NCBI GenBank assembly: GCA_023265625.1
Contig: JAHFST010000007.1
Span: forward strand, 1-64,000
DNA length: 64,000 nucleotides
From: Deltaproteobacteria bacterium
Lineage (GTDB): Bacteria > UBA10199 > JACPAL01 > JAHFST01
Reading direction: 5' to 3'
The notes beneath the pieces are model-generated. The model ran no database searches. It saw only the letters and a program-made list of their open reading frames with translations, and was not told the origin of the DNA. Below, in pieces: positions 1 to 64,000 of this stretch. Each line of letters begins with the position of its first letter. Position 1 is the stretch's first letter. The translations under genes and the position numbers were made by a program.

Positions 1-102
1 TATCAGTCAGAATTACGGAGCTGATTTCAAGTCGATGCCATGCAGATTTTGCGAAAAATGATTTGAATTTAATAACTTATCAACGATTACGCACTCAACG
101 TT

Positions 103-159
103 GGGACACTAGTGATAAAATTCGTATTGATATTCACCCTTTACCTGCTCTAGTGTCCC
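103..159. repeat. Inverted repeat GGGACACTAG / CTAGTGTCCC
   Basis: Ten-base arms at 103-112 and 150-159 are perfect inverted complements separated by 37 bases, just upstream of tRNA-Pro. The rest of 1-172 shows no convincing coding frame. The arms could be the edge of a small mobile or integration remnant, or a transcript hairpin. The sequence does not decide between these. Confidence 0.4.
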
Positions 160-172
160 CCTCTCGCAATTG

Positions 173-249
173 CGGGGCGTAGCTCAGCCTGGTAGAGCGC
201 TTGCTTCGGGAGCAAGAGGTCGCTGGTTCGAATCCAGTCGCCCCGACCA
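173..249 (+). tRNA. tRNA-Pro (CGG)
   Basis: The gene folds as a full cloverleaf. Acceptor arms are CGGGGCG (173-179) and CGCCCCG, followed by A and an encoded CCA. The D arm carries AGCTCAGCCTGGTAGAGC. The anticodon stem CTTGC/GCAAG encloses loop TTCGGGA, which gives anticodon CGG. The T arm has GGTTCGAATCC. It is transcribed toward a convergent gene starting only seven bases downstream. Confidence 0.96.
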
Positions 250-256
250 CTATTCG

Positions 257-739
257 CTATTCTTTGGACTCAGGAAATCTTAGTAGCTTCATTAGGGCCC
301 GACGTTTGCCCTTGGGGAGTTTGTGGGCTTGGTCGGTGTGGATCTCGTCAGGGCGATCCATCACCATTTGAAACTCCCGCGAGCCCAACACCCCACAGCC
401 CTTGCGCTCGGCGTAGCGGGCCACCTCTTTATCCGAGGTGACCACGATGGCCGCGGGGCCAGATTGGCAGGCCATTTCTCGGATCAGGTCATCGGCCGTT
501 TGGCCCCCTTGGGAAAAAATGATCCGGATAAAACCGTGACTGGTCAGGGTAGGGTGGGACGCCTCCGTGTGATGGGCATCAAAAACAATCGACACATCGT
601 ATTCCCGCAAGCGTGGTGTCTGGGAGACCCATTTCAACACCTCATTGCGGCCGCTCTCCAGATTGCCAATCGCCTCATCACGAAACGGATTCGCCTGCCA
701 CATGAAGTTGTATCCATCGATGATGATCTGGGTCGCCAT
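257..739 (-). CDS. NYN/PIN-like domain RNase, YacP-type
   Basis: This 160-residue protein matches the YacP-like NYN family, a PIN-fold group of metal-dependent endoribonucleases thought to act in RNA processing or decay. The acidic residues expected for the metal centre are visible: D8 in IIIDGYNF, D54 in IVFDAHH, D83/D84 in TADDLI and D103 in VVTSDKEV. It lies two bases after the stop codon of the FHA-like gene on the same strand, so the two are probably translationally coupled. The substrate is unknown. Confidence 0.85.
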   Translation of the reverse strand: MATQIIIDGYNFMWQANPFRDEAIGNLESGRNEVLKWVSQTPRLREYDVSIVFDAHHTEASHPTLTSHGFIRIIFSQGGQTADDLIREMACQSGPAAIVVTSDKEVARYAERKGCGVLGSREFQMVMDRPDEIHTDQAHKLPKGKRRALMKLLRFPESKE

Positions 740-741
740 CT

Positions 742-2028
742 CTAATCTTCACAATCCACTGTAACGCCTGACCACGATGCCGGCAGATTTTTTTGAAACC
801 GATCGCAGAGCGAATAAATATGTATGGCTGAATCCCGACGACCGCGCGCCGCTACGCGATCTTCTTTTAATATTAATTTATTGAGCTGAGGAAACCCCCC
901 CGCATGGAAGGTACCCCACAATATTCCGGATGAGACCCTCTGCCACCCCAACGGAAGATGGGGGAGCATTTCTACAAATGACATTGTGTGATCCTTATCC
1001 CGGGGTTCATGATGCACGGGAAAGAGATAGATACGATATCGCTCTGGTTCAGCGGGGTCGACAACGATAGCAAAACGAACCTCATTCGTTTTCTCACCAT
1101 AATACCCCTGCGGTTTACCTTCTGACGGGTTACGAAATAGCTCTCGAGGACTCACCTCATTAGCGTCATTGCGTCTCAGCAATCGGAAGGGAAGAATCCC
1201 TCCAGGAAGATAAGACGGCGCGGGCAAATCGACGGCACGACTCTTTTTTGGCACCCATAAAGTACCGCCAACACCTGAATCATCAACCGTCCCCTCATCA
1301 TCAGTCACCAAGAGACTCAGACCGCCCATGACAAGGACATCACCCCAGTTGACCGAACGCCAAACGCCCTGAGGACAATCGATGTCGGAGCGTCCTCGTT
1401 GTGCAATATAAGTGCGAGCCGCGTGAGCGCTCTCCCCGCGAAATCTGAAATATCCAACCCTATCTCGACCAGGGTAAAGTGCCAAATCAGCGTGAAAAGG
1501 AGAAAGGGTATCGGCATTGGGATAGGCGATGTCATTATCAGGATCTTGGCCAATGCTAACAATATTGCCTCGAAAAAACCGCAACGGGGCCTTTTGCGGG
1601 AGGTCGCAAATAATCTCTAGCGGCGAGAAACAAACCGTATGCCCCGCCACCCAAAGAACATCCCCCGCGGATAAATAAACGGGCGTGAGCGCTGGAATGG
1701 ATTGACCATTCAACGTCATGGCCTCCTCACCCGGCTGCGGCGATGTGTATAGATGTCCCCAACGAGTCTCGGTGGGTTGATAACAAACTTGGACCGGATC
1801 CGAGGTTGTTCTGGTCAAATCGCCTAATCGTAACTGCGCTTGAGGTGAATTGCCGATGAAAAAAACGTCTCCATCACGAGGCAATAAATTACGACCCCGT
1901 CCATCCAGATAACGCCCCCCATCCAGAAGCAATGGTTCTGTCGACGGGAGTCGCACTGGTTTTGATAAGCAATCAAAGATTCCCATTCCCCTGCCTATCG
2001 GCCAACAGAGAAAAAGGTTGCGCCTCAT
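742..2028 (-). CDS. Protein with two FHA-like domains
   Basis: The 428-residue protein is not recognised as a named family. Residues about 150-242 look like a forkhead-associated (phosphothreonine-binding) domain: VSIGQDPDNDI, then LSPFH with S176 and H179, then a closing WGDVLVMG strand. The usual Arg of the first loop is replaced by Gln161. Residues about 45-130 look like a second, weaker FHA-like fold (LNGQ, then AGDVLWVAG). The C-terminal 150 residues are unassigned. A start at Met15 (MGIFDCL) is also possible. It sits two bases upstream of the NYN RNase gene, which suggests a shared transcript. Confidence 0.65.
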   Translation of the reverse strand: MRRNLFLCWPIGRGMGIFDCLSKPVRLPSTEPLLLDGGRYLDGRGRNLLPRDGDVFFIGNSPQAQLRLGDLTRTTSDPVQVCYQPTETRWGHLYTSPQPGEEAMTLNGQSIPALTPVYLSAGDVLWVAGHTVCFSPLEIICDLPQKAPLRFFRGNIVSIGQDPDNDIAYPNADTLSPFHADLALYPGRDRVGYFRFRGESAHAARTYIAQRGRSDIDCPQGVWRSVNWGDVLVMGGLSLLVTDDEGTVDDSGVGGTLWVPKKSRAVDLPAPSYLPGGILPFRLLRRNDANEVSPRELFRNPSEGKPQGYYGEKTNEVRFAIVVDPAEPERYRIYLFPVHHEPRDKDHTMSFVEMLPHLPLGWQRVSSGILWGTFHAGGFPQLNKLILKEDRVAARGRRDSAIHIYSLCDRFQKNLPASWSGVTVDCED

Positions 2029-2052
2029 TTAAAAAATCGCATAACTGTCCCC

Positions 2053-3369
2053 ATGGCTGTCATTGACCTATTTGCCCAAGCCCAACAACTGGTTAAAACC
2101 CCAAGTGATTCAGGCACTTCCAAGCTCGTTACCCATCTCATCCCTTTGGTCCAAGGTTTGGGTCTAGGCACAACGCTGCAACCACCAAAAGTTCCAACGG
2201 GTTTTGACGAAATGAACCTGATTGGTCATTCCGTCCCAGCCGGTGACAACCTTTGTCCCGGAGGGCTGGCCCTGGTCACTCATTTAGACACCGTGCCCGC
2301 GGGGAACCGGGCCCTTTGGACTGAAACCCAGGGAGATCCCTACCGGGCCACGATCCGGGGGGATAAAATTTTTGGCTTGGGGAGCGCGGATACCAAGCTC
2401 GATTTTTTATGCAAGTTGAAGGCGCTCGAAAAAATCGGCGTGAAAAATTTGAAGATCCCCGTCGCCCTAATTGGCAGCTTTGGAGAAGAACGCGCCCTGG
2501 CGGGGGCGCGACTCCTACTCGAGACCCAATGCATGACCCCAAGACTGGCCTTGGTGGGGGAACCTTCGGAATTGAAACCGATGTTGGGGCACAAGGGGAT
2601 TTTGTATTTGCGGGCTGTACTGGGGGCTCCTGTAGGGGCGTATTGCAATACGCCCCCACAACACAAAACCTTCCAAGGCCGCGCGGCCCACGGCGCCATG
2701 CCGCATCTCGGTAAAAATGCTATCTACGAGGCAATCGATTGGCTCCGCCAAGAACGGGGGAAAAATCCCCAGCTGCAACTCCTGCACATCCACGGTGGGA
2801 CGGTGCATAATATCGTCCCGGAACAATGTGAGGTGAGTGTCGCCACCGGCAATGCCCCTTGTCCGAAGATTGATTTTCTGGTCACGTTTCTCGAATTGAT
2901 CCGCGCGTCGGAAAAATTTTTGGCACAGGAACAAGCGGGACAATTTGATCCGCCTATCACTACTTGTAATGTTGGGGTGATTCGTGACACCCAAATTGAA
3001 TTTGATTACCGATTGATTCCACCGACCGATCAGAACAAATTGTTGCATCATTGGGAACAACTGACCAAGACACATCCCGATGCCCGGGTTGAACTAATCC
3101 GCTCCAATCCACCGATGAACACCTTGCCAAGCTCCGAGATCGCACGCCGCACCACTCAGGCCTTGGGAGACATCGGTCTCCCCGCCAACTTTGGCTTCAA
3201 ATCCGGCAACACCGAAGGGGCCATCTTCAACCAAATGGGGGCCGAATCCATCGTGATTGGCCCTGGGATCTCCATGGGGAACATTCACCAGCCTAATGAA
3301 TTCAACAACTTATCGCAACTCTCCAAGGCCGTCGAATTCTATACGGCGTTCCTCCGGGCCTTTTGCTAA
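2053..3369 (+). CDS. M20-family deacylase (ArgE/DapE-like)
   Basis: This is a zinc-dependent M20 amidohydrolase, probably hydrolysing an N-acyl amino acid in the cytoplasm. Metal and catalytic residues are in the usual order: H77 and D79 in THLDTVPAG, D113 in GSADTK, catalytic E145/E146 in GSFGEE, E170 in GEPS and H412 near GNIHQPNE. Residues 193-203 (PVGAYCNTPPQ) are encoded by an in-frame copy of the palindromic repeat, placed just before the dimerisation domain. The next genes encode an AstA-like transferase (9 bases on) and a DDAH-like hydrolase, so a role in acyl-arginine or acyl-ornithine metabolism is inferred. The substrate cannot be read from sequence. Confidence 0.88.
   Translation: MAVIDLFAQAQQLVKTPSDSGTSKLVTHLIPLVQGLGLGTTLQPPKVPTGFDEMNLIGHSVPAGDNLCPGGLALVTHLDTVPAGNRALWTETQGDPYRATIRGDKIFGLGSADTKLDFLCKLKALEKIGVKNLKIPVALIGSFGEERALAGARLLLETQCMTPRLALVGEPSELKPMLGHKGILYLRAVLGAPVGAYCNTPPQHKTFQGRAAHGAMPHLGKNAIYEAIDWLRQERGKNPQLQLLHIHGGTVHNIVPEQCEVSVATGNAPCPKIDFLVTFLELIRASEKFLAQEQAGQFDPPITTCNVGVIRDTQIEFDYRLIPPTDQNKLLHHWEQLTKTHPDARVELIRSNPPMNTLPSSEIARRTTQALGDIGLPANFGFKSGNTEGAIFNQMGAESIVIGPGISMGNIHQPNEFNNLSQLSKAVEFYTAFLRAFC
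2631..2660. repeat. REP-like palindrome, copy 1 (inside M20 gene)
   Basis: The outer arms are TGTAGGGGCG and CGCCCCCACA around a TATTGCAATA centre. This is a nearly perfect 30-base palindrome read in frame as codons 193-203 of the M20 deacylase. One arm has a T-to-C change (CCCCCACA), which leaves the reading frame open. Confidence 0.9.
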
Positions 3370-3378
3370 CATAAGGGC

Positions 3379-4173
3379 ATGGCCTTTCAGATCCGTCCCG
3401 CCCATTACTCGGATGCCCCGGCACTCCTGGCCTTGGCCACCTCGACCAGCGCCCGCGGCTTTCTGACCTTGCCCAACACCGAAAAAGAACTGGAAGAATT
3501 ATTGGACGACACCGAAGGCCACTACCTCTTTGTGCTCGAGGATGAAAAAAAGGTCATTGGCTCCTCGTTGATTGTCGCGCGCCACGGCACGGCCCAATCG
3601 CCCCACCTCTATCTCCAATTGGATCGTACCGGACAAAGACTCAAATTACGTTCGGAAACCCGCGGCAGAACAGAACTGGGAGGATTGATTTTGGACCGGT
3701 CCTATCGCGGCCACCCGGAAAAATTGGGTAAGAGACTTTCTTACGTGCGGCTATTTTTTATTGGCAAGAACCCTCAGTTGTTTTGTCCGGACATCCTGGC
3801 GGAATTGCTCCCGCCCTTCACACCCGACGGAAAATCGTTGTTTTGGGAGGCCCTGGGGAAAAAAATTACCGGACTGGACTACCAAGAAGCGGATGAAATG
3901 TCGCGCCGGGATAAAAGTTTTATTCGACAATTTTTTCCTCAAGGAGAAATCAATATCACCTCCCTCCCCGCCGAAGCGCAATCCGTGATTGGCATCCCGG
4001 GACCTGAGACCATGGCCGTCACGAAGATACTGGAGGCCGTGGGATTTCAGTACCTAAGACAAATCGACCCCTTTGATGGCGGCCCCCACTATGGTGCAAA
4101 ACAAAGTGACATTCGCTATGATCTGGTAGAAAAATTTCTGCTAAGGGACACTGAAGTTACCCTGAATCTGTAG
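3379..4173 (+). CDS. astA: Arginine N-succinyltransferase-like protein (AstA family)
   Basis: The 264-residue protein resembles AstA, which transfers succinyl from succinyl-CoA to the alpha-amino group of arginine in the arginine succinyltransferase pathway. Family-like stretches include IRPAHYSDAPALLAL at the N terminus, ELGGLILDRSYRG, and a GPETMAVTKILEAVGF segment before FDGGPHYGA. It is shorter than typical AstA proteins (about 340 residues). The start follows ATAAGGG, nine bases after the M20 gene. Its TAG stop (4171-4173) belongs to a palindromic repeat. The transferred acyl group is inferred from family. Confidence 0.8.
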   Translation: MAFQIRPAHYSDAPALLALATSTSARGFLTLPNTEKELEELLDDTEGHYLFVLEDEKKVIGSSLIVARHGTAQSPHLYLQLDRTGQRLKLRSETRGRTELGGLILDRSYRGHPEKLGKRLSYVRLFFIGKNPQLFCPDILAELLPPFTPDGKSLFWEALGKKITGLDYQEADEMSRRDKSFIRQFFPQGEINITSLPAEAQSVIGIPGPETMAVTKILEAVGFQYLRQIDPFDGGPHYGAKQSDIRYDLVEKFLLRDTEVTLNL

Positions 4174-4198
4174 GGGCGTATTGCAATACGCCCCTACA
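4169..4198. repeat. REP-like palindrome, copy 2 (astA stop)
   Basis: A perfect 30-base palindrome with arms TGTAGGGGCG and CGCCCCTACA and centre TATTGCAATA. The TAG of its left foot is the astA stop codon. The right arm ends ten bases before the DDAH-like start codon. As RNA it would form a strong intercistronic hairpin. Confidence 0.92.
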
Positions 4199-4208
4199 AA
4201 AGGACTTT

Positions 4209-5138
4209 ATGCCACGAGCCATCTTAATGGGAGACCCGACTCATTTTCATATTTCAGGCGGGGCCAATCCCTTCACCCGCACCTGGTGGGGGAAAAAGAA
4301 ACAAGTCGATCGTGAACGGGCCATCGCACAATGGCACCAGATGAAAGACACCCTGGAAAGACTGGGGCTCAAGGTTTATGTCATCCCGCCAGATCCGCAA
4401 AACCCCGGCCTCGTTTATCCCGCCAATGCCGGATTTGTCGTGCAACCCGAGGCCATCATCCCGTTGCCAGAACGAAGTTTTTATCTCTCCCACCTGCTCC
4501 CCAGTCGGGCCCGAGAAACCCCTGTCTACGATCTATTCTTGCGTAGTTTAGGGATGAAACCGGTGCGCATCCAACATCGCTTTGAGGGAGAGGCGGATTT
4601 CTTCCCAGTGGGACACGAATACATCTTCACCTACGGGGCCGTCGTGACACAAAAATTTGTCCCCAAATTGGCCATCCCCCCTTGGCAGCGCCAATATGGC
4701 TTTCGTTCCGAATCGGCCGTCTTGCCAGAATTGCAAGAAAAAGTCGGTCGGGATATTCTCATTCACCCCTTTGAATTGCTCGAGGAATCCCACTACCATG
4801 GGGATACGGTTTTTTGTTCCTTCGGAAAAAATCGCGAGGCCCTGCTGGTCTATTTGGAGGGACTCACGCCAGAGGCGCGGGGCCGATGTCAGCATATCTT
4901 CGGCGATCGTTTGATCCCACTCTCCACCCGTGATGCCTTTTTTTTCGCGGCCAACGCCTTCCAAGTGCTGACTTCGATGGGGTTAACATTATTTATACCC
5001 GAGGGAGTCAGCACCGCCCTGCTCAAGCAAATCGAAGCACACGGGGTCCAACCCTATCCAATGGATGTCTCCGAATTTCTAAACAAGGGAGGAGGTTCGG
5101 TGAAGTGTATGATCGGTGACCTGGGTAGTATCCCCTAA
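4209..5138 (+). CDS. Dimethylarginine dimethylaminohydrolase / amidinotransferase-family hydrolase
   Basis: This is a guanidino-group-modifying enzyme of the DDAH/arginine deiminase superfamily (pentein fold), 309 residues. The catalytic triad region is visible: FEGEADFF at 125-132, H197 in HYHGDTVFC, and nucleophile C300 in GGGSVKCMIGDL. An N-terminal PANAGFV segment (71-77) fits the substrate-binding loop. RBS AAGGA precedes ATG 4209. Next to AstA and an M20 deacylase it could hydrolyse N-acylarginine, doing the job of AstB. That is inference, and free arginine or dimethylarginine are alternatives. Confidence 0.85.
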   Translation: MPRAILMGDPTHFHISGGANPFTRTWWGKKKQVDRERAIAQWHQMKDTLERLGLKVYVIPPDPQNPGLVYPANAGFVVQPEAIIPLPERSFYLSHLLPSRARETPVYDLFLRSLGMKPVRIQHRFEGEADFFPVGHEYIFTYGAVVTQKFVPKLAIPPWQRQYGFRSESAVLPELQEKVGRDILIHPFELLEESHYHGDTVFCSFGKNREALLVYLEGLTPEARGRCQHIFGDRLIPLSTRDAFFFAANAFQVLTSMGLTLFIPEGVSTALLKQIEAHGVQPYPMDVSEFLNKGGGSVKCMIGDLGSIP

Positions 5139-5280
5139 CATTCTCATTTTAATAGTTTTCTCTCAAAATGATAACGATGATGTGGGGGAGTAAAAAATAA
5201 ATACTAATAATTTCAAATTGTTAGAGTTGTTCTTGCCTCTCGCCTTTGGCACTTTTCTTGCTTCTTTGATCCTTGCCTTT

Positions 5281-7905
5281 ATGAAATTGTTTATTCGCAT
5301 CACCTTACTTTGCCTCTTGGCTATCCCCCTCTCTGGCTTCAGCGCCTGTAGTGGGGTGATGTTGGGTGGAGGCTCTCCGCTAGGCATTGGTTCGGGGGCC
5401 AGCGGGGGCGACGACTCCAGCGATAGTGATACCACCGAATTTCGGCCCGCGTCGCTACCACCTGTCGTGGATGAACCTTCTTACTCGGTGTCTGCCGCAC
5501 TCTCATTAAGTTCAGGAGGGGGGGCAACGGTTGATGCCACCGTGACGAGTGTTCAGAGTGCGAGTGTGGCGAGTGGCATTGGATTGACCTTTGTTCATGT
5601 CCGGTTCAGCAACAGCGATGCATCCCTCAGTCAGATTCCGAGCCTTGTTGTCGTCTCGCCTCAGCGGTTACTCGCATTAACCGGTTCAGAACTCGCCGTT
5701 AAAACGGCTCAAACAGATACCAACGGGCAGGCAAGCGTCAGCTTCGGTGATTTCGTCAGTGCGACGGATCAAGTTATTGTAACCGTGGGGAGTCCGACCA
5801 CGGGAGGAACCAGCACGAGCAGCAGTGGTGGCTCAGGTGGCAGTTCCGGATCAGAAGATGCGGTGGTGGCTGCCGTCAATCCGACAATTGTTTCGATCCT
5901 GAAAGCCAATGACAGCGCCCTTGCCGATGGAGATAGCTTCAGTTCAGGTGCAACATTCACCGCGAAGATTAAGTTTGATCATTCGATGTCTACCAGTACC
6001 CTGTCAGGGAACATCATCTTGAGCGGCGCAAGCAGTGGAGCCGTCACCCTGGTCCTGGCAACCACTGCCCTGACTACCGACAATATCATCAACAACGAAA
6101 TCACCGTGACCGGCACGTTGCCCAGCGTGACCCAAGATGAGACCTTTACCCTGACACTCAATACGAATATTATGGATTCCTCCAATTTACCTTTATCATC
6201 CTCCATCACCAGAACCGTTACCGTGGTAGGGACTGGGACTAGCAGTAGTAGCAGCGGGGGGAGCAGTTCTTCTGGAGGTTCTTCCAGCAGCAGTAGCGGG
6301 GGAAGTACGGCCCTGAGTATTTCATCGATCCTCAATAGTTCAAGCAGTGCACTGGCCAGTTCCACCGTCCGCCCCTTCAGTGCCACGGTCACTTTCAGCA
6401 GCACTCCGACAACCGCCCCAAGCGCGTCTAACACCACGGTCACCTGTGCCAGTTCCGGCAACACGACCCTCTCCTTCACACCCTTGACCACTCTCAGCTT
6501 CCGTATTTCCAGCACCCTAGCCGTCGCAACCTCCGACTCGTGCACCCTAACGATTGGTACCGCCACCGGTATTGCCACAGCGAGCACCACCAGCTTCACC
6601 CTTAACGCAACAACCATCTTCCCCAGCACTGTCGATACAACCCTCAACGGAGAGCTAGATGGTGAAGGGTTCGGAAGCAGCATCGCATTTGGTTTGCTGA
6701 ATGGCGACAGTGTCACCGACATGGTGGTTGGCTCACCCACCTATGACACCGGATCGGGAGATATTGGCAAACTCACCCTCTACAATTCAACCTCGAGTGC
6801 CCTAATCAACGGTGGGTTCGCAGGAACTTCAACAGATACGGAAACCAGTGTAAATGCCCCAAACCCAAAACTGGGAGAATCGGTCTGTTACTACAGTGAT
6901 GGCTCTACCCAATCAATAATTGCCGGATTACCCCTTTATTTTTTAAACGGGGTGGCCCATGGGGCAGTGGAACGTTACAATGTCAATTCACAACTACTCT
7001 CCCTAGCTGGAACCTTCAATGGTCCCTATGCGGCTGATGCCACCCGTCAGGTCCGGTTCGGCGAGTCCTGTGCCGTAGGAAATTTTCCGAGCGGAAACAA
7101 TATCTTAATCGGAGCCCCGGACCGCCAGGGAACCTCCAATCAGTCTGGCAGCGCCTTTGTCTACAACATTGATGGAACACAATCGTTTGAATTTACCGGC
7201 GACGCCACGCAAGGGGCCAATTTTGGCGAGGGGGTGACGGCGGGAGACTTCAACGGTGACGGCCGTGACGACGCGGTAGTGGGAGCCCCGAGCCAGTCGA
7301 CCGTCAGCAACGGAACTGGTAAGGTCTTCGTTCACTATAGCAGCGCCAGCGGATTCACCGCCACCGCCGATGATACCTTCATCCCCCCCTTCTCGACTGG
7401 ACTATTCGGCCAACACTTTACCGTGGGTGATTTCAACGGCGATGGAATCGACGACCTAGTGACATCCGCAAGCGGCGGGGGGGATGTCTTTATTTATCAT
7501 GGCAGCTCCAGCGGTTTTAATTTCACCTCCACGGTCTCAGGCTTCGGACCATCCGCATCCACCACTTTAAACACCACCGACACCGGTTTTGGCGCCGCCA
7601 TCACAGCAGCCGATTTCGATGATGATGGTTTTGATGACCTCGTCGTCTTGAAGATCCCCCTGGGAGATTTTGGGCAGGACTCCGGGTCGGTCACGGTTTC
7701 TCTCTATCGTGGTGACAACTCCGGAGTCTCTACCACCGCCTTCTGGAGCGCCTCCGTGGGGACAACGGACGGTACGGGCAGCACCGTAGGCTCTCTGGGG
7801 GTTGCGGATGTCGACAATGACGGAGGGGTCGATCTGGCAGTAGGGGTAGCCGGGCTCACTTCAACCTCCAAGGGAAATGTCTTTTTCTTCATTAATTCAA
7901 ATTAG
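5281..7905 (+). CDS. FG-GAP repeat lipoprotein with Ig-like region and Ser/Gly linkers
   Basis: This is a large secreted lipoprotein (874 residues). ATG 5281 gives a clean signal peptide (MKLFIRITLLCLLAIPLSG) ending in lipobox FSAC. The open frame continues upstream to a TTG at 5218, which would spoil that signal. An N-terminal segment holds FRPASLPPVVDEP, also present in the next lipoprotein. Two Ser/Gly linkers (about 5800-5855 and 6235-6305) separate beta-rich, Ig-like segments. The C-terminal third has FG-GAP or integrin-alpha type calcium motifs (GDFNGDGRDDAVVG, GDFNGDGIDDLV, ADFDDDGFDDLVV, ADVDNDGGVDLAVG), forming a predicted beta-propeller. It is probably a surface adhesin or matrix-binding protein. 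Confidence 0.85.
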   Translation: MKLFIRITLLCLLAIPLSGFSACSGVMLGGGSPLGIGSGASGGDDSSDSDTTEFRPASLPPVVDEPSYSVSAALSLSSGGGATVDATVTSVQSASVASGIGLTFVHVRFSNSDASLSQIPSLVVVSPQRLLALTGSELAVKTAQTDTNGQASVSFGDFVSATDQVIVTVGSPTTGGTSTSSSGGSGGSSGSEDAVVAAVNPTIVSILKANDSALADGDSFSSGATFTAKIKFDHSMSTSTLSGNIILSGASSGAVTLVLATTALTTDNIINNEITVTGTLPSVTQDETFTLTLNTNIMDSSNLPLSSSITRTVTVVGTGTSSSSSGGSSSSGGSSSSSSGGSTALSISSILNSSSSALASSTVRPFSATVTFSSTPTTAPSASNTTVTCASSGNTTLSFTPLTTLSFRISSTLAVATSDSCTLTIGTATGIATASTTSFTLNATTIFPSTVDTTLNGELDGEGFGSSIAFGLLNGDSVTDMVVGSPTYDTGSGDIGKLTLYNSTSSALINGGFAGTSTDTETSVNAPNPKLGESVCYYSDGSTQSIIAGLPLYFLNGVAHGAVERYNVNSQLLSLAGTFNGPYAADATRQVRFGESCAVGNFPSGNNILIGAPDRQGTSNQSGSAFVYNIDGTQSFEFTGDATQGANFGEGVTAGDFNGDGRDDAVVGAPSQSTVSNGTGKVFVHYSSASGFTATADDTFIPPFSTGLFGQHFTVGDFNGDGIDDLVTSASGGGDVFIYHGSSSGFNFTSTVSGFGPSASTTLNTTDTGFGAAITAADFDDDGFDDLVVLKIPLGDFGQDSGSVTVSLYRGDNSGVSTTAFWSASVGTTDGTGSTVGSLGVADVDNDGGVDLAVGVAGLTSTSKGNVFFFINSN

Positions 7906-8004
7906 GGGGGGGAGATACCACTCTCCCCCAAGCCCCCCATCTGGTAAGCCACTAACTCAGCGTTCACTCCGTTTGGCCGGACCGAGTAAATCGGATCCGG
8001 CCAA
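7905..8004 (+). terminator. Two hairpins after the FG-GAP lipoprotein gene
   Basis: GGGGGAGA / TCTCCCCC directly follows the stop codon. A second hairpin at 7973-8004 has arms TTGGCCGGA and TCCGGCCAA with an inner CCGA/TCGG stem. Neither is followed by a long T tract, so these may be transcript-stabilising structures or weak terminators. The remainder up to 8150 is AT-rich and probably carries the promoter of the next lipoprotein gene. Confidence 0.45.
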
Positions 8005-8150
8005 TACTCGTTCACTCTCGGCGAACATTATCAAAATGATATTTTTGATCAAAATGAGACGGTGATTGAAATAATTTCATAAATAAAAACAACGATTTAA
8101 CAAAACTGTATTTGGCATAAAAATTGAAGGGTTAAGCAATAGGGTCAAAT

Positions 8151-9077
8151 ATGCTTGGGGCATTCATCAAAAAACACCTTGTTTCCTCTCTGATCTTACT
8201 GACCATGGCCGGCCTTCTGCCAGCCTGTGGCGGCGGGGGTATCGGCAGTGGCCTCCCCATGATTCAACCTTTGGGGGGAGGGTCAAACAAGGGAGAGGGA
8301 TTTGTTGACCCCGAAGAAGAGAATCAATTTCGCCCCGCCTCACTTCCGCCGGTGGTGGATGATCCCACCTTGGTGGTCAGTGGTCACCTCTACCTCACGT
8401 CGCAAGGAGTTGCCCATGTGAGCGGACAGGTCACTTTCCTTTCTGGACAAGCAATCAGCCAAGGAACGGTCATTTATGTGCATACCGGACTGACCACAAC
8501 GGCAACAAAATTAGCGGCACTCGCCCTGAACAAACCCAAGGTAGAAGAAAAAGAGATCGGGATTGCGCCCATCGATTCCAACGGCGAATTTCAATTCGAC
8601 ACCACCGTGCCATTTGATTCGGGAGATATCCTCTATTTGGCCGCTACCTCGCAGGCCGCCGTAGCAGGCACCCCCATCAATTCTGTAGAGTCAGAAATTG
8701 TCTCGCTTTTCACGGTCGAAGCGGTGTTGGAATCCTCAGAAGAAGAGGAAGAAACCTCGGAAACCCCAGTGGAAACATTGGAAACCAACATTCCGAACGA
8801 ACTACCCGAACAACCAGTTGAAACACCCGCAGATACACCTCCAACCGAAACAGCTATGGAAGCGCCCCCCCAAGATGAAGCCCAACAACGGACCACATTG
8901 GAGACAACCCCACAAAATGAAGCCCCACAAGGCACAACTCGGGAACGATCTTCCGAAACAGTAGCCCCCGAAGTGACCCGCCGCATGAACACTGTGGATA
9001 TCGTGAATACCGCTGAGACCACGGAGAACACAGTCACCGAGCCTCAAATGCGCAGGCGAACACGCCTGACTCGTTAA
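8151..9077 (+). CDS. Secreted lipoprotein with FRPASLPPVVD motif and Glu/Thr/Pro-rich tail
   Basis: This is a 308-residue lipoprotein of unrecognised family. The signal peptide MLGAFIKKHLVSSLILLTMAG ends in lipobox LLPAC, followed by a Gly-rich stretch. FRPASLPPVVDDP around residue 62 matches the motif in the preceding FG-GAP lipoprotein. A compact beta-rich domain follows to about residue 185. From there to the end it is low complexity (ETPVETLET, PVETPADTPPTE) and finishes in a basic RRRTRLTR. The tail looks like an extended, disordered spacer or wall-contacting segment. Function is unknown. Confidence 0.8.
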   Translation: MLGAFIKKHLVSSLILLTMAGLLPACGGGGIGSGLPMIQPLGGGSNKGEGFVDPEEENQFRPASLPPVVDDPTLVVSGHLYLTSQGVAHVSGQVTFLSGQAISQGTVIYVHTGLTTTATKLAALALNKPKVEEKEIGIAPIDSNGEFQFDTTVPFDSGDILYLAATSQAAVAGTPINSVESEIVSLFTVEAVLESSEEEEETSETPVETLETNIPNELPEQPVETPADTPPTETAMEAPPQDEAQQRTTLETTPQNEAPQGTTRERSSETVAPEVTRRMNTVDIVNTAETTENTVTEPQMRRRTRLTR

Positions 9078-9105
9078 AAAAATAGTCTTTCTTTGTTTGT
9101 TTCGA

Positions 9106-9134
9106 TTGACAAAATCCCGTTAAAAGTGAGTTAA
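9106..9134 (+). promoter_or_regulatory. Possible sigma-70 promoter for the DHS-like gene
   Basis: TTGACA at 9106-9111 is followed 17 bases later by AGTTAA, a poor -10 match. The spacing is right and the site sits just upstream of the start codon at 9144. No Shine-Dalgarno sequence is clear before that start. Confidence 0.35.
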
Positions 9135-9143
9135 TGCGCCAGC

Positions 9144-10232
9144 ATGGCAAAAAATAAAAACGAGTTTTCCTTGACCTTGACCGATCCGGTCAAAAAACGC
9201 GAAAAACTGGAAACTCTCTCCCGGCAAGTCACGCCCGTTGATTTGGAAAAAACTCAAACGATTGCCGACCTGGTAGATTCCTTCAAAGGCATGTCCATTC
9301 AAGCGCGGCGCATCGGACAATGTGCCGATGTCTTCGAAAGCATGTTAACGGATCCGGATCGCCCCACCATCCTCCTGGGCATCGCGGGACCGTTGGTAGC
9401 CGCCGGTCTCCGAAAAACCATTCGAGATATGGTCGCGCTCAATATGGTGGATGTGATTGTCTCCACCGGGGCGATTTTATATCAAGATATTTACCAAGGC
9501 CGCGGGTTTCGCCACTTTCATGGTTCGCCCATGGCGGATGATAACAAGTTGCGGGATCTTTACATCGATCGAATCTACGACACGTATGTTGATGAGGAAA
9601 AATTTTGGGAGACCGATTGCTGGATTGGGAAATTTGCCGATACCCTCCCTGCCGGCATTTACTCCAGCCGAGCCTTCATGGACAAATTAGCGCTGCAGAT
9701 CAAAGATGAAAATTCCATTGTCGCGACCGCTGTCAAAAAAGGGGTCCCGATGTTTGTCCCCGCCATCAACGACTCCAGTATCGGGATTGGTCTCACCGAA
9801 CATTACCATCGCGCCACCCGTGAAAAACGGGAAAAAATGGCGATCAACTCCATTCGTGATAATTACGAATTGACCCAGATTGTCGTGAAGTCCAAAAAGA
9901 CCGCCGCCATTTACATCGCAGGGGGCGTGCCCAAAAATTATATCAACGACTCCGTCGTCATGGCCTACATCTTTGGTCAGGAGACCGGGGGTCATACCTA
10001 CGCCTTTCAGCTCACAACCGATGTCCCGCACTGGGGAGGGTTGTCAGGATCCACATTAGACGAAGCCACCTCGTGGGGAAAGATCAACAAAAAGGCCTCA
10101 AAGGCCATGGCCTTCGTCGAACCTTCCGTCTCGCTTCCCTTGTTGGTTGGGTCCATGATGCAAAAGGGGCTCTACAAAAATCGTAAGCCGCTCAATATTT
10201 CCTGGGATAATGATATTTTGACATCGTTGTAG
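9144..10232 (+). CDS. Deoxyhypusine synthase-like enzyme (probable homospermidine synthase type)
   Basis: The 362-residue protein belongs to the deoxyhypusine synthase family, which moves an aminobutyl group from spermidine using NAD. The active-site lysine region is retained in DEATSWGKINKKA, matching the eukaryotic VSWGKI segment. Other family stretches include AGPLVAAGLRKTI and IVSTGAILYQDIYQ. Bacteria lack eIF5A, so bacterial members are usually thought to make polyamines such as homospermidine. That role is inferred. The stop TAG (10230-10232) is part of a palindromic repeat. No polyamine genes are adjacent. Confidence 0.82.
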   Translation: MAKNKNEFSLTLTDPVKKREKLETLSRQVTPVDLEKTQTIADLVDSFKGMSIQARRIGQCADVFESMLTDPDRPTILLGIAGPLVAAGLRKTIRDMVALNMVDVIVSTGAILYQDIYQGRGFRHFHGSPMADDNKLRDLYIDRIYDTYVDEEKFWETDCWIGKFADTLPAGIYSSRAFMDKLALQIKDENSIVATAVKKGVPMFVPAINDSSIGIGLTEHYHRATREKREKMAINSIRDNYELTQIVVKSKKTAAIYIAGGVPKNYINDSVVMAYIFGQETGGHTYAFQLTTDVPHWGGLSGSTLDEATSWGKINKKASKAMAFVEPSVSLPLLVGSMMQKGLYKNRKPLNISWDNDILTSL

Positions 10233-10257
10233 GGGCGGATTGCAATACGCCCCTACA
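10228..10257. repeat. REP-like palindrome, copy 3 (stop of DHS-like gene)
   Basis: Arms TGTAGGGGCG and CGCCCCTACA surround GATTGCAATA, with a single mismatch from a perfect palindrome. The left foot supplies the stop codon of the DHS-like gene. Confidence 0.9.
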
Positions 10258-10367
10258 TATCCACAATCTGCCCAAAAAATAGGCTGTGATTAAAAAAACA
10301 GCGAGATCGATTTTTAAAATAAATTAATTCATCAATAATATCAGCACGTTAAAATAATGACGCATCT

Positions 10368-10383
10368 TGGCATGACCTTTGCT
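10368..10383 (+). promoter_or_regulatory. Sigma-54 (-24/-12) promoter for the porin gene
   Basis: TGGCATG-N4-TTGCT fits the RpoN consensus. GG at 10369-10370 and GC at 10381-10382 are separated by exactly ten bases. It lies about 80 bases upstream of the porin start. The glnA gene downstream makes nitrogen-responsive control plausible. The enhancer-binding activator is not in the window. Confidence 0.7.
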
Positions 10384-10465
10384 TACTCGGTCCCACAGGG
10401 GAGGTTCGCTTGGGGCGAACTGACCAAATTTTTGTAAAAATTCACTCATAAGGAGGAGTCATCAT

Positions 10466-11599
10466 ATGAATCACAAGAAACTATTTCTAGCGGGGGTTTT
10501 GTGCCTAACCTTGCTAGGCAGTGCCGTTGCACGGGCCGAAGAAGAATCGGGTAGCGCCGCATTTTGGGAAAAGACCAAGGTAACCGGTTCCATCGACGTC
10601 AACTATAACTACAACTTCAATCGTCCCGCCAATGCCGGGGGTGGAGCGGTCAATCAATATCGAGTATTTGACACCAACACCAATACCTTCAATGTGGGAT
10701 TGATGGAATTGGCCATCGAAAATACCCCCACGGATTGGGCAACCTTACGCACCGATCTCGACTTTGGGCATGATACGGTTTTTTATCACGCCGCCGGTCT
10801 CGGAACAACCGAGTTCTTTGACCTTCAACAAGCCTATGTCGCTTTGAAGGCCCCGATTGGGAGCGGTCTGACCTTCAAGATCGGTAAGTTCGTCACCATG
10901 CATGGTAACGAGGTTATTGAGGCAGCGGCCAATAGCAATATTTCCCGCGGTCTATTGTTCGATTATGCCATCCCCTTCACCCATACGGGGATCATGGGCA
11001 GCTACGCCTTTACCGATTGGCTGACCTTGGACCTGGGGGTTGTCAACGGCTGGAACAATGTTGTCGATAACAATAACGGCAAGAGCGTCCATGGTCAGTT
11101 CACGATTAAGCCATTGGAGAATCTAACATGGATACTCGGTGGTACGGTGGGTCCGGAAACAGCTGGCAGTGACGGCAAGGTTCGCGCCTTGATCGATACG
11201 ACCTTGAGCTATGCCCCGACCGATCAGTGGAATTTTGCCATCAATTATGACTGGGGTCGCGATAGTGGTTTAGTAGGTCATGCTGGTGCTGCCGATTGGC
11301 AGGGTCTTGCCGGTTATGTAAACTGGAAGCCATTCGATAAGTTTGGCTTATCCGCCCGTGGTGAATACTTCCGGGATGATGTTGGTTTTGCTGGACCAAC
11401 CAACATCGCTTTGCCTGCGGTTGCCTCAAAACACATCTATGAGGGAACTCTGACCACTCACTGGTATTTGGCCGACGGACTTGACCTGCGTTTTGAATTC
11501 CGCCACGACCAGGGCAACAAAGCCTCTTTCCTGAAGAACGGCGGGACGGCTAAGAAATACCAGGACACGCTCGCAAGTCAGTTAGTTTACTCGTTCTAA
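10466..11599 (+). CDS. Outer-membrane beta-barrel porin (BBP2/OmpL-like)
   Basis: This is a 377-residue outer-membrane porin. A Sec signal peptide (MNHKKLFLAGVLCLTLLGSAVARA) is followed by alternating amphipathic beta strands (VTGSIDVNYNYNF, LTFKIGKFVT, WNFAINYDWG, LDLRFEFRHD). The chain ends in SQLVYSF, the terminal-Phe signal for the BAM machinery. Architecture and length fit the BBP2-type outer-membrane barrel family. RBS AAGGAGG lies at 10451-10457. A sigma-54 promoter upstream and glnA downstream suggest a role in uptake of small nitrogenous solutes. The solute itself is unknown. Confidence 0.88.
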   Translation: MNHKKLFLAGVLCLTLLGSAVARAEEESGSAAFWEKTKVTGSIDVNYNYNFNRPANAGGGAVNQYRVFDTNTNTFNVGLMELAIENTPTDWATLRTDLDFGHDTVFYHAAGLGTTEFFDLQQAYVALKAPIGSGLTFKIGKFVTMHGNEVIEAAANSNISRGLLFDYAIPFTHTGIMGSYAFTDWLTLDLGVVNGWNNVVDNNNGKSVHGQFTIKPLENLTWILGGTVGPETAGSDGKVRALIDTTLSYAPTDQWNFAINYDWGRDSGLVGHAGAADWQGLAGYVNWKPFDKFGLSARGEYFRDDVGFAGPTNIALPAVASKHIYEGTLTTHWYLADGLDLRFEFRHDQGNKASFLKNGGTAKKYQDTLASQLVYSF

Positions 11600-11617
11600 C
11601 GATAAACCTATTCGATC

Positions 11618-11667
11618 GGGGTTGTTTCCGGCTGTGCAGTGAGTACGAGTTAGTCGGAAACAACCCC
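11618..11667 (+). terminator. Hairpin after the porin gene
   Basis: Arms GGGGTTGTTTCCG (11618-11630) and CGGAAACAACCCC (11655-11667) are perfect complements around a 24-base loop. No strong T tract follows, so this may be a partial terminator or attenuator that leaves some read-through into glnA. Confidence 0.6.
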
Positions 11668-11797
11668 GCTCTCCTTGCCTCCGCAATCGACGCAATTTAC
11701 CCTAGACAAGGCCGGGCAGCGGGTGCTACGTGAGTCGCCGGATCAGTACCCGATTGGATGGTAATTGACTAAGAAAACCAATAAAAGGAGAGCTGTT

Positions 11798-13222
11798 ATG
11801 ACACCCAAGGAAGTATTGGCATTCGCCAAAGAGAAAAAAGCCAAGATGTTGGACCTCAAGTTCATTGACTTTCCAGGAGTTTGGCAACATTTTTCCGTGC
11901 CGATCTCCCAACTCGCCGAGGGCAATTTTGAAGATGGTTACGGATTTGACGGATCTTCCATCCGTGGCTGGCAACCCATCAATGCCTCTGACATGTTAGT
12001 GGTTCCGGATCCTAAGACTGCCGTCATTGATCCCATCTGCAAAGAAACCACCTTGTCGATGATCTGCAACATCGTTGATCCGCTTACCAAAGAATCCTAT
12101 AGCCGTGATCCGCGCTACATCGCCCGCAAGGCCGAGGCGTATGTGAAGTCGACCGGCATCGGAGACAACATCTACTTTGGACCTGAGGCCGAATTTTTTG
12201 TCTTTGACTCGGTTCGTTATGACCAAACCTCCAACAGCGGTTTTTACCATGTTGATTCCGTGGAAGGACGTTGGAATAGCGGCCAGGAAAGACTCGTCAC
12301 AGGCCAGGTCAATTTGGGCTACCAGACCCGTCACAAAGAGGGTTATTTCCCCGTCGCCCCGACCGACACCTTGCAAGACCTCCGGACGGAGATGTGTCTG
12401 GAGTTGCAAAATTTAGGCATTGAGGTGGAGGCCCAGCATCACGAGGTCGCCACGGCCGGTCAATGTGAAATTGACATGCGTTTCGACTCCCTGACCAACA
12501 TGGCCGACAAGCTCATGTGGTTCAAATACATCTTGAAGAATGTGGCCCGACGCAATGGCAAGACGGTTACCTTCATGCCCAAACCGTTATTTGGCGACAA
12601 TGGTTCCGGCATGCACTGTCATCAGTCCATCTGGAAGGGTGACAAGCCGTTGTTCTCCGGCGATAAGTACGGTGCCACTTCAGAAATGTGTCTGCACTAC
12701 ATCGGTGGTTTGTTGAAGCATGCGAAGGCCTTGGCTGCGCTTACCAACCCAACGACTAACTCTTATCGTCGTTTGGTCCCTGGTTTTGAGGCCCCGGTCA
12801 ATTTGGCCTACTCGGGACGAAACCGTTCCGCGGCCATCCGTATCCCGATGCTTTCCGCGTCACCGAAGGCCAAGCGTATCGAGGCCCGATTCCCAGATCC
12901 GTCTTGCAACGGCTACTTGGCCTTTGCGGCGATGGCGATGGCGGGACTTGACGGGATTCAAAATCGTATTGACCCAGGTCTGCCGCTGGAGAAGGACATT
13001 TATTCCCTCTCTCCTGAGGAATTGGCCAATGTCCCGAAAATGCCGGGGAGTCTGGATGAATCCCTCACGGCCCTGGAAAAAGACCATGCCTTCTTGCTGA
13101 AGGGGGATGTGTTCACACCGGACGTGATCGAGAAGTGGCTTGAGTACAAGATGGAGAATGAGGTCAACCCGATGCGGTTGCGTCCCGTTCCTCATGAGTT
13201 CTCGCTCTATTTCGACATCTAG
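11798..13222 (+). CDS. glnA: Glutamine synthetase type I
   Basis: This enzyme makes glutamine from glutamate, ammonia and ATP, the main ammonium-assimilation step. ATG 11798 with RBS AAAGGAG gives 474 residues. An upstream in-frame TTG at 11765 lacks support. Signatures are [33 protein letters not shown] and [17 protein letters not shown]402 in [11 protein letters not shown] sits where GSI-beta enzymes are adenylylated, so GlnE-type control is likely. The porin gene lies upstream with an imperfect hairpin between them. A strong terminator follows. Confidence 0.97.
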
Positions 13223-13242
13223 ACAACTCTTGAGCAAAATAC

Positions 13243-13283
13243 AACAAGCCCACTCTCCTTTGGGGAGTGGGCTTGTTTACTTT
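13243..13283 (+). terminator. Rho-independent terminator of glnA
   Basis: AACAAGCCCACTCTCC pairs with GGGGAGTGGGCTTGTT around a four-base loop, and the T-rich run TTTACTTTCTTT follows. This is the clearest intrinsic terminator in the window. Confidence 0.93.
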
Positions 13284-13285
13284 CT

Positions 13286-13314
13286 TTGACATTTTTGCCA
13301 TTTTCCTTTAAAGT
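13286..13314 (+). promoter_or_regulatory. Sigma-70 promoter for the SurA/DsbA lipoprotein and serS
   Basis: TTGACA at 13286-13291, a 17-base spacer and TAAAGT at 13309-13314 lie immediately after the glnA terminator and 60 bases before the lipoprotein start. Confidence 0.6.
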
Positions 13315-13373
13315 CCGTCTTCGTCTTTTGAACAAGACCCCATTAATTGGTAACTTTTAAGGAGATAACATCC

Positions 13374-14399
13374 ATGAAAATGAAACTCAGCCTGTTGGCC
13401 CTGGCCCTGTTTGCCATTGGTTGTAATGAGAAAGCAAGTCCAAGTGCCAACCTACCAACACAACCAGCCAGTGCCAGCGCGCCCATTGCGTCGCTCAACG
13501 GTCAGCCCATCACGGATGAAGACGTGCGCAAGGTCGCCGGGGTTAAATTCGCCCAGGCCGAGATGGAACTTTTTGACATCCGCAAGGATGCCGTGGACCA
13601 AATCATTGCCGGCAAGCTTTTGGAAGAAGAAGCCAAAAAACAAAACACCACCAAGGATGCCCTGCTGAAGAAAGAGGTCTTCGATAAGGTCAATGTGGCG
13701 GATGGCGATGTAAAGAAATTTTTTGAAGAAAAGAAGGACCGATTTGGTGATAAAAAATTAGAGGACGTACAGGGTAATATCCGCGGCTTTTTATCCGGAG
13801 AACAAAACAAGAAGCTCATGGACTCTTACTTGAGTCAGCTCAAGAAGAAGAATGATGTGGCCTATCTGATCAAGGCCCCCACAATTGATGTCCCAGAGGG
13901 GGATGCCCCAGCCATGGGCCCAAAAGATGCCAAGGTCAGGCTGGTGGAATTCTCGGATTATCAGTGTCCCTTCTGCGGACGGGCCCGGGCCACCGTCAAC
14001 AAAATCAACGAAGAGTACAAAGGCAAGATTCGCTATGTCTTCCGCGATTTCCCCTTGTCTTTTCACAAAGATTCTCAGAAGGCTCATGAGGCATCCCACT
14101 GCGCCGAGGATCAGAACAAGTATTGGGAGATGAATAAAAAACTCTTCGAGAGTCAAAAGGACCTGCAGGTTGAGTCCCTCAAAAAATACGCCCAAGAGGT
14201 CAAACTGAACGGTAAGAAGTTTGATGAGTGCCTGGACAGTGGGAAGTATGCCGACCGTGTCAAGAGTGAGATCCAGGCCGGGAGCAGTTTAGGTGTTTCC
14301 GGAACGCCTGCCTATTTTATCAATGGTCGGATGGTCTCAGGGGCTCGGCCCTTCGAGGATTTCAAGGCCATCATCGACGAAGAGCTGAAAAAAGACTAG
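13374..14399 (+). CDS. Lipoprotein fusing a SurA-like chaperone region to a DsbA-type thioredoxin domain
   Basis: This is a periplasmic thiol-disulfide oxidoreductase anchored as a lipoprotein. ATG 13374 follows AAGGAGA and gives signal [17 protein letters not shown]. Residues about 30-160 ([24 protein letters not shown]) resemble the SurA_N or peptidyl-prolyl-isomerase-associated helical domain. The C-terminal half is a DsbA/thioredoxin_4 domain with C198-PF-C201 in [11 protein letters not shown] and the cis-Pro segment [12 protein letters not shown]. The fusion would bring a client-binding region next to the redox centre. The serS start lies four bases after its stop, so they probably share a transcript. 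Confidence 0.87.
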
Positions 14400-14403
14400 G
14401 GTC

Positions 14404-15669
14404 GTGCTTGATCTACGCGCTGTCTTAGAAGATCTCCCCGGTGTCCAGCGGGCCTTGGCCCAGCGTGCCGCTACGCTTGACTTCTCGGGGCTGGAAGCCC
14501 TGAATCAGGAACGAAAATCCCTGCAAAAAGAATACGACGCCCTTCGTTTCCAACAAAATCAAGTTTCTGGAGAAATCGCCAAGCTCAAGCAGGCCAAACA
14601 ATCGGCGGATCACCTACTCACTCAGATGCGCGGGGTGGCTGATCAGGTGCGTGTACTGGGAGAACGCATGACCGGGGTAGAAGCCCAGCTCCGCGAATGG
14701 TTGCTGCAAGTCCCCAATCTTCCTCATGCCTCCGTGCCAGCGGGTGTGGATACCTCCGCCAATCAAGTGGTGCGCTCATCCGGCACACCCCCGACTTTTT
14801 CATTTCCGGTGAAAGACCATTCGGAACTGGGGGAAAAACTGGGCATCTTGGATTTTGAGCGGGCCACCAAGATCACCGGTGCGCGCTTTACCCTTTACCG
14901 TGGAATCGGTGCCGCCTTGGAGCGGGCCTTGATCAATTTTATGCTGGATCTTCACACCAAGGAGCATGGTTATACGGAAGTGCTCCCGCCTTTTTTGGTG
15001 AACTCCGAAAGTTTGCAGGGAACGGGTCAATTGCCAAAATTCGAGGCCGATCTTTTCAGGACCACCACTGGATACTATCTCATCCCGACAGCCGAGGTGC
15101 CGGTCACGAATATTCATCGTGATGAAATCTTGCAAGATAAGGAGTTACCCATCTCCTATTGCGCCTACACCCCCTGCTTTCGCAGTGAAGCGGGCGCGGC
15201 CGGCAAGGATACGAAGGGGTTGATCCGGCAGCATCAATTTAACAAGATTGAGTTAGTCAAATTTACCCGACCGGAACAATCCTATGAGGCGCTCGAACAA
15301 CTCACCGCCAACGCGGAGCGGGTGCTCCAACGCCTGGGGCTCGCCTACCGAGTCATCGTACTGTGCGCCGGAGATATGGGTTTTTCTGCGGCCAAGACTT
15401 ACGACATTGAAGTTTGGTTTCCTTCCCAGCAGGGATATCGTGAGATTTCCTCTTGTTCCAATTTTGAGGATTTTCAGGCTCGGCGCGCCAATATCCGTTT
15501 CCGCCGCGGGCCTAAGGATAAACCTGAATTAGTGCATACCTTAAATGGATCTGGGCTAGCCGTGGGTCGCACTGTCGCGGCCATTCTGGAGAATTATCAG
15601 CAGGCCGATGGGACGGTCTTGATTCCGGAAGCCTTGCGGGGTTATTTGGGGGTTGAGAAGATTGGGTAA
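14404..15669 (+). CDS. serS: Seryl-tRNA synthetase
   Basis: SerRS charges tRNA-Ser and also serves selenocysteine synthesis where that exists. The 421-residue length is typical. An N-terminal coiled-coil tRNA-binding arm (about 25-105) is followed by the class II catalytic core, with motif 2 around [17 protein letters not shown] and motif 3 around [16 protein letters not shown]. It starts with GTG at 14404. A tRNA-Ser gene sits about 100 bases downstream. Its second half of residues ([13 protein letters not shown]) is strongly conserved family sequence. Confidence 0.97.
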
Positions 15670-15674
15670 TAGAA

Positions 15675-15771
15675 TATACGAAGAACGTGATCGAAAAACG
15701 AAGAACGAAATTTGCGGCAACTCTCGTTCACGTTATTCGTTCTTCGGGGAAAATTTGCCGCCGCAAATTTT
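15675..15771. repeat. tRNA-adjacent compound inverted repeat, copy A
   Basis: Between serS and tRNA-Ser are nested inverted modules: CGAAGAACGA paired with TCGTTCTTCG, and AAATTTGCGGC paired with GCCGCAAATTT. The segment TCGTTCACGTTATTCGT is shared exactly with the element after tRNA-Leu (near 53490). No coding frame is supported. Confidence 0.6.
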
Positions 15772-15772
15772 C

Positions 15773-15859
15773 GGAGGGGTGGCCGAGTGGCTGAAGGCGC
15801 CAGTCTTGAAAACTGGAGTACCTGAAAGGGTACCGTGAGTTCGAATCTCACCCCCTCCG
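15773..15859 (+). tRNA. tRNA-Ser (TGA)
   Basis: The acceptor stem pairs GGAGGGG with CCCCTCC, and discriminator G is at 15859. The anticodon loop CTTGAAA gives TGA. The long variable arm (GTACCTGAAAGGGTAC) is typical of tRNA-Ser. The T arm has GTTCGAATC. No CCA is encoded. Confidence 0.96.
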
Positions 15860-15882
15860 CAATTTGTAATACTAAATTTTTA

Positions 15883-15911
15883 TTGTAATACTTAAATAAT
15901 TTTGTTATACT
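15883..15911 (+). promoter_or_regulatory. Sigma-70 promoter of vapBC
   Basis: TTGTAA at 15883-15888, a 17-base spacer and TATACT at 15906-15911 lie in a very AT-rich stretch 40 bases before the antitoxin start. Confidence 0.65.
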
Positions 15912-15950
15912 TATTTTTTATCGTATATACCTCTAAATTAAGGGTCTCCT

Positions 15951-16196
15951 ATGGAAACGGGAACTGTCACGATTAAGGGTCAGGTGGTCATTCCGGCCAA
16001 GATCCGGAAACGGCTTGGGATCAAAAAAGGCACGAAGGTTTGCTTTGTCGAAAGGCACGAAGAGGTGGTCATCCGTCCATTGACCAAGGATTATTTTGAA
16101 AAAATGGCGGGCCTCCTTACATCCGGTGGCAAGATGACAAAAAGCCTGCTCGAGGCCCGGAAGCAGGACCGGCTCCATGAGGAAAAGGCTGAATGA
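15951..16196 (+). CDS. vapB: AbrB/MazE-type antitoxin (VapB)
   Basis: This 81-residue protein has an N-terminal swapped-hairpin AbrB DNA-binding domain (VTIKGQVVIPAKIRKRLGIKKG) and a charged C-terminal tail (SLLEARKQDRLHEEKAE) that would wrap the toxin. It overlaps the toxin gene by four bases (ATGATG junction), the usual antitoxin-first order. Autoregulation through the AbrB domain at the promoter just upstream is expected from the family. Confidence 0.9.
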   Translation: METGTVTIKGQVVIPAKIRKRLGIKKGTKVCFVERHEEVVIRPLTKDYFEKMAGLLTSGGKMTKSLLEARKQDRLHEEKAE

Positions 16197-16591
16197 TGAC
16201 GCAGGTCCTTGATTCCCATGCCGTCTTTGTCTATTTGGAAAAAGAACCCGGATATGAAAAAGTAAGCGCCATCCTTGCCCGTTCCGCTGAGACGGGGAGG
16301 GATCTGCTCATGACAACCGTCAATTGGGGAGAAATTTACTACATCACCCGAAGGGAAAAGGGCGAAGAAACCGCTGAGGAGGTCATCAAGGTTCTCGACA
16401 GTTTTCCCATCGAGGTCGTGGAGGTAGACAAGGCCTTGGCCAAACAGGCCGGCGTTTATAAAGCCGCGAAAAAAATGTCTTATGCGGATTGCTTCGCCGC
16501 CGCCTTGGCAAAAATGAAAAAGGCCGAATTAATAACCGGGGACAAAGAATTTAAGGAAGTCGAAGGGGAGATCAAGATCCTCTGGATATAA
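16193..16591 (+). CDS. vapC: PIN-domain toxin (VapC)
   Basis: This is a predicted ribonuclease toxin of the VapC type, 132 residues. PIN acidic residues are visible: D7 in VLDSHAVF, Glu in VNWGEIYY, Asp in SYADCFAAALA and Asp in ITGDKEF. A second in-frame ATG at 16196 is an equally possible start. It converges with and overlaps the GNAT gene by 20 bases. VapC toxins usually cut tRNA or rRNA, but the target here is unknown. Confidence 0.92.
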   Translation: MMTQVLDSHAVFVYLEKEPGYEKVSAILARSAETGRDLLMTTVNWGEIYYITRREKGEETAEEVIKVLDSFPIEVVEVDKALAKQAGVYKAAKKMSYADCFAAALAKMKKAELITGDKEFKEVEGEIKILWI

Positions 16592-17234
16592 ACTCCCCGG
16601 CCTTTGACCTGCCTGCATCGCTCCTGAGATCCATTCGCAGTTCCAATTCATTTCCTATGACCCAATTTTTTTGAATCATTCCTCCCAGGTGGCCAAAGGC
16701 CTGCTGACTGTCTGGGGTCTCAAGAGTGATTACCAAGGAAGTCACATCCGCCAGGGCTAGGGCCAAATCAACCCTACGCCTGAGTATCTCTCCCCCAATC
16801 CCGCGTCGGCGCTGGGAGGGATCCACCCAGATGCGGCCTGAGACCTCGTAACTGGGCGTTGTCCCCTTGAAATAAATCGCATCAGTGGCCACCACCCGGC
16901 CCTCTTTATCGGCCAATTTAACCAAATACCCCGGCAAACCCCACCGCTCAGGACTCAGGGGACGCACCTCTTTGAGGGTCAGGCCACAACCCCAATTCCG
17001 ATGAATACTCTCAATGGTGCTGCGAAAGACCGGCGGAAGGGGATCCATGCCACGCCAGGCTCGGATATTGTCCTGCAAGGCCGCATTCACTTGTCTGGGC
17101 GTAGGAGGTGCCAGCAGGAATATGGCCACCTGTTGTGTCGTCCGATCAGCAAAGCTAATGGTGGAGCTCTTTACCTGCTCACCCAACGACTGAACTCGGC
17201 CTGCAGCCACTTGCCACAATGAATGAAGCCTCAT
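16572..17234 (-). CDS. GNAT-family N-acetyltransferase
   Basis: The 220-residue protein has a C-terminal GNAT domain: a beta strand VSGRIWVDPS leads into the acetyl-CoA pyrophosphate loop QRRRGIGGEIL. The N-terminal 70 residues are not recognised. The acceptor substrate cannot be inferred. It lies divergent to the transglutaminase-like gene and its 3' end overlaps vapC on the opposite strand. Confidence 0.75.
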   Translation of the reverse strand: MRLHSLWQVAAGRVQSLGEQVKSSTISFADRTTQQVAIFLLAPPTPRQVNAALQDNIRAWRGMDPLPPVFRSTIESIHRNWGCGLTLKEVRPLSPERWGLPGYLVKLADKEGRVVATDAIYFKGTTPSYEVSGRIWVDPSQRRRGIGGEILRRRVDLALALADVTSLVITLETPDSQQAFGHLGGMIQKNWVIGNELELRMDLRSDAGRSKAGEFISRGS

Positions 17235-17327
17235 GTCCCTGTTATCGGCAAACCATCAGTAAGGTTGCGGATTTTTATCGATTTGTTTGCGCAACTTTTT
17301 CAAAAATGAGTCGAAAAGAAAACACTT

Positions 17328-18263
17328 ATGGGGGATGCCTGCAAACCGCTGCGTAAAAATGACCGGGGTTACCGACTTTGTCATGCCCTGCAAGACAAAG
17401 GAATCGATCTTAAAGAAAAACTCCCCGTCGTTCGATTTCAAAAGGGAGGCCCTTCAGTCGAACGCATCACTGGGTCTCTGTTACAACGCGTCTACTACCA
17501 GTCCGTCAAAAACTGGATGAATTTAACAGACCGGGACAAGGCCCTCTTGCCAGTGCCCATGCCTGCTGATTGTATAGGACGCGAGGTTCGCCCCAACATC
17601 GAATTGGCGGTCCGCTCCCTGAAACGTTACTGGGATGATAAAGGAAAAGGTATCACAGCCCCCCAAGTCGTTCAGGCCCTCACCACCTTTCTAGACAAAC
17701 CCTCCGATCTAGCCGGGTTGGGCATCCCTGCCGTCACCATCGATCATTTTTCCGCCTCATGCGATACGGTGGTAAAATTCGGGTTCTCCAGCCCTCAGGA
17801 GCGCCTTTATCTTCTGATAGGAATCCTCTCAGCCATTGGGATCGAGGCCTTTCCGGTCTACATTCATCATCCTGAGGATGCGTTGGCTCCACCCAAAGAG
17901 GTGGCCATCGGTGTCGTGGACCGGAACCAACATCTTCAGTGGCTGGACGTCACCGATGGACAGGTCTTTAATCTGCAAGGTCAGCAAGTTTTTGTCGGAA
18001 ATCTCCTGGATGGTCTGGCGGTGGCCCTCTACGAAGGGATTTCCGTAACGAACGATCCGGTTGAGAAAGAAAAAAACCTGGCCCAGATGCAATTGGCGAG
18101 GAGCATAGCCCCTCACAATCCCTGGATATTACGCGGAGCGGCCTTCTGCCACCAGGCCTTGGGACAGAACAAAACAGCCAACCATCTTTTTACAGCCGTT
18201 TTAAAAGATTGGCCGCAGGACTCGAGTTCGATCACTCACCGTCAAGCCCTCTCATCCCCATGA
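17328..18263 (+). CDS. Uncharacterised protein, transglutaminase-like core and TPR-like tail
   Basis: This 311-residue protein is not securely recognised. The region FSASCDTVVKFGFSSPQERL, then GIEAFPVYIHHPEDAL and QHLQWLDVTDG has the Cys...His...Asp order and spacing of transglutaminase-like or SirB1-like folds, with possible residues near 143, 184 and 212. The final 60 residues (LARSIAPHNPWILRGAAFCHQALGQNKTANHLF) resemble a tetratricopeptide pair. No signal peptide is seen. The start codon choice is weak because no clear RBS precedes it. Confidence 0.5.
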   Translation: MGDACKPLRKNDRGYRLCHALQDKGIDLKEKLPVVRFQKGGPSVERITGSLLQRVYYQSVKNWMNLTDRDKALLPVPMPADCIGREVRPNIELAVRSLKRYWDDKGKGITAPQVVQALTTFLDKPSDLAGLGIPAVTIDHFSASCDTVVKFGFSSPQERLYLLIGILSAIGIEAFPVYIHHPEDALAPPKEVAIGVVDRNQHLQWLDVTDGQVFNLQGQQVFVGNLLDGLAVALYEGISVTNDPVEKEKNLAQMQLARSIAPHNPWILRGAAFCHQALGQNKTANHLFTAVLKDWPQDSSSITHRQALSSP

Positions 18264-18270
18264 TATAAGG

Positions 18271-19416
18271 CTATCGTGTAATATCACCCATGGTCAATTT
18301 ATCTGTGTCTCTTTGTTGAGACTTTAAGGCCTGGTCCAGTTTATCATGATGCACCCAAATCTGCTGCCCATCACCGGCCGAGTGGCGCAGTGAAACATAG
18401 CCCGCATTGGCCAAGACTTTTTGGGCCCCCACGTCAAAAGAGGAAACCCGATACGAAGGACCGCGATAAGTCGCATCCGCGGAGCCTTTTCGGAAGGTAA
18501 TGGGCTGATTGTGTGGGGAGATTCGTCCATTGTTATCCAAAAATGCCACTTTCTCCGCAGTGGTACCTCCCTCAACGGGTTCCAACATATTTGCAATGGG
18601 CGATGACTCAATGATCGCGACGGTTTGCTTGGTGGATGCGCCAAAGGTAATTCGTCCGTTTTTTGGAGCGATGGAGTTGCACAGCTTGAGAATCTCCTGC
18701 CCCCTGAGGACGCGTCCATCGGGTAGTTTGAGCGTCGAATCAGCGGAGAATTTGCCATCGGGATTCACCAACACGCCCGAGCCCGTTCCCAATCGCACTT
18801 TGAACTCTTCATGATTTAAAGCGAGCCCAATTAACTTGATCTGAACCGGGGCGGCGGGAGTGGTCGATTTCGCAACCTCTGGCGCCTTACCTGCTGGAAA
18901 AAATTCAACGCCCTGATCGCCAAAAATAGCAACCGTTCCTTCAGGCTGGGCTTCGGGCTTGGCTGGCGGACCGCTAAAAACATGGACGGCGTCACCTTCA
19001 GGGCTCTTAAAAGTACTCACCCTACTCAAGGGAGGCTCTGTTTGAAGGTCGCGTCGTAAGTTGAGTTGCCCTGGGGTAAACTTTGCATAGCCACTGGAAC
19101 CTTGTTTTTGACGTGTCATGTAAACCGTCTGGCCACCAATCTGATACGCGGCATACCCGTTCTCCTTAAGCGTGGTCTGGGTTTGTTCCGGATGATGATC
19201 ATTGGGGGCAATGACATAGGCTGGAAAGGTCCCCTTGGAGGTTACCACCGAAACCGGAACCGTGGTCGGGGTCAAAAAAGCGTGCCCCAAAATGGCCGAA
19301 CCAATCTTGGCCTCCGCTACGGGTTTACCTATCTCCGTTTTTGGACCCGGTACCTCTGCGGGTGGGGTGCGATGCAATCCCTTATGACCATGACTCGGCT
19401 TAACGGGTCCACTCAT
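18271..19416 (-). CDS. Uncharacterised protein with Pro-rich linkers
   Basis: ATG 19416 is preceded by AAGGAGG, giving 381 residues (the frame extends a little further upstream to 19455). I do not recognise the family. Three similar-looking beta-rich segments are separated by Pro/Ala linkers (PPAKPEAQPEG, AKSTTPAAPVQ). Asn-Gly turns recur: VNPDGKFSAD, APKNGRITF, LDNNGRISPHNQ. No signal peptide or membrane segment is visible, so it appears soluble. It converges with the preceding gene, with seven bases between stops. Confidence 0.6.
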   Translation of the reverse strand: MSGPVKPSHGHKGLHRTPPAEVPGPKTEIGKPVAEAKIGSAILGHAFLTPTTVPVSVVTSKGTFPAYVIAPNDHHPEQTQTTLKENGYAAYQIGGQTVYMTRQKQGSSGYAKFTPGQLNLRRDLQTEPPLSRVSTFKSPEGDAVHVFSGPPAKPEAQPEGTVAIFGDQGVEFFPAGKAPEVAKSTTPAAPVQIKLIGLALNHEEFKVRLGTGSGVLVNPDGKFSADSTLKLPDGRVLRGQEILKLCNSIAPKNGRITFGASTKQTVAIIESSPIANMLEPVEGGTTAEKVAFLDNNGRISPHNQPITFRKGSADATYRGPSYRVSSFDVGAQKVLANAGYVSLRHSAGDGQQIWVHHDKLDQALKSQQRDTDKLTMGDITR

Positions 19417-19576
19417 AATAGCCTCCTTAAAAGTTAAACAAACCGACTTCTGCACTTTAGTTATCGGCTGGGGACCTATTTCAAGTTGCTAGCGGCTAAA
19501 AAATCCCTTAAATGGCTGAAAACGCTCATTGACACAGGGCGGCAAAGAGGCTTTAACCTGGCACTTCAGGAACCAT

Positions 19577-20038
19577 ATGGGTACGATTCAAGAAGAATTA
19601 CTCAAAGCGGGATTGATTTCAAAGGAACGGGCCAAGAAGCTCAAGGAAGACGAGCGGGCCAAGAAGTTTCCCCCGAAGAAGCTCCCCCCCAAGGCCGCCG
19701 CACCTGCTAATAAGCCGCGACCTCAGATGAGCCAACCACCGCTGAAACCTGTGGCGAAGCCAAAACTGGCCCCCCCACCGGCCAAGCCCGTGGAAAAAAT
19801 CCACGAACATCACCTGCGCACCCTCTGTGAGGCCTGTGGTAAGACCTCCCCGGACGTGGAATATTACCAACATCACAACCGGAGCATGGATAAATTTTGG
19901 CTCTGCATCCCCTGCGCCGATGACCACAATATCCCGGATGCCACGCGGCAGACCAACCAGAGCCTCCAGGCCCAAAAAAGGATGTTTATCCGTCGCTACG
20001 GGGCCACCAAGGTCTTCAAGCCGGGGGCTCAGGCGTGA
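19577..20038 (+). CDS. Small protein with basic N terminus and C-terminal zinc-ribbon-like cysteines
   Basis: ATG 19577 after CAGGA gives 153 residues. The N terminus (MGTIQEELLKAGLISKERAKKL) resembles the start of DUF2058-type proteins. A Lys/Pro-rich disordered linker follows, and then a domain with paired cysteines CEACGK and CIPCADDH plus several histidines suggests a zinc site. It overlaps the thrH-like gene by four bases, so the two are translationally coupled. Its function is unknown, and nucleic-acid binding is only a guess from the charge and zinc motif. Confidence 0.65.
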   Translation: MGTIQEELLKAGLISKERAKKLKEDERAKKFPPKKLPPKAAAPANKPRPQMSQPPLKPVAKPKLAPPPAKPVEKIHEHHLRTLCEACGKTSPDVEYYQHHNRSMDKFWLCIPCADDHNIPDATRQTNQSLQAQKRMFIRRYGATKVFKPGAQA

Positions 20039-20652
20039 TTGCGTGCCTTGATCTCGAAGGGGTTTTGATTCCTGAAATCTGGATCAATGTCGCCGAGAAA
20101 ACTGGCATTCAAGAACTCCGCCGCACCACCCGTGATGAGCCTGACTACGACAAACTGATGAAGGGTCGGATCAAGATCCTGCATGAGCATAAACTCAAGC
20201 TCGCCGACATCCAGCGTGTCATCGCCACCATGCAACCCCTCCCCGGCGCTCAGGAGTTCCTGCTCTGGCTCAAGTCAGAATTTCAGGTGATCATCCTCTC
20301 CGATACCTTTTACGAATTCGCCGCGCCCATGATGAAGCAACTGGAATACCCGTCCCTCTTCTGCCACTCCCTCGTGGTCGATGAGAAGGGCAATATCAAA
20401 AACTACAAACTACGCATGCCCGACCAAAAACGGGAATCGGTGTTGGCCTTGAAAAAACTCCACTTCCACATCGCGGCGGCCGGGGATTCTTACAACGATG
20501 TGGCCATGCTACAAGTCGCCGACCGCGGCATCCTGTTTTGCCCCCCTGACAATGTCATTCGGGAATATCCGCAGTTTCCTGTCACCAAAACGTATGACGA
20601 GCTCAAGAATGAGTTTTTACTCTGTCAAAAGGCGTTTCGAATTCCCGAGTGA
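20035..20652 (+). CDS. thrH: ThrH-type phosphoserine phosphatase / homoserine phosphotransferase
   Basis: This HAD-superfamily phosphatase of 205 residues has the ThrH signature CLDLEGVLIPEIW (D6, with Glu replacing the second Asp as is usual in ThrH). It also has motif II ILSDTFYEF and the C-terminal AAAGDSYNDVAML motif. ThrH dephosphorylates phosphoserine and can move phosphate to homoserine, linking serine and threonine synthesis. The GTG start at 20035 overlaps the upstream stop codon. Confidence 0.9.
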   Translation: MIACLDLEGVLIPEIWINVAEKTGIQELRRTTRDEPDYDKLMKGRIKILHEHKLKLADIQRVIATMQPLPGAQEFLLWLKSEFQVIILSDTFYEFAAPMMKQLEYPSLFCHSLVVDEKGNIKNYKLRMPDQKRESVLALKKLHFHIAAAGDSYNDVAMLQVADRGILFCPPDNVIREYPQFPVTKTYDELKNEFLLCQKAFRIPE

Positions 20653-21405
20653 TTACAACCCCAAACTCGCCCCACCATCCAAAACAACAACATGCCCGGT
20701 GATGTAGCTCGCCTCCTCACTGGCCAAGAAGGAGACTGTGGCCGCAAGCTCTTCTGGTTTACCGGGGCGGCGCAGGGGGATGTGGTGAATGAGATCGGCC
20801 TTAATTTTTTCGGGGATGTTGGCAATCATGGTGGTGTCCATCAGGCCGGGGGCGATTGCATTGGCACGGATGCCGTAACGGGCGAGTTCCATGGCCCAGG
20901 TTCGGGTCATCGCCACGACCCCCGCCTTCGCAGCCGCATAATTAGTCTGACCCAAGTTTCCTTCGTAGGCGAGGGAACTGATGTTGACCATCGCCCCACC
21001 ATGCCCTTTTTCGATGAGGGTACACGCAAAGGCCTGGCCGCAGTTGAATACCCCTTTTAGGTTAATACGGATCACCTCGTCAAAGTTCGCCTCCGTCAGC
21101 TTGACGAGGAGGCTGTCGCGCAAAATGCCGGCATTATTCACCAAAATGTGTACATCACCCAACTCTTGCAGGGCCTGCTCCACGATCTCCTGGCCCACAG
21201 CATGATCTCCCACGTCGCCAATAAAAATCGCCGCCTTGCGACCTAACTGACGGATTTGCTGCGCCACCGTCTCAGCTTGCGCCTGATGGATGTCAACAAT
21301 CAGCACATCGCAACCATCTTCCGCCAAACGCAGGGCAGACGCCCGCCCCAACCCTTGGCCGGCACCCGTAACGATGGCTACTTGGTTCATAAAACGAGAG
21401 GTCAT
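20653..21405 (-). CDS. fabG: Short-chain dehydrogenase, 3-oxoacyl-ACP reductase type
   Basis: This is a 250-residue classical SDR. The NAD(P) motif TGAGQGLG is near residue 14, NNAG is in the fourth strand region, Ser is in MVNISSLAYEG, and the YAAAK catalytic pair follows. The C terminus has PGLMDTTM and ITGHVVVLDGG. Close family resemblance is to FabG-type ketoacyl reductases, but SDR substrates are hard to read from sequence. Its start overlaps the hemN stop by four bases, which is an odd partner for a lipid enzyme and may reflect operon shuffling. Confidence 0.82.
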   Translation of the reverse strand: MTSRFMNQVAIVTGAGQGLGRASALRLAEDGCDVLIVDIHQAQAETVAQQIRQLGRKAAIFIGDVGDHAVGQEIVEQALQELGDVHILVNNAGILRDSLLVKLTEANFDEVIRINLKGVFNCGQAFACTLIEKGHGGAMVNISSLAYEGNLGQTNYAAAKAGVVAMTRTWAMELARYGIRANAIAPGLMDTTMIANIPEKIKADLIHHIPLRRPGKPEELAATVSFLASEEASYITGHVVVLDGGASLGL

Positions 21406-22793
21406 ACCGTCCTCGAAAATACTGGGTTGTGTGCGTTCTTCCTAATGGGTTCCAAATAACGGTCAAACAGCATGGCCATATTGCGAAGGAAGAGACGTCC
21501 CAGACCCTTGGGTTGGAAACCGGCAGCCGTAATCGTCACCAACCCATCTTCGGCAAATCGCCCCAGTTGGTCCACTTCCTCGCGAAAATAATCTTGAAAT
21601 ACGACGCCCCATTTTCCCCCGAAGGACTTAAAATCCACCGGCTCAGCGCACATAATCTGCGTGATCAGTTCACGCCTCAGGTGGTCATCACGATTCAACA
21701 GATACCCGCGAAACGAGGGCAGATCCCCTCCCTGCACGGTTTGAGAGTAGGCAGGCAGTTCCTTTTTGTTCTGAAAATAGTTGCCGTTGACATAAGAGAT
21801 CGAACTGACCCCAAAACCAATCTGGTGGGCATCGGCGCGGGTGGAGTAACCCATAAAATTTCGGTGGATCGTATGGGTTGCGAGCGCCCGGGAAAGGTCG
21901 TCATCGCGCAGGGCAAAATGGTCCATCCCGATCAATTCATAGCCGGCGGCGGTGAAAAACTGATAGGCCCGCTCAAAAAGTTGCAGTTTTTGTTCCGGAG
22001 AGGGGAGGTCTTCGTCTTTAAAGGCCCGCTGCACGGGGCGTACCCAAGGCACATGGGCGTAGCTGTAAACGCCCAGCCGATTGGGCCGGAGCCCCAAGGT
22101 CAGCTCCAAGGTTTTTTCAAAGTGCGCAAGCGTCTGGCCCGGCAGACCATAGATGAGATCAAAATTGAAGTGTTGAAAGCCCAACGCACGGAGTTCGTCC
22201 AACATCGCCTTGGTCTCAACGTAACCTTGGTTGCGATTGATGAGCTGTTGCACATGCGGATCAAAATCCTGAACCCCGAGTGAGATCCGATTAAATCCCA
22301 GCGTTGCCAAATTTTTACAAAACGCCGACGTGTTGGTCTTAGGATGCATCTCGATCGCAATCTCGGCATCCGGCAAGATCCGAAAATGCCGCCGGAACTG
22401 CCCCATAATTTCTGTCAATTCCTCGGGCCTGAGAAAATTGGGTGTGCCCCCGCCAAAGTGCACCTGGCTTACCTCGCGCGCGTGTGCCGGAAGGAGGTTG
22501 GCGATTCGCTCAATCTCCCGCACCAGGACATCGACATACTCTCGGGAACGATCATGATTCTTGGTGATCACCTGCATGCAGCCACAGAAGTGGCAAAGAT
22601 TTTCACAGAAGGGCAGGTGGGCATAGAGGGACAACCGCTCCCCGCTAGGCAAGGTCTGAAGGCTTCGGGCAAAATCCGCCGGGCCTACTTCTGAAGTCCA
22701 GGCGGGAACTGTGGGATAACTCGTGTAGCGCGGCCCCGGGACGTCGTATTTTTGTAAGAGGTGTAATAACTCCACACCCTTTTCTACGGCCAA
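21402..22793 (-). CDS. hemN: Oxygen-independent coproporphyrinogen III oxidase
   Basis: This radical-SAM enzyme converts coproporphyrinogen III to protoporphyrinogen IX without oxygen. The cluster motif is C63-ENL-C67-HF-C70-G-C72, the extended HemN form. VHFGGGTPNFL follows and the C-terminal HemN domain is complete. The 463-residue length and the N-terminal GPRYTSYPT segment separate true HemN from HemW. HemE is encoded 300 bases upstream on the same strand, so two heme steps sit together. This supports anaerobic or microaerobic heme synthesis. Confidence 0.96.
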   Translation of the reverse strand: MAVEKGVELLHLLQKYDVPGPRYTSYPTVPAWTSEVGPADFARSLQTLPSGERLSLYAHLPFCENLCHFCGCMQVITKNHDRSREYVDVLVREIERIANLLPAHAREVSQVHFGGGTPNFLRPEELTEIMGQFRRHFRILPDAEIAIEMHPKTNTSAFCKNLATLGFNRISLGVQDFDPHVQQLINRNQGYVETKAMLDELRALGFQHFNFDLIYGLPGQTLAHFEKTLELTLGLRPNRLGVYSYAHVPWVRPVQRAFKDEDLPSPEQKLQLFERAYQFFTAAGYELIGMDHFALRDDDLSRALATHTIHRNFMGYSTRADAHQIGFGVSSISYVNGNYFQNKKELPAYSQTVQGGDLPSFRGYLLNRDDHLRRELITQIMCAEPVDFKSFGGKWGVVFQDYFREEVDQLGRFAEDGLVTITAAGFQPKGLGRLFLRNMAMLFDRYLEPIRKNAHNPVFSRTV

Positions 22794-22843
22794 AATAGGT
22801 CCTTTGGCAAGCTTGCAAGATAAGTTGTCCTACAGTCCAAAAA

Positions 22844-23018
22844 TTATCGCTTCGCATCTTTCTTCAATTTCGGTACCACAAGATCGCGAGCTAGTTCAGC
22901 CTCGATTTCTGCAATCGTCGGCAGGCTGGTATCCAACGGTTTGGGCAATGCTCGCACCAGTTGATATTCCGCTACGCCAATAGGCTTACTAATACCGGAG
23001 AGGGCAACCAAAGCAATT
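22844..23018 (-). pseudogene. 3' remnant of a YhcG/DUF1016 PDDEXK nuclease gene
   Basis: The gap between hemN and hemE holds the last 50-odd codons of a DUF1016 (YhcG-type) protein: ALSGISKPIGVAEYQL, then ALPKPLDTSLPT and EIEAELARDL, ending at TAA 22844-22846. An in-frame TGA lies just upstream and no nuclease core remains, so it is a decayed fragment. It shows a past defence or mobile-associated gene at this spot. Bases 23019-23091 hold nothing further that I recognise. Confidence 0.75.
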
Positions 23019-23091
23019 GGTCAGCAGGCTGCTGCCCAATTAGGCCATTGGGACACATTTGGGCAAAGAACTTCATGTATTTATGGACTTG

Positions 23092-24132
23092 CTATCCGCC
23101 ATATCTCTGACACGCCCCCACAAACGCCCGGGCGTGCTCCACCGGGGTCTCTGGCAAAATACCATGGCCCAGATTCATAATATAGCCGGGGCCACCACCC
23201 CAATCGCTAATCATCGCCGCCACACCCTGTTCTATCTCGGGAATTGGGCGCAGTAGTTTCTCCGGATCAAAGTTCCCTTGCAAGGCCACCTTCCCACCCG
23301 TCCGCCGCCGGGCCTCCGAGAGAGTAATCCTCCCATCAACCCCGATCACCTGCGAACCGGCCGTCACCATTTTTTCCAAGAGATGATCGCCTTTTTTGAT
23401 GAAAAGGATGGTTGGAACCGTCATGGCACTCAAGATTTTTCGGGTATAAGGCAAGGCCCACTGTTCATAGTCCTCCGGCGTCAAGACCCCGGCCCAGGTA
23501 TCAAACAGTTGCAAGGCAACCACCCCAGCCTCCGATTGGCCACGGAGGTAATCGATGGTCGCCACGGTGATTTTTCCCAGCAATCCATGCAGCAAGTCAG
23601 GTTGTTCCCTCATCAACGTTCGAATCTCGGCAAAATGCTCGGAACTCCCCCCTTCCACCATGTAAGTGGCCACCGTAAACGGGGCCCCCGCAAAACCAAG
23701 TAGGGGAATCGGTCCCTCCGGAGTAGCCTCTGACTTGAGGGCTTTCTGAATAAGTCCGATCGCCTCGTAGACAAACCCGGCCCGAGCCGCCACGCCATCG
23801 GTCTGCAGGCGGTCGAGAGTACTTACAGAACGGACCGGCTCGGCAAATTTTGGGCCTTCGCCCTCGACAAAGGCTAATTTAAGTCCCATCGCATCCGGCA
23901 CAATCAAGATATCGCTGTAAAGGATCGCCGCATCCACGCCGATCCGGCGCACGGGCTGCATGGTAATTTCCGCGGCCAACTCCGGGGTCTTCATCATGGT
24001 TAGGGTGTCATAGCGAGCACGCAGGGCGCGATATTCCGGCAAATAGCGCCCGGCTTGGCGCATCATCCAGACCGGAGGGCGATCCACCGGTTTCCGCAAA
24101 CAGGCATCGATAAATCTTTGAGTGGGGGTCAT
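23092..24132 (-). CDS. hemE: Uroporphyrinogen decarboxylase
   Basis: HemE removes four carboxylates from uroporphyrinogen III to give coproporphyrinogen III. The 346-residue protein has the N-terminal signature PVWMMRQAGRYLPEYR, the Asp in YSDILIVPDAMG, and GFAGAPFTVATYM. The C terminus carries GNFDPEKLL and LGHGILPETPVE. Its start overlaps the end of the upstream KimA-like gene by four bases, indicating co-translation. Confidence 0.97.
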   Translation of the reverse strand: MTPTQRFIDACLRKPVDRPPVWMMRQAGRYLPEYRALRARYDTLTMMKTPELAAEITMQPVRRIGVDAAILYSDILIVPDAMGLKLAFVEGEGPKFAEPVRSVSTLDRLQTDGVAARAGFVYEAIGLIQKALKSEATPEGPIPLLGFAGAPFTVATYMVEGGSSEHFAEIRTLMREQPDLLHGLLGKITVATIDYLRGQSEAGVVALQLFDTWAGVLTPEDYEQWALPYTRKILSAMTVPTILFIKKGDHLLEKMVTAGSQVIGVDGRITLSEARRRTGGKVALQGNFDPEKLLRPIPEIEQGVAAMISDWGGGPGYIMNLGHGILPETPVEHARAFVGACQRYGG

Positions 24133-25979
24133 TTGTCCAGATGGATCCGCACGCTGGTCACTACGATGCCGCGCTTAAACAACAAGGCAGTTCGGATGCG
24201 CAGCGCCGTCTGGTTGTGAAAGAGTTGCTGCCACCAATAACGCGTCACAAATTCCGGGAGCACCACGGTCACAATATCATCTTCCCGTTGCCATTCGATC
24301 TGATCTAAATACTCCAAAAACACATTTACAATGGCGCGCGTCGGCGACGGGATCACCACTAAGGAAATATCAGGGGCGTAGAGGGTCCAGTCTTGCTTCA
24401 AGGCCTTGGTTTTTTCCGGATCCACCTCCACATACACGGCCTTAATATGGGGCGAGATACTCCGGGCGTACATGAGGGAGATAATGGTCCCCTTGTTCAT
24501 CTGTGAAATGGGGATGACCACGGTATGCTTGATCTGACTATCAATCGGATACTCATTCCCCAACTCTTCAATGGACAGTTCCTTTTCAACCGTTTTGTAA
24601 TAATCTCGCACCTTCAAGAATCCCAAGACCATCACCGGAATAAGGACCAAGACAATCCAGGCCCCATGGGTAAACTTGGTTGAGACAATAACAACCGAGA
24701 CCACACCCGTACTCACCGCCCCTAATCCGTTGATCACAGCGGAGATCCACCAATGGCCCGTCGCCCGGTCGTGTAAATGATGCCGTACCATCCCTGCTTG
24801 AGACAGGGTAAACGAGATAAAAACTCCCACGGCATAGAGAGGGATCAGGTGATGCGGGTTCGCATGAAATAACCAAATCAATATCCACGAAGCAACCCCT
24901 AGGATAATAATCCCGTTCGAATAAACCAACCGATCCCCCAAAGCGGTCAATTGCCTAGGCAAAAATCCATCCCGGCTCAAGATAGAAGAAAGCCGGGGAA
25001 AGCCGTTAAAACTGGTGTTGGCGGCCAACACCAAGATAATCGCGGTGGAGTACTGCACCAAATAATAAAGCGGGCCACTGCCAAAAATCCCCCGGGCAAT
25101 TTGCGAAACAACGGTTTCATTTGAGCTAGGGACAATATGAAAGAGCTGGGCAAACCAGGTAATCCCCCAAAATAACGAGACTAGAATAGTGGCCATCCAA
25201 ATCATCGTGATTGCCGCATTCCGTGAGGCCGGCGGTTTAAAAACCGGCACCCCATTGGAGATGGCTTCAATACCGGTCAAGGCCGTACAACCCGAGGCAA
25301 AGGCACGTAATACCAAAAAAATCCCCACGGTCTCGATCCCTTCCCCTAGCACTTCGGGAGAGATTCCATGAGTCACGACGGGAAGTGGCTGATGAAGGAA
25401 ATAAAATCGAACGATCCCGGTGGCCAGCATGGCCGTCAGAGAACCGATAAAAATGTAAGACGGGATAGCGAAGATCGTCCCAGATTCTTTCACCCCGCGC
25501 AGATTTCCCAACGTGATCAATATGAGAAAAACGGCCGCGAGATCGACTCGATAGTGCAACAATCCAGGGTAGGCGGAGATCACCGCTGAAACCCCAGCCG
25601 ATATACTCACGGCCACGGTCAAAACATAGTCAATCAGTAAGGCCGCGGCCGCCACCAACCCGCTCGTCAGCCCTAAATTCTCCCGTGAGACAATATAGGC
25701 CCCCCCGCCATTGGGATAGGCCAGAACCGTCTGAACGTAGGACACGGCCACAATGGCGAGCAATACGCCAATCGCTAGGGCAATGGGGATGGAATAGTGC
25801 AAGGCCACCGACCCCGCTAACACGAGAATCAGGAGTATTTCTTCCGTGGCATAAGCCACAGAGGAGAGGGCATCCGAGGCAAAAATCGCCAGGGCCATTC
25901 TTTTTTGCAACGTTTCATGGGCCTGGCGCGCCGAATCAAGCGCTTCCCCTAGAAAGATCCTTTTGAGCATCCGAAACAT
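24129..25979 (-). CDS. APC-superfamily permease, KimA-like potassium transporter
   Basis: This 616-residue integral membrane protein has about twelve hydrophobic helices, followed by a cytoplasmic domain of roughly 150 residues. The first helix region (FASDALSSVAYATEEILL) and the SYIFIGSLTAM stretch match the KimA/YdaO branch of the APC superfamily, which imports K+ with protons and is regulated by cyclic di-AMP in Firmicutes. Whether this homologue binds that nucleotide is unknown. An amino-acid permease role is the main alternative. Confidence 0.78.
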   Translation of the reverse strand: MFRMLKRIFLGEALDSARQAHETLQKRMALAIFASDALSSVAYATEEILLILVLAGSVALHYSIPIALAIGVLLAIVAVSYVQTVLAYPNGGGAYIVSRENLGLTSGLVAAAALLIDYVLTVAVSISAGVSAVISAYPGLLHYRVDLAAVFLILITLGNLRGVKESGTIFAIPSYIFIGSLTAMLATGIVRFYFLHQPLPVVTHGISPEVLGEGIETVGIFLVLRAFASGCTALTGIEAISNGVPVFKPPASRNAAITMIWMATILVSLFWGITWFAQLFHIVPSSNETVVSQIARGIFGSGPLYYLVQYSTAIILVLAANTSFNGFPRLSSILSRDGFLPRQLTALGDRLVYSNGIIILGVASWILIWLFHANPHHLIPLYAVGVFISFTLSQAGMVRHHLHDRATGHWWISAVINGLGAVSTGVVSVVIVSTKFTHGAWIVLVLIPVMVLGFLKVRDYYKTVEKELSIEELGNEYPIDSQIKHTVVIPISQMNKGTIISLMYARSISPHIKAVYVEVDPEKTKALKQDWTLYAPDISLVVIPSPTRAIVNVFLEYLDQIEWQREDDIVTVVLPEFVTRYWWQQLFHNQTALRIRTALLFKRGIVVTSVRIHLDK

Positions 25980-26052
25980 AGCGCGGGAACCTAGATCAAT
26001 GGGACTTGAATTTCCACCTCTATTTGTGAGAGGTCATAAGCAGCGCTTTACT

Positions 26053-26988
26053 ATGATGTCCAAATCAAAAAAGAAGTATTTTGGCAAAAAACCCGGGCCC
26101 TTGTCGGTTTCACCCAATCGACTGCCTGTTCCTATCACGCCCCCAGGTCCGGTCACGGTCCCTTCCTACATCGACGACCCAGTGCGCGCCTACCTGGCCG
26201 AGGTCAGCCAATTCCCGATCTTGACCGAAGAAGAAGAACAGTCCTGTGCCAAAAAATACCGAGAGACCGGCGATATTGAGTCCGCCCGTAAGTTAGTCAC
26301 CTCGCATTTGCGTTTGGTGGGGCGGATCGCGCTGGAATACAAGCGGGCCTATCACAATGTGCTGGATCTCATTCAGGAGGGCAATGTCGGGCTCATGAAG
26401 GCGGCCCAAAAGTTCGATCCGGACAAAGGCGCCCGCTTTTCCTATTATGCCTCGTGGTGGATTCGGGCCTATATTATAAAATACATCCTAGATAACTTTC
26501 GGTTGATCAAGGTGGGAACAACCCAGGCGCAACGTAAACTTTTTTTCAACCTCATGAAGGAGAAACAAAAAATCGAGGCGCAGGGTTTCCATGCCGATAC
26601 CAAGCTGCTGGCGGAGAGACTGGATGTCCATGAATCAGAGGTCCAGGAAATGCAGAAACGCATGACCCAACCGGATCTTTCCCTGGAAACCCCCCTCTCT
26701 GGGGCGGAAGGCCCTGTTTTGAACGATCTTCTGGCCTCCACCGATAACCCGGAAAAAAGCGTGGCCCAGCAGGATCTCAAGAATAAACTGTTGGAACGAT
26801 TGGATGAATTTGTCAAAACCCTCGCCCCCAAGGAACAAAGGATTTTTCGGGAGCGCATCATGGCAGAGGTCCCCAGCACCTTGGAGGCCTTGGGGGACGA
26901 ATATGGCATCACCCGCGAGCGGGTGCGCCAGATCGAAAGTAAAATTGTGACCCAGTTACGCAACTTTTTCGGAAATTTGACGAGATAA
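26053..26988 (+). CDS. rpoH: RNA polymerase sigma-32-type factor
   Basis: This is a heat-shock-type alternative sigma factor. Region 2 is clear (LDLIQEGNVGLMKAAQKFDP, ARFSYYASWWIRAYI), the RpoH box is present as QRKLFFNLM, and region 4.2 ends in YGITRERVRQIESK. ATG 26053 gives 311 residues. The frame extends upstream to 25963, overlapping the divergent permease gene, but that extension (REPRSMGLEFPP) lacks family resemblance. A Lys-rich lead of about 40 residues precedes region 1.2. The PilZ gene follows 18 bases later. Confidence 0.9.
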   Translation: MMSKSKKKYFGKKPGPLSVSPNRLPVPITPPGPVTVPSYIDDPVRAYLAEVSQFPILTEEEEQSCAKKYRETGDIESARKLVTSHLRLVGRIALEYKRAYHNVLDLIQEGNVGLMKAAQKFDPDKGARFSYYASWWIRAYIIKYILDNFRLIKVGTTQAQRKLFFNLMKEKQKIEAQGFHADTKLLAERLDVHESEVQEMQKRMTQPDLSLETPLSGAEGPVLNDLLASTDNPEKSVAQQDLKNKLLERLDEFVKTLAPKEQRIFRERIMAEVPSTLEALGDEYGITRERVRQIESKIVTQLRNFFGNLTR

Positions 26989-27006
26989 CGTCAAACAGGA
27001 GGTCCT

Positions 27007-27405
27007 ATGCCAAGTGTCCAAACGGCCGCGAGTGACCGGCGCAAATTTGCCCGGTTAGACATTGCCCTCACCGTCGCTTATGCCATCACTGACGAAGCCG
27101 GAAATCCCTCCGAGTATGCCGAGGCGATCAGCGGGGATATCAGCGCTGGGGGGTTCCGATTGATGACCCCCGGGCCCCTCCCGAATGGAGCCATTTTGGA
27201 GTTAGAAATATCGATGAACGGCAGTGAGGAGTCCATTGTGCATGCCAGTGGCGAGGTGGTCTGGCAGCAAAAAATCAACGACCAGAGCTACGAAACCGGC
27301 ACGGTGATCAAGTACATCGAGGAAGATGATAAAAAAATCTTCATGGGATTTGTCTTTGACCAGATGTCTCGCTTGGTCGGTGGACCTTCGTTTAACTTGC
27401 ATTGA
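27007..27405 (+). CDS. PilZ-domain protein
   Basis: This is a single-domain 132-residue PilZ protein, a candidate cyclic di-GMP receptor. The N-terminal DRRKFARLDI holds the arginine motif (R11 and R12 then R16), and GDISAGGFRL holds the D-x-S-x-x-G half of the binding site. It begins after CAGGAGG and lies just behind rpoH. The partner is unknown. Motility, pili or exopolysaccharide are family options. Confidence 0.88.
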   Translation: MPSVQTAASDRRKFARLDIALTVAYAITDEAGNPSEYAEAISGDISAGGFRLMTPGPLPNGAILELEISMNGSEESIVHASGEVVWQQKINDQSYETGTVIKYIEEDDKKIFMGFVFDQMSRLVGGPSFNLH

Positions 27406-27435
27406 TGTAAGGGCGTATTGCAATACGCCCCTACA
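27406..27435. repeat. REP-like palindrome, copy 4 (between PilZ and transglycosylase genes)
   Basis: Arms TGTAAGGGCG and CGCCCCTACA with centre TATTGCAATA. One mismatch (GTAA) lies in the left foot. It separates two convergent genes. The right foot, read on the minus strand, supplies the TAG stop of the transglycosylase gene (27431-27433), so it may act as a bidirectional terminator. Confidence 0.9.
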
Positions 27436-28102
27436 CGCGAAAATAACCCGGAGGGGGAGGCGGGGGCAAATCATCACTCCCAGATTTTTGAAATTTCATG
27501 GGGTTCAACTCCGTCATATCCATGGTTGGGCTCACCATGGCAAAGGCTTGGTCGTAGTTCTTGGTCTTTTGTAGTCCTTGATAATCCGCCGTGATCGATT
27601 TCACATAATTTTGAGTCTCGGCATAGGGAGGGATTCCACCGTACTGCACGACCCGATGCGGTCCTGCATTGTAACCCGCCAGGGCTAGTTTTACATCGCC
27701 ACCAAACTGGTCGAGCATTTGACTCAAATATTTAGTGCCCCCATCCACATTTTGCCGAATATCAAACGGGTTTTTGACGCCCATCGCCTTACCGGTAGCA
27801 GGCATCAACTGCATGAGCCCCTGGGCCCCGCAAGGAGAGACGGCCTGAGGTTTAAAACCGCTTTCTTGTTTGATGACCGCTAACACCAATGCTGGATCTA
27901 CCCCATATTTCTCGGCAGATTCCTGAACGGCGCTCTGGATATCGGACCGAACATCCGGCTTCCGTCCCCAAGTCTTCTGGGCCAGCTGATCCAAGAGGCC
28001 GGAAAACCCTTGCGAGCTAGCCGATCGATCCACCTGCCGATCCTGACCGGCAGCCGCGCGCCCCTCTTGGCTGGCATTCGTTTGTAAAGAAACACCCGTC
28101 AT
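27431..28102 (-). CDS. Lytic transglycosylase with SLT domain
   Basis: This is a peptidoglycan-cleaving enzyme of 223 residues. The C-terminal SLT/lysozyme-like domain has catalytic Glu in IKQESGF, then GLMQLMPATGK and LAGYNAGPHRV, the family hallmarks. The N-terminal 60 residues are polar and no clear signal peptide is present, which is unusual. Flagellar or injectisome-associated transglycosylases can share this layout. Its stop lies within palindromic repeat copy 4. Confidence 0.88.
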   Translation of the reverse strand: MTGVSLQTNASQEGRAAAGQDRQVDRSASSQGFSGLLDQLAQKTWGRKPDVRSDIQSAVQESAEKYGVDPALVLAVIKQESGFKPQAVSPCGAQGLMQLMPATGKAMGVKNPFDIRQNVDGGTKYLSQMLDQFGGDVKLALAGYNAGPHRVVQYGGIPPYAETQNYVKSITADYQGLQKTKNYDQAFAMVSPTMDMTELNPMKFQKSGSDDLPPPPPPGYFRV

Positions 28103-28199
28103 ACCCTGATGTTAAAGCATTTTCCATGCCATCCAATTAAGATAAATTATGTTATATTTCAGATAGTTGCGATCGTACCTGGCACCGAAAAACAGGGCA

Positions 28200-28218
28200 T
28201 TGGGGTCTGGGGGCCCCA
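28200..28218 (-). terminator. Weak hairpin after the NhaD-like gene
   Basis: TTGGGG and CCCCAA arms lie about 20 bases past the antiporter stop codon. On the minus strand a GTTTTT run follows within 20 bases. It could be a modest terminator. The rest of 28103-28236 holds nothing I recognise. Confidence 0.35.
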
Positions 28219-28236
28219 AATGATAGGGTCGATTCC

Positions 28237-29514
28237 CTAACGAAAGAACATCCAAGTAATGAGGAGAAAAGTAGGAATGAGGATCCCAACAGAATATTTC
28301 ATGTAACCAAAAAAGGACGGCATTTTTACCTTATTCTCCTCTGCAATGGCCTTCACCATGAAATTGGGACCATTGCCAATATAGCTGTTGGCCCCCATGA
28401 AGACCGCCCCCAACGAGATGGCCTGGAGGATGGCGTCTGGGACACCCCTCCCTCCACCAACGGTCCCGATCAGGGCGCCAAAGGCCCCATGAAAATCAAC
28501 TCCCTGAGCCGTTTGAAAAAAGACCAAATAGGTGGGGGCATTATCCAAAAAGCTGCTCAACACCCCGGTAATCCAGAAAAATTTCCAGGGTTGGTTGATC
28601 CCCAACGAAGCCCCCTTGGCCTCCAAGAGCAAGAGCGCCGGAATCATCGTCATAAAGATTCCGATAAAAAGAACCGCAACTTCAATGATCGGCCCATAGG
28701 TAAACTTATTTTTTGCGCGGAGGACGCGCGGGGTGAGCCAGATCGAAAGCCCGGTCACAAGCAACAACACTCCCTCCCGAAACGGCGAGGGCACCCACAC
28801 CACAGAACCAATCACGCAACAGAGAAAAAAAAAGTTAAAGGTCCCTGTTACTTTTAAGGGTTGAATCTGGGTCCGATCCCGTTGCAAGTCTCGCTTGCTC
28901 TCACGACTATATTGAACCGTATCCCACAAAAAGTAGAGAAACAGGAGAAACACCACCGTCACGCTCCAGGGCCGCCAGAGCGAAAGCGTCCATGTGAATG
29001 GAACCCCTTGGAGAAATCCCAAAAAGAGGGGGGGATCCCCTAATGGAGTGAGACTCCCCCCAATATTGCTGACCAAAAAAATGAAAAAGATGACCGTATG
29101 GACCACATGTTTGCGTTCGGAATTGGTTTTGAGCAAGGGGCGTATCAAGAGCATGGAAGCCCCAGTCGTCCCAATCAAGTTTGCCAAGACCGCCCCTAAA
29201 AACAGAAAAAGCACATTCACCCCAGGAGACGCCTCCAAATCACCGGTCAAGACAATTCCCCCAGAAATGGTATACAAGGCGCCCAATAGAATCATGAATT
29301 GAACATACTCGATCAAGGTATGAACAATCTTCTCCCAACCGAGCCCTCCGAAGGTCAGCAAGAGGTAACCCACCACCAAGCCACCCAGTGGCACAGCCAC
29401 CAGGGCCTTGTTGCGATTCGATTCCCACCAGTGTCCACACCCTAACGGGAGCAAGGCAATGCACAGCAACAATCCGACAAAAGGCAACAAGGTGAGAGGG
29501 TGTGGTAACATCAT
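28237..29514 (-). CDS. NhaD-like sodium:proton antiporter / citrate-transporter superfamily
   Basis: This 425-residue membrane protein has about 11-12 hydrophobic segments and belongs to the ion transporter superfamily with NhaD and CitT-like members. Characteristic stretches are NLIGTTGASMLLIRPLL and NIGGSLTPLGDPPLF in the first half, then SFLDNAPTYLVF and MGANSYIGNGPNFMVKAIAE in the second. These inverted half motifs carry the polar ion-binding residues. NhaD-type Na+/H+ exchange is the best fit, although anion transport is possible. It starts four bases after the ptsP stop. Confidence 0.8.
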   Translation of the reverse strand: MMLPHPLTLLPFVGLLLCIALLPLGCGHWWESNRNKALVAVPLGGLVVGYLLLTFGGLGWEKIVHTLIEYVQFMILLGALYTISGGIVLTGDLEASPGVNVLFLFLGAVLANLIGTTGASMLLIRPLLKTNSERKHVVHTVIFFIFLVSNIGGSLTPLGDPPLFLGFLQGVPFTWTLSLWRPWSVTVVFLLFLYFLWDTVQYSRESKRDLQRDRTQIQPLKVTGTFNFFFLCCVIGSVVWVPSPFREGVLLLVTGLSIWLTPRVLRAKNKFTYGPIIEVAVLFIGIFMTMIPALLLLEAKGASLGINQPWKFFWITGVLSSFLDNAPTYLVFFQTAQGVDFHGAFGALIGTVGGGRGVPDAILQAISLGAVFMGANSYIGNGPNFMVKAIAEENKVKMPSFFGYMKYSVGILIPTFLLITWMFFR

Positions 29515-29518
29515 AAAT

Positions 29519-31780
29519 TTAAGAAACGGTAAGCTGTTGCTGCAGAGGCAAGATCCGCTCCCTGACCTCTTGAGCCGTCGCGAGTTGAATGGCGTCCAAG
29601 GCCATTTCCCTAACTTCTTGATAACGGATTTGTCGAATGATTTTTTTCACCATCGGAATATTATTGGGCATCATGGAAAGCTGCCCGACCCCCAATCCAA
29701 CCAACAACGGCGTCATCAATGGATCTCCCGCCATTTCACCGCAACACCCCACCATCTTCCCGGTATGTTCTCCCACCGAGGCCACGTGGGCGATATAAGA
29801 CAAGATGGTCGGATGCAACGGCTCAAAAAACTGGGCGACTCGTTCGTTGTTGCGATCCACTGCGAGGGTGTATTGGATCAAGTCATTGGTGCCGATGCTG
29901 AAAAAATCGGCATGCTTGATGAGTTGCGGGGCCAGATGCACCGCCGCAGGGACCTCGATCATGATCCCAATCGGCACATGAGGCTCATGGACAACACCCT
30001 CTTTGGCCAAACCTATTTTAACCTCCACCAAGATTTTTTTGACCGCGAGAATCTCTTCCACCCCGGAGATCATCGGGAGCAAGATGCGAATCGGCCCATG
30101 GACGGCCGCGCGATGCAGGGCACGGAATTGCACCTTCAGAATATCGGGTTGCGTTAAACAAAGCCGGATCGAGCGGTAGCCCAAAAAGGGATTCGCCTCA
30201 CCTTCCACCGAGAGGGCCGCCACCGGTTTATCCCCCCCGGCATCCAAGGTACGAAAGGTCACCGGCATCCCGCCGGCTTCCTCCACCACTTGTTTATAAA
30301 CATGGTATTGTTCGTCTTCGTCAGGCAACTTCTTGCGGACCATAAAAGGGAGTTCCGTGCGGTAGAGTCCCACGCCTTCCGCCCCAAAATGCCGCAGGCC
30401 GCGCAAGCCGCTGACAAGACCAATATTGGCCTCCAAGATGATCCTCTTCCCGTCCCGGGTCTCCGCAATCTCATTGGTAAGGCCTTGCGCATGAACCATC
30501 GTGCCGGCCACCCGTTCTTGGATCGTTTCATATTCCTGCAACACCGTCCGCTTCGGGTTGATATAAACCGTCCCGACATTGCCATCGACGATAATTAAAT
30601 CCCCCGCCTCCACCTTTTTCGTAATGTGGGGAATCCCCATCACGGCGGGAATCCCCATGGATCGCGCCAAAATGGCCGCGTGAGAAGTCACGCCCCCGCG
30701 CTCGGTCACAATCGCCTTGATTTTTTTGGGGTCCAGCTTGGCTGTCGTGGAAGGGACCAAATTTTCAGCGATCAAGACCCCCTGGAATTCATGACGCTCG
30801 GCCCGTTTCCCCAACAAGTGCTCCACGATCTTCTTCTGAATATCTTCCAAATCCGCCACCCGGTCGCGGAAGTGGGGATCCTCCACCGACTGAAATATTT
30901 TTACGTAATCCGCAATGACCTCATCCACCGCCGTCACCGCGTCCTGTCCCTTCATCACCTCAATATTTAACTTCTTATGAAAACTCTTGTCCGCCAAGAT
31001 CATGCGATGGCTGAAGAAGATATCCGACTCCTGTTTTGAGACCTTCTTGATGAGTTTTTTCTCGAGTCGCAACAAATCCTGGGTGGTCTGGTGGAGGGCC
31101 TTACGAATCCTGGCCATCTCTTCCTTGGGAGAGATCGGTTGACCACTTCTGACAGTCGTTGGCCTGCCAGCCCCTTCGCGTAATAACACGGCGGGACCAA
31201 TGCCAAATCCAGGAGATACGGGCAGGCCTTTGTAACGTTCCGGATGATCTTCCTTCTTTTGCGTGTCCTTGAGGATCTCCAAGGTGACAACGTTTTCAAT
31301 GACCCCGGCCAACTGAAAGCCGATCAGGGAGAGCATATCCACTTCGGTAGGAGTAAAATCCCGCGGATCTCGCGTTTGAATGGCCAGTACGCCCAAGACC
31401 TTTTCCTTGGACATCAAGGGGACTGCCGCAAAGGAATGAAATTGTTCTTCGCGAGTTTCAGGAAAGTATTGGTAACGGGGATGCTCCTGCGCCTCCCGAA
31501 CCACCACCGGTTTTAGCGATTCAATCGCCAGACCCGAGAGCCCCTTGTGGATCGACATGTTCACCTTGCCGACGGCCGATGGGTCCAGACCGTCGGTGGC
31601 CACCAGCAAGAGTCTCTTGTCTTGCAAGAGATAAAGCGAGCAAACATCCACCCGCATTTCTTCCCGAACGAGGGCGACAATCCGCGACAACGGATTGTCG
31701 CTCGGCCCCGATTTTTGGAGAATCTTGACGACATCCGTCAGGGTGCGCAGCGAACTATCTTGGGCTTGTGGGGGGGACAT
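29519..31780 (-). CDS. ptsP: PEP-protein phosphotransferase with GAF domain (PtsP, EI-Ntr)
   Basis: This 753-residue first enzyme of the nitrogen-related phosphotransferase system moves phosphate from phosphoenolpyruvate to an HPr-like protein. An N-terminal GAF sensor (about 20-165) precedes the EI core. The phospho-histidine lies in GGVTSHAAILARSMGIPAVMG, the PEP-binding barrel has GLYRTELPFM and GTNDLIQYTLAVDR, and the active-site Cys lies in GCCGEMAGDP. The GAF domain marks it as the regulatory paralogue rather than the sugar enzyme. The NhaD-like gene follows within five bases, hinting at control of ion balance. Confidence 0.95.
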   Translation of the reverse strand: MSPPQAQDSSLRTLTDVVKILQKSGPSDNPLSRIVALVREEMRVDVCSLYLLQDKRLLLVATDGLDPSAVGKVNMSIHKGLSGLAIESLKPVVVREAQEHPRYQYFPETREEQFHSFAAVPLMSKEKVLGVLAIQTRDPRDFTPTEVDMLSLIGFQLAGVIENVVTLEILKDTQKKEDHPERYKGLPVSPGFGIGPAVLLREGAGRPTTVRSGQPISPKEEMARIRKALHQTTQDLLRLEKKLIKKVSKQESDIFFSHRMILADKSFHKKLNIEVMKGQDAVTAVDEVIADYVKIFQSVEDPHFRDRVADLEDIQKKIVEHLLGKRAERHEFQGVLIAENLVPSTTAKLDPKKIKAIVTERGGVTSHAAILARSMGIPAVMGIPHITKKVEAGDLIIVDGNVGTVYINPKRTVLQEYETIQERVAGTMVHAQGLTNEIAETRDGKRIILEANIGLVSGLRGLRHFGAEGVGLYRTELPFMVRKKLPDEDEQYHVYKQVVEEAGGMPVTFRTLDAGGDKPVAALSVEGEANPFLGYRSIRLCLTQPDILKVQFRALHRAAVHGPIRILLPMISGVEEILAVKKILVEVKIGLAKEGVVHEPHVPIGIMIEVPAAVHLAPQLIKHADFFSIGTNDLIQYTLAVDRNNERVAQFFEPLHPTILSYIAHVASVGEHTGKMVGCCGEMAGDPLMTPLLVGLGVGQLSMMPNNIPMVKKIIRQIRYQEVREMALDAIQLATAQEVRERILPLQQQLTVS

Positions 31781-31814
31781 CTATCCTAACCAATACATGG
31801 AAAAAGCCCAATCT

Positions 31815-33419
31815 TCAAGAGGAGATGTGCAACAAATCCCGCCATCGAAGGTCGCGCTGGCTCATGTATTGCTGGACCACGCTCATCGTGGTGTTGATAA
31901 AGATGTAAAGCACTAATCCTAAAGGTAAAAAAAGCATAAACCCAGTGAACATGATGGGCATGATCATCATCATCTGTTTTTGCACCGGGTCCACTGAGGT
32001 TTGGGGGGTCAATTTTTGCTGTAGGACCATGGCCACACCCAGGAGGAGCGGCAAGATAAAAAAGGGATCCGGGGCAGAGAGATCCCGATAAAAACCAACA
32101 AAGGGGGCATGATAAATTTCAATGGAATTATACAAGACCTTATAGAGGGCGATATAAATGGGCATTTGCAACACCATGGGCAGGCATCCTCCCATCGGAT
32201 TGACCTTATGCAGCTTGAAAAGGGCCATCACCTCCACGTTAAGGCGCTGCTTGTCGTTGCCATACTTTTCTTTAAGTTTTTGCATCTCTGGTTGAATCCG
32301 CTGCATCTCCTTCATCTGCTGCATTGACTTGATGGTCAGAGGATTGAGCAAAATCTTGGCAAAAACGGTCAAAAGGATGATCGCCACCCCCCAATTTTTG
32401 ACCACACTATGGAAAAACTGCAGCAATTTTAAGATGGGAACCGCCAGCAGACCAAACCAGCCATAATCTACCGCTTGTTCCAATCCGACCCCCGCTTGGG
32501 CTAAATAAAGTCTATCCTTCGGTCCCAGATAGAGGGAAAACTCCTCCTGATGCCCCCCTTGAGGAGGGATGGTCACTACTGGGGTCACAAAATTCAAGGA
32601 GAGGAGATCCCCCACCCGGGAGAGTTGCAAACTTTGATCGGAGGCCAATCGTCTGGTGATAAGGGCTGTGAAAAAATATTGATCCTCGATCCCCCCCCAA
32701 GCCGTGCCCCCTAGGACATTTTCGCTGCCATCTTTCTGCCCAAAACGCTGCACCTTGCCCCCCGTTTGGTAAACAAAGTCCCTAACATTGGTGGCCGGTT
32801 GCAAAAACGAGAGAAGACCCTTCCGTCCCGCAGTCGTCTGCTGCCGCTGTTGACTCAACAGGGTCATCTTCCCCTGCAACATCTGACCGGTCTGGTTATG
32901 CAACGAGATATTCATGGTCAACAAATATTTATCTGGTGCCCACCGATAGCTCTTGCGGATGACCACCCCACCCGTTTCTCCCTCAAACGTCACCTCATCT
33001 TGGGTATGAGCCACGAGGCTATAATTGAGCGCGTTATTGAACGGGAAATTACAATCCTGACACCCTAAGTCGGCCATCCGCTCATCGGAGCGACCCAGCA
33101 GATTGACCAGGGGACTCTCTGGCGTCACGGTCTCCTTAAACTTCTTTAATTTAAAATCTTTAATTCGCCCCCCATGGGAACTAAAAGCAGCCTCAAAAAA
33201 ATCATTCGATATCACGGTTAGTTGTTCTGGACCCACAGGCACAGCAGGGAGATTGGCAGCAACGGGGGCAATGGGTGCACTGCTCGTCGGTGCCGCGGCT
33301 TGCGACACAACCGGTGGAACACCGACAGGGATTCTAGGCTTGGCGTAAAATTGATACCAAAGTAAAAAAACTAAAAAGGAAAGCCCCGCAGCCAGCAGGG
33401 CCCGTTTTTCTTGATTCAT
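31815..33419 (-). CDS. yidC: Membrane protein insertase YidC
   Basis: YidC inserts inner-membrane proteins alone or with SecYEG. ATG 33419, after AAGGAG, gives 534 residues with an N-terminal anchor (ALLAAGLSFLVFLLWYQFY), a large periplasmic beta-sandwich domain (P1, about 60-330) and the conserved five-helix core. Core signatures include NPLTIKSMQQMKEMQRIQPE and GGCLPMVLQMPIYIALYKVL. The P1 domain is the Gram-negative form. It lies directly after yidD in the standard rpmH-rnpA-yidD-yidC order. Confidence 0.96.
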   Translation of the reverse strand: MNQEKRALLAAGLSFLVFLLWYQFYAKPRIPVGVPPVVSQAAAPTSSAPIAPVAANLPAVPVGPEQLTVISNDFFEAAFSSHGGRIKDFKLKKFKETVTPESPLVNLLGRSDERMADLGCQDCNFPFNNALNYSLVAHTQDEVTFEGETGGVVIRKSYRWAPDKYLLTMNISLHNQTGQMLQGKMTLLSQQRQQTTAGRKGLLSFLQPATNVRDFVYQTGGKVQRFGQKDGSENVLGGTAWGGIEDQYFFTALITRRLASDQSLQLSRVGDLLSLNFVTPVVTIPPQGGHQEEFSLYLGPKDRLYLAQAGVGLEQAVDYGWFGLLAVPILKLLQFFHSVVKNWGVAIILLTVFAKILLNPLTIKSMQQMKEMQRIQPEMQKLKEKYGNDKQRLNVEVMALFKLHKVNPMGGCLPMVLQMPIYIALYKVLYNSIEIYHAPFVGFYRDLSAPDPFFILPLLLGVAMVLQQKLTPQTSVDPVQKQMMMIMPIMFTGFMLFLPLGLVLYIFINTTMSVVQQYMSQRDLRWRDLLHISS

Positions 33420-33421
33420 AA

Positions 33422-33661
33422 TTAAAACTCCTTCTGCACTGGATCCCAACCACCGGCATGAAAGGGATGACACGTGAAAACTCTTCTAACAATTCTTTGC
33501 AGGGCAAGCCCCGGCGGCAAGATTTCTAAAGCCTGTAACGCAAAATGAGAGCAAGAAGGCTCAAAACGGCAGACACGACCAAACAACGGCACGAGGATTC
33601 CGACCGAAAGATGCTGATAAAACCTAATCAAAAATAGCGCTAAGATCTTGATATAGTTCAT
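33422..33661 (-). CDS. yidD: Membrane protein insertion efficiency factor YidD
   Basis: This 79-residue YidD (starting MNYIKILALFLIRFYQHL at 33661) has the family core CRFEPSCSHFALQALE and ends near HPFHAGGWDPV. An N-terminal amphipathic helix would place it on the inner membrane face, where it assists YidC. It overlaps the rnpA end by 38 bases and its stop comes two bases before the yidC start. Confidence 0.93.
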   Translation of the reverse strand: MNYIKILALFLIRFYQHLSVGILVPLFGRVCRFEPSCSHFALQALEILPPGLALQRIVRRVFTCHPFHAGGWDPVQKEF

Positions 33662-33890
33662 TTTTTCTTGCTTTTCCTGCCTCAGGTCGCGCGATACATA
33701 CCACAGTTTTGGAGGCAAGCAACCGGTTTTGCTCCCGGACGCGAAAAAATTCTCGCAAAACTCTCTTGATCCGATTGCGAATGACCGCCCCCTTAATCTG
33801 ACGGTTCACTTTTATATCAAGCACCTGTCTCTTGGGATCCTCTTTCAGGTAAATAATGAAATAAGAACCTACGAGTTTTTTTTGCGCCAC
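33624..33890 (-). CDS. rnpA: Ribonuclease P protein component, N-terminally short as called
   Basis: RnpA binds the catalytic RNA of RNase P for tRNA 5' maturation. From the only usual start (GTG 33890) the protein is 88 residues. It holds the RNR helix motif as VIRNRIKRVLREFF and the VVCIARPEAG strand. Typical proteins are 110-120 residues. The same frame runs open upstream into rpmH and encodes [10 protein letters not shown], which aligns with the missing first helix, but without ATG, GTG or TTG. A near-cognate start or an rpmH-overlapping start is possible. Confidence 0.88.
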   Translation of the reverse strand: MAQKKLVGSYFIIYLKEDPKRQVLDIKVNRQIKGAVIRNRIKRVLREFFRVREQNRLLASKTVVCIARPEAGKARKNELYQDLSAIFD

Positions 33891-33898
33891 GTCTTCGA

Positions 33899-34048
33899 TT
33901 ATTTTTTGGCAATCGAAACGGTTAGTTTCTTTCGGCCTTTGCTTCGGCGACGCGCAAGCACCTTTTGTCCACCGGGCTTTCGCATACGGCTTAAAAAACC
34001 ATGTGTCCGCAAACGCTTCTTCTTATTGGGCTGGAAGGTTCGTTTCAT
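33899..34048 (-). CDS. rpmH: Ribosomal protein bL34
   Basis: This 49-residue bL34 begins [19 protein letters not shown] at ATG 34048 and ends in SIAKK before TAA at 33899-33901. The core [18 protein letters not shown] is invariant-like. Its C-terminal codons overlap the possible upstream extension of rnpA in another frame. It heads the leftward rpmH-rnpA-yidD-yidC operon, divergent from dnaA across the AT-rich region. Confidence 0.95.
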
Positions 34049-34418
34049 TTCTAAGTCCCTTGTTTGTTGGATTGGCGAAAACTATTTTTCCGCGGCCACG
34101 ATAAGGATGGATGTTTTTTTAGTCAAGCGATTATTTTTTCTCTTTTCTTTCTGCGCCTTCAGCGTGTTTTTTTAAAAAGTCCGTATTTTTTTAAGTTTCC
34201 TCTGGACAAAAAAAAACGGTTTGTTACCCTCCACACCGTTCCAACAAAATGATTTTTAATTTTTCATAAATTTTTTGTGACATTTTTGGGAGAAAAAAAT
34301 TTTAAGGCTTCCTGATCTTCTCCTCTTCGAGAAGGGATGCATCAAACAAGGGCGTAACTAAATAAACCGTTGTTTATACCATTTATCCACACCTGTGGAT
34401 AACCCTGTGGGTTATTTT
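34049..34418 (+). other. AT-rich rpmH-dnaA intergenic region with DnaA boxes (oriC part)
   Basis: The region is rich in A and T runs, a plausible unwinding element. It ends in two facing DnaA boxes, TTATCCACA at 34383-34391 and TGTGGATAA at 34394-34402, next to the dnaA start. Promoters for both divergent operons should lie here but I cannot pick single sites with confidence. Confidence 0.65.
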
Positions 34419-35789
34419 ATGGATGAGTTTGTCTTGCCAAGCCAACTAGAAAGAATTCGTATAGAATTCAATGATTTGCTGGATTCACCGGCTTGGTCTG
34501 GTCAGGTTTTTTTTCCATCGATTACCGATAATTGTCTGACCGTTCAGGTAATCAATCGCTTTGTTCGTGATTGGATCAAGGAAAATTATTGGGAACAGAT
34601 CCTATCGGTATGCAAGCGAGAATTTGGCAGTAACGGTGAAGCGCGGATGGTGGTCGTTGAATTACCACCTGTGGCCGCGGAGGTAGGGGTTCAAAATTTT
34701 GAACCCCTACAAAAAAAACCGGAACCTGTTCTTCCGCCACTTCCTCTTGAGGCCCCCAAGGTCGTCTTTTCTTCCTTAAACAAAAAATATACCTTCCAAT
34801 CTTATGTCGTGGGCACATCCAATCAATTTGCCCATGCGGCCTCTGCCGCCTGTGCCCAACAGCCGGGTCAGGTCTACAACCCTTTGCTAATCTACGGGGG
34901 TGTGGGTCTTGGTAAAACCCATTTGCTTCACGCGATTGGCAATGAAATATTGCAACACAATCCCAGTGCCCGTGTTTTGTACATCAGTTCAGAACGTTTC
35001 ATGAATGAACTCATCCAGGCGATTCGTTCCGGTAAAACGAGCGAGTTTCGTAACAAATACCGCGACTCATGTGATGTCCTGCTGATGGATGATGTCCAAT
35101 TTATCGCCGGCAAAGATCGGACTCAAGACGAGTTCTTTCATACTTTCAATACTTTGTATGAGAGCCACAAACAAATCGTCCTAACCAGTGACAAGCCCCC
35201 CAAGGACATCCCGGATCTCGAAGACCGGCTGCGTTCCCGTCTGGAGTGGGGCCTGATTGCTGACATCCAGCCTCCTGATTTGGAAACTCGCATCGCCATC
35301 CTGAAGAAGAAGGCCTGCGCCAATCACATCGAACTCACGGATGACGTCGCCCTCTTTTTGGGAAGCCATATCAAATCGAATGTCCGAGAACTCGAAGGGG
35401 CCTTGATTCGCGTCAATGCCTTTGCCTCGTTGGGGGGAAAGGCGATCACGGTTGATTTTACCAAAGAGTCTTTGAAAAATGTCCTGGGGGTTGTGGGGAA
35501 AATTCTCTCCATGGACCAGATTCAAAAAATTGTTTCCGACTTTTACGGCATCACCTTAAATGAACTCACCGGCAAGTGCCGGGTCAAAAGCCAGTCTTAC
35601 CCAAGACAGATTGCCATGTATCTCTGCCGCAAATTCGTCAAGGCCTCCTATCCCGAGATCGGCCACAAGTTTGGTGGGAAAGACCACTCCACCGTGGTCC
35701 ACGCGGTGACCAAGATTACCGATCTGATCGATGTGAATGCCCAGTTGCGTGATGAGATGGTCTCGTTGGAACGTCAGTTAAATCATTAA
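34419..35789 (+). CDS. dnaA: Chromosomal replication initiator DnaA
   Basis: DnaA binds oriC boxes and melts the origin. ATG 34419 gives 456 residues. A GTG at 34395 is in frame but lies inside a DnaA box. Domain I is residues 1-80. Domain II is the Pro/Glu linker and contains a palindromic repeat read in frame (VGVQNFEPL, from 34683). The AAA+ domain III has Walker A GGVGLGKTH and Walker B LLMDDVQFI. Domain IV has the box-recognition helix KDHSTVVHAV. DnaA boxes at its start suggest autoregulation. Confidence 0.97.
   Translation: MDEFVLPSQLERIRIEFNDLLDSPAWSGQVFFPSITDNCLTVQVINRFVRDWIKENYWEQILSVCKREFGSNGEARMVVVELPPVAAEVGVQNFEPLQKKPEPVLPPLPLEAPKVVFSSLNKKYTFQSYVVGTSNQFAHAASAACAQQPGQVYNPLLIYGGVGLGKTHLLHAIGNEILQHNPSARVLYISSERFMNELIQAIRSGKTSEFRNKYRDSCDVLLMDDVQFIAGKDRTQDEFFHTFNTLYESHKQIVLTSDKPPKDIPDLEDRLRSRLEWGLIADIQPPDLETRIAILKKKACANHIELTDDVALFLGSHIKSNVRELEGALIRVNAFASLGGKAITVDFTKESLKNVLGVVGKILSMDQIQKIVSDFYGITLNELTGKCRVKSQSYPRQIAMYLCRKFVKASYPEIGHKFGGKDHSTVVHAVTKITDLIDVNAQLRDEMVSLERQLNH
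34683..34710. repeat. REP-like palindrome, copy 5 (inside dnaA)
   Basis: A perfect 28-base palindrome with feet GTAGGGG and CCCCTAC and inner arms TTCAAAA/TTTTGAA. It is translated as VGVQNFEPL in the variable linker of DnaA. The same variant recurs at 35811 and 49982. Confidence 0.93.
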
Positions 35790-35810
35790 ACGCAATCCTA
35801 ACAATCCATT

Positions 35811-35838
35811 GTAAGGGTTCAAAATTTTGAACCCCTAC
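35811..35838. repeat. REP-like palindrome, copy 6 (after dnaA)
   Basis: Feet GTAAGGG and CCCCTAC with the TTCAAAATTTTGAA centre, with one foot mismatch. It sits 22 bases after the dnaA stop, at the edge of the second DnaA-box cluster. Confidence 0.92.
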
Positions 35839-35839
35839 G

Positions 35840-36060
35840 CCTCGAACGTTTGTGACATCCATGTGGATAAATAACCCACAACTGACATCTCCCACTTATC
35901 CCCAGGTTATGGATTTTTTATACCCCCACTTTTCCCAAAAGAAACCGGTTGCAATTCCCTTTGTAATTGAAAAGAATATCTGCTTTATCCCAAGGATTGG
36001 CGTGACACTAGATCTACTACTGTATACTACTATTATATAATAAAAGAAGAAGAGGACCAA
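35840..36060 (+). other. dnaA-dnaN intergenic region with DnaA-box-like sites
   Basis: TGTGGATAA at 35862-35870 is a perfect DnaA box, TTATCCCCA at 35896-35904 is a one-mismatch box, and CTTTATCCCA near 35982 is a weaker copy. An AT-rich stretch around 36024-36050 follows. With the boxes upstream of dnaA this suggests an origin split around dnaA, as in some other bacteria. A dnaN promoter probably lies in the same AT-rich stretch. Confidence 0.55.
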
Positions 36061-36078
36061 CTTAAGGGGGGATATCTC

Positions 36079-37188
36079 ATGGAATTAAAAATCAAGAAGG
36101 CCAGTCTGCAAGGACTGTTAAAATGGGGACAAGGAATCGTCGAAAAGAAAAGTACCATGCCCATCCTCTCCAATATCCTCCTCGAGGCCTCAGGGACCAA
36201 ACTCCAGGCCTCCGCAACCGATCTGGAAATTGCCATCATTGCGGAGCAAGAAGCGGAAGTGAAAAAAGAAGGCAAAGTGGTTGTTAATGCCCGTAATCTT
36301 TATGAAATTGTTCGAGAGGCCCCGGAAGACACCATCCTTCTTACCAGCAAGTCAGGGGCCTTGGAATTGGTCTCGGGAAAATCCAAGTTTAAGATACTGG
36401 GGATGAATCCGGAGGAATTTCCCAATCTACCTCCGCTAAGTTCCAAAGGAGAGATTGCCATTAAGAGTGATGATCTGGAGGAACTCATCGATAAGACCTT
36501 TTATGCAATTTCTTCTGATGAAGCACGGCGTAACCTCAATGGGCTTTATTTGGTGCGACTGGAAGAGGGGGATAAGTCCGTCTTGCGGATCGTGGGGACT
36601 GATGGGCACCGACTTTCTTATACCCAGAGGGAATTTGGCGGAAAATGGAAGGGCGGAAAAGGGATCATTGTCCCGCGCAAGGGTATTTCCGAGGTTAAAA
36701 AACTGCTCGCGGATGGGGATGGAGACTTGGGGATTGCCTTTGACGAGAAGGCGATCCTGTTTAAACGGGGACCCGTTTCGCTTTTGATTCGTTTGATCGA
36801 GGGAGATTTTCCAGCCTATGAACAGGTCATCCCCAAGGGGGTGGAAAAGATTGTCTCGGTTCCAAAAGAGGCCTTGTTGGGGGGGCTCCGACGTGCGGCC
36901 ATCTTGGTCAACGACCAGGGGAGGGGGGTTGGACTCTCCTTTAGCGCCGGTATGATGGAGATCAAGGCACAACACCCGGATCTGGGTGAGGCCCACGAAG
37001 AAATCAGCGTGGCCTATCAAGGGCCACACTTTCAGGTGGGATTTAACCCACGGTATTTGCTCGATGTACTGGCCGTTCTTGAGGATGAGAAGGTGGTCTT
37101 AGAGCTCAAGGATGAGGTAAGTCCTTGTGTGATCCGTTCTGAGTTTGATCGGGGCTTCCTGGCCCTGGTCATGCCGATGCGCATTTAA
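36079..37188 (+). CDS. dnaN: DNA polymerase III beta subunit (sliding clamp)
   Basis: The beta clamp encircles DNA and tethers the replicase. The 369-residue length and three-domain layout are standard: MELKIKKASLQGLLKWGQGIVEKKSTMPILSN region at the N terminus, FPNLPPLS and GTDGHRLSYT in the centre, RLIEGDFPAYEQVIP, and the C-terminal ending FLALVMPMRI. RBS AAGGGGG is near 36064. It lies between dnaA and gyrB in canonical order, with recF absent between dnaN and gyrB. Confidence 0.96.
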   Translation: MELKIKKASLQGLLKWGQGIVEKKSTMPILSNILLEASGTKLQASATDLEIAIIAEQEAEVKKEGKVVVNARNLYEIVREAPEDTILLTSKSGALELVSGKSKFKILGMNPEEFPNLPPLSSKGEIAIKSDDLEELIDKTFYAISSDEARRNLNGLYLVRLEEGDKSVLRIVGTDGHRLSYTQREFGGKWKGGKGIIVPRKGISEVKKLLADGDGDLGIAFDEKAILFKRGPVSLLIRLIEGDFPAYEQVIPKGVEKIVSVPKEALLGGLRRAAILVNDQGRGVGLSFSAGMMEIKAQHPDLGEAHEEISVAYQGPHFQVGFNPRYLLDVLAVLEDEKVVLELKDEVSPCVIRSEFDRGFLALVMPMRI

Positions 37189-37236
37189 CGGGGATTTTTT
37201 TAAGCCCTACTTTACATCCAAAAAGTGCCATGTTAG

Positions 37237-40968
<3,732 letters not shown>

Positions 40969-41018
40969 CAACTTATTTATCTCAGAGGCGATGATCCCCT
41001 CAAAGGGGGGGATTATTT

Positions 41019-41852
41019 ATGCCAATCACCATCGATCAGCATTTTCAGAAGTGGCTTTCCGTGGGCATACAGGTTCACATGGGAATGCCTTGGGCAGCAT
41101 CTCAAAAATTTTGGGAAGATCCGGTTACAGTGATCACTCCCGATGCTTTATCGGTACAGGGTGTCGATTATATTGTGACTAAGGGAAATAGTCTGCATCC
41201 CAACAACCAGAGACGGCCGTGGTCGTCCAATGTTCACAAGCCCGACTCTGTGGAGGTTCATGCGCTTTTTGCACACCCTTACAATCGACATGAGGTTACC
41301 GGTGATTCGCCCTTAAATCCGGCGTTGGCAATTTTTGACAGCGGTTATTTATTGAGAATCGGGGAGATTGTGGATTTGTTAAGGACATGGGCCACCAAAA
41401 GGATCCAGCCCTTTCTTGATCTGCTCGATCAACCAACGGACCTTATTCTTAAGAGAGAGCTGTTTGCCTGGGAGGCCTTGAAGAAGGGGGTATTCGATGC
41501 CTTAGCCGATTGGGAACAGCAGGCCCCGCAAATCGAAAGTCAAAAATTTGACACGGTGGCGGATGCCGACAGTTATTTACAACCGTTTGGGCCAAAAATA
41601 AAAGCCATTAGAGAGGCGGTCGGCAACTTCACATGGGCGTTAGATGACCGCGTCGAGGCCGTCTTCTTGGCCTGCAGCGACCCCTCCCAACTTATTCCAA
41701 AATTTACAGGCTATCTCGCACAACTCCAGGGCGGAACCCATCTTTTCGACTATCAGGCGGCTCGTAACGCCATGAAAGGACTTCCTGGGACCCCTCCTGT
41801 CTCCCTGACATTTTGGAATCTGGGATACCCCCTGATGCCTCACCACCCTTAA
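41019..41852 (+). CDS. Uncharacterised protein downstream of gyrB
   Basis: This 277-residue cytoplasmic protein is not recognised. The start follows an AAAGGGGGGG run, 50 bases after gyrB. The sequence is aromatic-rich and mixed alpha/beta (SVGIQVHMGMPWAA, VEVHALFAHPYNRHEV, DYQAARNAMKGLPG). No motif, signal peptide or membrane segment is evident. It converges with the DUF4143 ATPase gene and marks the start of an accessory block. Confidence 0.55.
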   Translation: MPITIDQHFQKWLSVGIQVHMGMPWAASQKFWEDPVTVITPDALSVQGVDYIVTKGNSLHPNNQRRPWSSNVHKPDSVEVHALFAHPYNRHEVTGDSPLNPALAIFDSGYLLRIGEIVDLLRTWATKRIQPFLDLLDQPTDLILKRELFAWEALKKGVFDALADWEQQAPQIESQKFDTVADADSYLQPFGPKIKAIREAVGNFTWALDDRVEAVFLACSDPSQLIPKFTGYLAQLQGGTHLFDYQAARNAMKGLPGTPPVSLTFWNLGYPLMPHHP

Positions 41853-41887
41853 CGATCAGACCTGAGTTGCTCAGTGATGATTTATAT

Positions 41888-43078
41888 TTAAAACAACTCC
41901 CCGGCCCAAAGTTCCTCCAGGAAAGAGGCGAGTGGTAGGATTTCGATGGGCCCCAGACGTCGGCGTTTTGGGTCGAGGGAGACGACGATTTTTCTCTTGA
42001 GTTTAAGGTCTTCTCCGAGCGCCTTGAGGCCATGCAGGTGTTTTTCGGTCGCCATTTCGGTTCCTTTGACTTCAATGGCCACAGTGTCCCCCAACAGGAA
42101 ATCCACCTCGTGATCGGCGGTGGAGCGCCAGAACGAGAGCGGGAGGGGATCCCCCCGGTAGGATAGGGCGGCCTTGAGTTCAATGAACAAAAAATGTTCC
42201 AAAACTTTCCCAAAGAGCTCCGTCTTGGGCCGGATTCCCTTGCGTCCCGCCAGGAAGTTGCTGACCCCCACGTCGAAGAAATAAAATTTTGCCGTGGTGA
42301 TGGCCTTGCGTTTCTTGGTCTTGGTAAAAGGTTCCAGGAGATGACCGATCAAGGTGTCTTGCAGGATGGTGAAATATTCGATGACCGTCCGAGGGGGGAC
42401 GGCCGCATCACTCGCCACACTGGAGAAGTTGAGCAGCTCCGTATTGCAGAGTGCGGCGGTCTGGAGGAAACGGGAAAAGTTTTCAATGCGCCGGACCAAT
42501 CCCTCCGCCTGAATCTCTTCCTGCAGGTAATTCCCCACGTAAGCGGCCAGGTCCCTCTCCGGTTCTGAGGCGGTGTAGATCGAAGGCAGGGTCCCATAAT
42601 TCAAGATCTTCAACAGGTCATAGTTTGGAATTTCCGAGGTCACGAGCGGAAACAAAGTTTTAGTCCAAGCCCTTCCCCCCAGTAAGTTGCCACCGCCCCG
42701 CTTTAGTTTTCGCGCGCTACTGCCAGTGAGAATAAAACGAAACCCATGTTCCTCGATGAGATAATGGACCTCGTCCAGCAAGAGGGGGAGCTTCTGGATC
42801 TCGTCGATGATGACGGGTGGGCGTGGCTGATTTTTGGAAACACTCTTTTGGGAGAGGAGCTCTTCCCGCATCAGTTGAGGTCTTTGGCTAAGCCTGAGAA
42901 AGACATCGGCCAAGAGCAAATTGTAGGTGGGGGCCTGTGGAAAGAGATGACGCAGCAGGGTGCTTTTCCCAGTCTGGCGAGGGCCGAACAGGAAGAGGCT
43001 CTTCTTTTGGATATCCTGCCTAAGATCCAAGCGGCGCGGGTAGTAGCTCATACCCATCAAACATAGCAGAGGATCCAT
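41888..43078 (-). CDS. DUF4143-type AAA ATPase, copy 1
   Basis: This is a predicted ATPase with an N-terminal AAA domain (Walker A FLFGPRQTGKSTLL, Walker B PVIIDEIQKLP, sensor ILTGSSARKLKRGG) and a C-terminal DUF4143 domain. The latter includes a restriction-endonuclease-like patch (STADHEVDFLLGDTVAIEVKG), suggesting a PD-(D/E)XK fold. Function in this family is unsettled. A start at 43057 (MGMSYY) would match the paralogue at 44701 better. A perfect 24-base palindrome lies directly upstream, a likely operator. Confidence 0.9.
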   Translation of the reverse strand: MDPLLCLMGMSYYPRRLDLRQDIQKKSLFLFGPRQTGKSTLLRHLFPQAPTYNLLLADVFLRLSQRPQLMREELLSQKSVSKNQPRPPVIIDEIQKLPLLLDEVHYLIEEHGFRFILTGSSARKLKRGGGNLLGGRAWTKTLFPLVTSEIPNYDLLKILNYGTLPSIYTASEPERDLAAYVGNYLQEEIQAEGLVRRIENFSRFLQTAALCNTELLNFSSVASDAAVPPRTVIEYFTILQDTLIGHLLEPFTKTKKRKAITTAKFYFFDVGVSNFLAGRKGIRPKTELFGKVLEHFLFIELKAALSYRGDPLPLSFWRSTADHEVDFLLGDTVAIEVKGTEMATEKHLHGLKALGEDLKLKRKIVVSLDPKRRRLGPIEILPLASFLEELWAGELF

Positions 43079-43083
43079 AAATT

Positions 43084-43118
43084 GGCAACAGTGTTGCCGA
43101 TTATCATGATAATCGGCA
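43084..43118. promoter_or_regulatory. Overlapping palindromes upstream of DUF4143 copy 1
   Basis: GGCAACAGTGTTGCC (43084-43098) is a perfect inverted repeat with one central base. It overlaps a perfect 24-base palindrome at 43095-43118 whose half-site is TGCCGATTATCA. The position 6 bases before the first start codon suggests an operator. A GTGTTGCCGATTA copy recurs at 44688-44700 next to the other ATPase. Confidence 0.65.
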
Positions 43119-43149
43119 TGATATCAGCGGACTATCAGATCAACTTATT

Positions 43150-44487
43150 TCAGGGATTCTCGGCGATCTTCTCCAGTTCGGCTATCAGGGGTTGGAATTC
43201 AGGCCCCGGAAATAGTTCCCGGTATAGCGGTAGGAAGTTGAGGAAGGGGTAGCGGGCCCGCAAACGGCAGGTGCTGCGCGCATAGTCTCGGTAAATTTGT
43301 TTCAGCAGGTCAGGGGGGATGGAGTCATGGGTTGGGAGCAGGATATCGATATAGCGAACTCCTGATCCAAGTATAACGCCATCGTGCCAGGGCCATCCGT
43401 GTTCGCGACATGTGGCCTTCATCGCGACCGATCTTGCAGGTGGCTCCAGGCCGGATTCTTTTTGAATTGCGCCAAGGGTGGCCACAAGCTGCTGGAACTT
43501 GGCCAGCCCCATGGTTGTGGGGACCTCGGACAGGCGACGGTATCTGACCCACTTGCGCAATATGTCAATAGGCCGGAAGCTTTGGGGCGAATCCTCATCT
43601 TTTCCAAGACGAAAACGCCATAGAAAACTCCCCTCGCTCTCTAGAACCCGCATGAACTGGGTAAAAAATTTATTTGAGATGTTTGCTGGATTTGTATCAC
43701 TCCAATTACCTTCCAGATGGGTGCCATGGATAGTCTCCGCATCCTTTTTAAAAAGTGCGTGGGGTACTGCGAATTGGGAGAGCATAGCGACCAGTTGTGC
43801 TTGGGTCAAAATGATCGTCTCCCTTTGCCCTCCTGGCCAAGGTTCAAAATTGCGTTGGCATTGTAAGGGAGGATCAAGTGTGGGAAATCCCGCGACCAGG
43901 TCGTGCAGCGCTTCCATGGTGCCCACTTTTTCCATGGCCAGGAGCAGTTCCGGGATGGTTTGGGGCCCCTGGGGAGTTGCTGTGGGGTGTACCGGAAGTC
44001 TGGTTGGTACCGACTCCGGGGTGATGATCACGATGACCTGATGGAGGGGCGTTTCGGGGGTCTGTTGCCAAAAGGTGAGGACCCCATCCACCAGCGCCTT
44101 GAGCCAATGGGCCCCTCTAACGAAGCCCAGTGATTGAGGGAAGGGGAATGCGACCACTACCGTCTCTCCGATTCCATGGGGCAAGACCTGCAAGGCCCCG
44201 CATAACAAGGACCCGGCCGTGCCGGGTGCAGTCTTGTCGGTTATCGGTTCACAAAATCCACGGACCAACAAGGTAAGTGAGGGCCGGTCTCTGCCGGAGA
44301 GTTCAACGGTTGTCCCCTCGGGTCCCTGGGTGTAAGTGCTCAGCCAGGGCCCCATGTCGCGCGGCACCGAGGCAGCGGCGTCGGTGATCACAACGGCCTG
44401 CTCAGGTCGTGGTCCCGCCTTCACCAAGAACTCACCAGGCGCCAGATGGGATAATCTCTCCGTCAATATTTGCAAGGCGGTCGACAT
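43150..44487 (-). CDS. Uncharacterised protein between the two DUF4143 ATPases
   Basis: This 445-residue protein is of unknown family. The N-terminal half alternates strands and helices (FLVKAGPRPEQAVVITDAA, GETVVVAFPFPQSLGF, HQVIVIITPESVP), somewhat like a nucleotide- or carbohydrate-binding fold. The C-terminal half is helical with many aromatic residues. No catalytic motif is seen. There is no signal peptide. The position inside the ATPase pair suggests it belongs to the same accessory block, but no shared operon is required. Confidence 0.55.
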   Translation of the reverse strand: MSTALQILTERLSHLAPGEFLVKAGPRPEQAVVITDAAASVPRDMGPWLSTYTQGPEGTTVELSGRDRPSLTLLVRGFCEPITDKTAPGTAGSLLCGALQVLPHGIGETVVVAFPFPQSLGFVRGAHWLKALVDGVLTFWQQTPETPLHQVIVIITPESVPTRLPVHPTATPQGPQTIPELLLAMEKVGTMEALHDLVAGFPTLDPPLQCQRNFEPWPGGQRETIILTQAQLVAMLSQFAVPHALFKKDAETIHGTHLEGNWSDTNPANISNKFFTQFMRVLESEGSFLWRFRLGKDEDSPQSFRPIDILRKWVRYRRLSEVPTTMGLAKFQQLVATLGAIQKESGLEPPARSVAMKATCREHGWPWHDGVILGSGVRYIDILLPTHDSIPPDLLKQIYRDYARSTCRLRARYPFLNFLPLYRELFPGPEFQPLIAELEKIAENP

Positions 44488-44700
44488 AAATGCGTTGTCG
44501 TCAAGGAGGGGGAAAGGTTGCTTATGGCTATTAAATTAGCTCAAATAGCAAATAGGGGGGACGTTCTCCACTAAGTCAACTAACTCCCATCGGGGAAAAA
44601 GGCACTTTCCGGCGAAAATCGGATCTTAAGCAGCGAATTCTTGCCATTTAAAAAACAACTTACAGATTTCCATTGTTAATTAGCCGCGAAGTGTTGCCGA
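44488..44700. other. Intergenic stretch with no recognised gene
   Basis: I see no supported frame. The only notable element is GTGTTGCCGATTA at 44688-44700, a copy of half of the palindromic operator near 43095. Confidence 0.4.
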
Positions 44701-45846
44701 TTAAAATAGCTCTCCACCCCAGAGTTTCTCCAAAAAGGTTTCCCATGGCAAACAGCGAACCCCTTCCCGGGTGGTGGCCAGGGGGTCTTGACTCACCAAC
44801 AAAAAGTCTTGGAATTTTTTTTCTTCCGCCAGGGTCTTCAGCCCCGTTAAATCTTTGGGGGAGACCCTTGGGGTGGACTTGACCTCGATGGCGGTGTGGT
44901 CGCCGACCACGAAGTCGACTTCTTGATCGTTTACCGAGCGCCAGAATCGGAGCTCGTCGGGTTTGCGGGTGTAGCTTAAGTAAGCCCTTAGTTCCATGCC
45001 GATGAAGTGTTCGAAGGTGTTGCCATAGAGATTGGAATGGCGGTCCAGCTGTTGGATCTTGGCCAAGCTGAGGGAGACACCGATATCAAAAAAATAGAAC
45101 TTGGCTGTTTGGATGGCCTTTCTTTTTTTCGATGCGGTCCAAGGGGGGAGCAAAAAACCCATCAGGGTGTCTTCCAAGATAGCGTAGTACTCCCGGACCG
45201 TAGAGGCGGGGACGGCGCAATCACTCGCGACCTCCGTAAAATTGAGCAACTGGCCGTTGGACAGCGCGGCCACCTCCAGAAAACGAGCGAAGGCTGGGAT
45301 CTTTCGCACCATGGCCTCCGCCTTTATTTCTTCGTAGAGGTAAGTGCGGGTATAGGCGCGCAGTTCCTCCGCAGGGTCTTGGCCCAAATAAACCTGGGGG
45401 AGTCCTCCCCATCGCAAATAGCGATCCAGGCCGAATTTTTTAATCTCACACCAAGAAAGAGGGAAAAGGTGGGCCATCCAGGCCCGGCCCGCCAAGAGAT
45501 TGGCGCGGTCTCCTTTTAATTTGCGCGCGCTGCTGCCGGTGAGCAGGAAGCGAATTTTGAATTTTTCAATGAGTCGGTGCACTTCGTCCAACAGCTCCGG
45601 GATCTTTTGGATCTCGTCGATCACCACGATGGGATGACGCGGTTCGGCACGGGCCAAGGCCTCCAGTTCCTGGGGGCGGGTCGAGAGGCGGAGATAATGG
45701 TCGCCCTCCAAAAGGTCAATGAGCGTCGCCTGGCCGGCCAGTTGCTGATGGATGAGCGTTGACTTGCCGGTGCTGCGCGGTCCGAGCAGGAAGAAGGATT
45801 TTTTTTGGAGCAGTTTGGCAAGATTGAGTCGCCGCAGGATTCCCAT
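44701..45846 (-). CDS. DUF4143-type AAA ATPase, copy 2
   Basis: A paralogue of the ATPase at 41888, sharing the same layout throughout: Walker A FLLGPRSTGKSTLI, Walker B IVVIDEIQKIPELL, LTGSSARKLKGDRANLLAGRAW, and the nuclease-like VNDQEVDFVVGDHTAIEVKS with matching D...ExK residues. ATG 45846 (MGILRRLNL) is a better start than the TTG at 45864. Both copies end in ELWGGELF or ELWAGELF. The pair probably arose by duplication or independent capture into a hotspot. Confidence 0.9.
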   Translation of the reverse strand: MGILRRLNLAKLLQKKSFFLLGPRSTGKSTLIHQQLAGQATLIDLLEGDHYLRLSTRPQELEALARAEPRHPIVVIDEIQKIPELLDEVHRLIEKFKIRFLLTGSSARKLKGDRANLLAGRAWMAHLFPLSWCEIKKFGLDRYLRWGGLPQVYLGQDPAEELRAYTRTYLYEEIKAEAMVRKIPAFARFLEVAALSNGQLLNFTEVASDCAVPASTVREYYAILEDTLMGFLLPPWTASKKRKAIQTAKFYFFDIGVSLSLAKIQQLDRHSNLYGNTFEHFIGMELRAYLSYTRKPDELRFWRSVNDQEVDFVVGDHTAIEVKSTPRVSPKDLTGLKTLAEEKKFQDFLLVSQDPLATTREGVRCLPWETFLEKLWGGELF

Positions 45847-45866
45847 ATACAGCAACAGTACCAACT

Positions 45867-45933
45867 TTAAAATCTATTATCAACAACAGAGTTGCCAGAT
45901 TTAGACTGTTCGCCCCAATGCCGGGGCGAGGGG
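45867..45933. repeat. Direct repeat, left copy (aroF-end duplicate)
   Basis: TTAAAATCTATTATCAACAA begins a roughly 65-base segment repeated at 48299-48363 with scattered changes. The part around 45908-45933, read on the minus strand, would encode LAPALGRTV and a stop, mirroring the aroF C terminus LAPVLGRTV. It therefore duplicates the end of aroF. Confidence 0.8.
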
Positions 45934-45953
45934 CTCTTCGGGTTTGGGGGAGA

Positions 45954-46652
45954 TTATTCATCAGCCGCGAGTCGCGCGGCGATAATTTTTTGCCCGGCCG
46001 CATAGGCCCGGCGGCTGACTTCGGTCCAGTCGGTGTAGGGTTTTTGCAAGGCCTTGTAGTTGTGTAAATCGGTTTGGGTCAGGTCCCAGGGTTTGGCATC
46101 GGCCAGTTGTAGGGACAGTTGCTGACTAACAGAGGTGTCGCCCGCTTGGGGGTATAACTGATCCAGGGAACGCAGAGCCTGCAAGGCTTTCTGGACTCCC
46201 AGATAGTCGAAGAGGGCGACAAAATCGACGTAGTCACGGGTTGTGTTGCGCCGGACAATGAGGAAGGCCTTGATGCGTAGCATTTCTTCCGGCGTGGGGA
46301 TGCGCAAGCCTTTGATCACGGTTGTTTCTAACGGAGCCTGGCGCACCAGTTGTCGAATCCCCGTCCGAACCCCCTGAAAATGTCCCAAAATCAAAACGGG
46401 TGGTTCAATGCGCTTCGTCTGCCACCCAGCCTCCGTCTCTACTTGGCGGAGGATGTCTGCAAAGTGCTGTTTGAGATCGGGTAGTATATGGTCGGCGTCG
46501 ATCGAATGCCGATGACCCACGTGGAGCGCCGCGGCCGTGCCTCCGACCAGCACGCATTGAGGGAAATGGGTTTGAAAAATCATCTGAGCCGAGAGGAGAC
46601 GCTCCCACTCTGGCAACGAGTCTGGCGTTGGTGGGGCCGGTTTTTTCTTCAT
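45954..46652 (-). CDS. AbiEii-type nucleotidyltransferase (toxin-like)
   Basis: This 232-residue protein starts at ATG 46652 and overlaps the upstream gene by the ATGA junction. The nucleotidyltransferase signature is clear: CVLVGGTAAALHVGHRHSIDADH, with GG then two Asp residues, as in AbiEii/AbiGii and related toxins. A later Arg-rich helix (FLIVRRNTTRDYVDFVALFDY) also fits. Such enzymes can poison cells by nucleotide transfer and are paired with a regulatory antitoxin. Phage-defence activity is inferred from family only. Confidence 0.85.
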   Translation of the reverse strand: MKKKPAPPTPDSLPEWERLLSAQMIFQTHFPQCVLVGGTAAALHVGHRHSIDADHILPDLKQHFADILRQVETEAGWQTKRIEPPVLILGHFQGVRTGIRQLVRQAPLETTVIKGLRIPTPEEMLRIKAFLIVRRNTTRDYVDFVALFDYLGVQKALQALRSLDQLYPQAGDTSVSQQLSLQLADAKPWDLTQTDLHNYKALQKPYTDWTEVSRRAYAAGQKIIAARLAADE

Positions 46653-47041
46653 AAGCTGTTCCCTTGGATCCCGCGCAGGATCCCACGCCACAAGGGTGTC
46701 ACCCCATAAATCATTTCACCATCACGGAGCACCTTGGCTAAGGCTTGGCTCGTGGTGCCAAATGGGTGGTTGGCCGCACGGTGATACAAGGCGCGCCAAT
46801 CGGACAACGATCCTTCAGAAAGTATTTCGGCCAGATAGACCGGATCCCCCCAATCAGCAGTTGTCAGTCGGACACTCGCGATAGGAACGTCTTGAGGCGC
46901 TTGTTTTTGCCACCGCGCCCGTGCCGCCTGCCTGGCAATGGCGGAACGCCGAGAGGGTGCTAGTTGCCGGGCCCGGCTACGACCCCCGCGCTGGCCGCAT
47001 TTCACAAAAAGGCGCCGAGCTGGTTCGGAGAGGTGTTGCAT
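46649..47041 (-). CDS. Putative antitoxin partner of the AbiEii-like gene
   Basis: This basic protein of 130 residues is encoded directly upstream and overlaps the nucleotidyltransferase by four bases. The N-terminal half is Arg-rich (KCGQRGGRSRARQLAPSRRSAIARQAARARW), compatible with DNA binding. The remainder (GDPVYLAEILSEGSLSDWRAL, HPFGTTSQALAKVLRDG) looks like a compact helical domain. The antitoxin role rests on gene order and coupling. It is not a typical AbiEi winged-helix by eye. Confidence 0.65.
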   Translation of the reverse strand: MQHLSEPARRLFVKCGQRGGRSRARQLAPSRRSAIARQAARARWQKQAPQDVPIASVRLTTADWGDPVYLAEILSEGSLSDWRALYHRAANHPFGTTSQALAKVLRDGEMIYGVTPLWRGILRGIQGNSL

Positions 47042-47210
47042 ATCCCCTATGGTATGCTTATAGGGTAAGCATTGTCAATTTATTTCAATGCGGGATTCCC
47101 GGCGATCTTCTCCTGATCGCTGTCAAAAACCTGTAGTAGTCGTCATCAGTGCGTAATTTGGGCCTTAAATTAGACGCAACTTTAGATTGTTCACGACGAG
47201 AATACCCTAA

Positions 47211-48286
47211 ATGGCTATTTCCCAAGTTTTGTCGCAAGGTGGACATCCGGAATTATCTTATCTTAAAACCTCCCTCCAGGGTCGGCCGGTCATCTTCCTT
47301 GGCATGAATCACGATCGATTCAACATGCCAATCATCAAGCGCCGCGTAGAGGCCCAGCTTCATCAATCCCAAGCAAGGGAAGCCGCTATCTTCTTGGAAA
47401 ACGTCCATTTTACAAAAGACGAGAGCCAACTCAAAAGAATTCTCTTGTGGAGATATAATATTCTCACAATCCGGGCAGTCTCGTCTTAGGGGCCGAAGAT
47501 GATTGGAGATGCGCACTCTTTTTCCTGTCTTATTACCCCCTGATCCACCGTAAAGTACGCCTTCTTCACGAGCTTTTTTTGCGACCTACAGAGACCTACC
47601 CGCTCCAATGGCAGCAACGAAAATGGGACCTGGAAGATGCGGCTGCATCATTCGATAAGACGTGTCGAGTTGGCCGCTTGGAATTTTTGGGAGAATTGAA
47701 TTATACCGGCGCGCTTCGGGTGCATTGGGATGAAAATGGGGCGATTTTGTGCCCTTCTCAATGGATCCCTTCTATTGAAACCTGGAAAATCGAAGATGCG
47801 TTTAAACGGGGCCTTTTTCCGGCGGCGGAAAAGTATCAAGACGAACTTACCCATCCCGATTCTATCTGGAAGCGACACGATTTCTGGGAAACGGTCTTTA
47901 CAAAGATGCTGGAAGGCATGAGCAGCGGGGAACCCGGACAGCACCTTCTCTCCAGAGATGATCAAGGACACATAGCGACCGTGATCGGAAAACTTCGTAC
48001 TTTTCCTCCCCCTGAGACGGATGCACCGAAGCTGCTGGAAGAGATTTTTTCCGTACGTGATCTGGAAGCCATCAGCGTAGAAATTTTTGGGCGAGGACTT
48101 CGTAATATCGGCTTTGTGGAAAGCATGGCCCGCGGTGTCGCAATGCTAGAAGGAACGCTTCCACCTGAAAAACCCCTTATCATGAATGTTGGAGCGTTCC
48201 ACTTAGTGGGACTCGAGCAACTCCTTCCTGAAAGTTACTCTCTACCCATCACGGTCGCTCTAGAAACCGGAGAGGTTGTTCTTTAA
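47211..48286 (+). pseudogene. TraB/GumN-like gene, frameshifted
   Basis: Two frames together encode one TraB-like protein. The first (47211-47489) carries VIFLGMNHDRFN and AIFLEN. The second is open with matching sequence from about 47462 (HNPGSLVLGAEDDWRCALFF) to the stop at 48286, and ends in PLIMNVGAFHLVGLEQLLPE, the family's C-terminal motif. The shift falls near 47446-47465. This is a mutation or a sequencing error. TraB-like proteins have a metal-dependent hydrolase-like fold of unclear role. Confidence 0.75.
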
Positions 48287-48298
48287 TCGCTGATCACG

Positions 48299-48363
48299 TT
48301 AAAATCTATTATCAACAACAGAATTGCTTAATTTAAACGGTCCGCCCCAACACCGGGGCGAGG
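48299..48363. repeat. Direct repeat, right copy (true aroF end)
   Basis: The right copy begins with the same TTAAAATCTATTATCAACAA and includes the real last codons of aroF. With the left copy at 45867 it brackets the AbiEii-like pair and the broken TraB-like gene. Confidence 0.8.
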
Positions 48364-49352
48364 GCCTTGAGTTTGGCCATTAATTCGGCAAAGCGTTTGA
48401 AGGTGAGCGACTGGCCGCCGTCGGAGAGGGCCTCTTCGGGCTTGGGGTGGACTTCGATCATGACGCCATCGGCGCCGGCGGCGATGGAGGCCAGGGCCAT
48501 GGGGATGACGTAGATCCAATTGCCGGTACCGTGCGAGGGATCACAGATCACGGGGAGATGGGTCTGGTCTTTTAAGACTGGGACGGCATTTAAATCGAGG
48601 GTGTTGCGGGTCGAGGTCTCGAAGGTGCGGATCCCGCGCTCGCAGAGGATGACATTCGGGTTGCCCCCGGCCAAGATGTATTCGGCGGAGAGCAGCCATT
48701 CCTTAATCGTTGACGAAAGGCCGCGCTTCAAGAATACCGGTTTGCTGCATTTGCCCAGTTCTTTGAGCAGGGCGAAATTTTGCACATTGCGGGCCCCGAC
48801 TTGGAGCACATCGGAATATTTTTCAACCAGGGCGACATCTTCAGGATTCACAATTTCGGTAATGATCGGCAGCCCGGATTCTTTGCGGGCCTTGGCCAGA
48901 TACTTGAGCCCAGTCTCTTCAAGACCTTGGAAATCATAGGGCGAGGTCCTGGGTTTGAAGGCCCCGCCGCGCAGCATATGGGCCCCGGCCTGCTTGACGG
49001 CCAGGGCGGTCTCAATAATCTGTTTTTCGCTCTCTACGGAACAAGGTCCCGCCATCACACAGAGGGACTTGCCCCCAATTTCTACGCCGCCTTCCACCTT
49101 GACCACGCTGGCCCCTTTTTTGGTCTCTTTGCTGGCGAGTTTGTAGGGTTTGGAGATGGGAACCAAGGACTCAACCCCATCGAGGCTCTGGAGGTCGTAG
49201 AGGTCCTTTTTCTTCTTTTCATGCCCGATACAGGCGATCACGGTGCGTTCTTCCCCCACAATCACATGGGGACGAAACCCAAGCCGCTCAATCTCGTCAC
49301 AGACAGTCTTGACCTGCGGTTCCGGCGTACCGATTTTAAGGATCACGATCAT
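48333..49352 (-). CDS. aroF: 3-deoxy-7-phosphoheptulonate synthase (DAHP synthase, AroF type)
   Basis: This enzyme condenses phosphoenolpyruvate with erythrose 4-phosphate at the entry of the shikimate pathway. The 339-residue protein is the class I-beta type with an N-terminal ferredoxin-like regulatory domain (1-70), as in Thermotoga, so feedback by aromatic amino acids is likely. Core motifs include [33 protein letters not shown] and [10 protein letters not shown]. The 3' end is partly duplicated about 2.4 kb away. Confidence 0.96.
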
Positions 49353-49430
49353 AAGAGTTCCCGAAACTCTACGGAGGCGACGCTTTTGTCAATTGATTTT
49401 TTTCTAAGGCAAGGGTAAGCCTGCTCCCCA

Positions 49431-49712
49431 ATGCACCTCAAGCGCGAACAAATCACGACGATAGCCGAACATATCACCCGAAACCTGCGGGACAAGGGGG
49501 TGGCGGTTTTCAAGGTGGGCGAGGATAAGATCCGCGCCAAGATTGAGGCGATCATCGCCAAGGATCAGGACGCGGAGGCGGCGATTGAGACTGAGGTAAA
49601 GCGGGTGATGGAGCAATACAAAACACAAATTGCCACGGGTCAGGTGGATGCCCAGAAGATCTTCATGATGATCAAAAAGCAGGTGGCCAAGGAACGGAAG
49701 TTTATCTTATGA
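49431..49712 (+). CDS. DUF507 family protein, first of a tandem pair
   Basis: This 93-residue helical protein of the DUF507 family has unknown function. It starts MHLKREQITTIAEHITRNL and is rich in charged coiled-coil-like helices (IEAIIAKDQDAEAAIETEVKRVM, VDAQKIFMMIKKQVAKE). It overlaps the second DUF507 gene by four bases. The pair precedes gapA. Tandem related subunits suggest a heterodimer, which is inference. Confidence 0.85.
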   Translation: MHLKREQITTIAEHITRNLRDKGVAVFKVGEDKIRAKIEAIIAKDQDAEAAIETEVKRVMEQYKTQIATGQVDAQKIFMMIKKQVAKERKFIL

Positions 49713-49981
49713 CCATTACCGACGATCGCCTCTCCCATGTGGCCCACCTGGTTCACGATGGGTTGTACCACGATGATTTGTTGGATTATCCCGATGAATC
49801 CAAGGCCCTGTTTGAAATCAAGCGGACCTTGATTGATTATTTTAAGATTGAACAAGAGGCGGACAAGCAAGTCCGCGAAAAAATCTCCCACCTGAAGCGC
49901 GGGGTGATGGAGGGAAGCCGGGAGTGGGATATCCTGTACCGGAAATATTTCGAAGAGGAATTGGCCAAACATCGGCATTAA
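49709..49981 (+). CDS. DUF507 family protein, second of a tandem pair
   Basis: This 90-residue partner begins at the ATGA overlap with the first DUF507 gene. Both proteins share the layout of an N-terminal helix near DDRLSHVAHLVHDGL and a C-terminal GVMEGSREWDILYRKYFEEELAKH helix that is characteristic of the family. A palindromic repeat follows directly, before gapA. Confidence 0.85.
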   Translation: MTITDDRLSHVAHLVHDGLYHDDLLDYPDESKALFEIKRTLIDYFKIEQEADKQVREKISHLKRGVMEGSREWDILYRKYFEEELAKHRH

Positions 49982-50010
49982 GTAGGGGTTCAAAATTTTG
50001 AACCCCTACA
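49982..50010. repeat. REP-like palindrome, copy 7 (before gapA)
   Basis: Feet GTAGGGG and CCCCTAC with the TTCAAAATTTTGAA centre, a perfect match to the copy in dnaA. It lies between the second DUF507 stop and the gapA RBS (CAGGAGA). Confidence 0.92.
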
Positions 50011-50026
50011 GTCAGGAGAACGCAGC

Positions 50027-51040
50027 ATGACAGTTCGAGTCGGCATCAACGGTTTAGGAAGAATCGGCAAAGGCATTCTATCCGCCTGGGTGGAGAGAAA
50101 CTTTGAGGGGATGGACATTGTCCTGGTCAATGACAAGATCGAGGCGGCCAGTTTTGCCCATCTGTTGAAATATGATTCGGTTCACGGGCGGTTGCACGCC
50201 GATTTAAGGGGAGATAATGACACCCTGACCATTGGCGGGTCAAAAAAAGTGGCCCTTTCCTCGGAGCGCGAGCCAGACAATATCCCGTGGGACCAGCATG
50301 GGGTTGATGTGGTGTTGGAATGCACGGGCAAATTTACCACGCGGGAAAAGGCCAGCCTCCATCTAAAGCGCGGGGTCAAAAAAGTCATCATTTCGGCGCC
50401 GGCCAAAAAACCGGATGCCACGATTGTGATTGGGGTCAATGACAAGACTTATGATCCTCAGAAGCATCATATTATTTCCAACGCCTCATGTACCACCAAT
50501 TGCTTAGCCCCAACCCTCAAAGTGTTACAGGATAGCTTTGGAGTTGAGAGTGGTTTTATGACCACGGTTCATTCTTACACCAATGACCAAAAGATCTTGG
50601 ATAAGTATCACCCGGACCTGCGTCGGGCCCGGGCCGGGGCCTTGTCGATGATCCCGACCACGACGGGGGCGGCCAAGGCGATTGGGTTGGTGATGCCGGA
50701 GTTGGCGGGGAAGCTGGATGGGATGGCGATTCGGGTCCCGACCCCCAATGTTTCCCTGATTGATTTGGTGGTTAATCTCAAGAAAAAGGTCACCCGAGAG
50801 ATGGTTAACCAGGCTTACGAAGAGGCCTCCAAAGGGTCTTTGGTGGGGATTTTAAATTGCTCTCATGAGCCGTTGGTCTCGGTTGATTTTAACGGCACCT
50901 GGGAATCGGCCCACATTGATATGCTTTCGACGACCGTGGTCGGTGCCCATCTGGTCAAGGTCCTCTCTTGGTATGATAACGAGACGGGGTTTTCGCATCG
51001 CATGCTGGACTTAGTTTTGCTGGCCGCAAAGGGATGGTGA
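50027..51040 (+). CDS. gapA: Glyceraldehyde-3-phosphate dehydrogenase, type I
   Basis: This enzyme oxidises glyceraldehyde 3-phosphate with NAD and phosphate in glycolysis. The 337-residue protein has the Rossmann start VGINGLGRIGKGIL, the catalytic Cys in SNASCTTNCLAP, the TGAAKAIGLVMPEL segment, and WYDNETGFSHRM at the C terminus. It heads the gapA-pgk-tpiA-secG cluster, with pgk only six bases after its stop. Confidence 0.97.
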   Translation: MTVRVGINGLGRIGKGILSAWVERNFEGMDIVLVNDKIEAASFAHLLKYDSVHGRLHADLRGDNDTLTIGGSKKVALSSEREPDNIPWDQHGVDVVLECTGKFTTREKASLHLKRGVKKVIISAPAKKPDATIVIGVNDKTYDPQKHHIISNASCTTNCLAPTLKVLQDSFGVESGFMTTVHSYTNDQKILDKYHPDLRRARAGALSMIPTTTGAAKAIGLVMPELAGKLDGMAIRVPTPNVSLIDLVVNLKKKVTREMVNQAYEEASKGSLVGILNCSHEPLVSVDFNGTWESAHIDMLSTTVVGAHLVKVLSWYDNETGFSHRMLDLVLLAAKGW

Positions 51041-51046
51041 CCCGCC

Positions 51047-52219
51047 ATGGCGCTTCGTTATCTTGAACAAATTCCGGTGACTGGCAAAAGGGTGTTTCTC
51101 CGGGTTGATTTCAATCTACCGCTCGTGGTGGGAGATCGGATCACGATTGCGGACGAAACCCGACTGGTAGAGGCCCTGCCCACCATCCGATATCTTATCG
51201 GGCAAAAGGCAAAAGTGATTTTGGCATCTCATCTGGGTCGCCCCAAAGGACGTGATGCGAACCTCAGCCTAGAACCCATCGCCTTGCGATTGTCCGAGCT
51301 CCTGCAACAAGACGTTATTTTCCCGGAAGATTGTGTGGGCGATGCGGTGAAAAAATTAGCGCACAACCTCAAAGAAGGGGAAGTGCTGCTGTTGGAAAAC
51401 CTGCGTTTTCATAAAGAAGAGGAAGAGAACGATCCCCATTTTGCGAGTCAGTTGGCCGCTCTCGCCGAAATTTATGGCACCGATGCCTTCGGGACAGTAC
51501 ACCGGGCCCATGCCTCCACGGTAGGAATGGTGAGCCACTTTCAGGAGAGGGGTGCGGGATTTCTGATTCAGAAAGAGGTCGGTTTTTTAGAGAAGATTTT
51601 ACACAAACCGGAGCGGCCCTTTTATGCGCTGTTGGGCGGGGCGAAGGTCTCGGATAAATTGGGGATAATTGAACACCTCCTGCCCAAGGTCGATGGACTG
51701 TTGTTGGGCGGGGCGCTGGCTTATACCTTTTTGCAGGCGCAAGGGATGGACGTGGGAAGTTCGCGGGTGGAAGCCTCCATGCTCAAAGTTGCGGCCCGAA
51801 TCCTGAAGAGTGGCCAAGATATCCGTATCTACCTCCCGCAAGATCATGTCGTCGCGGAGTCCCTGACAGCAGAGACTTCCACGGCGGTTGTGAGAACTTT
51901 CAAGCCAGGCCAGATCGGTCTGGATATTGGGCCAGAAACGACCAAGGCCTATCGGGACGTTTTACAAGGGGCCAAGACCATTTTTTGGAATGGGCCGATG
52001 GGCTTGTTTGAGCGTCCTGCCTTTGCCCAGGGAACGCGTGCGATGGCCCAGGCGATTGCCGAGAGTCAGGCGATCTCCGTGGTGGGAGGTGGCGAGAGTG
52101 TCACGGCCGTACGCCAAGCGGGTCTCGCCGAAAAAATTTCCCATCTCTCCACCGGTGGCGGGGCGACCTTGGAATACCTGGAGGGCAAGATCCTGCCGGG
52201 CCTAAAGGTGTTAATGTAG
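51047..52219 (+). CDS. pgk: Phosphoglycerate kinase
   Basis: PGK makes ATP from 1,3-bisphosphoglycerate. The 390-residue protein has the N-terminal RVDFNLPL, the LASHLGRPKG motif, FGTVHRAHAST, and the C-terminal nucleotide-site GGGESVTAV with HLSTGGGATLEYLEG. In the third position of the usual AFGTAHRAHAST motif a Val replaces Ala, a minor change. Its stop TAG (52217-52219) is part of a palindromic repeat. Confidence 0.97.
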   Translation: MALRYLEQIPVTGKRVFLRVDFNLPLVVGDRITIADETRLVEALPTIRYLIGQKAKVILASHLGRPKGRDANLSLEPIALRLSELLQQDVIFPEDCVGDAVKKLAHNLKEGEVLLLENLRFHKEEEENDPHFASQLAALAEIYGTDAFGTVHRAHASTVGMVSHFQERGAGFLIQKEVGFLEKILHKPERPFYALLGGAKVSDKLGIIEHLLPKVDGLLLGGALAYTFLQAQGMDVGSSRVEASMLKVAARILKSGQDIRIYLPQDHVVAESLTAETSTAVVRTFKPGQIGLDIGPETTKAYRDVLQGAKTIFWNGPMGLFERPAFAQGTRAMAQAIAESQAISVVGGGESVTAVRQAGLAEKISHLSTGGGATLEYLEGKILPGLKVLM

Positions 52220-52240
52220 GGGCGTATTGCCATACGCCCC
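52215..52240. repeat. REP-like palindrome, copy 8 (pgk stop, degenerate right end)
   Basis: TGTAGGGGCGTATTG pairs with CATACGCCCC, but the final CTACA foot is missing and replaced by A residues. The hairpin ends eight bases before the tpiA ATG, where a Shine-Dalgarno site would normally lie. Confidence 0.88.
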
Positions 52241-52248
52241 AAAAAATT

Positions 52249-52998
52249 ATGCAAAAATTGATCATCGCCAACTGGAAGATGAACGGTACGGTGCAAGATG
52301 CCATCAAGTGGATAGCGGAGCTTCAGAAACGCCTTGATAGCATTCTCCCATCAGAAGTTGTCGTCGCCCCACCCTTTACGGCCCTCTACTCCGCCCAGGT
52401 GATTTTGCAGGAGACCCCGTTCAAGTTGGCGGGGCAAAATATGCATTGGGAGTCCACTGGGGCCTTCACCGGCGAGGTTTCCCCGTTGTTTTTGAAGGAG
52501 GCGGGTTGTCAGTATGTCATCTTGGGTCACTCGGAGCGGCGGAGTATTTTTGGGGAAACGGACGAGGGGATCAATAAAAAAATCATCACCGCGATGACCC
52601 TGGACCTCATTCCCATCTTTTGCATTGGTGAGACCGAAATGGAGCGCCAGGAAGGCCAGATGGGATTCATTCTCGAAAATCAGATTCGTAAAGGGTTAAA
52701 GGGGCTTCATATCCATGACATATCGGATCTGGTGATTGCCTATGAACCGATTTGGGCCATCGGTACGGGACTAACGGCCACCCCTTCGCAGATTGAAGAA
52801 ACCCACGGGTATATTCGTAATTTTCTGGAGAAATTTTATGATGCCCCGATGGCACGAAAGATTAGGATTCTTTATGGGGGGAGTGTTAATGAGAACAATG
52901 CGGGTGTGATCCTCAAAATTAAAAATGTTGACGGCTTGCTAGTGGGTGGGGCAAGTCTGGACGCGCAGAAGTTTGCGAAGATCGTGAAGTCGGGTTAA
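52249..52998 (+). CDS. tpiA: Triosephosphate isomerase
   Basis: TIM interconverts dihydroxyacetone phosphate and glyceraldehyde 3-phosphate. The 249-residue protein has the N-terminal IANWKMNG, the catalytic His in ILGHSERR, the catalytic Glu in [11 protein letters not shown], and the phosphate loop GGSVNENNA with [10 protein letters not shown]. No Shine-Dalgarno sequence is visible before the ATG. The preceding bases are the arm of a palindromic repeat plus an A run. Confidence 0.97.
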
Positions 52999-53011
52999 GG
53001 AGGAGACGAAA

Positions 53012-53332
53012 ATGGAAATACTACTGACGATTTTGCATTATGTGGTCTGTGTTTTTTTGATTGCCGTTATTATGTTGCAGGCTGGTAAAGGGGCTGATGT
53101 TGGGGCGGCCTTTGGGGCTGGGGGTTCACAGACCCTCTTTGGACCTCGTGGGGCGGCAACTTTGTTAACCAAGGTCACCGCCGTGGCGGCCCTGCTCTTT
53201 TTGGGCACCTCCATCGGGTTAGTGCAGCTCTCGAAGGGGCCCAATAGCGGTTCCGTGTTTGAAAAGGTCCCGGTGCCGATTACGGAGACGAGGCCGGCGG
53301 TGCCGGCGCCTGCTCCGGAGACCAAGCCTTAG
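53012..53332 (+). CDS. secG: Preprotein translocase subunit SecG
   Basis: SecG is the small helper subunit of the SecYEG channel. Two membrane helices ([18 protein letters not shown] and [22 protein letters not shown]) flank the conserved [14 protein letters not shown] loop. A Pro-rich tail of about 30 residues ends the 106-residue chain. RBS AAGGAGG precedes it, and it follows tpiA by 13 bases in the order common to many bacteria. Confidence 0.95.
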
Positions 53333-53344
53333 TAAGGAAGTTTC

Positions 53345-53425
53345 GCCGCGGTGGTGGAATGGCAGACACGTACGTTTGAGGTGCGTATGGGGTAACCCAT
53401 GGGAGTTCGAGTCTCCCCCGCGGCA
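53345..53425 (+). tRNA. tRNA-Leu (GAG)
   Basis: The acceptor stem pairs GCCGCGG with CCGCGGC, and discriminator A is at 53425. The anticodon loop TTGAGGT gives GAG. A long variable arm (TGGGGTAACCCA) supports a leucine identity. The T arm is GAGTTCGAGTCTC. No CCA is encoded. Confidence 0.95.
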
Positions 53426-53426
53426 T

Positions 53427-53523
53427 AAAATTTGGCGCCAGACAAATTTTCCCGAAGAACGATAAACGTGAACGAAAAACGGCGCCAAATTTCGTTCACG
53501 TTATTCGTAATTCGTTCTTCGGG
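53427..53523. repeat. tRNA-adjacent compound inverted repeat, copy B
   Basis: Directly after tRNA-Leu, CCCGAAGAACGA pairs with TCGTTCTTCGGG, and AAATTTGGCGCC with GGCGCCAAATTT. TCGTTCACGTTATTCGT is shared with the element next to tRNA-Ser. A related AAAATTTGC...GCAAATTTT module precedes tRNA-Gln at 59893. Confidence 0.6.
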
Positions 53524-53550
53524 TAAAAGAGTCTCGGTTATCATTCTATT

Positions 53551-54723
53551 TTGAAACAACTTCCCAACAATTTCGAATCCGCCCTCAAATCCTACCTCAA
53601 AAAGACCTTCTATCCAGGAACCCGCAAGGAGGATTTTTCGGTAAGAGACTTCACCGAGGGCGATTACCGCTTTTTTGCCAAGGGGGTGGGGCGGCTGACC
53701 GAGTATTTCACGAGTGATCGTGGGTCACTGCCCCGCAATTATTTTAATCAGAAGGATCTCCGGTCGGGTTATTTGTTTTATTTTTTGCCGGTCAATGCGT
53801 TGAAGGTGGCAGGGCTCTTGAATTATATCCCCGACCCTTTTTTTCAGCGACCGCTCAAGGTCCTCGACCTGGGGAGCGGTCCCGGGACTGGGATGTTGGG
53901 GGTGCATTGTAGGGGCGCACCCATGTGTGCGCCCTCCGAAAAGGGGCAGACACACGGGTCTGCCCCTACACACCATTACACCCTCGCCGACCAAAACCGC
54001 GATGTCCTGCAAGACGCCTTGGGGTTAAAGACGGCCTTAGGGATCCCCGGAGAACTTCGGATACGCGCGGGAGACCTGCTCAACAATTCCCTGGCCAAGG
54101 TGGTGCCCCCGGAACCGTATGATTTGATCCTGCTCATCAATTTTCTCAACGAATTTTCCAGCGAGCGCCGGGCGAGTTTGCTGGATATTTTATTGCGCCG
54201 TTACCTGGCCCCCGGCGGCAGGATCTTGATTGCCGAGCCGGCGTTGCAGCGGATCACGCGGGAGTTGATGGAGTTGCGCGATGAGTTGCTCCAAACCGAA
54301 CGGGGCCACGTCTACGCCCCCTGCCTTCATCAAGAGGCCTGCCCGATGTTGGCGCATAATCAGCGAGATTGGTGCCATATCTACCTGGATTGGGAGCGCC
54401 CCCGTTGGATAGAGAAATTGGATCGCATGCTCCATTTGCGCAAAGAGTATCTGAAAAGCTCTTTTCTAATCTTAGGGAATGAACCCGCACCGACGTACAC
54501 CGCGGAAACCTGGCGGGTTGTGTCAGGCCACATCAATTCCAAGGGAAAGTCGGAGATGTTGCTCTGTGGGCCGGGAGGATTGCCGCAACTCAAAAGAGTC
54601 ACCCGCCTTGATCGTGATCAATCCCCCGCCAACCAAGATTTCGACCGCGCCCAGCGCGGGGATTTGGTGGAGACGGTAGTGGGGGATCGCTTAACCAAGG
54701 AAAAAAAGTTTCGGGTCAGGTAG
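53551..54723 (+). CDS. Rsm22-family methyltransferase-like protein with a repeat insertion
   Basis: This is an Rsm22-family protein, related to a mitochondrial small-subunit assembly factor with a methyltransferase fold. Residues about 100-120 hold motif I (KVLDLGSGPGTGMLG), and the C-terminal half has APCLHQEACPMLAHNQRDWCHI, the family cysteine cluster. A double palindromic repeat (53908-53970) is read in frame as about 21 residues immediately after motif I, before YTLADQNRDVL. The start is a TTG, with no better candidate and no clear RBS. It may still fold, because the insertion falls in a loop. Confidence 0.82.
   Translation: MKQLPNNFESALKSYLKKTFYPGTRKEDFSVRDFTEGDYRFFAKGVGRLTEYFTSDRGSLPRNYFNQKDLRSGYLFYFLPVNALKVAGLLNYIPDPFFQRPLKVLDLGSGPGTGMLGVHCRGAPMCAPSEKGQTHGSAPTHHYTLADQNRDVLQDALGLKTALGIPGELRIRAGDLLNNSLAKVVPPEPYDLILLINFLNEFSSERRASLLDILLRRYLAPGGRILIAEPALQRITRELMELRDELLQTERGHVYAPCLHQEACPMLAHNQRDWCHIYLDWERPRWIEKLDRMLHLRKEYLKSSFLILGNEPAPTYTAETWRVVSGHINSKGKSEMLLCGPGGLPQLKRVTRLDRDQSPANQDFDRAQRGDLVETVVGDRLTKEKKFRVR
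53908..53970. repeat. REP-like double palindrome, copy 9 (inside Rsm22 gene)
   Basis: Two hairpins share the outer feet TGTAGGGG and CCCCTACA. The first is GGGCGCA...TGCGCCC, the second GGGGCAGACACA...TCTGCCCC. The 63-base unit is a multiple of three and has no stop in the used frame. Confidence 0.92.
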
Positions 54724-55756
54724 GACGTCTCCGATAAATTCTTTCATAAAAATCATGATAAACTTCGACGGCGCGTTTATGCAGCCGGCCGTTACTCAGT
54801 AAAATTCCGTGGTTGTTGCTCAAGAGCGGGGCGGTCGACCAGTCGAAGTCATGCCCCAGGCAATCGGTCCCTCCACCTCCCGCTTCCAAGACCCCGAGTA
54901 CGCCTAGATGGTCCCAGATCCATTCCTTGGATTCATAATATGAGAGTGGGGGGACGAACGACACATCGGCTTGACCCGAGGCGATGAGTGGGTAACGCAT
55001 CGGGCCGCCGGCGATTCGAGGCTCTTGTGACGCGCCAAAAACTCGGGACATTCCTTGTACCAGGGCAAGGTCTTCCATGGAATATTTCCGCAAACTGGTC
55101 TGAGGGGGAAGGATTGGGATGGCAAACCTTCCGGCGCGCCGGGAGACCTGGAGTTGGACGTAGTAGGGGCGTCCCTCCAGCTGTCGATACCAACACCCCT
55201 CGCCGGCGGCTGCGATCATGAGGTAGCCAGGCCTGTGTTCTTTATTACGAAAGAGATGGGAGCGCGGAAATCCATTCACAGTGATGACCGGTTTTCCTTG
55301 GTACAGAAAAGCGAGATTGACAGCATATTCCCCGCCGTGGACGTAACTACTGGTAAAGTCCAACGGATCGGCCACCCAGGTTCGGTCGGTCAGCTCTCCC
55401 TTACCGCGCACGATCCATCCGTAGACATCCTCGATACGCGCCTTCAGGTCAAATCCTCGGATGTAACCTAAAATATTATGGATTACCGGTTCGGTAAGAA
55501 GCGAGCCTGAGGCCCCTTCTTCGGCAATAAAGGCATCCTCGGAAAACCGCCGCAACAAGCCCTGGCCCATGAAGGCCTGTCCCGTGACATCGGCAATCGT
55601 GAGCAGAGAACCGCCCTCCTTATGCGTGCGCCAAAAATGATCCCGATCATGGGCAATCCGCTCCAGCAAGCGACAACCCGGCACGACAATCTCAAGCGCC
55701 GCCTGCAGTTCGTGACTGAACGGAAAACCGGGGCGAATGGGGGGTAAGGCAATCAT
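54716..55756 (-). CDS. Inositol monophosphatase-superfamily phosphatase-like protein
   Basis: This 346-residue protein has the order of inositol monophosphatase-superfamily motifs: TIADVTGQ (T-x-A-D), IAEEG, WVADPLDFTSS and the C-terminal WIWDHLGVLGVLEAGGG. These enzymes are Li-sensitive, Mg-dependent phosphatases for inositol phosphates, fructose bisphosphate or 3'(2')-phosphoadenosine nucleotides. The usual DP-(I/L)-DGT is DPLDFT here, with the Gly replaced by Phe, so activity may differ. The gene overlaps the Rsm22 gene end by eight bases on the opposite strand. Confidence 0.8.
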   Translation of the reverse strand: MIALPPIRPGFPFSHELQAALEIVVPGCRLLERIAHDRDHFWRTHKEGGSLLTIADVTGQAFMGQGLLRRFSEDAFIAEEGASGSLLTEPVIHNILGYIRGFDLKARIEDVYGWIVRGKGELTDRTWVADPLDFTSSYVHGGEYAVNLAFLYQGKPVITVNGFPRSHLFRNKEHRPGYLMIAAAGEGCWYRQLEGRPYYVQLQVSRRAGRFAIPILPPQTSLRKYSMEDLALVQGMSRVFGASQEPRIAGGPMRYPLIASGQADVSFVPPLSYYESKEWIWDHLGVLGVLEAGGGGTDCLGHDFDWSTAPLLSNNHGILLSNGRLHKRAVEVYHDFYERIYRRRPT

Positions 55757-55857
55757 GAGACGTCATCGTTCGGGGGGCGGGAAAGTTGCTTTCGAAAGAC
55801 GCCCTCCAAAAATCATGATTATCAGCAACTTTTTTCGGCCCGTTGCGATGATTCAGT

Positions 55858-57126
55858 ATGATTACCTTTCCAACAACGAGGCCCCTCTGGTTGGTGGCAT
55901 CGAATCCCGAGGGTGTGGCACCTTCTCCCCCCGTCTTAGAGGTGGTGGCCGGTCACAGGGAGATTCCGCCGGCTTTTTCTAGTGGGTTGTTGACCGAGCC
56001 TTCCGTGCGGATGAGACTATTGGAGGCCCCTGAACGGGCCCTGCTTCAATCTTGGCCGATGGAGTATCAAAGGTTCTTTCTGGAGAGACCTATTTTTGTC
56101 CCTGACGATAGTTTGACAGGACCTCCGAGATTTATCTCTTCCAATTCGGTGACAGAGAGGTTCCAGCAGTGGCAAGCGGCTTTGCCGCAATACCTTCAAA
56201 CCCGGGATTTATTGATACGGTGCTTTCCAGAGGACGCTGACCGGATATTATCTTGTATCAGCCTTTGGCCGGAAGAGTATGTGTTGGCCTTCTTTGCGGT
56301 TGTTCCAGAGCGGTGGGAGTCTTTTGAAAGGGCTCAAGTCGGCCAAGCCCCGGAGCCTGATGAATTGGATGGTCCCTTTGGCGGTATAACGATTGATCGT
56401 TCCTCGCAAGATTTGTTGATGGATGAGATAGGTCCTTTGCATGCCTTGCAAGATTGGTTTGATTCCTTTTACCGACCGATCGGCAAAGGCAATTTTTGGC
56501 GGCGTGGCGTTGGATCGAGGGAATCCGCTCATACCTTTCACAAGGCTCACCGGCTGGCCACCGGCGGGGGCATTCCTTTTTGCTACGGAGAGAAAAATTT
56601 TCGGATTGATCTGGGTGCCATTGAGAAAATGAGGTTGTGGGCCGAGCAAAATTCGCGGGACTGGACCCTGGAGACAAGCGGATTTTTGGTGGGTGAGATG
56701 GCTCAGGACCAGGAATTTTTGCTTACCGATTTTGTCCCCATGAGTGTTATTTGCGGCGACGCGAGCTATGATCCGAGGTCTCATGCCACCAATAGCATGA
56801 GCACCGGCGATCCCTGCCCGCCGACTTTAATGGAATGTATCAAGGCTTATCTGGCGCGTGGACTGGAGAGACCCGAACAGTCGTATCCGGTTCGTTTTGG
56901 TCTTCATACCCATCCTTTGACGGGCAACAATAACCCCGACCGTCCCAGTTATGTGGATCTTTGCGGGGGTGCGGATGTTTGTTTCATGTATGCCCCAAAA
57001 GGCCGTCGGCTCATTGCTTGGAAACAATCTGATTTGCCGATTCCGGATGATTACAGTTTTCGTCCCTTTGCGGAGATGGAAGCCGCCGGGTTCTTCAAGA
57101 CGGTCTTGGTTTTGCCTGGGGGTTGA
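55858..57126 (+). CDS. JAMM/MPN-domain protein with an unrecognised N-terminal region
   Basis: The 422-residue protein ends in a JAB1/MPN-type metalloprotease-like domain. The Glu in ETSGFLVGEM and the chain HTHP...PSYVD with Asp after Ser follow the JAMM zinc pattern (E; H-x-H; S-x-x-D) in order. The N-terminal 250 residues are not recognised. JAMM domains cleave isopeptide or ubiquitin-like tails, and bacterial ones often pair with ubiquitin-like or E1-like proteins. None is adjacent here. The start codon choice is uncertain. Confidence 0.7.
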   Translation: MITFPTTRPLWLVASNPEGVAPSPPVLEVVAGHREIPPAFSSGLLTEPSVRMRLLEAPERALLQSWPMEYQRFFLERPIFVPDDSLTGPPRFISSNSVTERFQQWQAALPQYLQTRDLLIRCFPEDADRILSCISLWPEEYVLAFFAVVPERWESFERAQVGQAPEPDELDGPFGGITIDRSSQDLLMDEIGPLHALQDWFDSFYRPIGKGNFWRRGVGSRESAHTFHKAHRLATGGGIPFCYGEKNFRIDLGAIEKMRLWAEQNSRDWTLETSGFLVGEMAQDQEFLLTDFVPMSVICGDASYDPRSHATNSMSTGDPCPPTLMECIKAYLARGLERPEQSYPVRFGLHTHPLTGNNNPDRPSYVDLCGGADVCFMYAPKGRRLIAWKQSDLPIPDDYSFRPFAEMEAAGFFKTVLVLPGG

Positions 57127-57142
57127 AGCCCTTTCTCTCAAT

Positions 57143-57297
57143 TCACCAGCAAGGCGGCAATGAGTTTCTGGACTTGAGCGACTACCGCTGACGGTACTTT
57201 GGTGATGAAGGTGGCCTTTCTTGTCTTCCAATCCTGATTTTTAATGTGATCGGCCAGGACACAGCCGTTGATGGGACCGCTTGGAAGGGGTACACCT
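57143..57297 (-). pseudogene. mazF 3' remnant
   Basis: After the mazE stop the next codons read VPLPSGPINGCVLADHIKNQ, then DWKTRKATFITKVPSAVV, ending at TGA 57143-57145. This matches the C-terminal half of MazF (interferase). The N-terminal half, including the start codon and first catalytic region, is missing, and the remnant is in the same frame as the end of mazE, so an in-frame deletion is likely. The truncated toxin would be inactive. Confidence 0.75.
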
Positions 57298-57299
57298 CA

Positions 57300-57560
57300 T
57301 TACCAAACCTCATGACCGACGGGGGATTCATCTTCCCGCTCGGGACGATTTTTCATGGTTACTTTCGACACCAAGGATTTGAGATTGATTTCTTTAGCCA
57401 GTTCTTGCAGCGGGTTTTTATGGGCGGGGGCCAAGATCAGCTTTCCGTCTTTGAATTCCGCCGTGACTTTGGAGCCATTTTTAATTCCCAACAATTGGAC
57501 AATCGTCTTCGGAATCCTTAGCCCCAAACTATTCCCCCAAGATGTCAACGCCAATTCCAT
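57300..57560 (-). CDS. mazE: MazE-type AbrB antitoxin
   Basis: This 86-residue antitoxin has the SpoVT/AbrB-like motif WGNSLGLRIPKTIVQLLGIKNGSKV and the typical C-terminal ending PVGHEVW. It should bind the mazEF promoter as a dimer. Its toxin gene is only a remnant (see 57143), so it is an orphan antitoxin that may persist as a regulator or a neutral leftover. Confidence 0.9.
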   Translation of the reverse strand: MELALTSWGNSLGLRIPKTIVQLLGIKNGSKVTAEFKDGKLILAPAHKNPLQELAKEINLKSLVSKVTMKNRPEREDESPVGHEVW

Positions 57561-57586
57561 TCTTTGAAGTCAAGGACCAGTTTTGC

Positions 57587-58468
57587 TCACACCGACAACC
57601 GCAGCCGGTCGACCAACTTTCGCATATCTTTGGGAAGCTCCGAGACAAACTCAAGCGGTTCACCGGTCAGCGGGTGGTGGAATTTTAGGTAGCAGGCATG
57701 GAGGGCCTGACGGGGGAATGTAGGGGCGCAATTGATTGCGCCCTTTTTGCCGTAGATCTTGTCGCCGACCACCGGATGGCCGATGGAGCCTAGGTGGAGT
57801 CGGATCTGATGGGTTCGGCCGGTGTTGATCTTGACCTCGAGCAAGGTGGCATGGGGGTAGCGTTCCAGGACGCGAAACTCGGTGGAGGCAAAGCGGCCGG
57901 CCTCCGGGGTGGCGGTCTTGACCTTTTGCCCGCCCTTGAGCAGGGGACTTTTTTCGATAAACCCTTCGATCTTGCCCTGTTCGTCCGACACTTGCCCAGC
58001 GACGAGTACAAAATATTTACGCTTGATCGTGTGTCGTTTGAACTGGTCGGCTACTTTATTCCCTTCCTTGGTCTTGGAATAGACCATGATCCCGGAGGTG
58101 TCTCGATCCAGGCGATGGATCAGCCCCACGTAGTGATGCTTGATGTGACTGGCCGAGCGTTTGAGATATTCATTAATAATGGCGACCATGGTTGGCACGG
58201 TGGATATCGATGAGGTCTCGCAAGGGATGCCCGCCTCTTTTTCCACCACCAGGATATCTTTGTCCTCCAACAGCACTTTGAGGTAGTACCCATCCGCCTT
58301 GGGGGGCGTGACCTCTTTCAGGACCTCCACCTTGGCCTTGCGCTCTACTTCCCAGGAGGCAATGACCACCTTGCGCCCCTCGACCTTGATCTTACCTTGG
58401 TCGAGCAACCGTTTGGCCTGTTTGCGGGTCAGATTGAAGTGGTTCACTAAATAGATATCCAGGCGCAT
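57587..58468 (-). CDS. RluA-family pseudouridine synthase
   Basis: This enzyme isomerises uridine in rRNA or tRNA. The N-terminal S4 RNA-binding domain (about 1-70) is followed by the catalytic core with the Asp in LIHRLDRDTSGIMV and the later INTGRTHQIRLHL. The 293-residue length fits RluA/RluD-type enzymes. GHPVVGDKIYGKKGAINCAPTFPRQALHA contains residues from an in-frame palindromic repeat copy. The exact RNA target is unclear. Confidence 0.92.
   Translation of the reverse strand: MRLDIYLVNHFNLTRKQAKRLLDQGKIKVEGRKVVIASWEVERKAKVEVLKEVTPPKADGYYLKVLLEDKDILVVEKEAGIPCETSSISTVPTMVAIINEYLKRSASHIKHHYVGLIHRLDRDTSGIMVYSKTKEGNKVADQFKRHTIKRKYFVLVAGQVSDEQGKIEGFIEKSPLLKGGQKVKTATPEAGRFASTEFRVLERYPHATLLEVKINTGRTHQIRLHLGSIGHPVVGDKIYGKKGAINCAPTFPRQALHACYLKFHHPLTGEPLEFVSELPKDMRKLVDRLRLSV
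57719..57744. repeat. REP-like palindrome, copy 10 (inside RluA-type gene)
   Basis: TGTAGGGGCGCAATTGATTGCGCCCT is the left foot plus a full GGGCGCAAT/ATTGCGCCC hairpin, with the right foot decayed. On the minus strand it encodes part of GKKGAINCAPTF, in a loop between the core strands of the synthase. Confidence 0.88.
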
Positions 58469-58584
58469 GCTGCTTGCTAACGTTTATTTGTTCTCTAAGC
58501 AACTCCCATATGCCATCTGCCGATAATCCTAGACAGTTTTACTGCTGGTAGGATAAAGTAACCATTCACTTTTAAGGAGACCGT

Positions 58585-59067
58585 ATGCCAAAACTGACGC
58601 TGAATGATGTTGAAATGGATGTGCCTGCTGACTGGCAGGATCAAGGGATGATCACCTTCACCCTCCCTTCCCCGGATAAGAATGTTAAGCCCAATATCAT
58701 TATTACCAAGGAACGCCTGACCAAACCGACCACCTTGCAGGAGTATTTTGAACGGCTCAAACAGTCGATCCAGAAGCGTGGAATCCAGGATTTTGAGGTC
58801 TTGGATGAGCGGGACATCATTGTGGCCGGTGAAAAGGCCAAGGTCATGCTCTGCACCTGGGACGTGTCCGCCATGAAGAAGGCCCTCGCCCAGCAGGGGG
58901 GGATGCCCGAGGAAGAAGTCAAGCCAGGCCAGGTGGTCAAACAGGTCCAAGTCACTGTTCTCAAGGGAGAAATGGCAGTCAATCTGACTGGAAGTTTCCC
59001 CGACACCGAGTTTGATACCTACTACAAGCCCTTCCAAATGTTCCTTAAGTCCTTAAAATTTATATAG
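58585..59067 (+). CDS. DcrB-like (DUF1795) protein
   Basis: This 160-residue protein resembles the DcrB/DUF1795 family. Matching stretches are MDVPADWQDQGMITFTLP, IIITKERLTKPTTLQEYF, and the closing strand VTVLKGEMAVNLTGSFPDTEF. Members are linked to phage infection (DcrB) or to secreted and VgrG-associated accessory proteins, but the biochemical role is unknown. RBS AAGGAGA precedes ATG 58585. No signal peptide is present, so it appears cytoplasmic. Confidence 0.65.
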   Translation: MPKLTLNDVEMDVPADWQDQGMITFTLPSPDKNVKPNIIITKERLTKPTTLQEYFERLKQSIQKRGIQDFEVLDERDIIVAGEKAKVMLCTWDVSAMKKALAQQGGMPEEEVKPGQVVKQVQVTVLKGEMAVNLTGSFPDTEFDTYYKPFQMFLKSLKFI

Positions 59068-59124
59068 TTATATAAATTTTTCACCCAAGCAACTTAGGGT
59101 GGGGTCTTTGCCGAAGATAAAGAG

Positions 59125-59820
59125 GTGAGCGGAACTTCTTCTAGAGAGCCCTATATCCTGTATGTGGACGATCAGCGGAGCCATCAGGTGCTCTTCAAAA
59201 AATCGTTCGAGACGGAGTATCCGATCTTAACCGTCTCTTCGGGGGATGAGGGGCTCGAGATACTGCAAAACCAAGATATTTTTTTGGTCCTGGCCGACCA
59301 TCAAATGCCGCGGATGAGCGGGGTTGATTTTTTGGAACAGGCCCGCAAGGTGTCTCCCAAATCGGTTCGGGCCATCCTGTCCGCCTATCATGATAAAGAA
59401 TTGAGGACGGAGGCGCAGCAACGGGCGCAGATTAAAGAGTATTTGAAAAAACCGTGGCGGCGGGACGAGATTCGGCCTTTCTTGGACGAGGCGCGACGCC
59501 TCTATCAGGTGGAGATTGAACCTGCCACTGAGCCCGCGTTATTTTGGGGGCGCCTCTGCCAGTTGTTGGACAAATTTGGTGACACCACGGATAAGCGCGG
59601 GGCCAAGCGAGTTTACCTCTCCTATGTGGAACCCCCGCTCAAGCGAGTGGTGGCCACCATCCGCCGCTCGGCACCCGAGGCCCTCAGCAAGGCCGAAGAA
59701 TGCGCCCTGCGCGGGGACATCCAGGGGCTGGAAGCCAATTTGTTAGCTTACCTAAACAGCGCCAATCCAAATCCGCATTTCCTGCCTGAAATGCTCAATT
59801 TTTTCCCGTCGAAGCACTGA
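59125..59820 (+). CDS. Response regulator receiver protein with novel C-terminal domain
   Basis: The 231-residue protein begins with GTG at 59125. Its receiver domain (about 10-125) has the acidic pair in LYVDDQ, the phospho-accepting Asp in VLADHQMPRMSG, the Ser of AILSAYH and Lys in YLKKPWR. The remaining 100 residues are helical (RLCQLLDKFGD, AKRVYLSYVEPPLKRVV) and not recognised. No output DNA-binding motif is obvious and no histidine kinase gene is adjacent. Confidence 0.85.
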   Translation: MSGTSSREPYILYVDDQRSHQVLFKKSFETEYPILTVSSGDEGLEILQNQDIFLVLADHQMPRMSGVDFLEQARKVSPKSVRAILSAYHDKELRTEAQQRAQIKEYLKKPWRRDEIRPFLDEARRLYQVEIEPATEPALFWGRLCQLLDKFGDTTDKRGAKRVYLSYVEPPLKRVVATIRRSAPEALSKAEECALRGDIQGLEANLLAYLNSANPNPHFLPEMLNFFPSKH

Positions 59821-59913
59821 CTTGAATTTTATATTCTCTCATGCTACTTCCAAAATTCGCGCGCTAGAAAATAGTTGATAGAAAACAGAGGGAAAATTTG
59901 CTGGCGCAAATTT

Positions 59914-59987
59914 TCGGGGATCGTCTAACGGCAGGACTGCGGACTCTGACTCCGTAAATCTAGGTTCGAATCCTAGTCCCCGAGCCA
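59914..59987 (+). tRNA. tRNA-Gln (CTG)
   Basis: The acceptor stem pairs TCGGGGA with TCCCCGA, the discriminator is G and CCA is encoded. The anticodon loop CTCTGAC gives CTG. The T arm is GGTTCGAATCC. A short AT-rich element with AAAATTTGC...GCAAATTTT lies just before it. Confidence 0.95.
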
Positions 59988-60005
59988 GTTTTTTCATAAA
60001 CTTCC

Positions 60006-60035
60006 TTGACAGTCCGCTCCTTTCACAGCTATGCC
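60006..60035 (+). promoter_or_regulatory. Promoter of the cobalamin-regulated transcript
   Basis: TTGACA at 60006-60011 and TATGCC at 60030-60035 with an 18-base spacer lie between tRNA-Gln and the riboswitch. The -10 match is only fair. Confidence 0.5.
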
Positions 60036-60039
60036 CCCC

Positions 60040-60216
60040 ACCATCAGGTGCCCGTTACGGGCATGAAGAGGGAAACCGGTGTAAATCCGGTGCGGTCCCG
60101 CCGCTGTAACCCTTTGGCCTCATGGTGAGTGCCGAACTTTTCTAGTGTTTGTAGCCACTGTCCTAGCTGGGATGGGAAGGTTGCTGGAAAAGGGGGGAAG
60201 TCAGAAGACCTGCCTG
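60040..60216 (+). ncRNA. Cobalamin (B12) riboswitch
   Basis: The aptamer signatures are clear in order: GGTGCCCGTTACGGGC, GAAACCGGTGTAAATCCGGT then GCGGTCCCGCCGCTGTAA, AGCCACTG, and the B12 box region AGTCAGAAGACCTGCCT (60199-60215). Any upstream reading frame starting here, for example at 60129, runs through the aptamer and is not coding. After the aptamer a short hairpin GTGT-GAG-ACAC (60250-60260) sits close to the start codon at 60264, which suggests translational control. With high cobalamin, family members usually switch expression off. Confidence 0.96.
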
Positions 60217-60263
60217 ATGTGGATTCGCTCTGCGAGTCGACTTGTGCGTGTGAGACACACATC

Positions 60264-61625
60264 ATGTGGTATTTTGCCTTATTGGCACTCATTTGTTTCT
60301 CCGCTTGCGAACCGGCAAGCTCCCAACCTTATTCCGCTGTCGCTGAAGAAAAGAAGACGTCGAGCGAGGCGAATCCTGCCCGGTCTTTGCCCAGTTCGGG
60401 TGTGTCGATACAAAAACTTTTGTTTGATCAAGAGATGCCCTTGACCCTGACCGTCGAGGGAGAACAAGCGCTGCCAGTGCAAGTGGTGCTGAGCGATGGA
60501 CAGGTGGTGGCGTCCTCCCAGGTGGGAAGCATCTCTTGGGCCGTGACGAATCCTCAGGTAGCGACCATCACCTCAGATGGGGTATTGCAGGCCCACGCGC
60601 TGGGCAGTACGGTGATTCGGGCCTCGTTACAAAATCAGTCTGTGTTGCGAGAAGTGATCGTAACAAAATCGCCGCAGACGGTTGCTGCGATCCCGATCAT
60701 CCCAACGCTGCCGATGGGCTCTAAGCCGCAATCTGAACCGGTAGTCATTCCCCCGAAATCAACACCTCCGCCTCAACCTTCGCCAGTTGTGCCGTCTGAC
60801 CCAGTCGTGGCCGTGCCTCCGGAACCAACACCTCCGCCATCGGAGCCCGTGGTCATAGTGACGCCAGAACCATCCCCTCCGCCTCCACCACCAGAGCCGT
60901 CCCCGCCGCCCCCAACAAAAGCGGCGGATGATCCATCCAAAAATGATCCTCCACTGGAGGCCAAGGATCCGCCCAAACCAACCGAAGACAATACAGAAAA
61001 ATCCAAAGTAGTGGTGGAGGAACCCGCCGATTTTTCAGATCGGTTTTTGGGTCCGGAGGATGAATTGAACATCACCTACGGGACCAATGGGGGTTTTGGC
61101 AGCCATCTCTTTCCCGACATTGTCTACGGGATGCCCCAGACGGGTGGCAAAGATGTCGTTGCGCTGGGAGGCGGAGGAGAGCTGGAGATCAAGCTACACG
61201 GCTTTTTGGTGGCCGATGGTACCGGTCCCGATTTTACCCTTTTTGAAAATGCCGTTTACTCCAAGAAATTGAATGTCGTGTTTGCGGAACGGGCCCAGGT
61301 CTCGGTGAGTCAGGATGGCGAGACTTTTTATGATTACCCCTGCGACGTCAATAACGTGGCCGACTTCTATCCCGGTTGCGCCGGGGTACACGAGGTGTTT
61401 CCGCTGCAGGACCCGACCGACCCGGCCGTCTCCGGTGGGGATCACTACGACCTGGCCGATGTGGGGCTCCCTTGGATTCAATTCATCCGGATCAAAGACC
61501 TGGATACCTGTCATCCGGGGGACCCGACTTATGAGACCCAGCAGTTTAAATATCTTTGCACCGGACCCGGGGTGCAGGGGTTTGATTTGGATGCGATGGC
61601 GATTGTGAATGGGAAAAAGGAATAA
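60264..61625 (+). CDS. B12-riboswitch-controlled lipoprotein with Pro-rich stalk and uncharacterised surface domain
   Basis: ATG 60264 gives 453 residues and a lipoprotein signal MWYFALLALICFSAC. Residues about 55-140 look like a bacterial Ig-like (Big_2) domain (WAVTNPQVATITSDGVLQA). A Pro/Pro-Glu-rich stalk follows (about 155-235). The last 190 residues (GGGGELEIKLHGF, GTGPDFTLFEN, AQVSVSQDGETFY) resemble a domain of surface proteins in other bacteria. The B12 riboswitch points to a role in cobalamin capture or salvage, which is inference. No RBS is clear. The second lipoprotein gene follows 27 bases later. Confidence 0.8.
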   Translation: MWYFALLALICFSACEPASSQPYSAVAEEKKTSSEANPARSLPSSGVSIQKLLFDQEMPLTLTVEGEQALPVQVVLSDGQVVASSQVGSISWAVTNPQVATITSDGVLQAHALGSTVIRASLQNQSVLREVIVTKSPQTVAAIPIIPTLPMGSKPQSEPVVIPPKSTPPPQPSPVVPSDPVVAVPPEPTPPPSEPVVIVTPEPSPPPPPPEPSPPPPTKAADDPSKNDPPLEAKDPPKPTEDNTEKSKVVVEEPADFSDRFLGPEDELNITYGTNGGFGSHLFPDIVYGMPQTGGKDVVALGGGGELEIKLHGFLVADGTGPDFTLFENAVYSKKLNVVFAERAQVSVSQDGETFYDYPCDVNNVADFYPGCAGVHEVFPLQDPTDPAVSGGDHYDLADVGLPWIQFIRIKDLDTCHPGDPTYETQQFKYLCTGPGVQGFDLDAMAIVNGKKE

Positions 61626-61652
61626 ATTTTAACGATCAAAAAAGGAGAGTTT

Positions 61653-63122
61653 ATGTTTGCCCGTTGGATGAACGCAGCAGCTGTAGCCATTCCGTTAGCA
61701 CTCGGTTCTGTTTTTGCCGCCAGTTGTGCGGAAGATCAAAGGAATACCCCGGGAAAGGTCTCGGGTATGGGAGGGGCCGATGGAGTCGGTCCTGCCGGGC
61801 CGGATAAGCCGGATGTGATGGCCTGGGGGGCCCAGGATACGTTGCCCACAAATGATGTTGCTGTTGCGGCGACGCCTCCACCGGATGTCTTTGTTCCTCC
61901 TGCTGCGGATACAGCGCAACCACAGCCGGTGCCGCCAGCCCCTAAGCTGGTTCCATGGGACCAAGTGGTTGTGGATCCCATCGATCTCCCGGGAGAGTTA
62001 CAGCAGCTTGCCGCGGGACGACGTCAGGTAAATGGAAAAACTGAAACAGGATGTTTTGCCGTCAGCAGTCACCCGGGGCAATTCAAGAAACCGCCGCGCC
62101 TTAGCCTTGCCTTCATCAGCAGCATCGGACAGGTGACGCTCTTGTCACAGCAGATCCCCAACGCCTTCGATCCGCAAACTGGACAGGCGCGATTTGGGGT
62201 CAACTCCCTCTTGCAAAACCAGGCGGGGAATTTGCTTCTCGCCTTGCAAAGCACCGAGGGGGCTGGTGTCAACCCCGACGGTTCCGTGCAGCAAGTCTGG
62301 GTGCTTGGTCCTGATGGTCAGGTCGTCGGCCAACATGATTTCCTTGTTGGGGCATTACCCCATTATCGACCTCAGGTTGTGGTGCAAAGTGCGGAAGGAG
62401 TACAGTTTGTCCTGCTCAACAACTGTGATCCTACCGTTGTCTTACTGGGAGACAAGCCGTATGTTCCATGCAGCCAGGACTCGGCCCTGGCGGTTTTTAA
62501 AACCCCTGATCTATCCGATCAACCGACGATCTATCCCCTGATTGGTGTGAGAAATGCCGGTGCGCTGACGTTAGTGGGTGATCAATTGATCATTGCGGCG
62601 GCGGGGAATGTGCATGTGGATCCTAGCAGTGTTGGCCAGTTGGTTTCCTTGAACGCAGCGGCGCTGAAAGGGACCTCCAAAAAGGAGAGTATCTCCCTCC
62701 CAGGAGTCGGACTCGGTTCGACTCAGGTCGCCTTGCAAGGTGGCGTGATCCTGTTTACCGTCAATAACTCCAGCTGGGCGCCGGAGGCGGCCAAGCCGGC
62801 GGTGGTGTTGTTGAAGGATCAGCAGACCGTCTCACTCCCGCTACCGGCACAATTGGCGTTTGTCGCCGGGGCGGTTTTTGCAGGAGATGAGGTCCTGTTA
62901 ACTGGTCATACCTACGATCCAAAGACCAAAGCAATTGTGACTGGGGCCTATCGGACACACGCTGGCGGGACGCCTATTTTATTGCCGGATGGAGAAAAAC
63001 CTTCCTTCTATTCCGTAGGGGTTGTGACCTATGACGAAGATGGCTATTGCTACGGCGCGGCGGGGACAAGCAAGGTAGCAGATGGGACGCTGTATTCTAC
63101 GGTGATGATGGTCCACCCGTAA
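61653..63122 (+). CDS. Second lipoprotein of the B12-riboswitch transcript, possible beta-propeller
   Basis: This 489-residue lipoprotein has a signal of about 25 residues ending in lipobox AASC and a Pro-rich lead. From about residue 120 it shows regularly spaced strand motifs of about 45-60 residues (LSLAFISSIGQVTLLSQQ, QVVVQSAEGVQFVLLNN, AGALTLVGDQLIIAAAG, STQVALQGGVILFTVNN), consistent with a repeat-built beta-propeller. The RBS is AAAGGAGAG. It probably shares the B12-controlled transcript. Its shape and context recall the Bacteroides surface protein BtuG, but no sequence match can be claimed here. Confidence 0.75.
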   Translation: MFARWMNAAAVAIPLALGSVFAASCAEDQRNTPGKVSGMGGADGVGPAGPDKPDVMAWGAQDTLPTNDVAVAATPPPDVFVPPAADTAQPQPVPPAPKLVPWDQVVVDPIDLPGELQQLAAGRRQVNGKTETGCFAVSSHPGQFKKPPRLSLAFISSIGQVTLLSQQIPNAFDPQTGQARFGVNSLLQNQAGNLLLALQSTEGAGVNPDGSVQQVWVLGPDGQVVGQHDFLVGALPHYRPQVVVQSAEGVQFVLLNNCDPTVVLLGDKPYVPCSQDSALAVFKTPDLSDQPTIYPLIGVRNAGALTLVGDQLIIAAAGNVHVDPSSVGQLVSLNAAALKGTSKKESISLPGVGLGSTQVALQGGVILFTVNNSSWAPEAAKPAVVLLKDQQTVSLPLPAQLAFVAGAVFAGDEVLLTGHTYDPKTKAIVTGAYRTHAGGTPILLPDGEKPSFYSVGVVTYDEDGYCYGAAGTSKVADGTLYSTVMMVHP

Positions 63123-63132
63123 TGGGTTGTCT

Positions 63133-63204
63133 TGTAGGGGCGTCCCGGTGGGACGCCCTTCGGGTGATGTCGAGGTTGGGGCGACCCATCGGGTCGCCCC
63201 TACA
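63133..63204. repeat. REP-like double palindrome, copy 11 (between lipoprotein and M48 genes)
   Basis: Outer feet TGTAGGGG and CCCCTACA enclose two hairpins, GGGCGTCCC/GGGACGCCC and GGGCGACCC/GGGTCGCCC. It lies between convergent genes. The right foot supplies the TAG stop of the M48 gene on the minus strand (63200-63202). Confidence 0.92.
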
Positions 63205-64000
63205 ATCGGGCCCGGATATTGGCGAGATGAACCGCCAGGTCATGGGCCCGTTTGCCGTTGGAGGGGTGGGAGGCGTAGATGCTGGTGTTGTCGTGCTGGC
63301 CTTTTTTGTCGGCGGCGCGTTGCCAGAGGGCGATGGCTTTTTCCGGATTGTAGCCGGCGTTCATCATGGTGATCATCCCCTCAAAATCGGCCTGGGACTC
63401 ATGGCTGCGGGAATAGCTGGGAAAGTAAAGACCGCTGCTGATATCAAAAATGGTATTGAAGACCCGGCTCCAATCGGTTCCCCCGGCGGCGCCGATCGCG
63501 ATTGAGGCGAGATTGCCGAAAAAACTCCAGACCATGGAATTGCGATAAGACTTGTAGGAATGGCGCAGGGTCGCATGGGCCATTTCATGGCCCATGACGG
63601 CCGCGATCTCGTCGTCACTCTTGGCGTCGACCAGACCTTTTTCGGGATCGAATAATCCATGGAAAAACAAGATGCCTCCGCCCAGATAGCAAACGGCATT
63701 GACCGTTTTGTGATCCACATAGTGGACTTGAAAGGGGATGTCGGGGATCAAGGTCTGGGGGCGCAATCGGTTCATGATCCGATTCAAGCGCGCCACCATC
63801 TCCGGATCATTGTCAATGCGGGTCTTCTTGTTCTTCAGTGCCTCGAGTTGGTCGTCGTAAATCTTTTCCCCGGTCTTAAGATCCCAGCTGAGGTTGGTTA
63901 AGTTAGGCTTGGCACGGATTGATTGAGGCTTACTGCTGGAAGAGATGGCCTCCGGACTGGGATTGGCGACACAACCAAAGGTGTTGATCGACAAGACGGC
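63200..64000 (-). CDS. M48-family metallopeptidase, N terminus beyond the window
   Basis: This is a zinc metalloprotease of the M48 family (HtpX/BepA/LoiP-like). The catalytic HExxH is in MGHEMAHATLRHS and the third-ligand Glu is in SHESQADFEGM. The frame is open to the edge of the window, where AVLSINTFGCVANP looks like the end of a lipoprotein signal (Cys after TFG). The protein would then be periplasmic and membrane-anchored, and the real start lies outside. Its role in outer-membrane protein quality control is inferred from LoiP/BepA relatives. Confidence 0.9.
   Translation of the reverse strand, partial: AVLSINTFGCVANPSPEAISSSSKPQSIRAKPNLTNLSWDLKTGEKIYDDQLEALKNKKTRIDNDPEMVARLNRIMNRLRPQTLIPDIPFQVHYVDHKTVNAVCYLGGGILFFHGLFDPEKGLVDAKSDDEIAAVMGHEMAHATLRHSYKSYRNSMVWSFFGNLASIAIGAAGGTDWSRVFNTIFDISSGLYFPSYSRSHESQADFEGMITMMNAGYNPEKAIALWQRAADKKGQHDNTSIYASHPSNGKRAHDLAVHLANIRARL

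Follow-up and report, generated by a model that had tools for sequence, protein, structure and literature searches.

A perfect palindrome, probably a double-foot GTAG REP, read in frame within the DnaA linker of an uncultured deltaproteobacteria-like lineage

How does a perfect palindrome come to be read as protein within the replication initiator? The window analysed here, a stretch of 64 kb taken at its full length, contains on the plus strand a dnaA ORF of 464 aa (34395-35789) that matches PF00308, PF08299 and PF11638, with TIGR00362 (DnaA) above its cut-off. The first-pass annotation had reported a perfect 28-base copy of a repeat in domain II of this protein, and this was confirmed by the sequence, the ORF and the TIGR00362 match. 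The sequence GTAGGGGTTCAAAATTTTGAACCCCTAC at 34683-34710, hereafter F1, is a perfect 28-base palindrome whose codons, from GTA GGG to CCC CTA with one C left over at the end, read VGVQNFEPL (residues 97-105 of DnaA). The two other frames of the 28-mer hit TAG or TGA, and because just one frame of the three is stop-free, all in-frame F1 copies encode the same peptide. The hairpin formed by F1 as RNA has an energy of -18.9 kcal/mol.

The DnaA linker and the origin region

The peptide VGVQNFEPL is localised in a segment of DnaA, the domain II linker, that is predicted to be disordered, residues 91-124 having a pLDDT below 50 in the AlphaFold model. When DnaA sequences of relatives were aligned, as had been proposed at first pass, the peptide was absent from 31 of 31, and no case was seen of its residues being conserved in relatives lacking the repeat family. 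The closest DnaA proteins compared came from genomes of the same order and were 52-56% identical. Between fixed anchors the linker has 68 residues here and a median of 62 in the relatives (range 51-113), in agreement with the earlier description of domain II as variable and, probably, as tolerant. An insertion with partial loss of the target fits this linker length. With a linker so hypervariable in the relatives, and with no empty dnaA site observed in those of the same order, the insertion in dnaA itself is inferred from the presence of the same element in nine further proteins, of which eight were measured against relatives. Given the predicted disorder of this segment, VGVQNFEPL is probably tolerated in DnaA, and tolerance of the changed peptide by the linker is the most likely reason for the survival of F1 there. 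No palindrome in the dnaA gene was found in a literature search.

Two facing DnaA boxes (TTATCCACA, 34383-34402) lie upstream of the dnaA start and overlap it, and two more, one exact and one with one mismatch, are localised downstream of the gene (35862-35904) in a probable oriC arm. The second copy that had been noticed 1.1 kb downstream is present in the dnaA-dnaN intergenic region (35811-35838), with one base changed (GTAAGGG...) and 23 bases before a DnaA box. The DnaA boxes on both sides of the gene, together with a GC skew that flips sign near 36 kb, place this copy within the origin region. Further along the window, a GyrB ORF of 1239 aa (37249-40968) carries an intein-like insert after EGDSAGG, and two 72-base repeats, 85% identical and 2.4 kb apart, were observed at 45864-45935 and 48296-48367.

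Copies of F1 in the genome and in other proteins

Over the whole genome (2.93 Mb in 37 contigs), F1 occurs 47 times exactly and 58 times if up to three mismatches are allowed, whereas a reversed control pattern gave no match. This copy number is far beyond chance, and the sequences flanking the 47 exact copies were unrelated to each other. A survey of GTAG hairpins (GTRGGGG and then a stem-loop) that covered 2.33 of the 2.93 Mb, and with them all 47 exact copies, found 183 sites distributed among many subfamilies. F1 and a sister element, F2, have GTAG at both ends, and single-end (one-foot) forms occur in some other subfamilies. In the window, one more exact F1 copy was found at 49982-50009. 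F2 (core CGTATTGCAATACG) is present at 2632-2659, where a 438-aa ORF reads it in frame as VGAYCNTPPQ, as an exact double-foot element at 4170-4197, as a double-foot element with a single core change at 10229-10256, with one altered foot at 27407-27434, and with a single foot at 52216-52240 (plus strand). Single-foot GTAG REPs lie at 53943-53969 (minus strand, GTAGGGGCAGACCCGTGTGTCTGCCCC), in frame in a 390-aa ORF, and at 57720-57744 (plus strand), in frame in a 293-aa RluD-like ORF of the minus strand. As part of the best explanation, which is set out below and is in our view probable, the F1 family was amplified recently and the palindrome at 34683 is one of its members.

A search of 45 further genomes of the class and phylum did not find the exact 28-mer, and plasmids gave no match to it. 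Three IMG/VR contigs (37-55% GC), however, contain it in four stretches, so that F1 is not confined to this species and is also carried by phages or by their hosts. In one of these stretches (L377) a 99-aa lipoprotein-like ORF reads F1 in frame as VGVQNFEPL, and another (L375) has two further GTAG hairpins.

At least nine other conserved proteins of this genome bear the identical 28-mer in frame; they are encoded by AlaRS-, MiaB-, RimO-, GpmI-, acetyl-CoA synthetase (Acs)-, sulfite reductase (SiR)-, RsmD-, YyaL- and MltG-like ORFs; six of them were compared by sequence with solved structures, and the gene names beyond these six and DnaA were assigned by eye from sequence likeness. The same loci in relatives of the order were without F1. 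When all subfamilies were considered, 67 of the 183 GTAG hairpins were read in frame within ORFs that are 180 aa or longer; MutL alone has five of them, GpmI four and FolC three. About 34 elements were in genes with matched order relatives. The five GTAG REPs of the MutL-like ORF (C15:27857-28685) include four within about 50 residues of the central linker. In the C-terminal part of the Acs ORF (L152 6149-8176) there is an extra segment, IPLNPPFSKGEAQVFPPLKKGGEGGFKK, which is absent from PDB homologues and is probably another repeat family in frame. A minus-strand ORF of about 12,000 codons was observed around position 148199 of C37, a merged contig.

Protein length, transposase genes and the mode of insertion

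Usable anchors were available for 20 intragenic elements, and there the proteins had a median length change of +6.75 aa with respect to order-level relatives that were 50-70% identical (p = 1e-8 against random positions), whereas 124 random control positions gave a median of 0, with 91% unchanged. At the eight measurable F1 sites the net changes were +8, +7, +7, +3, +3, +2, -5 and -5.5 aa. The gain was usually smaller than the 9-10 aa that the element itself encodes, suggesting that target codons were lost on insertion; this is the simplest reading, loop changes unrelated to the element being possible at such a level of identity. A bare insertion of 28 bp shifts the frame, so that target bases must have been lost (or added) in the in-frame survivors. 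Target duplication, which had been proposed as a check in the flanking codons, was not found above chance at the element sites.

Two subclass-2.4-like RAYT genes were found in the genome, at C36:13792-14379 and C26:80967-81536. Subclass 2.4 TnpA_REP is defined by the motifs NH[IFV]H, WQ and YIxNNP and by REPs within the ORF; the C36 gene has NHIH, WQ and YIRDNP, the Y motif differing from YIxNNP by one residue and NCBIfam REP_Tyr_transpos scoring below its cut-off. Each of the two genes carries a different REP pair, of non-F1 subfamilies, inside its own reading frame. Among the Y1 genes of the genome, none bears F1 internally or has it as a flanking REP of its own; a single near-exact F1, with its last base changed, lies next to one of them (C36:14384) and overlaps the 3'-end of the L055 RAYT ORF. 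Eight longer Y1 genes were considered as a source of F1 and discarded, no GTAG REP pair being present in the flanks examined. A Y1 transposase gene at C25:152789-153784 has long terminal inverted repeats, the 3' one fused to half an F1. In relatives, GTAG hairpins were found near 12 of 17 RAYT loci compared with 3 of 97 other loci. The pattern GTAGGGGC...GCCC was abundant in 19 of 46 genomes of the class and near the control level in most others; full-gene RAYTs, counted with two hits to the REP part only left out, were present in 9 of the 19 rich genomes and in 3 of the 27 others (p = 0.008, phylogeny ignored).

How the element came to occupy its sites can be read in several ways. One of them refines the best explanation, set out below, without excluding it: F1 would have entered through a break or a single-stranded DNA gap while a variable stretch of the target was lost, so that codons are overwritten and no clean 28 bp is added, and in genes only net changes that are a multiple of three would survive. 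The net changes at the F1 sites would then imply losses of about 4, 7, 7, 19, 19, 22 and 43-45 bases. Such a replacement is consistent with the lack of target duplication and with the fact that the relatives agree to within one residue of each other at five F1 sites (SiR, AlaRS, GpmI, Acs and MiaB); many separate later deletions would be unlikely, because the perfect copies (47 of 58 are identical) seem too young for them. However, older loop changes could explain part of the shortfall, given the distance of the relatives, net changes of +9 aa or more were seen at 5 of the 20 elements, and the sample consists of in-frame genic survivors, so the general insertion reaction may be clean. We give replacement of the target slightly less than even weight. 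The more general proposal, that double-foot REPs enter genes by overwriting some 4-45 target bases and so turn a frame-breaking 28 bp into the exchange of a few codons with the frame kept, is put forward more tentatively still. If true, overwriting would let one peptide spread through housekeeping proteins including DnaA, and it would point to an insertion of the gap- or break-repair type, unlike the precise IS200/IS605 reaction.

It could also be that nothing was inserted and that F1 arose, through gene conversion between repeats or template switching, from an imperfect hairpin or REP already present in these genes, which would account for net changes unlike +9 or +10 and would agree with the high identity of the copies and with a chimeric half-F1 copy beside a Y1 gene (C25:153757). 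We consider this improbable, because a precursor is not visible, GTAG hairpins of any kind being as scarce at the non-RAYT loci of order relatives as given above, and because most of the measured sites are longer than in the relatives. An adaptive or regulatory role, in which the dnaA mRNA hairpin and the oriC copy tune initiation or the peptide alters a DnaA partner, could be supported by the strength of the hairpin, by the second copy adjoining DnaA boxes at the skew switch and by the report of Di Nocera et al. (2013, PMC3733652) that genes for replication and repair contain many intragenic REPs. The element, however, is scattered over unrelated genes and intergenic regions, and in DnaA it occupies a stretch of predicted disorder that varies in the relatives and lacks conservation across them, so that we regard such a role as very improbable; no evidence was found for the first-pass suggestion that the hairpin or the new peptide might affect expression or partners.

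The reading that we prefer, and hold with good confidence, is that F1 is a double-foot GTAG REP that landed in the DnaA linker and was retained by it. RAYT/TnpA_REP transposases of subclass 2.4 may mobilise F1 as a single-stranded hairpin, as their association with such elements suggests. A copy would have entered the disordered domain II linker, the insertion probably removing some target bases, and it would have been kept since the junction preserved the reading frame and the linker tolerates the altered peptide, the change presumably being close to neutral for DnaA. According to the literature, REP transposition has not been demonstrated to date and how REPs enter DNA is still unresolved. 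Comparison with relatives makes the insertion junctions in conserved proteins measurable, so that these junctions provide a record of REP entry into DNA, and here the measurements hint at a loss of target on insertion. The range of known intragenic REPs is extended by these observations to the replication initiator and also to a lineage that is uncultured and deltaproteobacteria-like, in which more than a third of the GTAG hairpins found are read in frame across long ORFs.

The closest known systems

The description that suits F1 best is that of a double-foot GTAG REP, which is the type associated with subclass 2.4 TnpA_REP (RAYT group 4). Its 5' GT[AG]G and 3' C[TC]AC ends close one hairpin, the bottom of the stem has the three consecutive G-C pairs of the canonical long type (GGGG...CCCC), and the host encodes subclass 2.4-like TnpA_REP with REPs in the ORF.

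Rickettsia palindromic elements (RPE), to which the first-pass annotation had compared the insert, are highly frequent repeats of 100-150 bp (PMC3767692), and RPE-4/6 are CGTC-tagged (PMC3733652). The comparison holds as an analogy, both being palindromic repeats retained in frame in conserved protein genes, but not as a family: sequence and lineage are unrelated, and membership was ruled out by the 28 bp and GTAG tag of F1 against 100-150 bp or CGTC, the double-foot GTAG REPs associated with RAYTs being closer. The earlier interpretation is supported in part, for the family copy in frame in domain II and for the probable tolerance of that segment.

The hairpins of this genome match the GTAG-tagged REP superfamily of Di Nocera et al. 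(2013), which includes intragenic members. These REPs share with F1 the GTAG tag, a size of 20-40 bp, tens of dispersed copies and in-frame genic copies, among them some in replication and repair genes; the main text of that study makes no mention of dnaA. Their definition places an unpaired GTAG at one end, whereas in F1 the GTAG pairs with CTAC.

Quentin et al. (2018, PMC6006769) assigned double-foot REPs, which F1 and F2 match, to subclass 2.4 TnpA_REP and reported in-frame REPs inside the transposase genes of this subclass. The GTAG/CTAC ends, the G-C-rich stem base, the in-frame REPs in tnpA_REP genes and the subclass 2.4-like RAYTs are common to that study and to this genome. In contrast, F1 is a perfect palindrome of 28 bp, no resident RAYT carries it internally, and many unrelated housekeeping genes have been invaded. 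The kind of element is already known; what is unusual is how many of them this genome has inside genes.
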